Of a stretch of DNA of 64,000 nt, positions 1 to 64,000 are shown one piece after another. Position numbers and translations under genes: made by a program. The stretch is from Polymyxa betae (Eukaryota > Endomyxa > Phytomyxea > Plasmodiophorida > Plasmodiophoridae): NCBI GenBank assembly GCA_003693705.1, contig RBZT01000127.1, forward strand, positions 29,103 to 93,102. Reading direction: 5' to 3'. Position 1 is the stretch's first letter. Each line of letters opens with the position of its first letter. The notes beneath the pieces are model-generated. The model saw only the letters and a program-made list of their open reading frames with translations, did not search any database and had not been told where the DNA came from.

Positions 1-65
1 TGCACGTGATTTGGCTTGGGAAGCATCAACCATGAGCGCATGGAATCACTGGCTGGAAAGAGTCG

Positions 66-461
66 ATGGACATCCACCAGATTTCTAACATGAGCCGTTC
101 TGAGGGGGATTCCAGATCGCCTACGACTTTGCATGGCGAGCATCAGGCTGCGAGTTTAGAACCAAATAATGACGATGCTGCAGTGTCGCAAACAGAATCT
201 TCAGTAAACACTGGACAAGAGGCTACCAGTAGTCAGTTTATGACTGCAGAAGGCTGTGATGAACTCCCTATCATCGACCTAACAGTCGAACCTGTTTACA
301 AAGATAACGGCACAAGTCACCAAACTATCCCAGTCATTGATCTAACATCATCAGTTTCAGAGAAGAACAAAGTTGAAGTTCATATTGAACAGGAAAAGGT
401 TGAAAGAAGCTGTGAACGTGAAGTTGAGATTCATGTCAGTGGTATTGATCGCTCCGCTTGA
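66..461 (+). CDS. Protein with two SUMO-interacting motifs (partial or start uncertain)
   Basis: This 131-residue frame is low-complexity and acidic and shows no folded domain. Two near-identical motifs stand out, PIIDLT at residues 68-73 and PVIDLT at 89-94, each next to acidic or Ser/Thr residues. That is the classic SUMO-interacting motif, a hydrophobic core that docks on SUMO. Tandem motifs of this kind occur in SUMO-targeted ubiquitin ligases, SUMO ligases and DNA-repair scaffolds, so a nuclear SUMO-linked role is inferred. The window starts 65 bases upstream and another frame is open into the window edge, so this may be the last exon of a larger gene. Met at residue 9 is an alternative start. 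The next gene is convergent. Confidence 0.5.
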   Translation: MDIHQISNMSRSEGDSRSPTTLHGEHQAASLEPNNDDAAVSQTESSVNTGQEATSSQFMTAEGCDELPIIDLTVEPVYKDNGTSHQTIPVIDLTSSVSEKNKVEVHIEQEKVERSCEREVEIHVSGIDRSA

Positions 462-712
462 GACATTCGTCTATGAAATCAGTAACATGCTGGACAGAAA
501 ATTTATTTGTCAAGAGATTTATAGGAGCAATTAAAACTAAAATTGATTCATTAGTACTATGTTCAGCATGGAATAACTTTCCCTGTAGAACGGTCTACTT
601 GTGGAGTACAGCATGTCCAGAAGGGAGTTTCAATACAATCAAGATAACGACACCACGAGCATATCCTAAACAATTGCGATCAAGACGTCTTGAAAGCTAG
701 TTTGTTACTGTT

Positions 713-1638
713 TTACCTGTTGGGATCCGAATTCCAGATAAAAATCCAGCTGAGAACAATAAACCATAAAATAATACAAACAGAAGATAGAAGTATGAGA
801 ACTGTGGAATACCATGGTTTGGTTTTGGTTTGATATCCATAATTATGATGTGGATCGATAAGAACGATAGAGCCCATGAGAAACCCACCCACAAATCCAC
901 CTAGGTGGGCCCTTAGCAATACATGTTATATTAGAAGCATTAGCACATCCTATATGAGATTGCTTACCAATTATCAACAATGGGTAAAAGTCCTAGTGAA
1001 GAGTAAATCACTCCATGCATTTTCGCTCAATTCGCATACCAATAGCTAAGCCGAAAGCAGCGTTGACAATCAGATTCAGCAAATAACAGAAAGCGCTGCC
1101 CTCCATAAGTCTATAATTATGCAAGAAATCCCCGAAAAGGGACCCGATTAGTCCAAACTAGAATATTGTTTCATTTGGTGATTGACTCTATCAATTAATG
1201 ATTACATACCAATGCTCCTGAAGCGCCAATGCTAATCTGCAATGGAAGAAATACAGCACTTAGTAGATTGCCGCTAATGCTTGATGTCAAATATATAACT
1301 GCTAAACGCCACCATCCAAATCCTTGCTCAATATTACCACCAAGACGCCAGATCATATTCAAGTTCAAAACGATATGAATAATGCCAGCATGCAGGAAGG
1401 CTGCTGTTATGAAACGCCACCATTCACCAGCTCGAATTTTTGCAGAATCCTTAGCCCCAAGATCGTCTAAAACAGCGGCCGAAGGACCAAATGTCGGATT
1501 ATCACTAAAGCTTTCGAATCGCCAGTGATTCTGGTACATTGAGTATGTGAAGGCGGCGACATTTACAATGATCATCAAAACAGTAAACCTTCTTGGATGG
1601 ACAGTTGGAGGCATCATATATGTCGTGGAGTTGACCAT
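713..1638 (-). CDS. Rhomboid-family intramembrane serine protease, four exons
   Basis: Exons 1638-1210, 1157-1040, 992-968 and 911-713 join in phase into a 256-residue polytopic membrane protein. The catalytic serine is S140 in GASGAL at the end of exon 1 and the catalytic histidine is H193 in AHLGGF; the codon for the preceding Trp is split by the last intron. The upstream HAGIIHIVLN segment is the usual transmembrane-2 motif with His and Asn. These make the Ser-His dyad complete, so an active protease cleaving transmembrane helices is expected. There is no cytosolic extension beyond a short N terminus and about 60 residues after the His helix. Mitochondrial versus secretory location cannot be told. 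Introns are 52, 47 and 56 bases long. Confidence 0.93.
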
Positions 1639-2998
1639 ATTTGCCTAAGGTTAAAGGCAGTAAATATAGTTTCGAATGATGAAGAAGCGACGATGTAACC
1701 TGAATTGCACTGCTGTGCCGATAACCCTCACCCGCAACCAAAAGATATCAGCCAAGCACCCAACACCAAACACAAATGGTGAAATTTAGAGATTTCGCTA
1801 GAACTAACCATACCACAATTTTCGAGCCTTGTCAAGAGATTTAACAAACATCTAGGCACGTGCCTCGGAGAAAGAGTTCAGAACATATTTTTGGCTAAAA
1901 GAGTGTTTATGATGTACGAACGTCAACTGCAAACGTGAAACTGACTGATAAGTTGGACTATAATGATAACCTGATACTATAGCGATATAAATGTATATAT
2001 ATCACTATAGATATTGTGATTAATACGGAGATGTTTATGGTGTGTCTTGTACTATAGAGTATAGACTATAGAGTATAGACTATATTCTACATCTCTCCTA
2101 TTATAATACTTGTATATCAACCATCATCAAGATCCAAGTACTAATAGCCACTCCCTGCTCTCTCATATTCATTATAATACTTGTATATCAATCATCATCA
2201 AGATCCAACTACTAATAGCCACTCTTTGCTCTCTCATATAATCTACAATCTATCTTCGCTTCTAGACAACCGATATTCGCTCTTTTCATTGCCAATATGG
2301 TCGTCAGTTTCTGCTGTTCAGATTATGTCTGCCTAATGCCATATTTATAGGCCGCTTTCTTTAACTTTCAAAGTCTTTTATGCGTCATATTGCTAACGAT
2401 TTGCACATGCGCGTATATTCATGCAAGATGGCCCTCAATATTGGATTCGCATAAGACAGGGTATTTGGGACTCTCTTCATGCCTGCTTGTGTGTTAACTT
2501 GGAACAGGTTTCGTGGACTGTTTTGGAAGTTTGCACGAGTTGGTATGGGCAAATGCTAATAATACTGTGCTCAATAAGTGTTGACTATCTATTGTAATAG
2601 GAGAACGTCTAAGTCCAATTATTAGTTTTTGTTGCTTAGCAATGGGATTCAGTACCATTTTCCTGGAGTCTTAATGAATCCTCTAAACTTAAAACTTACA
2701 TAAAAGTAAATTAACATTTATACTTTTTTTAACTTGTTGGAGGCAACTCACTATCTTATATGCCTGAAATTGTTTTAGTGAAAATGAATTTAATCAAGAG
2801 TGTATGGCATGAGAAGATTCTAATAGAAACTGGAAATGGGTCTTGGACGAATCAGCAAGTTTATAAAAGGTTGTTGAGGCTGGAGAAGTTGATAAATAGG
2901 AGATTTGCGCTAATATTCAGAATTGTCGGACTTGATTCAAGTCCGAAAAATTAGGATCGGGTTCCTCATCGGACTTCACTCGTTGTCATCTTGCCGTT
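1639..2998. other. Intergenic region, AT-rich, no gene seen
   Basis: The 1.36 kb between the rhomboid start and the uL2 start contains no convincing coding frame. It holds short tandem repeats near 2050-2085 (a 14-base unit starting actatagagt, about 2.5 copies), a 71-base duplication, and presumably both promoters, since the flanking genes diverge. A 64-codon frame at 2760-2954 lacks any recognisable feature and is not called. Confidence 0.6.
2101..2242. repeat. 71-base tandem duplication, two copies
   Basis: The unit beginning ttataatacttgtatatca occurs at 2101-2171 and again, directly abutting, at 2172-2242 with only a handful of substitutions. It lies in the divergent promoter region between the rhomboid and uL2 genes. 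It looks like a recent local duplication; no function can be assigned. Confidence 0.85.
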
Positions 2999-3769
2999 AT
3001 GGGTCGCGTTATTCGTGGGCAGCGAAAGGGCGCTGGTAGCGTCTTCAAGGCCCATGTGAAGCACCGCAAAGGCGCCGCCAAGCTGCGCTCTGTTGACTAC
3101 AGCGAGCGCCATGGCTATACTAAGGGTGTCGTTCGTGAAATCATCCACGACCCTGGACGTGGTGCTCCCCTGGCTCGTGTCGAATTCCGTCACGCTTACA
3201 AGTACAAGAAGGCCAAGGAGCTCTTCATCGCTGCTGAAGGCCTTTACACCGGTATGTTCGTCTACTGTGGTAAAACTGCCCAGCTGACGATCGGTAACGT
3301 CCTGCCTCTGTCGTCCATGCCTGAAGGTACCTTGATCTTCAACGTTGAAGCTAAACCTGGTGACCGTGGTACTCTGGCTCGTACCAGCGGTAACTATGCT
3401 ACTGTTATCTCTCACAACTCCGATGAGAACAAGACCCGTCTTCGTCTGCCTTCCGGCGCGAAGAAGATCGTCAACTCGGACTGCCGTGCTACTATTGGTG
3501 TTGTTGCCGGTGGTGGTCGCTGTGATAAGCCAATGTTGAAGGCTGGCCGTGCTTACCATAAGTACAAGGCTAAACGTAACTGCTGGCCTAAGGTTCGTGG
3601 TGTTGCTATGAACCCTGTCGAGCACCCGCACGGTGGTGGTAACCATCAGCATATTGGTCATCCATCAACTGTCAAGAGGGATGCCCCAGCTGGTCAGAAA
3701 GTCGGTCTTATTGCTGCCCGTCGTACTGGTCGTCTGCGCGGAAAGAAGAAAATCTCCAAAGAGATGTAA
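2999..3769 (+). CDS. RPL8: 60S ribosomal protein uL2 (L8/L2A), intronless
   Basis: The 256-residue product begins [11 protein letters not shown] and is full length for eukaryotic uL2, which lies near the peptidyl-transferase centre of the large subunit. The conserved C-terminal block around [14 protein letters not shown] holds the histidine-rich loop characteristic of the family. Codon use is strongly biased toward C-ending codons (CGT, GTC, AAC), unlike its neighbours, as expected for a very highly expressed gene. No intron is present, unusual among its neighbours. A 231-codon open frame on the opposite strand across this gene is a by-product of that codon bias. Confidence 0.98.
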
Positions 3770-4041
3770 TTGCATTTCTTCTATCCTGCTGTGTTTCTGT
3801 AATTCAATACACCGAAATTGCTTTAGTTTCATACCTTCTAATTCGTAACAAGGCATACAATGACACTCGAATCAAGTATTTGTTGAATTCTTTACTTGAA
3901 AGAGCGATGTAATTGTAATCTGATGTTATCTTTTTATATTTACGACTTTGGGTTCGTTGAATTTATAAATTGAATATCGAATGATGCATTCTAAAGCCCT
4001 TGGAATCTATACTACCGATATATGAGAGCTGATGCGATTCT

Positions 4042-4767
4042 GTGGCTTTGCAAAAACTTTATTTCGCATTTCTTATGGATGAACTCTATGTATGCGTTGA
4101 AGGCATTCCTCTCTTCCAGCTAATCTATGGTCGTTCTGGTCCACCTGGTCGTCTACATAGACTTCAACCTGAGCAATTACCAGATCCAGTACCTCCACTT
4201 CACCAATTAATATCAGTATGGCCTGATCATTTTTAGTCCAATCAGTTTTCTCATAACTGTAGGAGTTTCCACATGCTGCCTGCCAACGATGTCTCCAAGA
4301 ACCAGATAGGAAGTCGCTGGTTGGTATTGGTCCGGCTTCTCATAATGTATTGGGTGATAGGAGTGATAGCCTATCTCTCTATGATTATTTAACCAAGATC
4401 CAAGACAATCCCCAATGGATTATAACTTTGGCGAATAACACGAGTATGTAAACATGATATGTCAAGCTTTATATGAAATTTGATATAGTATGCAGATAGA
4501 CATTGTGCTGACGCTCTGCTTCTATATTGTTGTCGAAACATATGTAATCTACCAGATGATCATGATCTATGTCTAGTGAGTGGACTACCATGTAAATTAT
4601 CAGCTATAATCATGTCGGCTGTAAGGAATAGTTCGTTCCTGTCTCTGGATCCACCTCAAGCCACACTCTTTATCGAGCAACTTGTGGATTCTGGAAATTC
4701 AGAACGGACCAGGCTCATACAATCATATCTGAAGCTCGTGTACAGATATTTAAAGCCGAACCAATAA
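4042..4767 (+). CDS. Uncharacterised three-exon protein
   Basis: Exons 4042-4215, 4263-4443 and 4496-4767 join in phase to give 208 residues. Support comes from frame continuity across two short introns (GTATGG..TGTAG and GTATGT..GCAG) rather than from homology. The product is Leu- and Cys-rich in its C-terminal half, around CADALLLYCC, and mixes hydrophobic helices with a proline-rich stretch (PEQLPDPVPP, residues about 43-52). No signal peptide is obvious. I do not recognise the family. The start codon may lie in an upstream exon because the first Met follows a poorly defined leader. It reads in the same direction as uL2 and the Sec14-like gene. Confidence 0.5.
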
Positions 4768-4931
4768 ATCTCAGATATCTTGGCTGCAATCACTGAATCA
4801 GAAGCAATAGAGGTGATAATAAGAAAACTATAACAAGAGTGGTCTGTTATCCTGCAAATTACTGCGTGATTTTCACTTTTTCAACATCTTTGTTAGATTG
4901 AGGTTGGCGAATCTGATAGACAAGAATAGTC

Positions 4932-5947
4932 ATGTCGGTCCAAATCACCAATGGAGTCCCACCTGAAAGCGTTGCTCTATCTCAAGAAGACCTGCAAGTT
5001 GAAACCCTCGTTTGCTATGGCTGCGGAGAGATCTGATCTGTCATTCAGTTCCTTGAAAAGCTCGAAAAAGAGTTTGCCAATGATATGCCTATTCAGCAAG
5101 ATATGCTGATTCGATTCGTTCGGGGATATGCTAATGAAAAAACTCGCTGGGAAACCACTGTGCAAAAGTTGAAAGAAACGCTGGAATGGCGCAAGGCGAA
5201 CAATGTCGATAAAATTCTCTCAGCTCCACTCGAAAACGAAGCGAAATATTTTGAAATGTGGCCTCATGATTTCCATGGATTCTCTAAAAGCGGTCATCCG
5301 GTTTATTACGAGTCATCGTGTGCATCGGACCCTAGTAAGCTCCTGGAAGCTTTCTCGGTTGAAGACCAGCAGAGATTTCATATTCAGATGATGGAGATGC
5401 TAAATTTAATCAAACTAAAACGTCAACGAGACACTGGCTTTAGAACTTATAAAGCCATCGTTGTCATGGATTTATCAGGCCTGTCCAGACAACGTCAGTA
5501 ATCATTTTCAAATCACATTTCATTGGGTTTTTTCATGGCTGAGAGTTTCATTGTATCCTATTGATATAATTTTGCTTTACAGATATGAGCTCCCAATTTA
5601 CTGGGCCGATTAAGGCTCAGATTAACATCGATCAGTACTATTATCCAGAGTCTTTGCAGACTCTGTTCATCATTAACGCTCCGTTTGTGTTCCGAATGCT
5701 TTGGGGCATGATCAAGCCCTGGCTACATCCTCTAACAGCAGCCAGGATCCAGATTCTGGGCTCCGATTATCTGAAGCAATTACAAGAAGTAATTGATGTG
5801 GACCAAATTCCAAGATACCATGGAGGGTCTTGCAGCTGCTGTCCAGCTGATAAATCGCTTTCAGATCTTGCATCTGCCAAGTATCAATGTTTTGCCCAAT
5901 TGCGGCAGGAATTGGTGGCATCTGAAGGCGATCAGCAGCAGTCGTAA
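4932..5947 (+). CDS. Sec14-like CRAL-TRIO lipid-transfer protein
   Basis: Exons 4932-5009, 5049-5493 and 5583-5947 join in phase into 295 residues. The N-terminal CRAL-TRIO-N helices include MLIRFVRGYANEK (roughly residues 40-52), followed by the lipid-binding CRAL-TRIO fold with GHPVYYE and VVMDLSGLS strands and the YYPESLQTLFIINAP gate helix region. This is the Sec14 superfamily, which exchanges phosphatidylinositol, phosphatidylcholine or related lipids between membranes. The C terminus ends in a short Cys-rich tail (GGSCSCC), which could be acylated (inference). The first intron uses a GTTTGC donor, an uncommon form also met in other genes here. Confidence 0.92.
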
Positions 5948-7182
5948 AGACGTCTTTTATTGTATACAAAATATTTTATCGAATTCTGATACCTTCTATG
6001 TTTGGCTAGGTATCTAATCCATAGCATTTAGATAATTCTCTTAAGAAGCTTGCGAATATGTTATAGCATCAGGAACCTTCTCTATCCGGCTGGTTTTCCT
6101 TTAGTTTTCGATCAGAGTAGTGCAAGTTGCACCTGAATTCTGTTTGCTATTTATTGTAAGCTGTTAACTGTCAAGGTGTTAAGTGATCATTATTAGCACC
6201 GTTTGTTTACAAAAACATTTGGTCGAGTGATATACAATAATACCAGATTAATATGCTTGATGCCAGCTTTATGACGTCACTGAATTCAACTCTCTAGCAA
6301 AACATTGCTTGTGATTGTTTCCTCAATCGTTCACAAAACATGGATTTGGTTGAATTTAAATTTAACACAGTTTGTAAAGCGGTTATAGCCCACTGGTGAG
6401 TTACTGATTTCTATAGCCAGATTGCAACAATCTCCAGAGCTTCTATCGAGTTCAAATCTCAATTTCAATTCAATGAGCGATTAGACAAAGTGATTATCTT
6501 AGAAATTAGAGCCCGAGAAACTGATAAAACATATTTGTAAACCCGACAGGCTGAGTCTTGTATTATTGAAATTGGGCTTCTTGGATACGACCTAAATTGC
6601 AGAGTTGGATGAAAGTATGATGCCAAAACAGTTTTGCTAATTAGCATAAGCACTACGACCATGTAATTAGAATGGAGACTGTAGCATTCCCAACTCCAAT
6701 GGACTGCAGCAACCTGACAATAGATTATCCATCCAGTACGATAATTTTACTAAAACATCGAGACTGAGAAATGATTTTACGACGTATAGTGGGTGAACTC
6801 TCAAGGTGATGAGACAATATAACCTTAACATAGCATACACCGAATGAACAGCTTGCCACTCAAGCTTCTGTCTACTTCTCCAATAATCACAAGAATCTGG
6901 TAGAAATTTTTTTGAAATGAAACGAGTCACGAAAAAGTCCAAACGGCCCCATCAGCAAACTTGTTATAATGTGCTAACCAAGATTTATTTAAATAAACCG
7001 ATATATCTGGCAGTCTTGGACAGTTAGTGACAAGTTCTGACAATCAATTAACAGCAGTATACCGGTAACCAGTATTGGAAGGAGAATTTTGGAATAATTT
7101 CATAAATTTTTGATTAAGTGCGTGACGGTGTCCGTGATTTTGGATTTCATGGGAAATCTCTGCAACATTGCATTATTCAGCC
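5948..7182. other. Intergenic region, no supported gene
   Basis: This 1.2-kb stretch is AT-rich. Minus-strand frames of 65 and 91 codons at 6465-6662 and 6667-6942 are open but lack any recognisable motif and do not join through plausible introns. It should contain the 3' end of the Sec14-like transcript and the promoter of the WDR74 gene. I see no repeat or RNA gene here. Confidence 0.5.
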
Positions 7183-8303
7183 ATGAGTAAGATAGTCTGT
7201 GGTACAAATACAGGTCTTATAAAGGGTATCATCTCTCTATTCATAAGTTATCTCCATTATATACTTATTTTCATTATTTAGTTGTTAATCTCAAATCGAA
7301 AACTGTCGAGTCAACATATGGAATCCAAGGCGTAAATCAATCCATTAGCAAACTACAAATATCTCATCAATGTCGACTAGCTATTGCAGCAAGAAAATCA
7401 GGCACTGTCACAATCACATCGCTTGAAGATGGTACATTGACGAAATCGCTGGAATTTGGGTCTCGAGATCTGGTCGGTTTATCAGTATTGCATGACAATA
7501 GAATTCTGTCCTGTGATGATATTGGCAATGTAAAGATTGCCAATATGGAATGTGATTCGATCATGACCAGCTGGAAGGTTGGTGATAGTATTCGAGGCTT
7601 CTCTTGCAATCTGGAACAATTTGCTTGTGGTGGTAAAGAGCAAGATCTCAAACTTTGGGATATATCTAATCAATCGATTATATTCCAAGGTAAGAATGTG
7701 CCTGTTGATAAATTATCTATGAGAAAGCCGATCTGTATCAATACGATCAGTATGCATAACGATAATCGCAATCTGATTGCTACTGGCACTGCCTATCATG
7801 AAATTCGTCTATATGATACACGACGAGGTCGACGTCCTGTTAATGATGTTCAAGTTAGTGATAACGCCATCACTGCCATGACAATGGGTTCATCAGGTCA
7901 ATCATACAATATATTCGCTGCTGATGCTGCTGGTATACTACAGCAATATGATCTGAGAAAGAATCTGTCGGTTGTTGGTCGATATCGAGGTCCTACTGCT
8001 TCTATCCGATCTATTCATGTACATGCTAATAATGGTCTAATGGCATCTCTTGGATTAGATCGTCACTTGTATGTTCATGATGTCTCTACTAGAACATTAT
8101 CTGCACGAATATATCTTAAACAGGCTCTCAATACTGTCTCATGGTATGATGGCATTAACACCTCCAGTACAGAACTAGACGGCCATGAAAGCAATGATGA
8201 TGATGATGATCTGTGGAATGATATGGAGAGCATAGATAATGACGATGATGATGATGACAATACGAGACTCAATAAACGGTCGAAACCAAGTGATGATGAA
8301 TAA
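7183..8303 (+). CDS. NSA1: NSA1/WDR74-type WD40 ribosome-assembly factor
   Basis: A 43-base first exon (7183-7225) and a long second exon (7282-8303) give 354 residues. The WD40 propeller shows the family's diagnostic blocks: ACGGKEQDLKLWDI, then ATGTAYHEIRLYDTRRGRRP, then MASLGLDRHLYVHDVSTRTL and YLKQALNTVSW. In yeast and animals this protein acts in nucleolar pre-60S particles, working with the AAA ATPase Rix7/NVL during maturation. The C terminus is a highly acidic Asp tail, a common nucleolar feature. The stop lies 26 bases from the convergent end of the giant GAF gene. Confidence 0.92.
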
Positions 8304-8329
8304 ATGATAATATTAATAGATGATTGGAA

Positions 8330-11300
8330 TCACTGGTTATATAGCTGATTAGATATAATATTCCTGGCCTGATTAACAGCTACACGAACACGTTCATTAC
8401 CATCAGCTGTATATTCCGATATTAGAGATTGCATAGCATTGATTAGTTGCAGATTATCACTTCGTACTAGATCAAGTTCACGTTGTAATTGTTTCATTTC
8501 AGATAGATGAACCTGATTAGTATCATCATCATCAACGGATTCGGCAATCATCATTCGGAACTGCAACTGAGCATATCTAAGATCTTTCTCCAATTGTTCG
8601 ATATGTTGTCGTGATGTCTGAATCACAGAATCTCTATCGGATAATATGGAATACATCTTTGACAATTCTGAATTCAATCGATCTCTAGTATTCTCAGCAT
8701 CCTGTAATTGAACCTGCAACGTTTGCATCTGGTTCATTTCAGTGTGCGCCAATCGTCTCGATCTATAAGTTTTTAATGGAATAATATCATCTTGGTCATT
8801 ATCATGTTGTGAATCTGCTAATGTCTGCTCTAAATGTCGGATACGTTGCTGTGCAGATATAGTTTGTGTACGTATGCGATGAAACTGTTTGCAGTTGTAT
8901 AGAGCAGTAGAGATGCGACTAGAGAGAATTTCCAGTCTGTTGATATGATCGGGAGTCCATCTTCTTCCATCAATATTATTATACTGACAGATCTATAATA
9001 TACCCAACTTCAATGACATGTAATATATTGAGACAATGTGATTCTGACCTCAACTACCCCAATAATACGCTGTTGATGGTCATAGACCGGTACAGCCATA
9101 ATTGACATTATATTGCATGATGTATACCAGGACAGATTACTGAGACCCAGATTCAGATTCTGTAACTCCACATTCGATAATATTGTATCATTCCAAGGAT
9201 TAAACAGAAGCAATGATCGACCAAGACGTTGCACTATTCCTACGACACTATTTTGTGATGGTAGACGAATACTTCCAGGTACGACTTCGAATATGCTCAA
9301 TACTACCATTAGAGAGCATATGATGTTCTTTACCTGATATTGCATCAGCCATATTACTGAATAGATCATTATGTTCACTATCATAGAGAAATAAATGTGC
9401 ACGATCAGCTACAAAGGCTTTGGCTATGAACATGTGCACAGCTTGGAACCTACACAGATGTTAGGTGTAATAACGAATATATATAGATATGGTTAATACA
9501 ATTGTGATAGCTGTACAATACCAATTATGGCACTACAGAACTGCACAATCTCATTCAACGAATGAATAGAGTCTTGATGCATTCGTATCTGATCATTGCT
9601 CAATGACAGCGCATCCCGAACTCCTCCTAATTGTTCAGCAGATTTAACTGCTTCCTGCTCCCATTTACTGCACAGCCGATTGCTCTGTATGAATAAATGA
9701 ACATAGAATCTAATTTCAAACGGCTTTGCTGTGAATACCTGCATAATTAAAGACAGGAAGGCAGCAATGGATGTGAGATAATCAGCTTCAGTAATATATG
9801 GCTGATTCTGATCACATGGTTTAATATTAACTAATTGTAATAGACCAGATACACATGCTGATGATAGATCAATAATAGGTATAATTATGGTAGATTGTAA
9901 TGTCTCTAACATCCATTGATCTGGAAATTCCGAATATCTCTCATCAACACTAACACATGGTATAATCTGTAATGAAGCTGATGATACAGCAGTACCCAGG
10001 AGACCTTGACGAGCACCAAAATGAACATCGTCATTTTGCCTGCCAGTTGCCAAGGACATGTCTGTGTAAATGAGATGGAATCTCAGATCATCAGAAAGCA
10101 GAAATAATGCAGCACCACGAAATTCGAACCGTCGATGTAGCAATGAGATGAGATCCCGGCCGATCTGAAGACAACGATCGGGTCTATCCAGACGCCATGT
10201 ACCAGCTCGTCCTAATAGCTGTAACTCCAACGATCTACATGATTCTATGCATACTGTTAAATTCACCAACATCTGTAAAAATCAATAGCTGACCTGATCT
10301 ATCATCGATATGAGCTTCACGATAATCTTCAGGAAGTTGGTGTTGTATAGAAAGGGTCATGATTACATCAGCAATAAGTTCAGCAAACTGCGATTGTTTG
10401 GGTGAGAAAGGCGATCCAGATTCATATCGAACACATCGAAGAAGACCCAGAGCAAGATCCTGATTAGGATCTTTGAGCGGTATATATAGTATAGAGGACA
10501 GATTCTCTGTCGAATACTGGCCCATTGCATCAGAATCGGGATTGTATCGTGGATCAGTGCTGATATCCACAACCATATATGACGATTTAGTAGATAGAAC
10601 CCAGGACATAATACTACCAGCACCCACGATAGTCTTCTCAGTGAACGATTTCTCATCAACTGACCACATTATTAGATAAAAGATTGGAGACGTGTGACAT
10701 TATTATGAACCTGGATATTGAAGTGAATTAGGTTGATGATGCTTAAATATAGTAACTGAATCAGCCTGCATTAATCTGCACCATGATGATTGTAACATAC
10801 ACATCTGTTCAGCAGTAATATTAAAACAAGATCCATTCAGCTTCAACACGAATGTCAATAGATCTCGCAATGCCTGCTGTCGACCTTTAAACTCATCTAT
10901 CTCGTTACTTAACTAGATTATAGAAATTAGAAGATTACCAATGTCTCATGGCCACAATCTTTACCTGATCTATTTTAGCATTGGCATTATTCAATTGATC
11001 AGTCAGATAACGAATATTAAATAGATGATTGACCAGATTGCCATAGATGCTGCCGCATAACAGCTCCAGATCATCAAATCTGGGGCTGCGACGTATGATC
11101 TGAACCAATAGATGACCGTACTGGCTCGGAATCCACATGGCCGCCATCCCCTGATGGGATCGCGATACAGCCGACATGACCATACCGCTCTGCATTGCTT
11201 GATGGGCAGATTGTGTGAGGTCATGATCAAGACCAGATGTTAGCTCATCTATAGATGTAATACGAGCCCAATCAGCCAAGATATTGAAACCATCATAGCT

Positions 11301-14300
11301 AATGGCCATGGAGGCGAATATATCACGTAGAGTAACCTCAAGCCGGGTTGTAGCTGTACTCGATATTGAGCCGCGCCAATCGTTCTGAATGGCTTTGAGA
11401 ACTTTCTGGGCATGATCTAGTTCTGTTCGAGCTCTTTTACCATTCTCTACAGCCTCATTATATTGCGATCTCAGCTGAGATTCAGATTCTTTCCATCGGT
11501 CTGCGACATGACCAGATTCCACAATTATGGTGGCAATCTGGGCCAGTATTTCCAGGCATCGTACGTGGCACTTGTTAGGAGATTGCAAGCCTGTCTTGGT
11601 TACAATTAAGATACCTGATCCCAGTGTTACTGCCGTGGAGATAAATGTTTGTGATAGAAGTGGGTATTGGCAAAGAGTTGAGTCGTTATGATGGCAATGA
11701 TCATTGGTAACTGTTGACGACACTAACAATTGTGCTAGATCATGATCCAGAATTTGAACGCCTTCCAATAATAAGGTATTGTCAGTAATAATCGGAATGT
11801 ATCGGCCTTGATTGTACTGGATCAGATTTGCAAATTTATCCATTATTGAATGGAGAGCTGTATGACCACCAGATCTCAGCTGCTGAATGGCTTCATTATG
11901 AATCCAGTTCATCACTGAGAAAAAGTCTGATAGAAATGTGTTCTCGTGACGGCATTGTTGTAATGCTTGTGTAGAGATGTTCATGGATTGTGACATTTGA
12001 TCCATATTATGACGTAGAAGTAGAGCAGATGCTGCTGATCTGGACACATAATCGCAGAACTCAATCTGTGATATATTCCATGCATTACTGCTAAATATCA
12101 ACAGCAAATAATCACTGAAAAGTCCTGAACGCAATACAAAATTTGATTGCAACTGATGGTCAACATCTTGAGCACAAATTCGAAGTAGGTCAATAGCAAC
12201 ATCAGTGGGTACAGAGACTGTTCGATTAGTTGGTGTCAGGTTCAGGATTCGCTCATCAACGTCGTTCTTTGACATCAAACGAACTTGACATGGTATGAGA
12301 AGCTCCTGGACGGTACCAAGGAATCTCTCGAATGACATAGCATTGTCAAATACATCCATAGTTAAATGAAGTAATCGCTGAAAGGAGCAGGACTTAGAAT
12401 TAGCCTGGGCCAGTGTTTCATTGGCTTCAGAAAGCTCAGCTTGTTGTGTATCAAGTTGAACTAATAATGAGGACACTTGGATCAGATACTGTATCCATAA
12501 TCCTAATATTGAACAAAATAATCGCGCTTGATCGTTATTCACAGATTGATCGGTCTCTGGTCCTACAGCAAGACATACGCCCAAAACATTATGTTCACTA
12601 TCTAGTATTGGTAAACCAATCACTGATTTCTTATCCCTAATTAATCACATCTCACACACAATCAGACACATAATATCCAATATTTCAATTACCCATCGGC
12701 AATGGTCGAGCTGGGCCAGATTGATCGCAGATCTTTGAATTGGACCCGACTTTCGGTAATGTCCTTAGACGAGCAGGTCTGCTCCAGGACTTCTGATAGA
12801 TCTGTGCAGCATGTATTACGAAATTGGTTACTTTGAGTCATATCCCGGTTACCTGAATTCAGTTCTATCATTGATGTTAAGGTTCTTAAATCAGTATATT
12901 TCAGTAATTTTTCTGTGCCAAAAACGAAGAACTGTTCCAATCCACTAAGGGATTTCCAAAATATCAGGCCGCTTTCCTCCAACATCTCACGAATATTCAT
13001 AGATAGGCCTGGGGATATCTTCCAAATCGTCTCCACAAACCTGGAAGCTAACGATGCTGCTTCACCCAATTGTAACGCTCTTTTACTGATTTTTGTCAAA
13101 CGTGACACCTGGGCTGATAACAAAACCTGCATTCGTTGACGGCTCTGACGTTCAGTCTGAGCCAGCTTAATAGCGGGTTCCAATCTATATGGATTGGGTG
13201 AGTATTGCCAAGGTTCGGTGAAATGAGTTGGTCCTCTACCGATCCTGGAGTTTCAGTGAGCTTCGATAAGATCGAACCATATCGAGTAGAATATTAGAGA
13301 CACTCTCGAGGAACTTTTGGTCGCTGCTTGAGAATCGAGATCGATTCCCTGTCTCCAGATCACATTTATTGCACACACGAATAACGCCCAATACTCCCTG
13401 GTTGATAACAGTTCAAACCTGAAATATTGTTGTGCTAATCACCATGAGCTGACCTCTTTATCGGTACCAATTGCCGACATCAGCAATGATCGTGGTTTGG
13501 GAGATGATTTCAACCCGTATGGAATTCCATCATATTCCTCATTGTATGCATCGGGTACGTCATCTTCATGATAGAAAGCCGACATCCTGTTTATACTGCC
13601 CTCAAAAAATCATCATGGTTTAGAGTTTGTCATACCTGGAAACTGCCACCTGCGTCAACAAACACACCTCATCGATTGGACATCGCACTGTCTTCAAACT
13701 TCCGGTCGTACTGGACTCCGGCCCCGATGTCCACAGGTATGTGCATGTTTGATCGAACAGCCAGAGTTGGGCACATTCCGCACCCAGAAATTTGGCCTAA
13801 CCATGTTTCGAATTAGGTTTGCAATTTCGTCAAAAGAGCGCTATTACCAAAGGACACGTATCAGGCCCGAAAACGTTATGCAATCCTTTAGACAAGGTAA
13901 CAGTTCGTGCACATTCAATTAATGAATTTGCCATCTGTAGCTGGGTCTGTAATCGTCCCAGCTCTTTACATTCATGTGTACTCTTCTGAGTTAATTCTAT
14001 TAATTTCCATTGATAAGCCATCAGCATATTGAGACGTGCAGAGACTGCTTTCATGCCCCAGAGCTCCACTCGACTAAATTCCTTCCCCTTTCCAATATAA
14101 GCGCATAACTGTCCCCTCCATCCAGCATTTTCAGCTGAATCCAGATCCTCATTTAAGGCCGGAGACATTGAGAAATCTGCACGAGAATAAGTAAGCGAAC
14201 CGGGCTATCCAACATTGTTCTGACGTGATATTGGTGAGGAATTGCTGATTGTTTCGGAATCAGGAAGCCAGCGATACCACATTTTCCCAATGCGAATCTG

Positions 14301-17300
14301 TTGATATATTTTAGTAAAATCCTGCACATCATAATGATCTGACCTGAAACATATCAGTCTGCGTAATAATAACAGACAGGGCAATGAGGGCGCCTTCCGC
14401 CACAGCTCGAACAGCGGTAGGTTCATCAACAGGGTTAATCAGATCAGTTTTAACAGCCAATGCATTCATAATGCGAATCATCTCTTCATTCTCTGCTTCA
14501 AGCTGTGCTAATTGTTCAGATGGTCCACTGGTTGACGATATATTCAGATCTTCAGAATGTTTCAGGGACGGTCTAGATCTTGGTGTAACAGGTTCACTGT
14601 TAACAACAATCTCAGACTCCATTGAAAAGATTTTCTTTCGGGTAGGTCGACGAGAACCGGCGCGACTGGACCTATGTGAAGATATTGTCGATGTGACCGA
14701 TGGCGATCGCGATGGTGATCTCATAACGGCTGCGACCGTGACCGGCTCGGTTGCAGTGGCATTCAAAGATCGTCCGGAATCCCCAGAGCCGTACGATTGC
14801 GATTCTTCAGCGATATCAGAAATGCTATCGCTGGGACCGAATATGCTCTGCAGGTTGAGATTCTTCATATCTAACGATGAGATAACACGTTCATGAAGAC
14901 GTCGGGGTCGGGGAGGTGATAGAGGCAGTTCATCTTGCACGTCAGGCACTATCTTGGGTAGAACATATTCAATCTCACCGCCCATGAACTCGATCGTATC
15001 AGCGCTATCATCGGTTTCGATAATCAATGCTGCCATCACTTCGTTCACTTCTTCGATATCGCGACCTTCACCTGAACGTGATAATCGTCGAAATGACGAC
15101 CTTTTCAGTAGCGGTGAATTGATCTCTGACTTGGCCAATGGTAACGAGACTGGTTTTGTATCCAGATTGTTGATTAAAACATGTCGAGTTGTTCGCTTAT
15201 TGTCAGCGCTCTCCGAATCGGAATTACCAGTGGCTGTTGCTTCCAATAAATTCGAGACCGATCCGGCATGAAGCAGAGCAAAGCTTTTGATTCGTGCTTC
15301 AGCCGAAGTTGAACGGGTAATGCTGGGTCCGGCATCATCTTGTTCAGTATCGCTATTAAATTCTGTCGACATCCAATCCCTCCATGCTGAGACCGGCTCT
15401 GACGATGATCCTGTTAGATCCACGTTCATACGTCCGGCGAATGATTCGATCATATTGGCATCAATCTGGTCACCGTTTGTCAACGATGACGATCGGGATA
15501 AACGAACATCGTCATCAGATAGCATAATAGTGGAATTAACCCGAACCGCAGAAGGTGGTTTATGGACTTCTTCCATGGGTATCACTGCTGTCTGATTAGA
15601 TTCAATCGGTTGCGGTTCGTCGTCAACAGGTCGATGGCGCATTGTCGCTGATGCATTAAACTGGTTGTGTTTTCGATCGAGAAACGACCCGCACATGTTG
15701 GCAAATATTGATAGAATTACAGAGAAGTGGTTGGCGAATTTTGTGGCTTCTACGCCGGCAAATACAACGGCAATAACTCTGCCCAGATTATCCAACCTAA
15801 GGTGACACCAACACGTCAATAACGGTACATCCTAACCAAATCATATAACACGATCTTACAATGGAGTGCAGGTGACTAAAAGAGGGTAGGCTACTTTAGC
15901 TACATGAACGTTATTTCGTATAGTGATACATCGGGAATCAATCGTCTGTTTAGCGAGACGTCTAAATGCAGGCGAATGTGAGATCTTATCAACTCTTTCA
16001 AGGCGATATGGTAACAAATGTCGCGGCATGACAGAAGCAATGGCAACCAGCTCAGCATCGAGCGCATCACGTAGCGCTGCTGCCACCTTTGTAGAGAAAT
16101 TACTTGGGTAAAGGTCGCCAGACTCACCATCGAACAACTTCGTAATTAGTTCGCAACCATTAACCTGGGCTTTATATCGATCACGGTCAAGAGTGATAGT
16201 AGAAAGATCCTTTTCAAATCCTTCGAATTGATCTCGTACACGACGTTCACGACGTAATGCGGTACATAGCCTTCTGCAAAATAGCTTTACCATCTCTAGA
16301 TCTGTGCTGGTAAATTGTTGTCCATCATTCTTTCCGATCAATTCCACGACTCCATAATCAATAGATTCGCCGTCTGCATTTGTATCAAATGCTGGGACAC
16401 ATAACAGTGATGAACAACGGCGATAATCGAAATCGGCTGGAACATCGATTTCTGGATCGAATTCGTGATGATTCAGCAGAGCGTCATTAAGCATAGTATG
16501 CTGTCTTCTAATCTGAACAGAGCCAACAATCCCAAATCCCAGCTTCTTTCGGTGTTCACTAGCAGCATTCGCATGGTCCCCGCTAAAACATATCAACTCT
16601 TTGCTCTCCTCAGAGATGAGCCATATTCGACAGACTTGGCATTTGAGTGCAGATTGTAATTGGGTCTGAGCCCAGGATAATACTGAAGAGTTTCGGGCTC
16701 TCTCTGATTCTATATTGCTGACAATCGTGATCATATTCAAAAGTATTTCGCAGCGTTCAGCACTGGATGCTTCTTTCTCTTTGAGGTTTAAAGAGTTTAA
16801 ACGGAGTCGTAAAACATCAGCGGCAAGTTTGGCAGAATCGATTTGAGAGGAAGTGGAAACCCCTTCCAGATAGAGAGCATTTTTTGCAGTATCGCCATTT
16901 TCAAGTATTGGGTAGCAGGCAAATGAGTCTCTCCTGATGGTTTTCTTGAGATTGGCACTTTCTTGAACAATCTCTGGACAGGTTCGTATCTTCTTTGATG
17001 ATGTATCAAGAAGAGTAGCTGCTGTGCATGGAATAGAAGAGGATATAATACTCTCTAATCCTTTTTCTGATACTTTTGGTGACCAATCGCAGAGATATTG
17101 TACCATATTAGAAAGGGACCCGATTTGCTTCTGATGTTCCTCATTTGATTGTGACATGATTTCATGACGAACGGTCAGTAATCTTTCCTCAAATGCCTTC
17201 TGCGATGAGGCAATCTGCATCTCTAGATCATTAACGCGCTCTTTCAATGTTTGACTTTGCTGGGATTCCACCTTGAGATTCAACAATGCTTCTTGTAAAT

Positions 17301-17640
17301 CTAACTTCACAATCTCATTCTCCCTTCTTATCTTAGAATTTTCGGATTTTAAGCTTTCACTTTCGGCTTGTATTTCTTTAATCTCATTGGATTTAGCAAC
17401 ATCTGTGCGATAAAGAGAGATGTCGGATCTGTTGATATTGGCGAACACAGCTTGATCAGGAATCACCGATGCTACCGACCCATTTGTAGGCGAAATAGAA
17501 ATCGGGACATCATGTAAAATTTGCTTGATATCTGCATCGGTATCTTGAGTGATCTGTTCGGCGAGCCGAGAGAACATTGTCTTCCATTTGAGATCGTCGG
17601 CCTGGTCATCTGCCGACTCTGAATCGGTCTCCATTGACAC
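8330..17640 (-). CDS. Giant tandem-GAF-domain coiled-coil protein, 16 exons, 2844 residues
   Basis: Sixteen exons join with consistent phase at every boundary: 17640-15860, 15796-14344, 14297-14225, 14176-13848, 13796-13636, 13586-13454, 13397-13240, 13184-12693, 12636-10965, 10912-10711, 10659-10294, 10253-9739, 9684-9500, 9449-9334, 9284-9049, 8992-8330. After an N-terminal coiled coil (about residues 60-200) come GAF domains near 315-465 and 505-640, a Ser-rich disordered region (about 640-1040), then further GAF or GAF-like units near 1180-1353, 1400-1574, 1610-1740, 1760-1925, 1960-2080, 2085-2265, 2290-2445 and 2500-2665, and a C-terminal coiled coil to 2844. Clear GAF strands include EGVLGVIRVCNK, LDSEHNVLGVCLAV, SGLLQLVN and QQRIIGVVEI. 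No kinase, cyclase, phosphodiesterase or HD domain is visible. GAF domains bind small ligands such as cyclic nucleotides or dimerise; function here is unknown. Several middle units are called from pattern only. Confidence 0.85.
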
Positions 17641-18664
17641 TGTTGCACAGATATATGAAGCTATGAAGTCATGAAGTCATGCTATTATCTGCTGAAGATA
17701 TAAACAAGTTATAGTTGTATCTCAGGATTCTAGCCCTATATCAATAGTTAGGTCAACTTCACCTGTTATGTAACATTAAATACATACAAGTGCAATGTAA
17801 AGCAGCAGCCCAATCTCGAATAGGAATACCGGTACGGTCTGTTCAAGTCAGCAACAATTATTGTCAATGTACTGAGCAACCAACTTCATATCTGCTATCC
17901 TCTGAACATGTTTTTACATCTGTTATTCTATCCCGGAATTAAATATTTGGTCGGAATCATATACACAGTATCTTGTCTTATCGAATTGTCGCAGTTATGC
18001 GGGAGTTGGCATTTGGGTCAGCCTCAGACAGCATGAACGACCTGAGCTAGATCGTAAAACGATTCCGGACTACAGTTGTTATGATCAAGTAAGCCATACG
18101 AATTAATGACCAACAGCAATGGTATTTCTGGTAAGAAGATGATATAGACAGACATTACATGGTATTGTTACAAGTGAAAAGTGACAGAGATGAGAGATAA
18201 ACTGGTGACTACTGACTAGGGTTTGTACTGTATTGTTACTGGTTAGATAGTACATGTGTATATAGACTAGCTATGTGTACACAACGAGTGGAACAGTACA
18301 GGAATTCAAGTGGTGAGAAACCCTAATGGCAGTCAATGTGCGTCACTGGACCAGCTCGTGACCAAGTCTAAATCATGGTCACGAGCTGGTCCAGTAGTAC
18401 AGAGGTAGACATGCACTAGTTACTATTAGCATGCCATTTCAGATATTATTCATCATCATCTCTGACATATAGACACAGATATTCATATATATTAGGGGTT
18501 GGAATCCTGATCCTCTGGCTAATACCATGTACTAATTAGTTATTGTAGTAGAGTCGGCCCCGATCTATTCATCAATATCATCATCAGATCTCACGGTACC
18601 TGATCAATATATTCAGAATTCTCATTCTGACACATCATCCATTTACTTACAAAATTAATATCAA
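17641..18664. other. Divergent intergenic region upstream of the giant GAF gene
   Basis: About 1 kb separates the starts of the GAF gene (minus) and the KOW gene (plus), so it should hold both promoters. No coding frame is convincing. The only strong structure is a perfect inverted repeat at 18345-18395, annotated separately. Confidence 0.5.
18345..18395. repeat. Perfect 20-base inverted repeat with 11-base spacer
   Basis: The arms at 18345-18364 (actggaccagctcgtgacca) and 18376-18395 are exact reverse complements, separated by agtctaaatca. It would form a 20-pair hairpin as RNA or a cruciform as DNA. It stands between two divergent genes. A microRNA-like hairpin, a transcription-factor palindrome or a relic of a mobile element are all possible; the sequence does not decide. 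Confidence 0.9.
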
Positions 18665-19258
18665 ATGGCAACTGCAGATGATAGCCTTCTACTTAACAAA
18701 TGGTTACTTCAACGTGTCTTCATACGCAAGGGCCGGTACGTCGGTCATCTGGGTCAGGTTGTTGGCTCTATCAATGGTCGTGTTCGGGTCCAGATTGGTG
18801 ATGATATAGTTAATAAGCAGGAATGTCAATTAGAGCTATATGATGCATCACTACATTCATCAATGAATGATATTATACCTGGTATTAGTAAACCTATACG
18901 TCCACCTACAAGATCATCACCAAGTCTTATTGGATCTCGAGTTCGAATATTGAATGGCAAATTTGGTGGTTATTGTGGCCTTGTTAGTAAAGGTGGTAAT
19001 GGATACTTTGCTGTACACATCGATACTGGTCTCAACAATTCTAATCCTTCATCAATTGTCATGAAACGCAGCTCTGAGCTGGTTATATTATCAAATAGTA
19101 CATGCAAGGAGCAAGGAGAGACGATTACTATGACAAGTAATAATAATGAAGATGTACACAAGGCTGCTATTATATTACTTGATTTAATGCAATCAGAGAT
19201 CGGATCAAGGAAAAGATGTCGATCACCAGATCGATTTGAGACAATTGAGGGATTTTGA
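18665..19258 (+). CDS. Two-KOW-domain protein of unknown function
   Basis: This intronless 197-residue product has two KOW-like modules: residues about 19-45 with RKGRYVGHLGQVVG, and about 87-121 with GSRVRILNGKFGGYCGLV. KOW motifs are small beta barrels that bind RNA or RNA polymerase and occur in ribosomal proteins, Spt5 and splicing factors. The spacer is Pro/Ser-rich and the C terminus ends in a short helix and a basic SRKRCRSPDR patch, suggestive of nuclear RNA work (inference). It is far shorter than Spt5 and lacks an NGN domain. I do not recognise an exact family. Confidence 0.75.
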   Translation: MATADDSLLLNKWLLQRVFIRKGRYVGHLGQVVGSINGRVRVQIGDDIVNKQECQLELYDASLHSSMNDIIPGISKPIRPPTRSSPSLIGSRVRILNGKFGGYCGLVSKGGNGYFAVHIDTGLNNSNPSSIVMKRSSELVILSNSTCKEQGETITMTSNNNEDVHKAAIILLDLMQSEIGSRKRCRSPDRFETIEGF

Positions 19259-20191
19259 TCTAGATGATGATCTAGATCAGAGAGGACTTCATATATCATA
19301 CTCATATGATTCTGCTTAGATCTATCTAATTTATCATTAGACAGATCTATGTTCACCTATGAATAATGACATTCTTAATACATCTATTGAGTATTGGATA
19401 TAATTCGATCTGAAACTAAATTCAATTAATGATGTATCTCTACAGACACCCAGTCGATAATTATATTCAGATATCACAATCAATGCCCAAAAGTTCAGTT
19501 TACAATTGCAATTTCTATATCAACAAATTTACTCTTCAAACAATACCATCACATCAATCAGGTTGGTGTCGTGGACCAGTATGTTCGTCAATCCCAATGT
19601 ATCGTTTCTGCGAATGATAACCTAAGGACGTAGTAATGCAGACCATATTTTTCAAGTGTTGATCGAGCTCTGAATGACCAGTAGTAAATAGAGTAGAGAA
19701 TAGAATGAAATAATATATATGCATGCATACAGTATTAGAGCCATATATCCTGCAATGAATCGGTTTAAGTATCTAGTTTTGGCAGCTATCTCAGTGACTA
19801 TTAACATTGATATAAAATTACATATCAGCAGTCAGCTATCGCATAGATAGTTCAAATTTTAAAATTTGAAATTACAAGTATTCAATCCACTAAAATAGGT
19901 CAAGCAGAACTTCTACATTTGCCACTTAAACGTTTTGCATAATAGATAGTATAAACCAATATGACAAAATCGACTGATAAACTAGTTACAAGTCTGAAAA
20001 TACATCAATGAAGATCGTTTTGGACCGTAAATGAGTGGCATATTTCATCATAGTGAGAAGTCTTGTTATGATGTTAGAGATAATCGAATATCCTATATCG
20101 ATGAATGGACCCGGTTTCATATGAATACCGACATACTGGCCCTCTCAACTAAATTCATTTGTTTAATACTTGAATAATTTGTAAAGCGAAC
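19259..20191. other. Intergenic region, nothing recognised
   Basis: This 0.9-kb AT-rich stretch carries only short random frames. The expected content is the 3' end of the KOW gene and the promoter of the metallo-beta-lactamase-fold gene. No repeat or RNA gene was found by eye. Confidence 0.5.
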
Positions 20192-21112
20192 ATGACCGAG
20201 CTTATAGCTGGATGTCTGTATCGATTAACAGGCGATAAGGAGGGAGGACATCATAATTCCTATGCATTAATTAATGATAGACGTGAGATTATGCTATTTG
20301 ATGGTATTATGCCACAAGCCATACCTGCTATATCTGCTATCTTGGGCATTAATAATCTAAGTATATATTAGTAGTAAGAACTCACAACCAGAGAATCTTA
20401 ATATCATATCTAGTCGGGGTCATACTCACCCATCGACATATCCCGGCTATCGTTGGACGTGAAGGGATTGAGGAATGGCGAGCTAGATTCGGGAAGGATG
20501 TCCCATTCTTTCTATCTATCTCAGAGGCATCACATCGATCAGCTATGGAGGCATTGCCTCTATATGATAAATACATAGATCCAGTTAATAATCGGATCTT
20601 GACTGAATTTGGTATCGAGACGATCCCATTCCCTGGACATACTCAAGGAAGCTGTCTCTTCTATCATCAAGATAAACAGATGATATTTACTGGAGGTAGG
20701 TCTTCTCATCCTGATTTCTCTTCCATACTGCTACAATTGTTCTGATCATTGTTGTTTTATAGCTATATTATTGTTTGATTTGCTTGCTATTTGCAATATT
20801 ACAGACAAATAATTGTTGCTGCCAGATTGTGCAACGGGTCCAGGAGGCACATTCCGATCGGGTCAGGATAAATGGGTTCGTCCACCTAATAACTTATCGG
20901 AAGATGATGAACGTCTTCGTTCGAATTGGAAGAATTTTTTGAAATCGAGCGGAGGTCAGTTCTTTGGTGGGCGATCGGTTCGTTCGGTGATTCCTGGTCA
21001 TGGTGAATGTATTATCGATCAAGATCAAGATCACATTGATCAACTTTTATTAAATTTAACAACTGATCAACTTACACCAAACCTTAATGTAAGCTCGATG
21101 AGATCTGAATGA
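20192..21112 (+). CDS. Metallo-beta-lactamase-fold protein with an incomplete metal site
   Basis: Exons 20192-20360, 20414-20695 and 20826-21112 join in phase into 245 residues. The fold is recognisable from ILTHRHI (H63, H65), PFPGHTQGS (H132), IFTGDC (D151) and VIPGHGE near the C terminus. In the canonical HxHxDH motif the Asp and third His follow two residues on; here those positions are Pro67 and Ala68. Members of this superfamily are hydrolases of thioesters, nucleic acids and other substrates using two metal ions, so either a single-metal or a non-catalytic protein is inferred. The last acceptor was chosen because an earlier candidate leaves an in-frame stop. Confidence 0.82.
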
Positions 21113-21256
21113 GTCATTAAGGTTGAACTGCAATCGATTCTGTTTTGTACTAAAGATTTTGAAGTCTCCTATAATAATAAAATCAAAATTTCCAGTCTTG
21201 CTATGATCTACTAACGAACGAATTGGCATTCATATCCCAAAAAATTTAGCCATTTA

Positions 21257-22384
21257 CTACGATTGCTTTAAATTGGCCCTAACGGTTAGCCTGGACCTTA
21301 GTCTGGTATAGATAAATCGAAACCAAATCGCTACCCAAACCGCCACCGTTACGAACAATATTCGGGAATGCTTCACCATTCCGAATCCTTTATGCAATGG
21401 CCGTGACTTAACAGCCATGTAAATAACAGTCCATAGCAGACCGGCTATATGCGAATACGAACGATCCAGAACGCCACCATGAGACGACAACAAATTACTC
21501 GTATCCTTCAGCATATGAAAACGCTAATAAAAATATCAGTAAAACTATTCGCGAAAGTTTTTAAAAAAGACCTTCCAGGTGGAAATAGAGAGATCGCCGA
21601 TGATGCCGCATATTAGCAATCCATTATACCAGAGTAAGTACGATGGATCCAATGGGTCGATCGCAATTAGAAAACAGACAAAATTACATAGAATTAATCC
21701 ACCAAAATACCCCTCCAGCGTCTTATTAGGGCTAATCTCTGGCACAGGTTTATAACGCCCGAATTTTTTTCCGATAAAGTATTGGAACGAATCCGAAGCA
21801 GCCACGATCGAAATATGAGCAATGAAATCATCTGTAGGAGAGCACGTAAACACCTAAACAGCGGTTAAAATCTCTCATTATGACATTGTGACAGCAATAG
21901 AACCTGTGTAGATGCCGTTAAGGCAAGCATGAAGAACAATACGCTAGCGATATCTTTCCATGGAGCTCGCAATACGCACATGACAATGAATATACCAATA
22001 TTTCGTATAATGGCGAACCTCCAGACTACATCTTGCTGCCATACTATCAAGTACCAATCTATACAGCTGGATATCAGGCCAGCAAATGCCACTAATCGCG
22101 ATAGCAGAAGCCTTTCCGAGGCACTCCTATGATATCCCAAAAGCAAAAGAAACGCTACCTGCCAAAGCTATTAAGAAATTCTCCAATCAGACAATCTAAG
22201 AGAATACCTCGTGCCAAACCAGACAAAGACAAAAGAACCAGACCGGAACTGGGAACCTATTCAGCACGAAGACGAAGAACATATGGAGACAGAAGCCGAC
22301 GGGTACTCGTTGGCGATACCAAGGTGAAGGTGGCTTGGTGACATGATGCAGTGCATCTGATGATGCTGATGTTGTATTGCTCAT
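21257..22384 (-). CDS. CDS1: Phosphatidate cytidylyltransferase (CDP-diacylglycerol synthase)
   Basis: Exons 22384-22208, 22167-21885, 21831-21572 and 21523-21257 join in phase into 328 residues with many hydrophobic helices. The family signature lies at the last junction: Lys240, then Arg241, KD at 246-247 and HGGVLDR at 255-261; the intron falls directly between Lys240 and Arg241. An EISPNKTLEGYFGG block precedes it. The enzyme makes CDP-diacylglycerol from CTP and phosphatidic acid at the ER, feeding phosphatidylinositol and cardiolipin synthesis. At 328 residues it is shorter than most eukaryotic homologues (about 450), mainly at the N terminus. Confidence 0.9.
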
Positions 22385-22732
22385 TAAATGACGAATACAA
22401 TTGGAACAGGACTTCTTCCCGGTGGCGCAGCCTTTACTGCTTAAATATCATCTGACTCTGCTGACGTATTATAATCTATCATTTATATATGATATCATTC
22501 TATGGTCACATCATCTCAGGGTACAATCTTCACAATGAGATCTCGCTCACTCGGGATTAATTTATGACAGATTTCATTACTGTTAAGCCCCAGCATCCCA
22601 TCTCAATCAATTCCCATACATTGAGTGGGGACAGATTTCAAGACACGGACTAAGACGAGATTCAGTTATTCGTGTCGATATCAGATTAGGAGCGTGCAAA
22701 TCGTAGCTGGGTGTTTTTTTTAGTTTTAATGA
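22385..22732. other. Short intergenic region
   Basis: About 350 bases lie between the start of the CDP-diacylglycerol synthase gene and the stop of COQ3, both on the minus strand. Nothing beyond ordinary AT-rich sequence was seen; it must contain the synthase promoter. Confidence 0.5.
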
Positions 22733-23758
22733 TCAACTTTTTTTATCTGTTGTCTCATCGAGTACAGCTTCCAAGGATTGCTTACTCTTACGACAGTGCA
22801 CGATGTAGTTGTTGTCGAGATCATCGAATGAGAGCTGGAACTGACATCGGAGCGGGTCGAACACTATGCCAGCTTGACTGTGAACAGCCAGGCCAGCAGA
22901 TGTTGCCATGTCAGCTAATTGTGATGGCGTTATGAATTTATGCCAATCGTGTGTGCCTGAGAATCAGTGAGTTTGGCATCATTTCACACTGATTGAAAGC
23001 ACCAATTGGTACAATTCTCGTAATATATTCAGCCGCAATGATGGAAAGTAAATAAGATTTTGTAGTTCTGCTGATGGTTGATAAAAATAAATGCCCATCA
23101 TCCTATCAATATATCAACATTCCTTCCAGATTCTCATGCCATCGGATAACCTTCAATAATTTCTCAAGGCTGGATAAGAACTCTCTAGGATTATTGACAT
23201 GTTCGACAACTTCTAAACATGTCACAACATTGAATTTCTCTTCTTCCTTGATTATAAGGTTCTCAACTGTTCCATGATGATATCGCAGATTTTGATGCAA
23301 AACGGGATCGTTATGAGCGTGGTCCATAGCTGCCTCTATGGCTTCTTTGGATGCATCTAAACCTGTAACTTGAGCACCTAGTCGAGTTAAACTCTGAACA
23401 TCATGTTGACATAAGCAGAGAATAACCGAAAGCGAATTGTTCAACTTCTGTAAGGATACCAGCGCCACATCCAACATCTAGAACACGAAATCCCTCCATT
23501 GGATATGAAGAATGAACTTGATTTAAGGATTCTGTTATAAATTGTACCCTGGATGTATTCATGGCATGTAAAGGCCACCTTGGAGATATATTTAAACCAC
23601 ATCAATGATTGAATATCAGCTGAAACATACATTGGTCCATTGTACTGCCACCAGGTCGATGCAAGATCTGAGAACTTGCTGACCTCAGCCTTATCGACAG
23701 ATGAAGAGATCAAACGCCGGCCCAGGATTGGGACCAGGCGACCAGCTCGTGACACCAT
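22733..23758 (-). CDS. COQ3: Ubiquinone biosynthesis O-methyltransferase COQ3
   Basis: Exons 23758-23631, 23578-23446, 23393-23151, 23102-23003 and 22956-22733 join in phase to give 275 residues. The SAM-binding motif I, VLDVGCGAGILTE, ends at residue 87, followed by QVTGLDAS and the post-motif VTCLEVVEHV. GPMWPLHAMN and IGTHDWHKF (the latter across an intron) are COQ3 family marks. The enzyme performs both O-methylations of coenzyme Q synthesis on the matrix side of the inner mitochondrial membrane. The basic N terminus (MVSRAGRLVPILGRR) fits a mitochondrial targeting signal. Confidence 0.94.
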
Positions 23759-23910
23759 TATGGCATATATGTGTCAGACCAATCTATTTGAACTTTATAG
23801 ATGCACCATACCGTGACGCAGCAGATATTGATATCACACAATCAATTACAGACAGAAAATGAAATATCAATTGATTAATGTTCAAGCAAATAAAGTTTCA
23901 ATAAATGTAT

Positions 23911-24300
23911 TTAGATAAGAAGCTTCTCAATGGCGTCACGAAGAGGGTCAATTTGGGCCTTCAATTGCGAACCTTCATTGGTAAGAATGGAGCAGGCCAC
24001 AACAGGACGAGAGACACCACAAGCACGACCCAGAGCGTCCTTTGAAGCCACGAACACGTATGGGACATTCTTGTCTTCACAAAGAAGAGGAAGATGTAGA
24101 AGAATTTCCAAAGGTTCAGTATCAGCTGCCATGATGATCAACTCAGAGATACCACGATTCAAGGTTTTCGTGGCCTCGTTGGCACCTTTCTTGAGTTGCT
24201 TGTAATTAGCAGCTTGATTGACAACATCATGGATCAGGACAGTGAGATTGGCATCGGCCAAAGGGAATGCCTTAGGGTTTGGTTTCGAATCAATAGCCAT
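23911..24300 (-). CDS. SNU13: SNU13 / 15.5K RNA-binding protein (L7Ae family)
   Basis: The 129-residue intronless product matches the family along its whole length, with [15 protein letters not shown], the [12 protein letters not shown] strand and [10 protein letters not shown] loop. It binds kink-turns in U4 snRNA and box C/D snoRNAs, seeding both the U4/U6.U5 tri-snRNP and C/D snoRNPs. NHP2 is the closest alternative but the sequence agrees with SNU13 rather than NHP2. A separate 101-codon frame ends 19 bases upstream on the same strand. Confidence 0.97.
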
Positions 24301-24319
24301 GATAATAAACTGATGTCGA

Positions 24320-24625
24320 TCACGATCGGTTCTGATTCACGACAGAGAATGGATTCTGAAGCTGAAAGGCGTTAGCGACACGAAGTCCATGACCAGATAG
24401 ATCTCCGATCACATTATTACGCACTCCGCCACGGACTTGCCTAAAAAAACTTCCGCGTTTTTTTTTTGTTCCAGTCTCAATAGTTTTAATAGATAAAGTA
24501 TAAACCCTACCGGTAGCTTCCTCAAATTCCTTGAAACTTTTTTGATATTTCACCCCATTGATAGATTTTCTTACGACATGATCACATAAGAATTGCGATA
24601 TTTTTTCACACCCACTGGCAGACAT
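24320..24625 (-). CDS. Doubtful small ORF upstream of SNU13
   Basis: This 101-codon frame starts MSASGCEK and is rich in Lys and Ser, with a GTKKKRGS basic patch. No family is recognised. It ends only 19 bases before the SNU13 start, leaving little room for a separate SNU13 promoter. It could be a real small gene, an upstream ORF within the SNU13 leader, or part of the disrupted island that begins here. Composition alone does not settle it. Confidence 0.3.
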
Positions 24626-24744
24626 TCAACAATTCCATTGGGGGTCGTGATGCAAATTGGTGATGTCATTTGAATGATTTGATTATTGAAACTCACATTG
24701 GTTTATTCAAATCGACGAAATGGAGTTGTATGATATGATACAAT

Positions 24745-25180
24745 CTAATAGATCCGTTTTCTCCAATATAAAATCCATCCACTACATCCACTACATCCTT
24801 TGATATCGATATTTTTCGAACAGTCTCCACATAAATATTTATGGCAGCCTACACAGTGGGCTGTATCACTATATTTATATTCTTATAACAAATCTCACAT
24901 TCAGCATCATCTAATAATCGTGGCTTCAAATCAATGTTATAAAGATCTCTTTCAGACTCTCCAGAAAAGCATAGATTGTTATGGATTATCATAAAATCGT
25001 CTTTTTGTGATAATCCACTTAATCTAATAATTTTTTCGTCATGGCTAATGAATAGTACTAATTTCGGATACATTTTTGGGATAAATTCTAGATTATTTGG
25101 CTTTTTCTTTCGAAATTTTTACCGTCAATTACTTTGACGTTATAGCCGAGCCCAGATAGAATGCTGTAATTGTATTCCAT
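24745..25180 (-). pseudogene. Frameshifted RING-like zinc-finger ORF
   Basis: On the minus strand a Met frame starting at 25180 is interrupted after about 30 codons, within a five-A run near 25110, and resumes in another frame (25103 down to 24849). That frame ends in a stop directly after CEICYKN, and zinc ligands (CHKYLCGDC, then CSGC) continue in a third frame to 24745. Together the pieces show the C-x2-C ... C/H ... C-x2-C ... C-x2-C order of a RING-type finger. Two single-base frame changes make this a broken gene, or, less likely, assembly error. Compact intronless RING ORFs are common in large DNA viruses and mobile elements; origin is inference. Confidence 0.55.
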
Positions 25181-25300
25181 TTTACTTTATTTAAGCATTT
25201 TGCTTTGAAGTTGTTTTGGGAGTTGGTCTGGGGATTGTAGTGGCCGGCCAAATGAACTTCAGGAATGCATATGCGGACTCCGAATTGCAATTCAATTCAA

Positions 25301-25346
25301 TTCTGTGGGCTCTGTCTGACCCCTTCTGTGGGCTCTGTCTGACCCC
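25301..25346. repeat. Perfect 23-base tandem duplication
   Basis: The unit ttctgtgggctctgtctgac plus ccc occurs at 25301-25323 and again at 25324-25346 without a mismatch. It is GC-richer than its surroundings and lies about 105 bases before the start of the orphan 351-residue ORF, so a promoter role is possible but unproven. Confidence 0.9.
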
Positions 25347-25450
25347 TGTGCTCGTTGTTGTGAAGATTTCACTCACATTAAAACCGAACCTGGCATGACC
25401 TTGCTATCGTCATCCTAGTCCGCGTCAGCGTTCACCGGCCCTCTGTTGTT

Positions 25451-26506
25451 ATGGGTTTCTCCGCGGAAATTGCCAATGGGAACGAATGGTCAAGCAAAGA
25501 AATCCATACTTCCTTTCAATATGCAGAATACCTGCAGCGTCAAATTCATCACAACTTTGGTGGATCTTCACTAGTTCATGTTGGGTTCTTGTATCTATCA
25601 GTTGGACATGATTTTGGAAAATCAACAATTCGGTATATTATACTTGTTCCATTCTATGATCCATCTGAGGACTGCTACTACTTTAAAGTTAACAGCCCGT
25701 TCGTGTATATGCGTGGCTTTGCTGCAGTTGCAAGTTATGAATTCTTTAATCATTTGAAAGACAGTTGGGAACAGTATGCAAAAGAGCTGCCTCAAGGTGC
25801 AGGCCAAGATTCCCTGCTGAAATGCGCCCCTGTTCACATATACAAATTTGAAGGTAATGATGCGAAGAAGCTGGAATATTGCCCAAGTACAAAATCTCCT
25901 AACGATTTCCTGAGTATCTATGATAGTTTCCTTGAGTTCGGGATTCATGGTCCCAGGAATGTTCAAGATGCTATCAGATCTCTTCCTGATTCATTCGACT
26001 ACAGGGAATTTCAATGTCTTGTGGAAAATGCTGTGTACGAGGCCGATGACGCTCTTACAAAACTGAAGGAATGTGTTGAGAGCTATCGCCAGACCTGTCG
26101 AAGTTTCTCATTTCCAACCTTCCAGCTTGAGATTAAGAATCCGATGGATGGTCATTTGCCCTTTCCTGTTAAGAATTTAAGGGTGATCGTCGATGAAACT
26201 GGAAATAGAGTTGGCCCCAGCTCGAATAGCTGCAACGAAGTGTACATCAAGGCTGCTGCAGCAGAGCCTCCCACCTTAATTCACTTGGATTGTATTTGGT
26301 CGCTTTTGTTGAAAAACCTGCCCGATAATTTAAAAACAGACCTCAAAAACAAGAAAGTATTCGAACAGATTATTAAAGCTTACAACGATTTGAAAGTTAA
26401 GTATACATCATGCAAAGCTATATTATCAATATACAAAAGTTTAATGGGTAAAAGGATCATACGATTAGAATGCATCCGAATCGCCAGAGGACATACCAAT
26501 CAATAA
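25451..26506 (+). CDS. Orphan intronless 351-residue protein
   Basis: The frame is open for 351 codons without introns, in a region where most genes are split, and starts MGFSAEIANG. It has aromatic-rich N-terminal strands (residues about 40-100, for example RYIILVPFYDPSEDCYYF) and a Lys-rich helical C terminus. No transmembrane segment, signal peptide or known motif was recognised. The gene sits between the RING relic and the helicase relic, so it may belong to the same insertion or be a fast-evolving host gene. I do not assign a function. Confidence 0.6.
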   Translation: MGFSAEIANGNEWSSKEIHTSFQYAEYLQRQIHHNFGGSSLVHVGFLYLSVGHDFGKSTIRYIILVPFYDPSEDCYYFKVNSPFVYMRGFAAVASYEFFNHLKDSWEQYAKELPQGAGQDSLLKCAPVHIYKFEGNDAKKLEYCPSTKSPNDFLSIYDSFLEFGIHGPRNVQDAIRSLPDSFDYREFQCLVENAVYEADDALTKLKECVESYRQTCRSFSFPTFQLEIKNPMDGHLPFPVKNLRVIVDETGNRVGPSSNSCNEVYIKAAAAEPPTLIHLDCIWSLLLKNLPDNLKTDLKNKKVFEQIIKAYNDLKVKYTSCKAILSIYKSLMGKRIIRLECIRIARGHTNQ

Positions 26507-26593
26507 ATAAAGCCGAAATAATGTCTCAGTGAATGCAATTTTAGTTATTAGACTAATATAGATATTTACTCATTTCTACAATCTCAGAATTCG

Positions 26594-26964
26594 ATGGCTC
26601 TACTCCATCCATTTCAAGTGAAAAGGTCAGAGGTTTTAAAACGTAAAAGGAGTATCAACGAAAGTATCAAGCAAACCGTCGTCAAGAACTTAAACATCTT
26701 CGTATTGATTTTGATGAAGCTCATGATGTCATAGCTGAACTATTGGTTGAAAATGAATCTGAAAAGGAAATTATTGCATTGCAACATCAATATCACGAAG
26801 ACGATGATGATGACCAACCAGTTCACCCAGAGACGCAGAACGACTGTCATTTGAATTCAAACAATACCATAGATTTTAGTATTACTATCGATAACGAAAC
26901 AGTTAAAACAAACAAGAAGCGTCGTCATAATGAGCTCGAACAGCTGCTTAATGACATAAATTGA
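26594..26964 (+). pseudogene. Frameshifted small charged ORF
   Basis: A Met frame beginning at 26594 gives a basic start (MALLHPFQVKRSEVLKRK); from about 26655 the coding-like signal switches frame and continues to 26964 as a charged, coiled-coil-like segment with an Asp run and a basic KTNKKRR motif. The switch falls at an AAAA run, so a single-base indel is likely. An alternative is a very short intron. No family is recognised; location within the 24.3-27.9 kb island suggests a mobile-element gene. Confidence 0.4.
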
Positions 26965-27021
26965 CACAATTACTCATTTACTAATCATATCTTTAATGAC
27001 TCCAAATATTCAATATCCTCT

Positions 27022-27740
27022 TCAATATGTATCACATCGCTGACTAATCTTTTCTCCATGAACTGTTTTCCTTACTCTGAATTTACCTCTCTCGTAAGTA
27101 ATATCCTTTGGAAGCGACATCCTAACGATTTGCTCTTTGAACTCCTCTGTCGCTGGCACTTCGAGGTCGTTCATCTTGTGGTTAAAGTGCTTGTTGAACA
27201 GCTCTTCGTCTCGTTCTATAGCATCGTGAATCTTTAGTCGTTCATAGCGATTGGCATTCCGTCGAAGACACACCAGCATACAACACATTCAATCTGGATT
27301 ATCAATGTCCTTCCACCCCTAAGACGTGTTGTTTGATTCTTTCAACGTCATTCGTCTGACCATGATACTTTCTATTGACTGTATAAATGCATTTCATCTC
27401 CTTATTTTTGATCCTAAGGACTTGGGGTTCTTACTTCGCTGAATATACGCTTGGAAAAGTAACACCTTTGAATTCCTCATAATCAACATGGATGTATTCA
27501 AATTTCGTAGCACGACTCAGCATTGTATAGACATCTCGATTGTTGATAACACGTCCTCCAATTAAATGACAATTCAAGAAGCAGTTGTAATGGTTAGCAG
27601 CTGTTCGTCCTTGATATTTATACATGGTGATGCCGTTGGCCAACTCCAAATGATTCCTGAATGCGAACCACCCATCGATCTCATTCCCCTTATATGATAA
27701 TCTAATCTGACCGCCTGCCAATAACGAGGCAAGCGAATCT
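27022..27740 (-). pseudogene. Decayed SF1 helicase C terminus with GIY-YIG-like nuclease
   Basis: Reading 27721 down, a frame carries YKYQGRTAANHYN and DVYTMLSRATKFEYIHV, the last two helicase motifs of Pif1/RecD-type superfamily-1 enzymes. After a stop at 27431 the same frame continues with CIYTVNRKYHGQTNDVERI, which resembles a GIY-YIG endonuclease core, until another stop. A second frame (27288-27022) follows with RYERLKIHDAIERDEELFN and ends in ERGKFRVRKTVHGEK, resembling an AP2-like DNA-binding strand. The upstream helicase motifs (Walker A and B) are missing, so this is a truncated, multiply interrupted relic of a replicative mobile element or virus. Confidence 0.65.
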
Positions 27741-28002
27741 ACAGCAGAATAAAGGATCTCCTCTCATATAACAGAACTCGTGTATTAATCATAACTTGAG
27801 AACTTATTCAATGTGAGATACACAATGTTATTCTGTAGTATCGCTTAACACCCAATATTGAATATTCATTGGCAAGCAGAACGAAATTCATATGACTTCC
27901 GATACGATCCTCCGATATAATCATCAATTCATGGGTCAAACCACATCATAATTAAATCGTATGATCTTTTGAATCAGGTCTTGTTGTATCATTGATATAA
28001 TC

Positions 28003-28359
28003 ATGTCAAAAGAACAAGCATGTATGGCTGCTAATATGTGTGTATTCTTCACATTATTGGTACTAATATTAGCTGTCTATATTCCAAATACATTACGAAC
28101 TGAACAAGGAATTCAACAAGCTGCCAAAGCAGCATTAGAAAACATTCATCAAGAATCGGTAATACTATCCAGTTCACAACATCTATTATCACAAGTTCGA
28201 TATGATATTCTGAAATGGAAATTTCAAGATTTTCAAACTCGATTCTCGACATCTAACGTTTTAAAGAAGCCTGAATTGCAGCAATCAATTGAAGATCAGA
28301 AGACACTTTTGTCTCAACTTGAAGCTCGTCTTTCAAACAATAAAGAAGCCCATAGTTAG
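28003..28359 (+). CDS. Small single-pass membrane coiled-coil protein
   Basis: This intronless 118-residue frame starts MSKEQACMAANMC. A hydrophobic helix at about residues 13-28 (VFFTLLVLILAVYIP) could anchor the protein, and the rest (residues 35-115) is a Gln/Leu/Glu-rich predicted coiled coil. The arrangement resembles small tail or signal-anchored organelle proteins, but no family is recognised. The short length leaves some doubt that it is a gene. Confidence 0.55.
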   Translation: MSKEQACMAANMCVFFTLLVLILAVYIPNTLRTEQGIQQAAKAALENIHQESVILSSSQHLLSQVRYDILKWKFQDFQTRFSTSNVLKKPELQQSIEDQKTLLSQLEARLSNNKEAHS

Positions 28360-28525
28360 ATGATTGTACATACAGGATATATACCTGTAGCAGAGTCAAA
28401 GATTTTTGAAAAATTCTAATATATCTGATATTGATGAATGGCTAATAGAAATGAATATTTGATGAATGGTTAATAGAAAAGTAAACATAACGGTCGTCTA
28501 ATAAATGATTGTGGTTATATTGATT

Positions 28526-28948
28526 TCAATCAGTTTTGGAGATCTGCATGGCATCACCAGCACCAGGAGCCTTCTTAACGACTTTACTGGCCTTAAGAGA
28601 CTTGTTCAATTTGTTATAACGAGCAACAGCATAGTTAGCTAGATCAACCCGATAGTAAGATCCAGCCAGCTCCTTACGAACAGCACAGGCAGACTTCTCC
28701 TTCTTCAGAATCATAGCGGCCTTCAGCTTTGATGGGAATCGCGCCGATTTCGTGCGCTTCTTGTTCATGACGACGTTGCCATCGACGACAGAAACATCCA
28801 GAGCCTTCTTGTTGCAGAGACCAGAGAATTTACGAGAATTAACATTGAGAACATTGTAGGGTTCATTGGTTAATGTGATGCCATTGTTCTTGTACAAGAA
28901 CGAAGACGAGTTCTTAACAATGTTCCAGACTACCTCCGAGTTCGACAT
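28526..28948 (-). CDS. RPL28: 60S ribosomal protein eL28
   Basis: The 140-residue intronless product matches eL28 along its length, with SEVVWNIVKNSSSFL at the N terminus and KFSGLCNKKALDV and RVDLANYAVARYNKLN blocks. eL28 belongs to the large cytosolic subunit. It is absent from budding yeast but kept in animals, fission yeast and early-branching fungi, which agrees with the inferred lineage. Codon use is biased as in uL2. Confidence 0.95.
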   Translation of the reverse strand: MSNSEVVWNIVKNSSSFLYKNNGITLTNEPYNVLNVNSRKFSGLCNKKALDVSVVDGNVVMNKKRTKSARFPSKLKAAMILKKEKSACAVRKELAGSYYRVDLANYAVARYNKLNKSLKASKVVKKAPGAGDAMQISKTD

Positions 28949-28959
28949 GATATCAGGAA

Positions 28960-29278
28960 AGATGTGATAAACCTCAACGATAGAGATAGAGAGGACAGAA
29001 TCTAATCAAAGTCCGTGACGGACTCCGATATATTATTCATCTAACTATATGATCACCTCTAATATATTTCATCAATACAATCCAATTTATACACGATTAT
29101 TCTGTTCCTTATTCCCATCAGCACAGCTATACGAGATATTTGTCAATTCCACCTAAAACCTGCTATTCTAAACTTAATTCATGCAGATTGTAGCTTTTAT
29201 AAACAGTCTTGTATGTTATTTAGGTGGAAATGTCCCATACAGACTGATATTAACTTTCATTTTATATCAGAATATTTA
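28960..29278. other. Intergenic region
   Basis: About 320 bases between the eL28 start and the REX4 stop, both minus strand. No coding frame or structured element was recognised; it should contain the eL28 promoter. Confidence 0.5.
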
Positions 29279-30166
29279 TTAAGCCTTCTTCTTAGTTTTC
29301 ATTTTCAGTACTCGTTTTTGCTGCTGGCTCAGTGCGATTCGCTTCTCCCATTTAACACTGAACTTTCTATAAAGGGCTAGAGCAGCTCGAGCATCTTCAA
29401 CAGAATTATGTGCTCCTTCCTGGATCTCCAAATCCAGATGTTCTTTCGACAAATGTTTTAGCGACTTTAACCCGACCTGGCTTACTATCCTAATATTATG
29501 TTGAATTTCAGCAATAGTAATAATATATCAGCAATATAATATACCTGCTGGTCGTATCTCGAATCAGATGATTTGGATGAGAAAGCATTAATGCTTTAAG
29601 ATCCGAACGAATTGCATGACCAACTAGAATACGTCCATTAATAATATCAGCAACTTTCTGTTGTACATCTTTAAAGCATGGTGCTTGAAGTAAATCACCA
29701 CGACCAATACCGCTGAATTTAGTTCGATGATCTGTAATAGCTTCCATTGGTTTAACTAATGTATCTAATAAAAGCTCTCCATGAAAGTTTACAATTGATA
29801 CCCTTGCCAAGGCATCACGTCTTGTTGATGGTCCAACTCCAACCATTTCACAATCGATAGCGAGAACTGACGTTAGACTCGCCTTTCTATTCAACAGATT
29901 AATTGCTGAAATGAGAAAATGTGTGAAAGTTACGGTTGAAGGTTAGGCTCAAGGGTATCGAGGCCTTTCTCGTTGCGTATAAGTTCACAGATGACATCTG
30001 AGCTGGTGTTAGATTTAATGTTAGAAATAGGTTTCTGGGAAATGCTGCATGATGGAGATACTGGCTTCGATTTAGTTGATTTAGCATAACTGGAGGGAAC
30101 CTTCGGCTTTCTGGATTTCTTCAAACTTTTCTGGATTTTCGCCCAGTTTGAATCTAGCTTGGTCAT
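29279..30166 (-). CDS. REX4: REX4-type DEDDh 3'-5' exonuclease
   Basis: Exons 30166-29934, 29886-29545 and 29489-29279 join in phase into 261 residues. After a basic, Ser-rich N terminus the DEDDh exonuclease fold shows AIDCEMVGVGP (D89, E91), GHAIRSDLKAL (D173) and HNSVEDARAAL (H219, D224), all catalytic acids and the histidine being present. The order and spacing fit REX4/ISG20L2 proteins, which trim rRNA processing intermediates in the nucleolus. The C terminus is a run of Lys and Arg (KMKTKKKA), a likely nucleolar signal. Confidence 0.9.
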
Positions 30167-30451
30167 AACTCAAGTAGCAATGATTAAAGAAATCTCAGAA
30201 ATTTCCAAATTGAAACAGATTCACGAGTTGAAATGACATCGCTGTCATCAAGTCCGCAGTTCCGCACTTTTTCCCAGAAATTTTCCAATATTTGCGCACA
30301 TATGAATGATACTGTCCTACTGTGTGATAAAAGAGAATTGCGCGCCCTTTTATCCCGATATGACCTTTGTATACTAATTTTTACATCTCATCATTAACAT
30401 ATCCTCGAGGTCTTATTAGGGCACATCGTGTCCATCATAATTCCTTAGTCT

Positions 30452-32014
30452 ATGCCCAGAGCGTCACCACCCGATAATGCTGGGGCATTTGTCAGCCGTC
30501 GTGACCGTCCCGAACACCAACAGCGTCGTGCTGGTACCGGGCGCCAGATTACCAGCCGGGATTTCGGCGTGCTCGGGCGTCACACCGGTGTTCGTTTGCA
30601 GCAGACGACGAAGGATTTGGAGGGCTTCGACGACTTAGATCAGGCATGGAATTCTGATAACGATGTTGATCAAGAGAATGCTGGCGCCGTCCAGAATCGC
30701 TCTTCGTTATTTCCTGAATCCCCTTTGTCCATGTCTACAGCCCCGAACGAGCCTGAACCCGCAATTGCTGCAAAGAAGCTGGAATTTGATGGTGACCAGA
30801 ATGAAGACCAGACTGCAGATCTTCCTGATTCACAGCCAGCCAGTGAAAGCGAACCTGAATCTGAACCTGAAGCACCAGAACCAGTTAAAACCAAACCTGT
30901 AGCTTCTCGCACCAAGCAGAATGCCAACAAATCGTCTGAGACTGTGAAGAAAGCATCCAAAAAAGGGAAGAGTAAATCTTCGCCATCCGAAGTTGCTAAG
31001 AAGCCTTCGAAAAAGAATTCGGCGAACGAAGGAGCGAAGAAGAGGAAAGAAAGGGCCTCGAATAAATCTCGTAGTAGTCCTTTGGACAAGAGATTGAGTC
31101 CTGCTAATATCAGTATAGAGAATGATGAAAATGAAGAACCAGTTCAAGACACAGTTGAAGATTCAGGCAGCTTTACTGAAGACGAGACTGTCAAGGATTC
31201 TCCTGTTGCTGAAATTCCAAAACAATCAAAGAAGGTTCAATCTAAACAGCCTAAAACCAAGAAAGCGGCTTCAACTAAAACGAAGCGCCGACAGACGTTG
31301 GTTATTATTGATGAGGCTCAACAATCTGGCCTTTTGGATGAAGAGACCATGGTTATCGAGAACGATAAACTCGTCAGACGCAGTCAAAGAGCTCGTTGTA
31401 AACCTGTCGCTTTCTTTCAATGCGAACAGCCGAATTATATTCGGGGTCCCGGCGGTCTGTTTACACTTGATCGTGAGAAAGTCGTCATCAAGCACGTTTC
31501 GACACCACCAGCTCCACCGGCTCGTCGTATTCGTCAGAAGCGGCGTCGACCTAAATCCTGGGATGAGAGCTCTGATGAAGAAGAAGAGCTGTTGCCATTG
31601 TTTGGTGAAACCAAAGTGATTGGTCCGAATGGTAAAGAGCGACGTCAGATTGTTGCTGTTCGTGCTTCGGATCATGCAATGAGTAAAATCACGACCAAAC
31701 CGCCAGCTGGAGAAAAGGCGCAGAGTAAGGATTTGATACCGACCGTTTGTAAATTTGAGGGACTTGATCGGGTTTCTACTGGAATTATACGAATTCCTGC
31801 ATCAGGACAGAAATATGCAGAGACGTCATCCAGGACAGAGGTTTTCTTTGTGGCTTCCTGCGAACGAAATTCATTGCTCGTAAAGATTAATAATAACGAA
31901 TTCAAGCTGAGCAAAGGTGATACATTTATGGTTCCAGAAAAGAACTCGTACACGATAAAGAATGTGTCTGGACGTAAACAGGCCGACTTATTCTTTTCTG
32001 CCAACAGAGATTAA
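30452..32014 (+). CDS. MIF2: Inner-kinetochore protein CENP-C / Mif2
   Basis: The 520-residue intronless product has a long disordered, Lys/Glu/Ser-rich middle, a CENP-C motif near residues 308-328 (RRSQRARCKPVAFF) and a C-terminal cupin fold (about 423-520) with EVFFVASC and SKGDTFMVPEKN strands. CENP-C binds CENP-A nucleosomes through the motif and dimerises through the cupin, linking centromeric chromatin to the outer kinetochore. The middle contains repeated Glu-Pro-rich and SKK-rich segments. The divergent start, about 285 bases from the REX4 start, suggests a shared promoter region. Confidence 0.93.
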   Translation: MPRASPPDNAGAFVSRRDRPEHQQRRAGTGRQITSRDFGVLGRHTGVRLQQTTKDLEGFDDLDQAWNSDNDVDQENAGAVQNRSSLFPESPLSMSTAPNEPEPAIAAKKLEFDGDQNEDQTADLPDSQPASESEPESEPEAPEPVKTKPVASRTKQNANKSSETVKKASKKGKSKSSPSEVAKKPSKKNSANEGAKKRKERASNKSRSSPLDKRLSPANISIENDENEEPVQDTVEDSGSFTEDETVKDSPVAEIPKQSKKVQSKQPKTKKAASTKTKRRQTLVIIDEAQQSGLLDEETMVIENDKLVRRSQRARCKPVAFFQCEQPNYIRGPGGLFTLDREKVVIKHVSTPPAPPARRIRQKRRRPKSWDESSDEEEELLPLFGETKVIGPNGKERRQIVAVRASDHAMSKITTKPPAGEKAQSKDLIPTVCKFEGLDRVSTGIIRIPASGQKYAETSSRTEVFFVASCERNSLLVKINNNEFKLSKGDTFMVPEKNSYTIKNVSGRKQADLFFSANRD

Positions 32015-32111
32015 TTCAATATTTAATCGAGACTGGCGAGCCGTTGGCCGTTTTTGAATGAAATAAAGTTGGATTAGGTTCGCTTCGGGCGTACCATTGA
32101 TTGTGATAAAG

Positions 32112-35100
32112 ATGATGTCATCGAATAATGCAACATCAAGCAGCAGCTATCCTGTTCAAATGTCAATGACATTGAGACGTCTAACACCATCAACATCTAG
32201 TATTGATCAACGTGCTCGTTATCGATTCTGGAATGAAGGTTTCTGGATGGAGGTTGGGTGTTATCAACCTCAATCTTCTCATTCAATTCATTGTCTCTTA
32301 ATTAGACAACACCATGCTCACAATGGTCAAACGATTCTTGGACCGTTGTTCAAATTAATTCTGATATAGACAATGTACAATTAGCCTATGGCAGCGTCGT
32401 ACTGATCCTTGACTAAATATGAGCGGATTTAGGCGCTGCTGAATAAGATGGCAGGAAATTGTTATGTTGATATTGAGATTGAATCAGGGTCTCGTCCATC
32501 GTCAAGTAATGGTTCACCACCATCTTCATCATCTAAATCATCATCTGCTATTACACCATCACCTTTAATATTCAAGAAGACTGGGACAGGAGCTCGTCTT
32601 AATCTCTCCTGCATCATGTTCGGTGATCTCCAGGTCCAGACATCTGTCGATGCCGCTTTCACCTGCAGCGTCGTACTGGACCGGGCGTTGCTATCGCCCG
32701 AGATGTTACGATCTCTGCGTCCAGTTGAGCTAAGATTTAAACCAATACGAGATCTGCCTGCCATGTTCGATCGTGAATCAACGTATGTTAAAAGAGAGGT
32801 TATAAAGGAGATGATGGATATAATCTGAGAGGTTTCTTTAGTATACTGTCAATGGAATGGGTCGGGGAGTCCAATACCAAATCTGCAATACGAATGGAAT
32901 GCAATTCGTGTGTGCGATTTGTTGATGATAAACTGTTGGAATGGGTTGAAGAGAACCGTCTTAATGTCCATCTTACACAGATTAATGGCGATCAATGTGA
33001 TCTTGCAGGTTTAGCATCATTTGATCTATCAGTTCTAACATCTGGTTCTATCAATATAAATCTCACTGAACCCATTGTTCCTGTAAGTCAACAGATTCTG
33101 TTAGATCGCGTTTCTGTTAAAATCCTACAAGAATTATGGCATTGCGAAATTATCAACGGAGCTGCCTTCCAATGCTGCTCAGGTGCTCAATAGACATCGA
33201 TCATCTAATGCAACCAGGCTTGCAATTTTTTCAACCTTCAATCTCTATCTGAATTATATCTTGAATTTAGGAGAAATGTTTTTACAGATTCCGACTGTTA
33301 TTTGACTTTGCAATTGAGACTGGCCGAACCCATTAGTATTCTATACTCATCTATATCTTCAGCTGAAAAATGATTTCGGTTTAGGACCACCAACAAAATT
33401 GCACGACTATACTCGAGCTGTATTCATTATCAACCAATATGGCGATCTAGAACGAATTCGACCCATCCTGAATGCAATCAATGATGTGAACAAAGCGGTT
33501 TTGGGCCCAGATTATCACCTGTTGCAATCCATTTCCGATGAACAAAAGCCTTGTGATTATATAACCGGGTTCCAGGTCCTAAATCAATCTGATTATGATC
33601 TAGTTGCTCATAATAACATGTCTCAACAGATTGTGGATAAAAAGATTCGCATTCTGGTTATCGAAGGTCGACGTTGTGGGCAATCTTTCATGAACGTTCT
33701 GCATGCATTCGACAAGAGCAATGTCGATAGAACCTCAACCGTCATCTACAATGAAACTGTCACATTTCCTCAAAGGTTCCATCGCTTTTATCTCAATTCT
33801 GGACGTTTTTTATGATTGGATTTCCGCTGACACTTGGCTAATCTGGCTATTAAACATCCTGACTTCCAAACAATTAAGAGTTACTTCAGGTTGTATTCTT
33901 TGTACGTGCGTTTGAAGACGATCTCGTTGAAGACTCCGATCTCGGCAATCATGAAATCGATTCCGTTATATATTAGACATGGGCAGCAGATGTCTCCTGT
34001 TTTCATAGCTGTCAACAAAATAGGACAGGTTGTCGGATTCGTACAATTTCGATACAGTCCTGATTGAATTTCATTTTCAGCTCGAACAATCTCGGCGTAT
34101 GTATCAAGCGAAAACGCAAGGCATATTCCCGACTATGGTAGATCTGATTGCAATTGAAAAGAATATGGGCACATTTGTTAGTGATGAAGATATTGGCCTG
34201 GAATCGGGAAATATTCCAACAAATGTGCCGGAATGGAAGCCGTTGCTATCATTGACGTCGCAAGGTCAGGATCAGATCCAGAAATGCATCGATTTGGCAC
34301 GTAATCAGTTAATTTCCAAACCCGTCTCGACAACCTCGGTATTGGTGATTAAAACAAATCGGATCTATGAAGTGCTGAGGTTGTTAAAGGAAAATGCAGC
34401 AGAAGATGATGAGAAACAGGAGGACCCCATGAAGTCAGTTTCCAGAAGGAAACAGTTGCAGCTTCAGCAACCGTTACCTCCTTGGAAGACCATTTACCAA
34501 TATAGCAGCCAATCAAGGAATTATACACATTGGTATTTGCAGCATTTAGCTAAGCAATATGAGATAAAGGATCGACATGTAGTTCTGGCTAAGTAAACGT
34601 TTCGTCATACCGATCATGGAGGAAAACCCATTTTTTTTGTAGGAATGCAGAAAACTTCACATTTTTAAGTGCATTACCAGACCCAACATCTCAAGAACGT
34701 GAGAGACAAGCTATCCTGGAAAGTCGTAAGAGGTTCATAACTGCAGAAGGATTCAATGGTAGACCGCTGTTTTGAGTCATATTTGAGCTTCGGATGAAAA
34801 CAGTTGAACAGTGTATCCATTTCGTCGAGGCGGACACCCAAAAGAACCCAGCGCTCTACGTATTGAGGGTCAGAATCACCAGTCTGAACGAAATAATGAC
34901 ATCTGAATATGTGCGACATTAGAGCTGAAGGAACCTTGGCTTGAGAAGAATTCTGTTATTCGTAGATCTAGAAAGCCAACCGTAGATTTTAACACAGTCC
35001 CAGCAAAATGCCGGGAGTTTGGATATCCAGGCAATAAGGTTATGAAATATACAACGAAAAGCCAAGCCTCCTGACAGCCTTACAGGAATGGCATAAGTCT

Positions 35101-35292
35101 GTACATAATTGCCCTTTGGATCCAGCCGTCAAGCGATCAAAAGGCGTCGGGCCGCAGCCAATGGAAATAGCGGCAAGGGGGAGCAGATCATGCAGAATCA
35201 CGAAACGGATCGATGATCTCATCAGAATGGAGCCAATACTGAAAGATAAGCCTATTAAACAAGGGCTACGTTTCGATAAAATTTATATCTGA
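32112..35292 (+). CDS. CFAP92 (KIAA1257)-like cilia/flagella protein, multi-exon
   Basis: Exons with consistent phase include 32112-32252, 32306-32398, 32448-32782, 32842-33082, 33132-33182, 33218-33335 and a large exon from 33385. Downstream, frames at about 34043-34600, 34651-34764 and the segment with IEELKEPWLEK to the stop at 35292 also join. Family-like landmarks are PVELRFKPIRDLPAM, a C2-like strand, RRCGQSFMNVLHAF followed by VIYNETVTFPQRFHRF, and the C-terminal ITAEGFN...EELKEPW block. These resemble CFAP92/DUF4550 proteins of motile cilia as I recall them; no search was possible. The splice path between about 33780 and 34040 is unresolved and may contain an error. The stop overlaps the VPS18 stop on the other strand. 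Confidence 0.65.
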
Positions 35293-38200
35293 AGTGAATT
35301 CAATTCATCAATGACTAATGGTGCATCAACTGTTAGAATCATATCAGTTCCACAGAGGACACAATATAACGCAGCATTGTCATTCTTCGGCGACGAACTT
35401 CTTGATTCAGGTTCATCTTCGCCTTCACTATCTGAGTCGAATATCCTGCGACTTCGATTACCTGCACCAAATTCAGCATGCGTTTTTGACACTAACCAGA
35501 ATTATATACTTATCGTCTTTCGAACAGATTTGAGCTCCCTTTGAGAACACGAAGCGTGGAATGTATGATTGCAAGGAAACACGTAGAATAGCGACGAAAA
35601 CAAAGACCGATGACAAATATCGCATGCCTGGTTCCAGGCTCAGTACTTCAATTAGAAGAACATATAAGTGAAACTACCTGATCATGTTTGACATGGACAG
35701 TTCTATTTCGGAGTGACTGGATATCCTTCTTCAGTGCTACAGCTGCAGAGCTTAGAGTCTCCTATTGATTGGTCATCAATGTAAAAAACAATCCACACCA
35801 TTGTAAACAAAATTCTGTACCTGATCATCGTGTAGCATCTTCAAGCGCTCATTATACTGTCGGAGACACGAAACAATTTCTGACCGGAACTCGCCAATTT
35901 TTAGATCATCTGGGAAATAAGGCAACATCTGTCCAGCTCATTTAGAAGAATGACACAACTCATCATGGAAACAAACATCTTCGATTTGAATATGAGGACT
36001 GCATTGCTTGATGAGTTCAATAGCTTCTGGCAACGTTTTCCCATTTTGAATTTGCTCGTTTAGCAAATGTCGGCCGATGGACAGCCATATTGCCTGCGTT
36101 TCGCATGAGATCAAGCAGGAGATATCAAAACGATAGCAAACCTTTCGATCGGAAGCCGAAACTATCGAATTTGTATCTAAAGCTAAAGCAACCTGAAAAG
36201 ATATGAGCAAAAAAACAGCGACATGCTGATATGGCTGACTTGTTTAGCCAGTTGTGGATCAATAGTCAACGCCAAACGAGCTGCATCTGGGAAAAGAGAC
36301 ATCATCTCGTAAAGGCGAACGCAGCATCGGAATTTGCCCTGAGGTTCAGGTTTGATTTAATCAATATAATTATCACCCTTCCTACCTCTTGATGACACAG
36401 TCGTAATGCAAACTTCATGTCAAATTCCGCATCGTCTTCTTGATCATGAAGATAATCGAGCAGCATCTCTTCTTCTACAATACATATCAACATTGCAATC
36501 ATGTCAATACTGGTAAGTGTAACCTGGAAGCTTGACCATTAAGGCAACCATATAGTTATGTAAAATCGGATTTCGGCTTCCATTCTGAATTACGTGGCGC
36601 AGATAGCGAAGAGCAGGAGAAATTTCTCGCCCTTCCAAGGGGGTTTCACAGCGATGCAGTGCAGGCAGTAACCGGACACCATCAAGGACATCGGAAAGCT
36701 ATTTTGTAATGAAATGACTTTGAGCAGGTTTTGATAGTGTTTGGAACGTACTTTGATAAAGGCATCGATGGTAGATTCAGATTCGTGTTGTATAAGTTGT
36801 GGTGCTATTCGATATAGAAGCTGCATAATGCTAGCGTTGTTTTTACAATGACTGACTATCAATTCAAGAGCAGTAGAAATTTTTTGCTGCTCGATGCTGT
36901 AGCGAATAACCCAATCATAAGCGCCAATAATTTCTAAAAACGAATCGGTTTGAATACGTTTCCGAAATCTGTGTTCGTACCGGCATATTGGATTAACTCT
37001 TCAGTTCTTCCATGAGACGATATTAAATCAAATGTGGTGTTTCGATCAAGTGAGTCTCGATAGACAGACAAGAAGTCGATAAACTCTGTTATCAAGTCCT
37101 CATAGACCTAACTCATTTTCAATTCGTAAGGCTTTAAGTCCAGTGGTGACAGACATCATCGTTAAAAGAATCACGAAGCATATTCAGTTTGTCCAAATAG
37201 ATCTCAGTCAACCACGTACAGATCATGGTCCGCTGAGTTAAAAATGTAGACGGAACACTAAAAAACAATCAAACAACAGTAAGTGATAGCAACGGATTTA
37301 ACAGACGAGTCCAGTCGACGTCGAAGAAAATCTTTAAGAGCATCTCGCGACTGTTCTTCTTTAAGGAACATCAAAGCTACGGTCTCAAAAGGGCGTTGCG
37401 ATTGAGAGTAAATGGCGGCTGCCGGTTTATATTCACCTATTGGCAAATAAACACATACATAGCAGATAAATAATGGAGGACCGCGAGCGAATAGATAATC
37501 GCCATGTGCACACAGGACCTGATCTCGCTGAGATGATGTCTGACAGAACTCAAGAGCCTGTGTACATTTTATAGCAAAACCAATAAAGTACTGAAAGCAA
37601 CCTTACACTCCCGAAATCCTTTTTGTTCAAATAATGCAACCAAATATCACGATCCTCTTGGTTGATGATAAACTATGAGATTCGACATTATTGCGAAGCA
37701 AACTACAAGACCATCTTACTTCATGAACTTCAAGTGGCGAGTAAATGACAATGGAGCCAAGTATAGGATCACGCACGATGCCGGCCATTGCACCCGAATA
37801 CTAAATCAGTGCTTGAGGAATTATAAGTGCATGCAGATCGAGTCAATACTTCTGGAAATTTGACACGGTAAACGATGGCTGAATTGAGCTGGTTGTAGCA
37901 CACAAGTCGATAAGGAAATAGTAGAATGAAGTGGAAATGAGTAACAGCCAATCCAACTGGACCTTCCACATCGCTATTTAAATCTGACTGCAAACATAAC
38001 TTAGCTCGGCAGCTGTAGATTATGTCTGTACTATACAGGATATGGAAGCAAATGATAATCAGTTACGACAGTGGTAGATGACTCGTAACGACCATCAAAC
38101 TGCAGTTTGCCATGATAAAGACCACAGCCTACCGATAATCAACTTAAAGGTGTGATATGGACATCTGATATTCAATTACCAGTAAGCCAAGCAACAGTTT

Positions 38201-39353
38201 TGGCACGGCTATCCTCTCGATAAAACTGAAGGGTCGGTTTTGCATTGACATCGCCGAAAAGCTCAATAAACGGCGCTGTGTCGCAAGTAAATAAGGCATC
38301 CAGATGCTTCCCAATATATTCGTATAATCTACAGTAACCAGAATCAATCGCAATGCTCAACAGTCGTCAAAATGGCAACCTTGTCTTAGTAGCACACATA
38401 ATCAGGTAACGATCAGACATAAAACTGTCCATAAACAATTCCATCTCGATTCCATCTATAAGAGCTAAGGCGAGAGGAAATTGGTTGCGATGACTTTACG
38501 AATTGCATTCGATTCAGGGAGCTGATGCACCTTTCGTAGCGATTTTTCTTTGGATACTAAGTTAAGCATATAAATGGCTCCAGAGTCGCACCCAAGGATA
38601 ACGTATTCTAATCTAAATCTAATGTCATTGATCATCGCATTATACTCCAACGGCAGAAACTCTTTGTTATGATAAGGAGGCCAGCAAACACATTGAATAT
38701 TCACATTTCCAGTGCGAATCGGAACAGGTTTTTTCATCAGATCATTGATGTGAAGAAGGATCCCGCCTGAAATCATCAGTAAACAAAAATAACAAAGTAC
38801 AGAGACATAACCCTGAGCTGACACGAGAATATGAAGCGGAGAGGTGGGAGAACACCAAATGTGTTGAACTACAACCTCAGGGCGACGACTGATGACGATA
38901 CTCTATAATGGAAACAGGCTCAGATTATCAGCAAAATACACTTAAAAGCAAGACTACGTTTTGGGCATTACTGCCAAGGTCGTAATTGATGATGTTTCGA
39001 TTTGTAGTAGCAATGTGAAGAGCATTATTGCCAGTCGCCGCATCAACAATATCGCCATCATCTGTTGAATTAGAGCTCTGCCATTGAATTCTTTCCAGGG
39101 TGAACATTGGTGAATCAATACTGGTCATATCCTGGTAATTCTATAAGCCAATCGTAACCATGTTCAACCAACAATACTGCAGCGTTTTCTGTCGAAGCAA
39201 AAGACGAATGGCGATGAATCGGTGAAGTAAATTGGGATGATGATGCATTCCTGAGCAAATAAGGAATTATAAAAAGCCAGGGCTAGCCAAACCAAAATAC
39301 CTATTCAAGTTCGGGTTCGGGTAGATATCGCTGTCCCAATTCTCAAACAGCAT
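35283..39353 (-). CDS. VPS18: VPS18 (Pep3) core subunit of HOPS/CORVET, many exons
   Basis: The gene is split into many short exons from 39353 to 35283. The N-terminal exon gives MLFENWDSDIYPNP; next SPMFTLERIQW opens the beta-propeller. Late exons show the clathrin-repeat region, then LPYFPDDLKIGEFR before a coiled coil and a RING-H2: CDICHR, FPCNHTFHASC near 35640-35560, and YCVLCG near 35370. That order (propeller, alpha-solenoid, LPFFPD-type segment, RING) identifies VPS18, which tethers endosomes and vacuoles with VPS11, VPS16 and VPS33. I did not fix every internal exon. The last ten bases overlap the convergent CFAP92-like gene. Confidence 0.85.
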
Positions 39354-39682
39354 TTTGCTTTCAGCCAGACAGTGGTTCGAGAGTTGTCTTAGCTGTTAAT
39401 TACGACAATGATTCTATAATAAACAATGGACTGTATCTAATGACTTTCAATGAAAGGGGACACGTATGATATAGACACACAGGTGTCTTAATGAGTCTAA
39501 TCTACCTCTCGGACCATTTATTTCATTGTTCACTTTATACAACCCTACTTGACAGAAGACCGGCCCCCTCTTGCTGTCATCTTTGCAATCATTGCTGTGG
39601 GCTCTTCCATAGTCATTTAGTCGTCTAGTATTGAGCGCTGTCCTTTGCTCAGTCACAATATCATCATAGCTGGCCTCTTGTC
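39354..39682. promoter_or_regulatory. Shared divergent promoter region of VPS18 and UFD1
   Basis: The two genes point away from each other with 329 bases between start codons, so both promoters must lie here. No specific element is identified. A 69-codon minus-strand frame at 39447-39656 is open but shows no protein features. Confidence 0.5.
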
Positions 39683-41028
39683 ATGGATTTCGTAATCATC
39701 GTTGTCTCATATCACTAATTATCAACTCATGGTTTGAGCAGTTTCAATCGATAGCCAATTCCTTCTCGGGGCTGTTTGCTGCCGGGCCGACAGCAACTGG
39801 GCCAGCACGTGCTCCATTTTCTGCTGTTTATAAAGCACTCCCAATGGCATTTGCTGGTAAAGATCATCTCGACATAGGCAATAAGGGTATTTCTCGCGAC
39901 CGAAAGTAGTGCTTCCAAACTGAACGTCGAATAGTCATCTTGCCTCAATCGGCGTTATTAAAACTAAGTTTGTGATCTGCAAGTATCTCGAGTCTTTGTT
40001 ATTGAATACTTTTTGCAGCAAGATTGAATGTTGAATATCCAATGATGTTCACTATGACCAATAATATTACTAATCAGACAACCCATGGTGCAGTGTAAAT
40101 CTTCTTGTGTACCTCTATGCGTATCTGAAGCTGTGATAAGTTGGTGTGATTGAATTTTCAGCTCCGGAAGGCATCGCTTACATTCCACTTTCTGTCATGA
40201 GATCGATCTGCTTAGAGACCGAAGCGCCAGTTTCTTTCTCGAGCATTGGTAATGTTATATATATCTTTGACTCATTACTGATGAATGTATCAGTGCTGCC
40301 CAGAGGAACATATGTTAAGATCCAGCCGCACAAGACAACTTTCATCGAGCTCAGCAATCCGAAAGCAGTTTTAGAACGGTCATTGAGATCATTTTCTTGT
40401 CTAACGGCTGGTGAAACATTTACAATAACGCATGCTAGCACCGAATTCGATATTGATGTCCTACAAGTCAAACCAGATTTATTGGGTGCAATTTCACTCA
40501 TAGATACCGACGTTCAGGTAACCTTAAATAAGTTAAATCCATCTGAACGGGTTTATATAACACTGTGGGTTCATCTCAGGTGGAATTTGAGGCACCCAAG
40601 GATTATGTTGAACCTGCAAAATCCCTTCCATTGCCATCAGCTCAACCAGCACCAATTCCTAGCCAGTCTGTCCTGTACACTGACGGAAAAGCAGAAGAAA
40701 AGAAAACTCCAAAATGTGCTGGTAAGTTTTAAAACGTTTGGGGATTGTGACTTTGCCCACGATTTTAATAGCGTCACCTCTTTCTGAACGTCCTGGCGGT
40801 TATCGTCTGAATGGGCCCTCCCCTGCAATCCCATCTGCGTCGCCATCTCAGCCAGAACCGTCGCCGTCAACTCCTACTACAGCTGGCCGTATAACTGAGA
40901 TCAAAGGACAATGGAAATATACATATGAAGTGGATCCAAAAACTCAACGTCGACGACTTATTCGACGTGATGCTGTGACACCGGCCAAATCTACTAGTTC
41001 TTCAACAAGAGGATATTCTCTGCGATAG
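39683..41028 (+). CDS. UFD1: UFD1, ubiquitin-binding adaptor of the Cdc48/p97 complex
   Basis: Seven exons (39683-39691, 39739-39886, 39935-39967, 40019-40087, 40141-40517, 40580-40721, 40772-41028) join in phase into 344 residues; the second acceptor could be three bases later. The double-psi barrel is marked by VILPQSALLKL, VEYPMMFTMTNN, THVGVIEFSAPEG and GTYVKIQPHKT, followed by NPKAVLERSLRSFSCLT. UFD1 with NPL4 brings ubiquitinated substrates to Cdc48, for example in ER-associated degradation. The disordered tail is proline-rich and ends with a basic Arg-rich segment, as in homologues that contact Cdc48. Confidence 0.94.
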
Positions 41029-41075
41029 CTATTTATATATAAATTGGACATTTGCTGAACCGAAAGGATCTCGTC

Positions 41076-41987
41076 ATGTTGTATTGCGAACAACTCGCTG
41101 AAGACGGTTCAGAACAAGGCTGAGCAGCCGAGCCTTGAGAGAGATCGATCCAGAAATCAATTTACATCAGGTCGATCGATGTCACGATTGGTCGGAAAGT
41201 CATGATCATAAATCCGAATTCTGGCGCCTTCATTCTTGAAAGCTCTGACGAAATGGCAATTCATATTTATAACTCACTTTCTGTTATTGATGGTAATTTC
41301 CGTTCGTATCCCATGATCTTGATTTTACAGTTTCGGAATAATTTCCTCAATCTACCTGATGATCTTAAAGTTGATCATGAGGGACCATGGCCGGTAAACA
41401 CATAAACGTGTATCAGCCACGACCTCTCACACTCAATTACAGGTTCGCGGGACCAGCCTTTACGAGTCATTAATGTGGACATCCCAGCCTCGTCGGCTAT
41501 ACCGAAGTCCATTTCGGAAACCTGGATCGCTCTATAACCTGCAACCAACTGTTGAGATCGATTTCAACACAGCTATTGTGTTGCAGCATCGATTCAAGCC
41601 GGAACTGTTTGAGTTGACTAAATCGGCTCTTGCACAGATCGATCTTAAATTGGAAAATCGTCAGCTTATATTGGAGCATTCTCGAGATTGCAAACGTGCG
41701 TCTGTCTGCTTCTTGTTTGCCTGAATTCTGACACTGCTCTTAAACAGCGTTTTCAGTACAGTTACGACCAAGGAAATGGAGCCTGAAGGCGCCTATAACT
41801 ACCCGAATGTTTCAGCAGGAAACCACCAATCAAGACCAAACCATTTGTGCAGCTGAGACAGTAGGGAAATATCCTGTTTGGTTCAAGTCAATGTAAACCG
41901 TCTATTGCAGGCAATAATAAGTATTTTGAAGATGATGCAGAACTTAGGAGCACAACCCTCAAGTCCAGTTCGTCCAACTACTAATAT
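41076..41987 (+). CDS. Unresolved multi-exon gene
   Basis: Several frames on the plus strand are bounded by plausible splice sites. One frame at 41185-41290 contains VMIINPNSGAFILESSD, a second piece contains NLPDDLKVDHEGPWP (about 41343-41392), a third has DFNTAIVLQHRFKPEL (about 41560-41605), and a fourth reads FSVQLRPRKWSLKAP and ends about 41987. Introns of 35-55 bases with GT..AG ends separate them. I could not fix the first exon or all phases, and I do not recognise the family. It converges on the prefoldin gene. Confidence 0.4.
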
Positions 41988-42160
41988 ATTTCATACATGC
42001 GGACGTGCATCTGTGGATCGAGTTACAGCTCAAATTGGCACCGCTGAAGAATTCATGGCTTGACTAACTTCCGCGGTCTTATTAATATTCTGCTGAACGA
42101 AATCAGCATTAAATAAACCTAAACGAACTCAATTATTATCCAAGGAAAATCTTCATGGCT

Positions 42161-42911
42161 TTATTGTTCGAGTTTCTTTGCCTTAAGACCGACATTGTAA
42201 TTATGAACACGAGCGATATTCACCTCCTGGATAGTAATCTGATCCTTAAGAAAGGCTAAATCACAATCTAACGATGAAAACGTCACATTGGCCGATTCCA
42301 GGTTCCGTTTTAGAAGCTCGGCTGCTTCGTCATACGAATACTTCACCATAATATTAGCGCCAATCCATAGATACACAACACCCTATGGCAAATTTAACAT
42401 ATAGCTTCAGATAAGGTTGGACAACAACCAGAGTTGGATCAATATCTGCCTTGCCGAACACATTGTCTGCTAACTTATAATGTGTCTTGACAACAGTCGT
42501 ATCTTCCGCTTTCGATTGCAGCATGGTGATGGAATCGACCGCTTTCCGAATATCAGGAATCTAAACATAACCCATAATCAGAAAGATTTTGAGACAGAAG
42601 GATCCAACGACCTTGTTGAGTAAATCACGTTTCTGTGCTACCAATCGGCTTTCCATGAATTTATATTTGCCATAGAGTTCCGATAGTGATTTCATGACGA
42701 CCTGGATATCTTTAGATCCGATGAAGGCGGCAACATCCTCCTAACGATGACTCAGTTTACAAGAAGTAGAGAGTAATTCAAGACAAACAATGAAGACAGC
42801 GGCAGGTATGTTGCGAGTATTGGTCTGGCTTTGACCAGGATTCAATGGGTCCTGAATCTCGGCTATCTCCATTGTCATTGATACAACAATCTCCGCAGAT
42901 GCTTTGCTCAT
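42161..42911 (-). CDS. PAC10: Prefoldin subunit 3 (VBP1/Pac10)
   Basis: Exons 42911-42789, 42740-42612, 42560-42429 and 42382-42161 join in phase into 201 residues, typical for the family. Landmarks are IPAAVFIEDVAAFI across intron 1, YGKYKFMESRLVAQK, the VYLWIGANIMVKYS strand and DLAFLKDQITIQEVN in the C-terminal coil. Prefoldin is the hexameric jellyfish-shaped chaperone that hands actin and tubulin to the CCT chaperonin. Intron 1 uses a GTTTGT donor. An in-frame upstream Met at 43004 would add 31 residues but lacks family support. Confidence 0.93.
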
Positions 42912-45185
42912 GTCTTCTTCTCTGTTCTCAATCATCGTTGATCTTTTCTGTAAGGCAATTGTAGGCATCAACGACTCATTAACGACAACTCTCAATGTAA
43001 CCATTAGAATCGCATTTTATTCTGGGCTTTACAAATATTTGCTGGTTGTCGTCCAAGAAAAAGCAATAATATCAGGTCATGCCTACTGATTGAGCAGCAT
43101 TTCTCATAGGCCAATCCAAACGAGTGGTGAAAACGTTTAACCATGTCATTAAAATACGAAAAAAAGATTGCAATACTTGATAAGACTTTGCAAATCTAAA
43201 ACTTGAAACAATTAAAAATTATCGTAAGCTTTTAGCAAAAATACTGTAGACTTCTGGTAAACAGAAATCGGAGCTGGTTTCCAAATCACTGAGATCAGTA
43301 CTCGCTGTTACTATCATTCCGAAATTTGATCGATTTGAATTGTAACTTGCAGGAAGGAACCCCGAAATCTCAAGTCCCTGCCAAAATGCAAGATTTATAA
43401 ACTTGTGATCAAGTAAAGTCAACTGAGTGATTGGGTACAGAAATTCTCTGATGATCCATGTAGTTAAGAACAGCGAATACCTTTGCGACATTTAGATTTT
43501 AAGCACATCGTAGGCTGGTTAGTGTAGCTTGGTCAGCACTTGATCGATTTTGATATTTCAACCTCATCGGGATTACACTGCGAGCTGTGCTCATAATTTA
43601 TCCCAGGCAGTCAATTGCGATTCGGTTGTGCTATGAAAAAACCCCTTACTTAATCGCGAACCTGATTTATAGCTGTTAATGCTCTACTTCAAACGATCTA
43701 AGAATCCGGGCACCGGCAAATAAGAAGACCCTCAATTCTAAACCGATAATGCCAACTGACATCTGGGCTTTTCGCCTTTACCAAGCAATAAAATGCATTA
43801 TGTGAATCTGAGAAATATCGCTGGATTAACGTTTAAGTCTTGCATTGTATCGAAAGCGAGTCCATTTTCACGGAAGGCTAACTGTTCTCGAGTTCGAAAG
43901 TAAGTTCTTAATGCGATTATCATATGGAAATAGTAGTTATGGTTATGCAATCAGCTGTATTTCGAAATAGAATGTGGCTACATTCGGCCGATAATCGCAA
44001 ATTCATTTTAAGATTTGAATAGTCAGCCAACATTGCAATATGACTCAAGTAAACAATGCTGTGGCTCTGCTCGCTGGCACAATGACAGCATTCGGGTTGT
44101 GTCATCTAGTGCAAGGACATTCACATAATCAGCTTAAACAGATTCACTACAAACGACAGGTTACATCAATATATTCATATGGCTGACGGCATCTTAAAGA
44201 ATCACTGTCTAGGTGGCCCTATCGCTGTTCGATAGGAACCTGATTTCAGATCAGGAGTTGTTTCAGATTACAGGTCGCCATCGGCAGAAATCCTCATCTA
44301 ATAACCGGAAACTGAAGGACAATCTGGAATAAAGGACTCAATACTTTCGCTTCCCAGACAGAGCCGTTCGGTTCAATTAACATCCATCTAGAATCATTTC
44401 AGCGCTGCCCGCTATAAACCCTGATAACATGTTTAAACAAGCCACGTATAAATCCAGAATGGTTTAAAGCCAGTATACAGTATTCTGGAACAAGAGACAA
44501 ATGGAAGAAAGTCGAGTAGAGAGAAAGAGAGGCCAAAGACGGAAAATGTGATGAGAGTAACGTTTCTGTATCACCTTACATTGTAAGAAGGCAACCCCTT
44601 CACAAAGCCCAATCCTAAAAACCCATCGATCTATTAGCAATGGTCTTGATTGGGGCCATTATCGTGTGTAGCGCTCTAGGCTCTGGTGTGCTTGGTTTAC
44701 TTATTGGTCAGCCGTGGTCCAGGTTCAGAAACCAGACCGGTACACAGACTACGTTGCTCAGCGTGCATTGCTGATGTATATTAAGCGGATATTAACAAGG
44801 AGAATGAAAGCGAAAGCAACGAGCGACGAGTTTCTAGGAGCCCCTTCTCGCTTCGAACAGTGAATGCTACATTTTTGAAAAACTCAGAAGTTGTCGATGG
44901 TACAGTATGCATATGTAGGCTGGTCAAACACAGAATAAGATCGTTTTAGGGTCCGAAATGGACTCCTTTAGTTTCGAGTCTGCTGGATACGATAATCAAC
45001 AATATTGCAACGTTATTGAAGCGTGAACTATTGATGCCTTTGTCTTGCATAAGTACTCTTAATGAATGATAAATTGTAAAGATAAGATCATCTTTGTGAC
45101 TTTCTTATGGTACAGTTAATCTGTACGAGCAGCGATTCGTTTTCATGCTACTGTAAAACATTGCCTGGTTGAGCAATACCACATC
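42912..45185. other. Long gene-poor intergenic region
   Basis: About 2.3 kb with only scattered short frames; the longest is a 90-codon minus-strand frame at 43219-43491 without recognisable features. The segment 43510-43560 has a D-arm-like string but no matching acceptor stem. A strongly foldable segment at 44178-44290 is listed separately. Otherwise I see nothing in it. Confidence 0.5.
44211..44279 (+). ncRNA. Candidate structured RNA (three-way junction)
   Basis: Three helices nest cleanly: an outer stem of GGTGGC (44212-44217) with GTCGCC (44274-44279, including two G-U pairs), a perfect 7-pair hairpin 44218-44224 with 44230-44236 (loop CTGTT), and a perfect 6-pair hairpin 44239-44244 with 44250-44255 (loop TTCAG). 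The reverse strand would fold similarly but would lose G-U pairs. No snRNA, SRP or RNase P signature was recognised. Chance folding is possible; strand is a guess. Confidence 0.3.
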
Positions 45186-45801
45186 ATGGTTGTTAATTCA
45201 ACCTCGAAGAAGATTCTTTTGGCGTTCAATAGCATCACTTTAGTCTTGGTTTGATACCGGCAGAGTAAACAACATACACATGATGATGGTCTCTTAGGGA
45301 GGTGTACTCTTGGGTTTATCAGCAAGAGCTGTGCAAACTTCGACTTTCGATCCTGCAGCAGTTTATGGACTTCTGATCTTCTCAACGTTCGTGTTCTGCA
45401 CAGGGTTCTTAGGATATTTTGGTGCTCGAAACGAATCTCGTTTTCTGCTTTATCTCTACATTATCATAGTCAGCTTTGTAGCTGTGCTAATGCTGATTTT
45501 CTGCGGATTAGCTTTTAAAGCAGCAACTGATAAAGAGGCGCTTGATTCAACTTGGAACAGAATGCCGTATCAACAGAAGCGCGATCTAGCCAGAAAGGTT
45601 GGCATAGATTTGCCCGAATCTGAAGTTGAGGGAAAGCAAATGGTTGACCAAGCTCGTAATCAAGTTGTACAGATAGCACGAACACATCTATATTGGATTG
45701 GAGGAGTGGCCGTTGCAACAGCAACTACACTGTTGTTATCAATTACTTCGGCATGGCATCTCAGGAAAAAGATAGCTGAAAGATCGGCAATTCCAGTTTG
45801 A
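45186..45801 (+). CDS. Tetraspanin-like four-helix membrane protein
   Basis: Exons 45186-45248 and 45298-45801 join in phase into 188 residues with four hydrophobic helices: ILLAFNSITLVL across the intron, VYGLLIFSTFVFC, FLLYLYIIIVSFVAVLML and IGGVAVATATTLLLSI. The GYFGARNESRFLLYLY turn between helices 2 and 3 is characteristic of tetraspanins. The large loop before helix 4 (about 65 residues) lacks the usual Cys-Cys-Gly motif, so it is a divergent member or a look-alike. Tetraspanins organise membrane microdomains. The single intron has a GTTTGA donor. Confidence 0.7.
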
Positions 45802-45888
45802 TAAAGAAATCTGCCCGGTTTACATTGCTGAGCACAGTAATTTCTTGCTAGCATTGTTCTGTTATCGGCAATGAAAATCAGGATTGGT

Positions 45889-46602
45889 TTAGATAGTCAC
45901 CTTGAGTGGAATGCTGTATTCCTTATCGCCAATCTTGGCATATATCTCTTGGACTTGGACAGATACGATTGGACCATCAGTAAGACTATCAATGAGTTGC
46001 GCGATCGCTCGGTAATGGTCACCAGCGATCCATGCAAATGTTGAATGAGCAATAGCTGGATTGTAATACACTGGTAATCCAAAGCGCTCCATGCAATGGT
46101 CGATTTTCGCAATGATAGATTCAACTTGCTCTGGATTTGATACAAGTAAAGAAAGAAATGTTCGTGTTCGCTCCTCATTGATAAAAACAGCAAACTTTTG
46201 AAGACTAACTTGAAATTGAACCATATCTCCAACAACAGATGCAACAGCAGACAGAAGAGGCTGAATCTCATGCTTTCGCAATGTGAAAGTTTTGGTAAGC
46301 GAAATATGCCTATCTTCTTCTGGCACTAAGTTGAGGTCTTGGTATTGAGCATCATGCTTAAAGACGGAACGAATATAAAGAGACGAAGGGTAATTTCCTT
46401 GAAAATGAGGAAATGATCTGACACGGGCACAATGCTTTTCCGGTCTGTCTATCCAAGGGTCTGAACCTCCATATTTGACGTGAAGTGGAATCGGCAATGT
46501 TTGTATTTTCACAGACCGATCGTCGACTTCGCCATCGGATGCATACAGGTGTTGAAACTGTTCCATTGACCTTTGTCTGCGAGCAGAACAATGCATGCGC
46601 AA
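45889..46602 (-). CDS. USB1: U6 snRNA phosphodiesterase USB1 (2H family)
   Basis: The 237-residue intronless product carries the two HxS/T motifs of the 2H phosphodiesterases, HIS at residues 99-101 in DRHISLTKTF and HST at 186-188 in IAHSTFAWIAG. The second is HxT rather than the usual HxS. FPHFQGNYPSSLYI near the N terminus also fits USB1. The enzyme trims the 3' oligo(U) tail of U6 snRNA and leaves a cyclic or 3' phosphate, protecting it from decay. Met at residue 13 is an alternative start. The upstream region is the long inverted-repeat element. Confidence 0.88.
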   Translation of the reverse strand: MRMHCSARRQRSMEQFQHLYASDGEVDDRSVKIQTLPIPLHVKYGGSDPWIDRPEKHCARVRSFPHFQGNYPSSLYIRSVFKHDAQYQDLNLVPEEDRHISLTKTFTLRKHEIQPLLSAVASVVGDMVQFQVSLQKFAVFINEERTRTFLSLLVSNPEQVESIIAKIDHCMERFGLPVYYNPAIAHSTFAWIAGDHYRAIAQLIDSLTDGPIVSVQVQEIYAKIGDKEYSIPLKVTI

Positions 46603-46682
46603 AAATTCCGGCTCCGAGAATCGAAAAAGTTACCAATATTTACATACGCATCGCATTAGAAAGGCATCCCCCAGAGTCATCT

Positions 46683-47208
46683 GATTTTCTCTCAAATTTT
46701 AAGCATTTTCACTCACATGTTAGACTGGTTTATCACGTCTCTTTTGAGTGAACTGTGCAGCAACTGTAACGTTAATGACGCTTCTCCCGCCAACGATATA
46801 TCGCTCCATCAGCAATCTTCACAAGAACAGTAAGACGCCCCGCCGCGACTCACATCCTAACGTACTAAGATGAAAAGATGGATGGATGAAGTCGGATGCC
46901 GAGCCCATTTGTGTCCGCGATGAGGAGAAAAAATCGCGGAATCCTGTGTCTTTTTTGTTTCTGCGCTGGGAGCCTTGGATGGTCTGCGAATGTGGATTCG
47001 TCAGGTTGTAGCATAGAGATATTCCGATGTCATTGGCGGCCGGGCGGCGTACTGTTCTTGTGCAGATTGCTGCGGAAGCGATATATCGCTGGCGGGAAAA
47101 GCGCTATTAACGTTACAGCGGCTGCATTGTTCGCTCAAAAAAGATGTGATAACTCAGCCTCAACATGTGAGTAAGAATGCTTAAACCTGTAATGAGAGAA
47201 AATTATTG
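46683..47208. mobile_element. MITE-like element with about 165-base inverted arms
   Basis: The segment 46683-46848 matches the reverse complement of about 47042-47208 along its whole length at roughly 80 percent identity by eye. Shared blocks include attttctctc at the outer ends, actcacatgtt, gcagc, ctgtaacgttaat, cgatatatcgct and acaagaacagta. The unmatched centre is about 190 bases with no ORF of note. Similarity stops abruptly at both outer ends. A non-autonomous DNA transposon is the simplest reading; a local inverted duplication is the alternative. No clear target-site duplication was seen. It lies directly upstream of USB1. Confidence 0.7.
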
Positions 47209-47785
47209 AATAGTGAATGGTCATAAATGTGACAATGGGTTAAGCGATGAGCCATTCAATGTCGTGGGGCACAACATTGGATTATGACACAGTACTGGGT
47301 TTAAAGGGTCTTTGAGAATTCGATGACGGCGTGCGTACGGCGATAACTGCGGCTTCGTGAAACTCCTCTCTCTTTCCGAAAACGTCTGTTTCGCCCTGAA
47401 TCCGCCGTTTCGCCAAATCTGCCGTGTTTGGTAACCATGCCACAGTTCCGTTTCGTTCGACAAACCGGGGTTTTAAAGGATGTCAGACTCCCGTTTCGCT
47501 TGCGTTCTCGTCACGATTCACACTTTGTACTTCGATTTTTGCAGAATAAACCGCCGTTTGGTGGCAGTGTTTGTCAACGAATCCGTTGAGAAAACCGCAG
47601 TTTTTTTTAAAATGCTGTGGATAAAGCGGAAGGTAGGAAAACAGCTGGTTTTGGAAGCGTGGTTACCAAACGCAATCTTTATGCTTTGTCACTTTTGTGT
47701 GTGAAATTGCGCGCCACGCCTACCTCATGATAAATTTTCTCATACGTATTTATGTTGTGGACGTGGTTGAAATTTACCTCATCGT
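47209..47785. other. Intergenic region with a short spaced inverted repeat
   Basis: No gene is supported; short frames on both strands look random. An 11-base perfect inverted pair, tttggtaacca at 47427-47437 and its complement at 47660-47670, is spaced by about 220 bases, and the interval has several cgtttcg strings. This could be the edge sequence of another small element or chance. Confidence 0.4.
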
Positions 47786-48920
47786 ATGCCACCGCATCGT
47801 CCAGCACCTGCACAGACTGCTGGATCTCCATGTCTGACACCGAATCAAGCAAATTTAAGGGTGCTGCTAGACGATGTGGGCAGAGGAATCCGGGAGCGGC
47901 TTAGCTCCGAGTTATGCAATAGTGTTGATTGGGATCCTGATTCCTCCAATGGCTCTCGTTTGAAGAAGACAATCCTCGATGCCATGTACACCTTCTACTC
48001 AAAACGAACCCGGCGGCTTAGCAACGAGCTTCCTTTTTCTGAAAAGTTAGACAACGGATTCTCTGCGAACGGCGATCATGCAGACGATGACGAAGCGCTG
48101 CCCATTGAGCTACTAAGCCCCAGGCCTCTATCCCCATGCAACGTTCTGGAGGAGAAAATCTCGAGTGATAATGCCCATGACACGGCAGTGAGTAAGGGGC
48201 TCCCGGATCCAGTGCTTCGTGATGTCTCTGTTGGTTCTCCTCGATCCATTGACAGCAGTCATTCTGCATTCAATGTTGCATGCGATGAACGACAGTCTGA
48301 AATATCAGAGGAAGTGAGCGTGCAAATTGCACTAACAAGCGATGGTTAAAGCTTCAATGTCGTTATATCAATTCCCTTATCTTTATCATAGGTTTCCGTG
48401 GTCAAGGTATCAGGCCATTTCCAGCACCGTTGGACGGTACATGTATGTAAATCTGCTGATTCTGTTTGCATTCTCATAAACTGACTTTCGGCAGTAAACG
48501 CCGAGGAAATAGCCTCCTATATTCGTCGTCATTGGAAGCATCAAGCATCATGCCAATTACGTGCGTCCCATTTAAATTTATTTGACAATTTGTTAGGGAT
48601 GTATAACCAATGGTAAACGCTTTCGCCCTTTGAACTTTGCCAAGAACTAACTAGTTCAGGACAACCCCAATTCGTGTAAAGACGCTTAATATTCTGCCAG
48701 ATGGACGTCGGTTGCTGCAGATTGAGATTATAGGTCTTGACCTGAATGTATCCAATTCTCCATTAAGCGGTACGACAATACTCTACTTGTGAACAGACAT
48801 CAACCCTGACAATGTCTAGGACCTGGCCCCTTTTCGAACCCCAGGCGCAAATCCAGGCAGTCGCTATCTTCTTTTGAGTCCAGAAGAGAATACGAGAATT
48901 TTGATGATATATTAATTTAA
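47786..48920 (+). CDS. Orphan five-exon protein
   Basis: Exons 47786-48344, 48392-48442, 48495-48612, 48660-48769 and 48820-48920 join in phase into 312 residues. The N-terminal half is disordered (Ser, Asp, Pro). The compact C-terminal part looks folded and conserved in style: IRPFPAPLDG, then AEEIASYIRRHWK, LRASHLNLFDNLLGMYNQW and LNILPDGRRLLQIEI, ending in a Ser/Arg-rich tail. The short second exon and consistent phases support a real gene. I do not recognise the family; a cytoskeletal or centrosomal role is only suggested by its flagellar neighbour. Confidence 0.7.
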
Positions 48921-48971
48921 GTAATAGTTTAAATAGAATTAGTTAAGAACGAAAGCCAACTCAAATTTTCA

Positions 48972-50467
48972 TCAAACCACATCAGTTCCGTCGAGCGAGA
49001 TGTCCGGTTTATCACCAACATCGTTATTTTTCTGTGACGAATTCTGTGCAGTCATGTCATCTTCAAACACCAAATATATCTGTTTGGCGAACGAATTTCT
49101 AAGGGCCTGGAGCCGGCAATGCACCTTTGAGAGGAACTGCTCTCGTTCATGGTCTTTGAGATCCTGCAGGGTGCGGCTCTCTAAATGATTGAAGTCAGAG
49201 TGCTGCCTCATCGTATCGTTAACGCAGCCTACCCTTCTTGGCTTCATTACGAGCATGTTCAATTTCACTCCAGATAAAGGTGATCGACTCGTCCTGTAGG
49301 TTCAGAAACTGGTCCAGCGTCTGACGCGCCTGTTGGCATTGCGATCGGACCAGCTCGCAATCGGCTTCCACTGCTCGCCTCGCCAGCTCAGCGTTATCGA
49401 GCTGCGCCTCGAGTTGACGAATGACCTGATTCTCAACGAACATGTTCTTGGCGCTGGCTCGAGCACTGGCTCGTTGACCGACTTCCAACTCACTGATTCG
49501 TTGGTCGTTGGCTTTAGACTTAGCATGTAATTTTTTGATTAATTTTTGGAAGAAGCTGGTTCGTTTTGCGAGCATGGCCTCGGTTTCTTTATGCAGTTCA
49601 AGCTCACGCTTCAATGCTAGTTTCTCTTTTTGGAGTTTCGCATTTTTCACAAGCAATCTTTCTGTTTCTTTGCTCTGATACTGTAACTCGATGGTCATCT
49701 GTTCATTCTCCATAATTGCTCGTTTCGTGGTGGTATGAAGTTGATCTATGCTACGATTATGGCTTCACCGATAATACTGTGGAAATACATTACCCTCGGT
49801 CATGGCTAGGAGACTCAATTTCGTTTCCTTAATTTTTTTGAGCATTTCTCTCTTTAAGCGTTCTTTTTCGGCAACGTTCAGCCGTTCCAGGTCGTTGACT
49901 TTTCTGACCATCTCTTTACTTTCGCTTTCGATGGTTGCCTTCAGCTGTTCCAACTCCATTTCAAGTTCTTTTTTCTGATCACTATTGCCTGCCTCAATGC
50001 AAACGCATCCAAAAATCTCCCAATGATACCTGAATTCTTTTAAGCTTTTACTTTCGCGAGTGAGCTTTTCTAAATGCTCTTGGAGTTCCTTCTTTACTGC
50101 TGCGTTCTGAGATTCCATCCGTTTCAGCTCGTCCTCCTTTTTCTCTTTCAGCTCCCGAATTTGCGCGTCCAATTTTTGATTAGTTTGCATCAAATTTACG
50201 ATCACTTTGTCTTTCTGCTCATTTTCTTTTCTGTAGAACCATATTAAATCTCCCTACGACAAGCTGAGTTTCTTGTTTTTCTGAGTGCGCCTTACTTACT
50301 TGTTTCGACTGAGATTGTTCAACCTCACTGCTAATTTCGTCAATCCTCGTTTTTAAGACTGTGTTCTCAGCATTAGCAGCGGCTATTTTATCTGTTAGTA
50401 ATTTTTCTTTGAAAACTGAGTCCATCAACTGGGCCTCCACAGATCTTCCAGTTCCTGGCTCCGACAT
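48972..50467 (-). CDS. CFAP157-like coiled-coil flagellar/basal-body protein
   Basis: Exons from 50467 to 48972 read MSEPGTGRSVEAQLMD, a long coiled coil, KERLKREMLKKIKETKLSLL, then across an intron TTTKRAIMENEQMTIEL and ETERLLVKNAKLQ, and a final exon with LQDLKDHEREQFLSK. The RLKREMLKKI ... TTKRAIMEN ... LL.KN.KL order agrees with CFAP157 proteins as I know them, which act in sperm or cilia and bind microtubules or basal-body partners. An intron near 50220-50262 can be placed in more than one way. The product is nearly all coiled coil, so homology by composition is a risk. Confidence 0.7.
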
Positions 50468-50905
50468 GACTACAAATGCAGTGTTAATGTTGCAAGAGAT
50501 AAGCAATTCGATCTATAGGTACATTGGGTCACCACGACCTTTAATACCCATATTCACGGTTTCGCGTTGTTTGTTGTAAACCTTATGAATTGAATTAAAA
50601 TAAGCAGCTACTATGCTCGCATAATACAGAACGGTGATGGCCAATGGAAAGACTACTGTTATCAGATAATCTTCAGAAACAAATGTTGGTCTGAATTTGC
50701 AAATGCATTTCCGTTAGCTCCTGACCCTGGTGATCTGCTAACGTAGTTTTCTGTGATTGTTCGAGTTTGTGGTAAAAAGCCATCTCAGAAAAATTTTGAA
50801 AGTGTTTTCTCGCAATTTTTCAAGCATTTCTTGACCAGGAAAGATAAACAGCAGACACGATCGCATCTTCTTTATATCGGCAAAGCCAGCTGTTTCAACA
50901 ATTTT
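50468..50905. other. Divergent promoter region of CFAP157-like and HEL2 genes
   Basis: About 440 bases between two outward-reading starts. No gene, repeat or RNA is recognised. Open frames on both strands that run through it are extensions of the flanking genes. Confidence 0.5.
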
Positions 50906-53900
50906 ATGCCGCCGCGTCATCGACACATTCCTAAAAGAAACCAGCCTGCATCCGAGCGGCCCCAGGGTGTCGCTGGCTGTGATTCCAGCGTGGTGCAGCA
51001 AGCGCATCCGACCTCATCGGTTCATTGCCTACTCTGTGTCTTCCCACTAGAGGATATCACATCGGTGCCTTGTGCTCATGATGGGCTAATATGTGCTACT
51101 TGCACTGTGAAAATAACTCGTCATCTTGCAGCGCCTCGTTGCTGTCCTTTCTGTACGGTTTTGCAAAGTTCATGCAATAATTGTTGATTTCGATGCAGGT
51201 AAAACTGAATGGCCTGACGTCATATTTGACTCCGCTAACTCGATCAAACCCTATGTCGAGTACCGGAATATGAATGGTTTGTCTTGTATCGAAAGCCTAG
51301 CTGCTCGGTCGCCTGCAAAGGAGCTGGTACAACAACAATTTTCCTGTGATGGTATTTGAATGGCAATATGGTTTCAGGCTGATAAATATAACAAGCTAAT
51401 GACATGCCATTGTGTGAAATGTGATGAGATCGGTGTCAGCATCGATTTCTTGACGCTGGAAAAGCTGCAAGCCCATCTGAGGCGGAAACATCAGCTGCAA
51501 TTCTGCATGGTCATTTGTCTTTATCGACGTAATTAGTTCGATCTTAGTTTCTCCTAGCCGTGCGCCCAACATAGGAAGGCCTTCGTTGGTGACCTCCAAC
51601 TGTTCACTGAAGCGGGTATCCAAATGTTTTTACTGAATCTTATGTTTATTGAATTCCTTAGAGCTACAGAAACACATGAAAGAAGGTGTTCCGAAAAGCG
51701 AATCGCAGCCGGGGCTGGTCGGTCCCAGATTGATTCGAAATACAACATTGACGCTGTTTCAGGAGCCGCATCCCACATGTCAGTTCTGTCGGGTCGCTTA
51801 TTTCGGCAAAGACGAGCTGTATACTCATATGGAACGGGAACATTACCATTGCCACATCTGCTTTAGGCAGCTGAACGAGAATAAGCGTTACGAAAGAAGC
51901 TATAAAGAGTTGAATTGTTGCTTTTCGATGGTGCTTTTTTTGATAATATTTGTACAGTTTGGAGATCCATTTTCGTAAGCATCACTATCTGTGTGATGAT
52001 CCGACCTGTTTGACTGCTCGATTCGTCGTGTTCGAGAATGAAATCGGATTGCGAGGCCATCGTCTCCAAGTTCATGGCGGTAATCTGACACAAAAGGAAC
52101 GAAGGGCTATGGGAAGCGTTCAAGGTATCGCTGGTTGAATCCATTCGAGAAACTTTCATTCTTTGAGATTTTGCTTTAAAGTCAATCCGATCATGTGTTC
52201 TTATATTCATGGTGTTTCTTCAAGACATATTTTGAATTGTCGTCTTTATTATTTGTCGTAGTCGAACTGATGTATCGAACACCTGGATTGCCTCCGTCTG
52301 ATTCACATATTGCTCGGCCCCTTCCCGCTAATTTACCTTTGAACGATCCTGAAGAATTTCCTTCCGCATCAACCTCTTCATCGGCCATGACTGGAATGGG
52401 ATGGGTTGGGCCTCGCTCTTCATCTCACGTGCCATTATCCAGCGATAATTTCCCATCTTTGCAACACTCAGTGTCTAATGGCCTTCAGAATAACCGACTT
52501 CCTCTTCACCCTGCAAAGCCCGTTATAGAACGCTGCACCGACTCGAACCTCATGCAAGAGCGTAATTCATTACTCGTAGCTAGCATGAAATCACTGGCTG
52601 TGGAACCCGGCGCCTATAAACGTTTCAAAATCGTCTCTCAAGAGTATTTGAATGGGCAAGGGACTAAGGCCAGCGATTTTCTCGCCTGTTTTGTACAAGT
52701 GTTTGGTGGTCTGGATGGTACCACACAGGACATTATCGAAAGCCTCATTTCGCTCTTGCCCGACGAACAGAAACGTCAAGCTCTCCATCTGGTCTACAGG
52801 CACGAGGTCGATCGGCTAAGAGTTAACCCAGCAAGGTCTTTTCATTTTTCTCTTCGTAGTTGACGTTTATGGCAAGGGTTCATTGTTGATGTCTTAGCGG
52901 CATGCAATCGAAAGATTCTTTTACTGATGTTCTGATAGTTCAGTCCCTCAACCGCCGGTAAGGGCGTCGCAGCCGTCTCGAGCCCCGTCTCCGCCGCAAT
53001 GGGTTCGCAGTGGATCACGGCCGAGCCCGGCTCGCTCGATTCAACCTCATGTCGTGATCGCCTCAGCCAATCGTCCTGTGCCGTCTTCAAATTCGAATCC
53101 ACCGCGACCTGCATCGGCAACAGCTATTCGGCCACAGCAATCGTATTCGCGACCTGCATCGGCAGCTGCTATTCGGCCACAGCAAGCGAATTCGGTTCCA
53201 CCTCAATCGGTGTCGCTGTCGGCGCCTGTTTATCCGACCAATCCGATTGTATTCGGCTCTCGTCCGCCGCCCGTCTCGAGCGAAGAGCTGTTCCCGTCAT
53301 TGGATTCGCTGGCGTCTGCTTTTCCGGCGACTCCTATATCCTCAGATTTTTGCTGGAAATCGCTCGATGACGCCATCACGCCGATGGATCCCAGAGAGAT
53401 ACAGCTGCCTGTGATTGTATCCCGCCGCCTCGATTTATGTCTAGCTTTCGGCAGACACTGCTTATCAATCTTAAAGAGAAAGTATGTTTGCAAATTTCTC
53501 GGAGAGCCTCATTTACTAACATGCTGTTGGCTTGATTCAGGTTTGAATATGAGCAAGGTATTCCGGTTTCTTCGCAGTCGATAAGAAGAGTACAGAATCA
53601 GGCTAGACGGGTCACAATTTCTGATCTGGACGTTGGGTTTCCTTTGAACAACCTTGGCGTTCACGTCGGCAGCGCTACTCGTCTACAGACCTTGTTTCGG
53701 AATGTTCCTGATTTAGATTATTCTTCGATTCAGGATCGGGTCGATAGTATTTTGAATGAGATGGCGCCGAACGATCAGTTTGTTCTCGTTGAATATGTTA
53801 TATCGCTCTACAAAAGTGTCCAATCTCAGCGACCAATATCCCAACCGAAGCCAGAGCTGCAAAGGCAAGAGCAGGATGCTTGTAGTAATGGTAATGTGTC

Positions 53901-53952
53901 AAAAAGAAATCGTCAAAGATCGAAGAAACGTACGCTAATTCAGTTTGGATAA
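50906..53952 (+). CDS. HEL2: HEL2/ZNF598 E3 ubiquitin ligase of ribosome quality control
   Basis: The multi-exon gene begins MPPRHRHIPKRNQP. A RING finger at residues 41-83 (CLLC, CAH, C63, C66, CCPFC) is followed after introns by zinc fingers: LQAHLRRKHQLQFC, HPTCQFCRVAYFGKDELY with YHCHICF, and LEIHFRKHHYLCDDPTC with RFVVFENEIGLRGH. This order is diagnostic for HEL2/ZNF598, which ubiquitinates 40S proteins on collided ribosomes and triggers rescue. The C-terminal half (about 52260-53950) is Pro/Ser-rich with duplicated AIRPQQ repeats near 53120-53190 and ends TLIQFG. Not all introns in this half were fixed. Confidence 0.9.
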
Positions 53953-54234
53953 ATGCAATGTTTAATTTTCATCTCATTGGATTTGGAGTCATAGCTCCGT
54001 CTTGAACCTTCGTCTCAATCCTATAACTTAGATTGACATCGATATATCCTTTGTTCGCCATTCCGGGCCCGCGCTTATCAGGTCGAAATGTTCTAGCAGA
54101 TACGAGAGGTTCGTCTCGGGAAATAACGTTTGAAGTATACTTCCGATTTGTGAAAGCGAGCGGTTTGGGGAACAGCGTTGGGGATCAGCAATCGTAGTTG
54201 TAGCCGCTAACGTATCTGACCACGAGAAATTTAA

Positions 54235-54727
54235 GTGGCAATAAATCTGGACAATGTTGATCCGCGTTTAGGCTTCGTTGTTTGTATATGTGATTACAGG
54301 ATTATCCATCGGCCCAGCCGTTCTGCTGCTTCCTTAAAAACGTTACGTTTCATCTATCACCGCTATACAAAAACTGAAGTCGACGAAAACAGCGAAAACA
54401 TGTTCTATTCAGTTTTCAAGAACAGTTGCTGTGTGGCGATTCCTTGTTCTCAAAAATCCCCGATCTCAGCTGCTGTGACCTGTTTGGATTCCATTCCGGA
54501 ACAGCTGTATGTTGCAAATAACATTCCTTTATTGCCGCCAGTAATCATTCCGATGCTCTGTAGTACCGGAATAATTCGAGTCCGCCTTCGCCTTTCAAAA
54601 CGCCCAGGCTGCTGCGTTCCCTGATGCTTACGACCTTGCTGTGTTTGCCTCTTATACTGCCATCGTCTCTAAACTTGGTTTTATGCTAACTACACACTCG
54701 CACCATTTCGCAAGGAAGATTCACTAA
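54235..54727 (+). CDS. Fragment of an unrecognised spliced gene
   Basis: Two frames join in phase, 54235-54540 and 54608-54727, through a GTAATC..CCAG intron. They contain FIYHRYTKTEVDEN and then FPDAYDLAVFASYTAIVS, ending HFARKIH. Further open segments upstream (about 54100-54195) may be earlier exons. The product is about 142 residues as modelled. No family is recognised. The gap to SMC4 (about 375 bases) shows nothing else. Confidence 0.4.
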
Positions 54728-55102
54728 GATGCTTTCATTTTTCTGTTGTCGTGATTGGCAATAGGGGAATCTCACCTATGGCGAGCTTTTTTCTTCTCCT
54801 TTAATCACACAATATTATCTTGTGAATATACTTAAGCAAATCTAGCAAAGCTAGTTGAGATGTGGAAGTTGACGTCAGAAAATCTACATGACCCGATATC
54901 ATTATTCGTCTGATAAAGCTACTCATAGATTGTCTGCTTTACAGATCAACCTTTCGAGCAACTTTGTAGGATGCATTACCTTTAACAACCGCCAATCTAC
55001 CTAATCTGTAATGTTACAGTACAATCGGCGCAACCTGCAAGGTATATTCAGGGTTCCGTGGTTACTCACTGCCTTGGCGCCCATTTTCATCATTTTGACA
55101 TA

Positions 55103-58100
55103 ATGCATCTTGATGCCGAGCCTGAAGTCGAACCGATACAGACAGATGGAGATGAGCGATCCGACAATAATCAATCAGCTGCCGTCCTAGATCAGGCAGA
55201 TGACGAGCCAATGCTTGACAATTCATGCGCCAAGGATGGCCCTTCTCCCTTAGAGGGTTCTGAACCAGATAAATCATCTAGAATAGATGAAAAGGATTCG
55301 ATGGAAGAAGGACGCACGCCTACCCGAATGATTATAGAAAGTTTAGAGCTGATAAACTTCAAGTCCTACGCTGGAAGAAAGGTCATAGGCCCTTTTCATA
55401 AGGTTGGTGCCATCTTGATCTTGCTGAATTATAGCACTTCTGAACTGTAAATAGAGATTCTCTTCTGTCGTTGGCCCCAACGGAAGTAAGTGTGTTCCTT
55501 TGAACCCGACATTGTCATTTACTCTTGATAAAGGCGGTAAAAGCAATGTAATTGACGCATTGCTATTTGTCTTTGGCAAAAGAGCGTCACAAGTTCGATT
55601 GAAGAAGATATCTGAGTTGATCCATAATTCTGAACATCACCAAAACTTGCAGGAAGCGACAGTAACTGTGCATTTTGTGGAGATCCTGGATACGCTAGAC
55701 GATAGTGATTACCAAGTAATCCCAGGTATTTTCCCTAAAGAGATTGCAAGCTGCCGTTTATTCGTCAACTGACCATAGGTTCCGAGCTTGTTGTCAGCCG
55801 GACGGCGTACAAGAACAACAGCTCAAAATATTCAATTAACGGCAAATTGAGTAATTTTACTGAGGTCACACAACTGCTAATGTCGAAGAGTATCGATCTT
55901 GAGCATAATCGTTTCCTGATTTTGCAAGGGGAGGTAATGAAATATACTCGATCGGTCTTGGATTTTTTGATTATTATTCAAGGTCGAACAAATCGCAATG
56001 ATGAAACCGAAGGGATCAAACCCAAATGAAACTGGTGTGCTAGAGTACTTAGAAGACATTATTGGCTCCAACAAATGTATTGCTCAAATCGAAGCTGTGC
56101 AAGCTAAAGTAAATCTTATAACGCTGATTACACGGGAAACATCAAAATCCATTAGGTGGAAGACTTACAACAGGAGACCCAAAGTAAATTAACACGGGTG
56201 AAAGTTAGTGAACGGGAACGTGATTGTTTAGAGGTCTGGTTTGTTTTCCGCTTGTTCGAATTTTATTCTTAACACGTTATAGGGAGCCAAAAATGAAGCT
56301 GAAGCGTATATTCGAGAAGAAGATCGCTTACTTCGATCAAAGGCCAAACTTTATCAGTTTTTCTCTCATCAATCCGACAGAAATGTTGAGTCTTTAAAAA
56401 CGACGATGGTGCTGTGATTGTGGATTTCTGTTTTGTTGTCGTACTGACAACACGTTAGAATGAAATGAATGAAAAACTGGCTGATGAGAAAGAAAAGTAT
56501 AAGAAGACCGAGCAGGTAACCAACAAATTCGGAAATACATCGTTCTGAATCTAAATCGTTGGCAGGAGTTAGCCGATTTCAAAGCTAGGTATGACGAGAC
56601 TAAACATGAATGGTCTGGATATGAAGCTGAATACAAACGCTTCCAAGAAGAATACAATAAGCTCGATTGCCGAGACGTCCAACTTCGGACAGCGTTGGCC
56701 CATACCGAAGCTAACTTGAAAAAGATCCAAGCCAAAATCAAGAAAGCGAAGAAAAAGATTGAGGATTCTGAGAAGGTAAGATTCAGTTGTTAGACCCAGC
56801 AGTACCGGTTAATAACGTGTAGGCTGCTGAAGAGAATCAAGTTGCAATCCCCGGTTTATCTTCTGAGATAGAAACGGAATCAAAGCGTTTGGAAGCTGAA
56901 GAAAAGAGGCGGAAATCAATATTTGAGCGGGTTTCCACCAAAACCCAAAAGTTGCGAAAAGAAATGGAAGCGAAACAAAAGATCTTACAGCCTCTGCAGC
57001 ATTCTGTAAATCGCATCTCAGAGCTTGGCTATCTTGATTTAGTGTTTGTTCTTTTCAGGTTGTTCAATGTGAACAGGAACTGGCTACTATTGTTTCTCAG
57101 ATTGAGATGCATTTCCAAGCAGCTGAAGATGCTCAACAATTTTTAGAAGAAAAAGTTGTCAATGCCAACAGAAACAATACGAAAATAGAATTTGAAGAGG
57201 CACAGATAAAGGTCAATGGGTTGTAAGCACATCTACAACGATATTTACCCGTTTCCTCAGACCTTAAAAAACCAAATCGCAGCTAACAAGGAAAAAGAAC
57301 ATGCTGTGAGTGCGCAACTGAAAAGCGTTTGCAGCAAACTGGCCCAGTGTCAAACTGAACTCAACCAGTTTACTGCTGAATATGATCAGGTGAGCTCTCA
57401 TTAAGAGACTCTCTGGTCTTATTAATGCTCGATTGTAGGGCAAAATGCAAATGAATCAAAATCAGAACCGCGGCAGCGTTCTTTCTGCTTTGTCGGCCGC
57501 AAAAGCTTCGGGACAAATCACAGGCATTCATGTAGGATTGTTTGGATCTGATCTAAAGTTATTGAGATCTATGCTAGGGTAGATTGGGGGATTTAGGTTC
57601 GATTTCTCCAAAATTCGATGTTTCTATTTCGACTGCTTGCCCATCGCTAAATCATATTGTCGTCGATACAATAGAAACTGCTCAGAAGTGCGCCAATTAT
57701 CTTAGGCAGAAGCAAGCTGGTAGCACGACATTTATCATAATTGATAAGATTCGGTATCTGGAATCGCAAATGAATCGACCGTTCACTGCGCCTAATAATT
57801 CTACACGGTCAGGGTTTTACACGCTTACAGTGATCAATGTCTTAGTTTCGCAGACTGTTCGACTTAATCGAAGTTCCGAATTCGATTTTCCGAATCGCGT
57901 TCTATTTTGCTCTTAGAGACACACTGGTTACTCAGTCGCTTGAAGACGCCACAAAGTGAGTTCACGACTAGACATTCTAATTACTGTTCTCAGTTGCCTG
58001 CAGAATTGGGTTAGAAAGCGGGAAACGACAACGTGTTGTCACTTTAACCGGTGATGTTATTGATCCATCCGGGACAATGTCAGGAGGTGGGCGCAGTGTA

Positions 58101-60230
58101 GCTCGTGGAGGTATGGCGTATTCTGTTCCGCAGGGGGCTGGGATCAGCGCTGCTAGATTGAAGGTTGCATAGGTCTGTAAGTTGAGCTTTGGTGAACATA
58201 TTTTTTAGGAACTGGATGACTTGCTATCTAAGCTTAACGCCGAAATTGGTTCTTTGATGCAATCTAGGAGAACGCTGGAGTTGGAATTGGATACCCTATC
58301 AAGCGAAATTCATAATTCCAAGATTGCATTACAGCGATCTGAAAATGCCTTTCAAACTTTGATGCAGGTTGCAGTTGCGAATTTGTTGAGAAAAAATAAC
58401 TTAACTGTTTAGATGAAAGAAGAAGCGGCTGATGTGATTAAGTCGGCTGAAGCATGCTTGGCGTCGAAAAAGAAAGAGGCAGAAGAAATACAGACAATCC
58501 TCAGCAGTAAGAAGAAAGTCGCGAATGCTCAGATGGCTGAAGCTCGATCAAATGCGGAATCCGTTGAGCTGGAGGTTCGAGATCTGGAACAAAGGATATT
58601 CGAAACCGGCGGCCAAGAACTTCAAGACCAAGTAATAACAGGAAATTTTGTAGTCACTTAATTGAAATTGTAGTAGATCAAGCTGGTCCAATCCATCAAA
58701 GATCACATTGAGAATTTAAAAGACAGGATCACACGTCATCAAGTCGATAAGGATGCATCCTTAAAAGCTGCTGAGGATGCTCGTAAGCTTATCGATAAAT
58801 GCAGAACCGAATTTCTCGAGGTATGTGTCTTTACAATGAATTCAATTTGCTTACAATTGTAAGGGTGAAGAAGAGATGAAAAGGATTGATGCGGATATTG
58901 AAGAACTTGAGAATCTTGCCGCTAAAGTTGTATCAAGTAGAGACGAAGCTGCAGATGTGGCGGAAGCAAGAAAAGCTGAAGTAAATAAGCTGCAAGACGA
59001 ATGCCAACGCATGTCTCGAGAGTACGACATGGTTCGCAAAGTTGAGCACGATATCAGAATGCAGCTGGAAGATTGTCAGAGGAAAATGGATGAAAACAGT
59101 AAAAAGGTGAGAATCTAACCTTCGACCTGGTCATGCTTACTGACAAATTTGCAGGCTAAAGCGTGGTCACATAAGCTTTCTGAAATCACAGAGCAAATCA
59201 ACGCTAACCTCGAAAGTAGCCCCAGCACTTCCGAGTCCCAGCCTTTTGAATTCCACCTTTTGACAGAGTCTGAGCTGTCAGATTTTGACAGTGAAAGTGT
59301 CAAGTATGGACAAAAAAATATCAAACCCCTACATTCTGAATCCTTCTTTTAGATTGGAAATCGAGACGTTACAACATAGTTTGGATAGCATGAAACCCAA
59401 CTTACAGGCTATCGAAGACTATTCTTCAGCAGACAGAAGCTACAAGGTCTGATTTTGCTATATTTGGTGATATTGTTGACTGAGTATTGATCCTCAGGGC
59501 CATCTTGCCGAATATGAATCGTGCGCCTCGTCTCTGTCTGAAGCACGTGCTGCTTTAGAGCAGCTGCGAACTGATCGACACAATCAGTTCATGTCGGGAT
59601 TCAAGGTTATCACCATGAAACTTAAAGAAATGTACCAAATGTTGACGTTAGGTGTGCATTTTATGTGGATGAAATTACTTTGTACTCATCTGTTGTTAAT
59701 AGGTGGAGATGCTGAGCTTGAGCTTGTGGACAGTCTTGATCCTTTCTCAGAAGGAATTGTATTCTCTGTTCGACCTCCTAAAAAAAGCTGGAAAAACATT
59801 TCAAATTTAAGCGGCGGGGAAAAGGTAATAGGTTCTTGATCTGGGTTGGATTGCTAAAATTCTTCCAGACTTTGAGTTCTTTAGCTCTAGTATTCGCTTT
59901 GCATCACTACAAACCGACTCCGTATGTTCTTGCGTTAATCTGGTTATTCACACTAACCTCTTTTGAACAGATTATACGTTATGGATGAGATTGATGCCGC
60001 TCTCGATTTCAAGAACGTTTCAATTGTCGCTAATTATGTTCGAGACCGTGCTAGGAATGGCCAGTTCATTATTATCTCTTTAAGAAATAATATGTTTGAG
60101 CTTGCAAACCGTTTAGTTGGAGTTTACAAAAATGACAATGCATCCAAAACAATAACTATTGTAAGCACCACTTTCCGCTGAGAATGAGATTAAAATTAAC
60201 GTCTTCTTTCAGGATCCTCATTTGTTGTGA
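55103..60230 (+). CDS. SMC4: Condensin subunit SMC4, many exons
   Basis: The gene opens with an acidic N terminus (MHLDAEPEVEPIQTDG), then RMIIESLELINFKSYAG and Walker A GPNGSGKSN, the codon of its second Ser being split by an intron. MMKPKGSNPNETG and LEYLEDIIGSNKC are SMC4 marks. A coiled coil follows, a hinge near 57550-58150 (GDLGSISPKFDVSIST, VVDTIETAQKCANYLR), a second coil, LSGGEK near 59808 and Walker B YVMDEIDAALD near 59980. SMC4 pairs with SMC2 in condensin to compact chromosomes. Short introns interrupt the coil repeatedly. The stop lies 15 bases from the POLD4 stop. Confidence 0.93.
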
Positions 60231-60245
60231 TACATAGTCCATTTG

Positions 60246-60637
60246 TTATTTTCTAGCATTACTTTCAGGAATGCGACTGCCTTGATCCCATAACGACTCA
60301 GTGATTGCTTCACTTGAAAGTATCAATCTGAGAATTTCTGGGGAGGGATTCAATCCGAGTGCTTGTGCTCTATTCCATCTCTCTAATCGTGTCATTCCTA
60401 AACACGGGCCCATTTTCATATCCATATCGAACTGCCGTAGGATTATTTCAGCATGATCCGCTTCCTCCCAACCGTGCACTGCGGTGGCTGCTGGGTTGAC
60501 TCCTTGAGAATGTTAAGCACCTATGAGTTGCAAACATTGATGATCCAACCAGATTGTGTTTTGTTAGTTGATTCCGGGACCTTACGCCCAGATGCTACAG
60601 ATCTTGGCTTTCTTTGACGATAGTCGTCAGACAGCAT
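60246..60637 (-). CDS. POLD4: DNA polymerase delta small subunit POLD4 (p12/Cdm1)
   Basis: Two exons (about 60637-60536 and 60474-60246) give roughly 110 residues. The C-terminal POLD4 domain shows ILRQFDMDMKMGPC, then LGMTRLERWNRAQALGL and a final helix after NPSPEILRLIL. The basic N terminus (MLSDDYRQRKPRS) resembles the PCNA-binding and flexible region of homologues. POLD4 stabilises the replicative polymerase delta. The subunit exists in animals, plants and fission yeast but not budding yeast. It is convergent with SMC4 at 15 bases. Confidence 0.82.
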
Positions 60638-60740
60638 TTAAGCGAAAGCAAATGAATATTTTGTAAGATTGATCGCAGAGGACTCCGAACCGCATTCAAG
60701 TCACAGATGTTTGAAATTGTCCAATTATCTGGATTTTTAT

Positions 60741-63142
60741 TTATTGCCTCCATTTCATCGCTAACATAACCCAGGTGACAGCAATTTGTTCAGCATAGGG
60801 GACAATATACGTGCGGATGGCGAAGGTCAATGAGGCTCCGGTTTTGTTTAAAATTTCAGACGGGATAGTCTCATTTATGAAGTGAGCCATTATTTTACGC
60901 TATATACTGCTAGTCAGTTAATGCAGATCGATACCTTAGCAATTTACCGAGTCTGCATGATCGAACTGAGCCGGGTATGCTTTGAAAATGTAATGAACAG
61001 GTATCAAATTTTTGATTGCTTGTTGAAAAACTGGCGAAGAGACAACAGCTTAATCTCATACGAACGTAAACATTGAAGTCACTTACGTGCATTTCCGGAA
61101 GTACTGCCTGTGATAAATTGATGTTCATAAGCAACCAAGGCAGGGATAAGGCCGTGTGATAGCGCGTCGTCCCAATTCGTATCTGAATTAAGATGATGCC
61201 TTCGATATTCCTCCATCTGTTGTTGAATCTCCATGTCAAGACGTTCGGAAGTTGTGATGGGATTGATCTTGCATGGCAATATTCTGACAGGATTGCATTT
61301 TGGAGTTAACCGGATCATTTCCGGCGCAATGGACTTCCAAAGAGCAGGATTGGATAAGTCCCAAGATGTTGATCGAATTCCATTGTCTCTCTGTCACAAT
61401 CTTAAACCCGAACTGCTTCACTGGAAAGTTCGGCGAACCTGTATGTTTGCATAATATTCCTGATGATTAAACACGCATCCGATCGTGTCGAAAGGCAAAC
61501 TTTGCTCCTCAAAATCATCCTAACATAGAACAGTATCAGCAGTTATGACTAATTGTTAAAAATTACAGGGTACCGATTCCCCTCCAGAGTAGGTTATTCC
61601 AGTTACGCTATCCCAAAACAATACCCTGGTCTTGGATTCTTTCGTCATAACCCAGGTGTAAGGCCCATCTTGATTCTGAACAGAACATTTTTAGATAAAC
61701 CAAAAGTAGTAGCTTTCAGTATGACCTGTCCACAACATATGTAAGCACTTAGACCGAATCCAAGGAACAAACTGCACAGCAGAGCAGAATGTTCTTCAAC
61801 TCCACCATGACCTATAATACGACAGTTTCGAGATTGTTTATGGGATGGAAAGAGCATTTGAACCTCGACTCAGAAATACGGGTAAGCTGGTCCACAATGT
61901 CGTGGTTTCTCCACCGACAGATATCTCGGCAACGTAAGGAATCATTCTGTTATTTTTTAAGCAAAGTCACGAAAGCAAGCACAGATGTCACCGCACGAAG
62001 CGAGCAGCATGCATTGGAGTCAATATCACCCGACTGTCGTAGATAGGCTGGACCATTGAACAAACAAAGCAGTTATCATTGTTCTCGTTGGGTGCAAACA
62101 GTTTGATTATTCGTTGCTATCAGGAGATAAAAAACAACACACTGTGCAGCTAACGCTATCTAACCACCTGATGATCATTCCGAATTAGAAGAAATTCGTT
62201 CCACCAATTCTTCACATATTTCTGAAACTTTCTGGCGACTTCCTTCTTTTCCATCCATGTATCAGATACATATTTGCTAATCACTGCCCGATCACAGAAG
62301 TTGTTCTTTGTGTTCTCGCAACGGGGAACGATTTGCAGCTGAATGTTCAATGTACCGACAGGCAGACGAAGCAAATCGATTCCACGCGCACAAAGCTCAA
62401 CTGATATTTCTTCTGATCCAGATTGTAAAACTCCACTGCAACCAATATGATCAAAGCTAGAACAGATCAAAAGGGTAATTACCGCCATTCAACTTCTTGG
62501 CTAGAAACAATTTCTCTGAATTTCGACTTCGGATCTTCCTTTAACAGAATAAGCAAAAGTTTTTCTGGCAAATGTAAAATTTTGTGATAAGATATCTGGT
62601 TTGAAAGATATGGTTGCTGTTCTAAACCGATCATAAACTCCTGATTGAATTCTGGGCAGGATTTGGCAGCAATCGGGTAAGAAGAGAATCGATGCGACCC
62701 AAATACTACGACCATAATAAAATTAGCTTTGTTCTAGTTACAAATCAGAGAGCATTAAATAAGTTTAAGCTTGCAACCTCATCTTGCTCTAGAACAGTTT
62801 CAGAGAAGTTGACACCAGATAGAAGCTTAATATGAAGAGATCTCCCCTTATATGGCATTTTATCACCAAAATGTGAGTTTTGGATGAGTAATTGCACAAG
62901 GTTTTGTGCCATATTCGTTTGCTGTAAAGCTTCTGAAAAACTGTCATCATCATCCTCAGTTTTCAGGTTCATCTCCATGAACGCATGGACCGCATCTTTA
63001 ACCTGACCGTAAACGTCTAAAGTACACGGTCAGGGCTTATCATATAAGGAACAGGCATGATACCGTTGGACTGAAGATGCTTATGCAAATGCGTCTTTAA
63101 CCGAATGAGCTGTGATTGAGATAAAGACTCGCAATCATTCAT
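60741..63142 (-). CDS. CEP76: CEP76 centriolar protein, many exons
   Basis: Exons run from 63142 to 60741. The N-terminal helix (QLIRLKTHLHKHLQSNG), then KGRSLHIKLLSGVNF and a C2-like region with CPEFNQEFMIGLE, then ARKFQKYVKNWWNEFLLIR, the transglutaminase-like part with HSALLCSLFLGFGLSAYIC, and finally LVAYEHQFITG, PVHYIFKAYPAQF and AVTWVMLAMKWRQ at the stop all follow CEP76 order. CEP76 limits centriole reduplication in animals and is kept mainly in species with centrioles. Not every exon between 61320 and 62150 was fixed. It supports a flagellated life stage. Confidence 0.88.
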
Positions 63143-63310
63143 GATGTAATCACTATGTAGTATCTACTGACAGTATATGAAACGTTATCAAGTGAGATCA
63201 GGTCCCTGTTGTACTCCGTATTATGTTACAACAACATAGTAGAATGATAGACAACACATTGACACAACTCATTATTCTATCAACAATCCAATCACAGTTT
63301 GAGTTATTTT

Positions 63311-63451
63311 CGAATCGGATATCCAAGCGATTCACTTGTGACCCGATTCCTCTTGTCAGGAAGTCGCCTGCCCTGTATCGCCGCTCCCTTCAAGTTCGAG
63401 TCCTATCATGGGAGCTGTGTAAGACGCCCAAAAAACGAGCTGCCTGACAAG
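63311..63451 (+). ncRNA. Candidate structured RNA with nested stems
   Basis: Stems seen are gaatcgg (63312-63318) with ccgattc (63343-63349), cttgtcagg (63352-63360) with cctgacaag (63443-63451), and inside the latter gctccc (63383-63388) with ggagc preceded by g (63410-63415). Each is perfect. A string gttcgagtcct resembles a tRNA T-arm but no cloverleaf closes around it. The segment could be an RNA gene, a snoRNA-like transcript or a transposon end. Confidence 0.25.
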
Positions 63452-63623
63452 CTTGTGAGATCTTCATTGTAAACTGTCTGGTAGCTTATGGGAAACGCAG
63501 CAAAAGAGTAATTGGTTTGCTAAACAATGCAAGAACAGGAGATGGTTGTTCTCCGTCATGTTATCAGATGTACAGTGCGGGCAGTCTTTAACCGACAACT
63601 TGTCTCAATTTTATTTTGGAAAA

Positions 63624-63646
63624 AGAGGCCGCGCCAGAGGCCGCGC
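63624..63646. repeat. GC-rich 12-base tandem pair
   Basis: The string agaggccgcgc occurs at 63624-63634 and again at 63636-63646, one base apart. It lies about 40 bases beyond the transposase stop and contrasts with the AT-rich surroundings, so it may belong to the transposon terminus. Confidence 0.6.
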
Positions 63647-63686
63647 TACATCAATCACTCCGAATTATAGTTCATCCAGTATTTTT

Positions 63687-63998
63687 TCAGCGGTGTGAGC
63701 GGTACTTCTTTACGGCATATTCAACCTGCGCCGGTGTCAGTCGAACATCTCCTTCTTTCAAACGATAGGCGTCAATGTAGCGCTCTGATTTGCGAGCATA
63801 CCGGCGGATGCTCGCTATGGACACTGAATTTAAAGCCACTGGCACCATTGTCTGCAGTGTCTTCCACGAGTAATCGCAATGCTTACGAGTGTACGCCTTG
63901 CATGCTCCCCAAAACATTTCAATAAAATTAAACTCCGGATGGAATTTAGGATAAAAAATAATGCAATGTCCAGTGGCCTCAACAGTTTCGTTCAGCAA
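63687..63998 (-). mobile_element. DDE transposase (Tc1/IS630-like), C-terminal part
   Basis: The frame enters from the right edge of the window and ends at 63687, giving 103 residues. [17 protein letters not shown] contains the third catalytic acidic residue (Glu of NFIEMFWG) of the DDE_3-type fold, followed by [25 protein letters not shown] and a C-terminal helix with KKYRSHR. This pattern is common in fungal transposases of the Tc1/mariner/IS630 group. The first two catalytic Asp residues lie outside the window, so completeness cannot be judged. Its GC content is higher than that of its neighbours. Confidence 0.85.
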
Positions 63999-64000
63999 AG

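What the first reader, a model, noticed from the sequence alone, without database searches (positions are those of the whole stretch)
8330..17640. A 2844-residue protein built from about ten tandem GAF-like domains with no output domain
All 16 exons join with consistent phase, so this is one gene rather than a cluster. Known GAF proteins (phosphodiesterases, cyclases, histidine kinases, phytochromes) usually carry one or two GAF units and a catalytic output. Here at least five units look like clear GAF domains and others are plausible, with coiled coils at both ends and a 400-residue disordered spacer. It resembles a multivalent ligand sensor or scaffold. In a zoosporic organism a link to cyclic-nucleotide signalling or the flagellum is an attractive guess.
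Basis: partly seen in the sequence, partly recalled or inferred. Interest (0 to 1): 0.78.

Follow-up and report, generated by a model that had tools for sequence, protein, structure and literature searches.

The report
Giant fungal multi-GAF protein without enzyme
A flagellated fungus carries one very large gene for a protein that strings several sensor-type (GAF) domains between coiled coils and has no recognisable enzyme part, so it looks more like a scaffold or adaptor than an ordinary signalling enzyme, though its function is untested.

Summary
The called frame is best of six in 15 of 16 exons; 14 of 15 introns must be spliced to keep the frame open. Of 12 candidate segments, 7 are supported by a GAF profile built from other proteins (0 of 500 and 0 of 60 shuffles as good): A, C, H, I, J well, B and D weakly and over part of the domain. 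N0, C0, E, F, G are not established, so 'about ten' is unproven. Pfam shows no output domain. The NKFDE motif of cyclic-nucleotide-binding GAFs is complete in 0 of 7 units; C has four of five residues, A three. Best reading: a long, probably dimeric, mostly structural GAF scaffold with one or two possible ligand sites. The flagellum link is untested, though the genome holds radial-spoke, cyclase and phosphodiesterase genes. Eight- and seven-GAF proteins exist in bacteria. Three protein searches found no relative; eukaryotes may be scarce in that collection.

The parts
8330..17634 (-). whole gene, 16 exons, 2842-aa protein
17119..17409 (-). N-terminal coiled-coil-like stretch, residues about 76-172
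   Evidence: home-made heptad/helix score, uncalibrated
16765..17124 (-). segment N0 (171-290), not established as GAF
   Evidence: 77 of 500 shuffles as good; 1 of 60 by hhalign, probability 1.7
16234..16689 (-). GAF unit A (316-467), clear
   Evidence: Pfam GAF 33.3 bits over cut-off 22.4; 0 of 500 shuffles; hhalign probability 95.4
15637..16077 (-). GAF unit B (about 520-645), weak; profile match only over residues 589-628
   Evidence: 0 of 500 shuffles; 0 of 60, probability 22.2; no GAF hit but weak PAS_4 (E 0.028) in Pfam
14452..15624 (-). polar spacer (about 650-1040): S+T 22%, hydrophobic 26%
   Evidence: composition; open frame of exon 2
13953..14454 (-). segment C0 (1040-1175), not established as GAF
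   Evidence: 92 of 500 shuffles; 36 of 60
13293..13853 (-). GAF unit C (1209-1343), clear by profile; reads NKFDQ at the NKFDE columns
   Evidence: Pfam GAF_2 16.9 bits, under its cut-off of 28.6
12441..13084 (-). GAF unit D (about 1395-1590), weak; profile match only over residues 1524-1553
   Evidence: 0 of 500 shuffles; probability 45.2, 0 of 60; no Pfam hit alone
11916..12383 (-). segment E (1610-1765), not established as GAF
   Evidence: 391 of 500 shuffles; 16 of 60
11406..11858 (-). segment F (1785-1935), not established; 3 of 500 shuffles only with a profile that includes this protein's own units
   Evidence: external profile 132 of 500; 50 of 60 by hhalign; AlphaFold pLDDT 37.6
10904..11348 (-). 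segment G (1955-2085), not established as GAF
   Evidence: 297 of 500 shuffles; 34 of 60
10316..10804 (-). GAF unit H (2119-2264), clear
   Evidence: Pfam GAF 34.7 bits; 0 of 500; probability 96.5
9652..10158 (-). GAF unit I (2304-2454), clear by profile; nearest internal relative of H (phmmer E 2.6e-5)
   Evidence: 0 of 500; probability 86.0; no Pfam hit alone
8864..9510 (-). GAF unit J (2502-2665), clear
   Evidence: Pfam GAF 39.8 bits; 0 of 500; probability 97.1
8393..8890 (-). C-terminal coiled-coil-like stretch, residues about 2657-2822
   Evidence: home-made score

Best explanation
One nuclear gene of a flagellated fungus encodes an elongated bead-on-string protein: an N-terminal coiled coil, GAF units A and B, a roughly 400-residue polar spacer, then a second array holding at least GAF units C, D, H, I and J with helical linkers, then a C-terminal coiled coil. 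Shown: the open gene model and its frame, seven GAF-related units (two of them weak), no recognised output domain, incomplete NKFDE motifs. Inferred: the protein is soluble, dimerises through its coiled coils and GAFs, most units are structural or protein-binding, and at most C (and perhaps A) binds a small ligand such as a cyclic nucleotide; it would act as a scaffold or adaptor that changes shape on binding and recruits a separate effector.
For: Gene model and coding frame. Full-length Pfam GAF E 4.4e-32, nothing catalytic listed. Seven units beat all shuffles with a profile from 23 GAFs outside this protein. Residues at the NKFDE columns: A GKFDL, B GVFFS, C NKFDQ, D GP (three columns unaligned), H RYFQS, I NIY-A, J QYWHI; complete in 5 of 23 references: PDE5 GAF-A and GAF-B, CyaB2 GAF-B, one Nostoc GAF and one GAF of the same genome's kinase locus. 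The motif is said to distinguish cyclic-nucleotide-binding GAFs, and alanine changes at each of its residues abolished cGMP binding by PDE2 GAF-B (PMC11977230, passages seen). Helical-linker peaks with score 1.2 or more at about 1389, 1578, 1726, 1913 and 2071 space the middle at 148-189 residues, room for one domain each (the spacing was not tested against a null).
Against: No expression data, no orthologue, no usable structure model. The motif test is imperfect: the alignments of unit D and of the CyaB2 GAF-A fragment stopped before its last three columns, and GAFs that bind other ligands need no NKFDE. There is no linker peak of 1.1 or more between H and I. Solubility is not shown: the best 19-residue hydropathy means are 1.83 (residue 2394, inside unit I), 1.69 (1052, segment C0) and 1.65 (1566, unit D), slightly above the 1.6 often used for membrane helices (recalled). 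A divergent output domain could hide in E-G or N0, which match nothing.
Confidence: 0.5

Rival explanations
1. A multivalent cyclic-nucleotide sensor: several GAF units bind cGMP or cAMP and pass the signal to a partner such as a kinase, phosphodiesterase or flagellar part.
For: Among the 23 references the best phmmer matches of A, C, H and J are CyaB2 GAF-B, PDE5 GAF-B, PDE5 GAF-A and a Nostoc GAF, followed by this genome's own kinase-locus GAFs; unit C has 4 of 5 NKFDE residues; the genome has Guanylate_cyc and PDEase_I matches.
Against: 0 of 7 units have the complete motif; B, H and I have 1 of 5, J 0 of 5, D 0 of the 2 columns aligned. No Bac_rhodopsin match was found in the genome, but that family rang in no control genome either, so it shows nothing.
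Confidence: 0.25
2. A structural protein of the flagellum, basal body or another cytoskeletal assembly in which GAF folds serve as inert building blocks.
For: Coiled-coil-like stretches at both ends, degenerate motifs, Radial_spoke_3 matches in the genome.
Against: No localisation or co-occurrence data; the window ORFs that gave a Pfam name are of housekeeping type (several gave none). Searches for GAF domain with axonem or radial spoke listed 3 and 1 papers, none about such a protein by title and start of abstract.
Confidence: 0.2
3. Two adjacent genes wrongly joined at exons 2-3-4: exons 1-2 (units A, B and spacer) and exons 4-16 (units C-J).
For: The join runs through the 73-bp exon 3, the only exon whose called frame is not the best of six (rank 3); an ATG lies early in exon 4.
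Against: Introns 2 and 3 have GT-AG ends and lengths of 46 and 48 bp, within the range of the other introns, and the two open frames lie only about 125 bp apart (14329 and 14204).
Confidence: 0.15
4. The catalytic output is present but too divergent to recognise, in the E-G region or N0.
For: Residues about 1600-2100 and 165-300 match no Pfam family above its cut-off.
Against: Spacing of helical linkers would suit single GAF-sized domains (no null test); no Pfam family of any kind reached E 0.01 in N0, E, F or G.
Confidence: 0.1

Closest known systems
GAF-containing cyclic-nucleotide phosphodiesterases and CyaB2 adenylate cyclase (PDE5, PDE10, CyaB2)
   Same: GAF fold; units A, C, H, J have best matches to this branch or to a Nostoc GAF among the 23 references; PDB hits of the whole protein are 1ykd CyaB2 (E 1.6e-4), 4mcw (2.7e-4), PDE5 (0.0028), PDE10A (0.016)
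   Different: No catalytic domain found here, at least seven GAF units instead of two, NKFDE incomplete in each of the seven
GAF protein kinase locus of the same genome (G000 C359, locus L008)
   Same: Several GAFs in tandem in the same fungus: three in one ORF, one in the next
   Different: Has a kinase domain and one GAF with the full NKFDE motif; not assembled into a gene model here
Bradyrhizobium WP_304501497.1, eight-GAF histidine kinase
   Same: Long GAF array (8 stretches)
   Different: Has HisKA and HATPase_c; its GAFs score far higher (426 bits against 112)
PtxD (NpF2164) of Nostoc punctiforme, seven GAF domains
   Same: Seven GAFs in one protein (PMC5812497, passage seen)
   Different: At least six bind a bilin and it is a phototaxis photoreceptor of a bacterium (same passage)

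Membership tests
GAF domain (PF01590 and relatives) | profile score over the curated cut-off | tested here: met
   whole protein 111.8 bits against 22.4; alone, units A, H, J pass and C, B, D, I do not, though these four beat all shuffles with an own profile
Cyclic-nucleotide-binding GAF (PDE/CyaB2 class) | complete NKFDE motif | tested here: not met
   0 of 7 supported units; best C with 4 of 5; D aligned at 2 of 5 columns only
Cyclic-nucleotide-binding GAF (PDE/CyaB2 class) | binding of cGMP or cAMP | not testable with these tools
   needs purified protein
GAF-regulated enzyme (PDE, cyclase, histidine kinase, protein kinase) | catalytic output domain | tested here: not met
   no such Pfam family among the 6 listed for the full-length protein at E up to 10 (HMMER's filters drop most weak matches)
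Phytochrome or cyanobacteriochrome | chromophore cysteine followed by histidine in the GAF (recalled) | tested here: not met
   the pair CH occurs twice, at 1839 and 1881, both in unsupported segment F, in none of the seven supported units; other chromophore sites not tested
Flagellar protein | present only in flagellated relatives, or located in the flagellum | not testable with these tools
   The genome search holds no other eukaryote and no relatives of G000; searches found no relative

The most novel reading that the evidence does not exclude
A eukaryotic protein class made of up to twelve GAF folds and coiled coils with no enzyme, in which GAF domains have become building blocks of a giant dimeric scaffold, keeping one central cyclic-nucleotide-responsive unit (C) that switches the assembly, possibly at the zoospore flagellum.
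Probability: 0.15. Interest if true: 0.65.

Novelty: new variant of a known kind. Interest (0 to 1): 0.38.

Why it matters
GAF domains are usually read as regulators attached to an enzyme. A large array without one would show that the fold can be reused as a scaffold, and would give a concrete candidate for cyclic-nucleotide or flagellar signalling in zoosporic fungi. If orthologues turn out to be common and annotated, it is only an unusual family member.

Tried and rejected
An automatic gene model (17 introns, 2713 aa) was rejected by eye: several of its introns cut through GAF-like sequence that reads through in an open frame; the curated model replaces it. Because I chose splice sites with the GAF pattern in mind, the two are not fully independent, but 14 of 15 introns are forced by the frame and the frame test uses other genes. 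Three protein searches of the 5.8-billion collection gave no hit: full length (the 7980 candidates sharing most words scored, E up to 0.001), residues 2285-2660 (3970 candidates, E up to 0.001) and exon 9 (the 7991 sharing most words, E up to 10). This may only mean that eukaryotic gene models are scarce there. Viral-contig scans with exon 9 and exon 1 gave no relative. A scan of bacterial genomes was made with the C359 GAF ORF, not with this protein, to gather GAF sequences; it gave none. AlphaFold on exon 9 and on segment F was too poor for a fold search, so none was run. Rfam: no match in the window at gathering threshold. Paper searches: GAF domain with chytrid (4 papers), Batrachochytrium (2), axonem (3), radial spoke (1); multiple GAF domains (4); NKFDE with GAF (6); tandem GAF domains with flagell (0); GAF domain-containing protein with zoospore (0); counted GAF domains from six to ten or GAF domain repeats (2). 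By titles and starts of abstracts none is about such a eukaryotic protein. Only the passages were read; the other papers were seen as listings.

Full report
The gene. Reading the minus strand from 17634 to 8330 gives 16 exons and 15 GT-AG introns of 40-63 bp and a 2842-residue protein with no internal stop. With codon usage trained on 11 other ORF stretches of the window, the called frame is the best of the six in 15 of 16 exons; the exception is the 73-bp exon 3, rank 3. Retaining any single intron breaks the frame for 14 of 15; intron 12 (9738-9685) could be retained and would add 18 residues. Exons 1 and 9, the two of 16 that were searched, match nowhere else in the 24.4-Mb genome. The weakest point of the model is the exon 2-3-4 join; a two-gene reading is kept as a rival.

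How many GAF units. Pfam on the full protein gives GAF at E 4.4e-32 (111.8 bits, four stretches), GAF_2 and GAF_3, and no other family above its cut-off. Cut into segments, units A, H and J pass the GAF cut-off alone; C is seen only by GAF_2 under its cut-off; B, D, E, F, G, N0, C0 and I give no GAF match. I then built a profile from 23 GAF sequences, none from this protein: four fragments of PDE5 and CyaB2, five from other genes of the same genome and fourteen from plasmid-borne bacterial proteins. Against 500 shuffles of each segment A, B, C, D, H, I and J exceeded every shuffle; as good or better were 77 of 500 for N0, 92 for C0, 391 for E, 132 for F and 297 for G. With the protein's own five clear units added to the profile (each left out when it was itself scored), the seven again had 0 of 500, F had 3, N0 87, C0 195, E 400 and G 142. 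hhalign with the external alignment gave the same seven with 0 of 60 shuffles (probabilities A 95.4, B 22.2, C 95.0, D 45.2, H 96.5, I 86.0, J 97.1); N0 had 1 of 60, E 16, G 34, C0 36, F 50. The control segments, both coiled-coil ends and two pieces of the spacer, were in the noise. B and D match only over a short C-terminal part of the profile (589-628 and 1524-1553), so they are the weaker two. Seven units are supported, five of them well.

The middle. Helix-rich linker peaks of my own uncalibrated score (1.2 or more) lie near residues 1389, 1578, 1726, 1913 and 2071. The intervals of 148-189 residues would each hold one domain of GAF size, which is why E, F and G remain plausible, but the spacing was not tested against a null and no such peak separates H from I. 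AlphaFold without an alignment gave mean pLDDT 35.9 for exon 9 and 37.6 for segment F; these models carry no weight.

Ligand binding. The NKFDE motif is said to distinguish cyclic-nucleotide-binding GAFs, and changing each of its residues abolished cGMP binding in PDE2 GAF-B (PMC11977230, passages seen). At these columns the seven units read A GKFDL, B GVFFS, C NKFDQ, D GP with three columns unaligned, H RYFQS, I NIY-A, J QYWHI: 0 of 7 complete. Of the 23 reference GAFs 5 are complete: PDE5 A and B, CyaB2 B, one GAF of the C359 kinase locus and one Nostoc GAF. The CyaB2 A fragment read NK only because its typed piece stopped early. Unit C is therefore the best candidate for a nucleotide site, A the next. 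By phmmer against the references the best matches are CyaB2 B for A, PDE5 B for C, PDE5 A for H, a C462 GAF of the same genome for I and the Nostoc GAF for J; H and I are each other's nearest internal relative (E 2.6e-5).

Surroundings and genome. The gene lies tail to tail with a WD40-type ORF (7191-8303, plus) and head to head with an ORF that has KOW-like matches just under the Pfam cut-offs (18659-19258, plus). Its genome has Radial_spoke_3 matches on three contigs, Guanylate_cyc matches on five, PDEase_I matches on seven and chitin-synthase-family matches (a family that also rings in 4 of 14 bacterial and archaeal controls). Other GAF matches of the genome are the kinase locus at C359, C462, C238 beside PDEase_I, and a weak one under the cut-off at C503, also beside PDEase_I.

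Mechanism. Most likely a long scaffold: coiled-coil-like ends suggest a dimer, and the degenerate units suggest structural or protein-binding roles. One or two units may still bind a ligand and alter the shape. Solubility is assumed; three stretches reach 19-residue hydropathy means of 1.65-1.83, two of them inside GAF units I and D, the third at 1052 in segment C0, so a membrane contact is not excluded. All of this beyond the domain content is inference.

Novelty. Arrays of this size are known in bacteria: eight GAF stretches plus histidine kinase in WP_304501497.1 and seven GAFs in PtxD (PMC5812497, passage seen). What differs is the eukaryotic host, the lack of a recognised output domain and the decay of the units. 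I found no relative, yet I could not search fungal proteomes, so whether this is a known but unstudied chytrid family stays open.

Noticed in passing
L008 (G000 C359:12000-20500), minus strand: A protein kinase domain (PK_Tyr_Ser-Thr) with one GAF in its ORF and three more in the neighbouring ORF, one with the full NKFDE motif: a candidate cyclic-nucleotide-regulated kinase of this fungus.
   Followed up: partly
G000 C449, C249, C206: Radial_spoke_3 matches on three contigs, so this flagellar gene family may have several copies.
   Followed up: no
G000 C238 and C503: GAF-like and PDEase_I matches side by side, probably GAF-containing phosphodiesterases (the C503 GAF match is under the cut-off and holds stops, perhaps introns).
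   Followed up: partly
window 30449-32014, plus: CENP-C/Mif2-like kinetochore protein (Pfam CENP-C_C, 51.1 bits over 29).
   Followed up: no
window 45889-46629, minus: HVSL family protein (E 3.6e-33), the family of the U6 snRNA phosphodiesterase Usb1 (recalled).
   Followed up: no
window 49219-49764, minus: ORF of coiled-coil look with only weak hits, under the cut-offs, to the GAS microtubule-binding and SAS-6 models; not identified.
   Followed up: no
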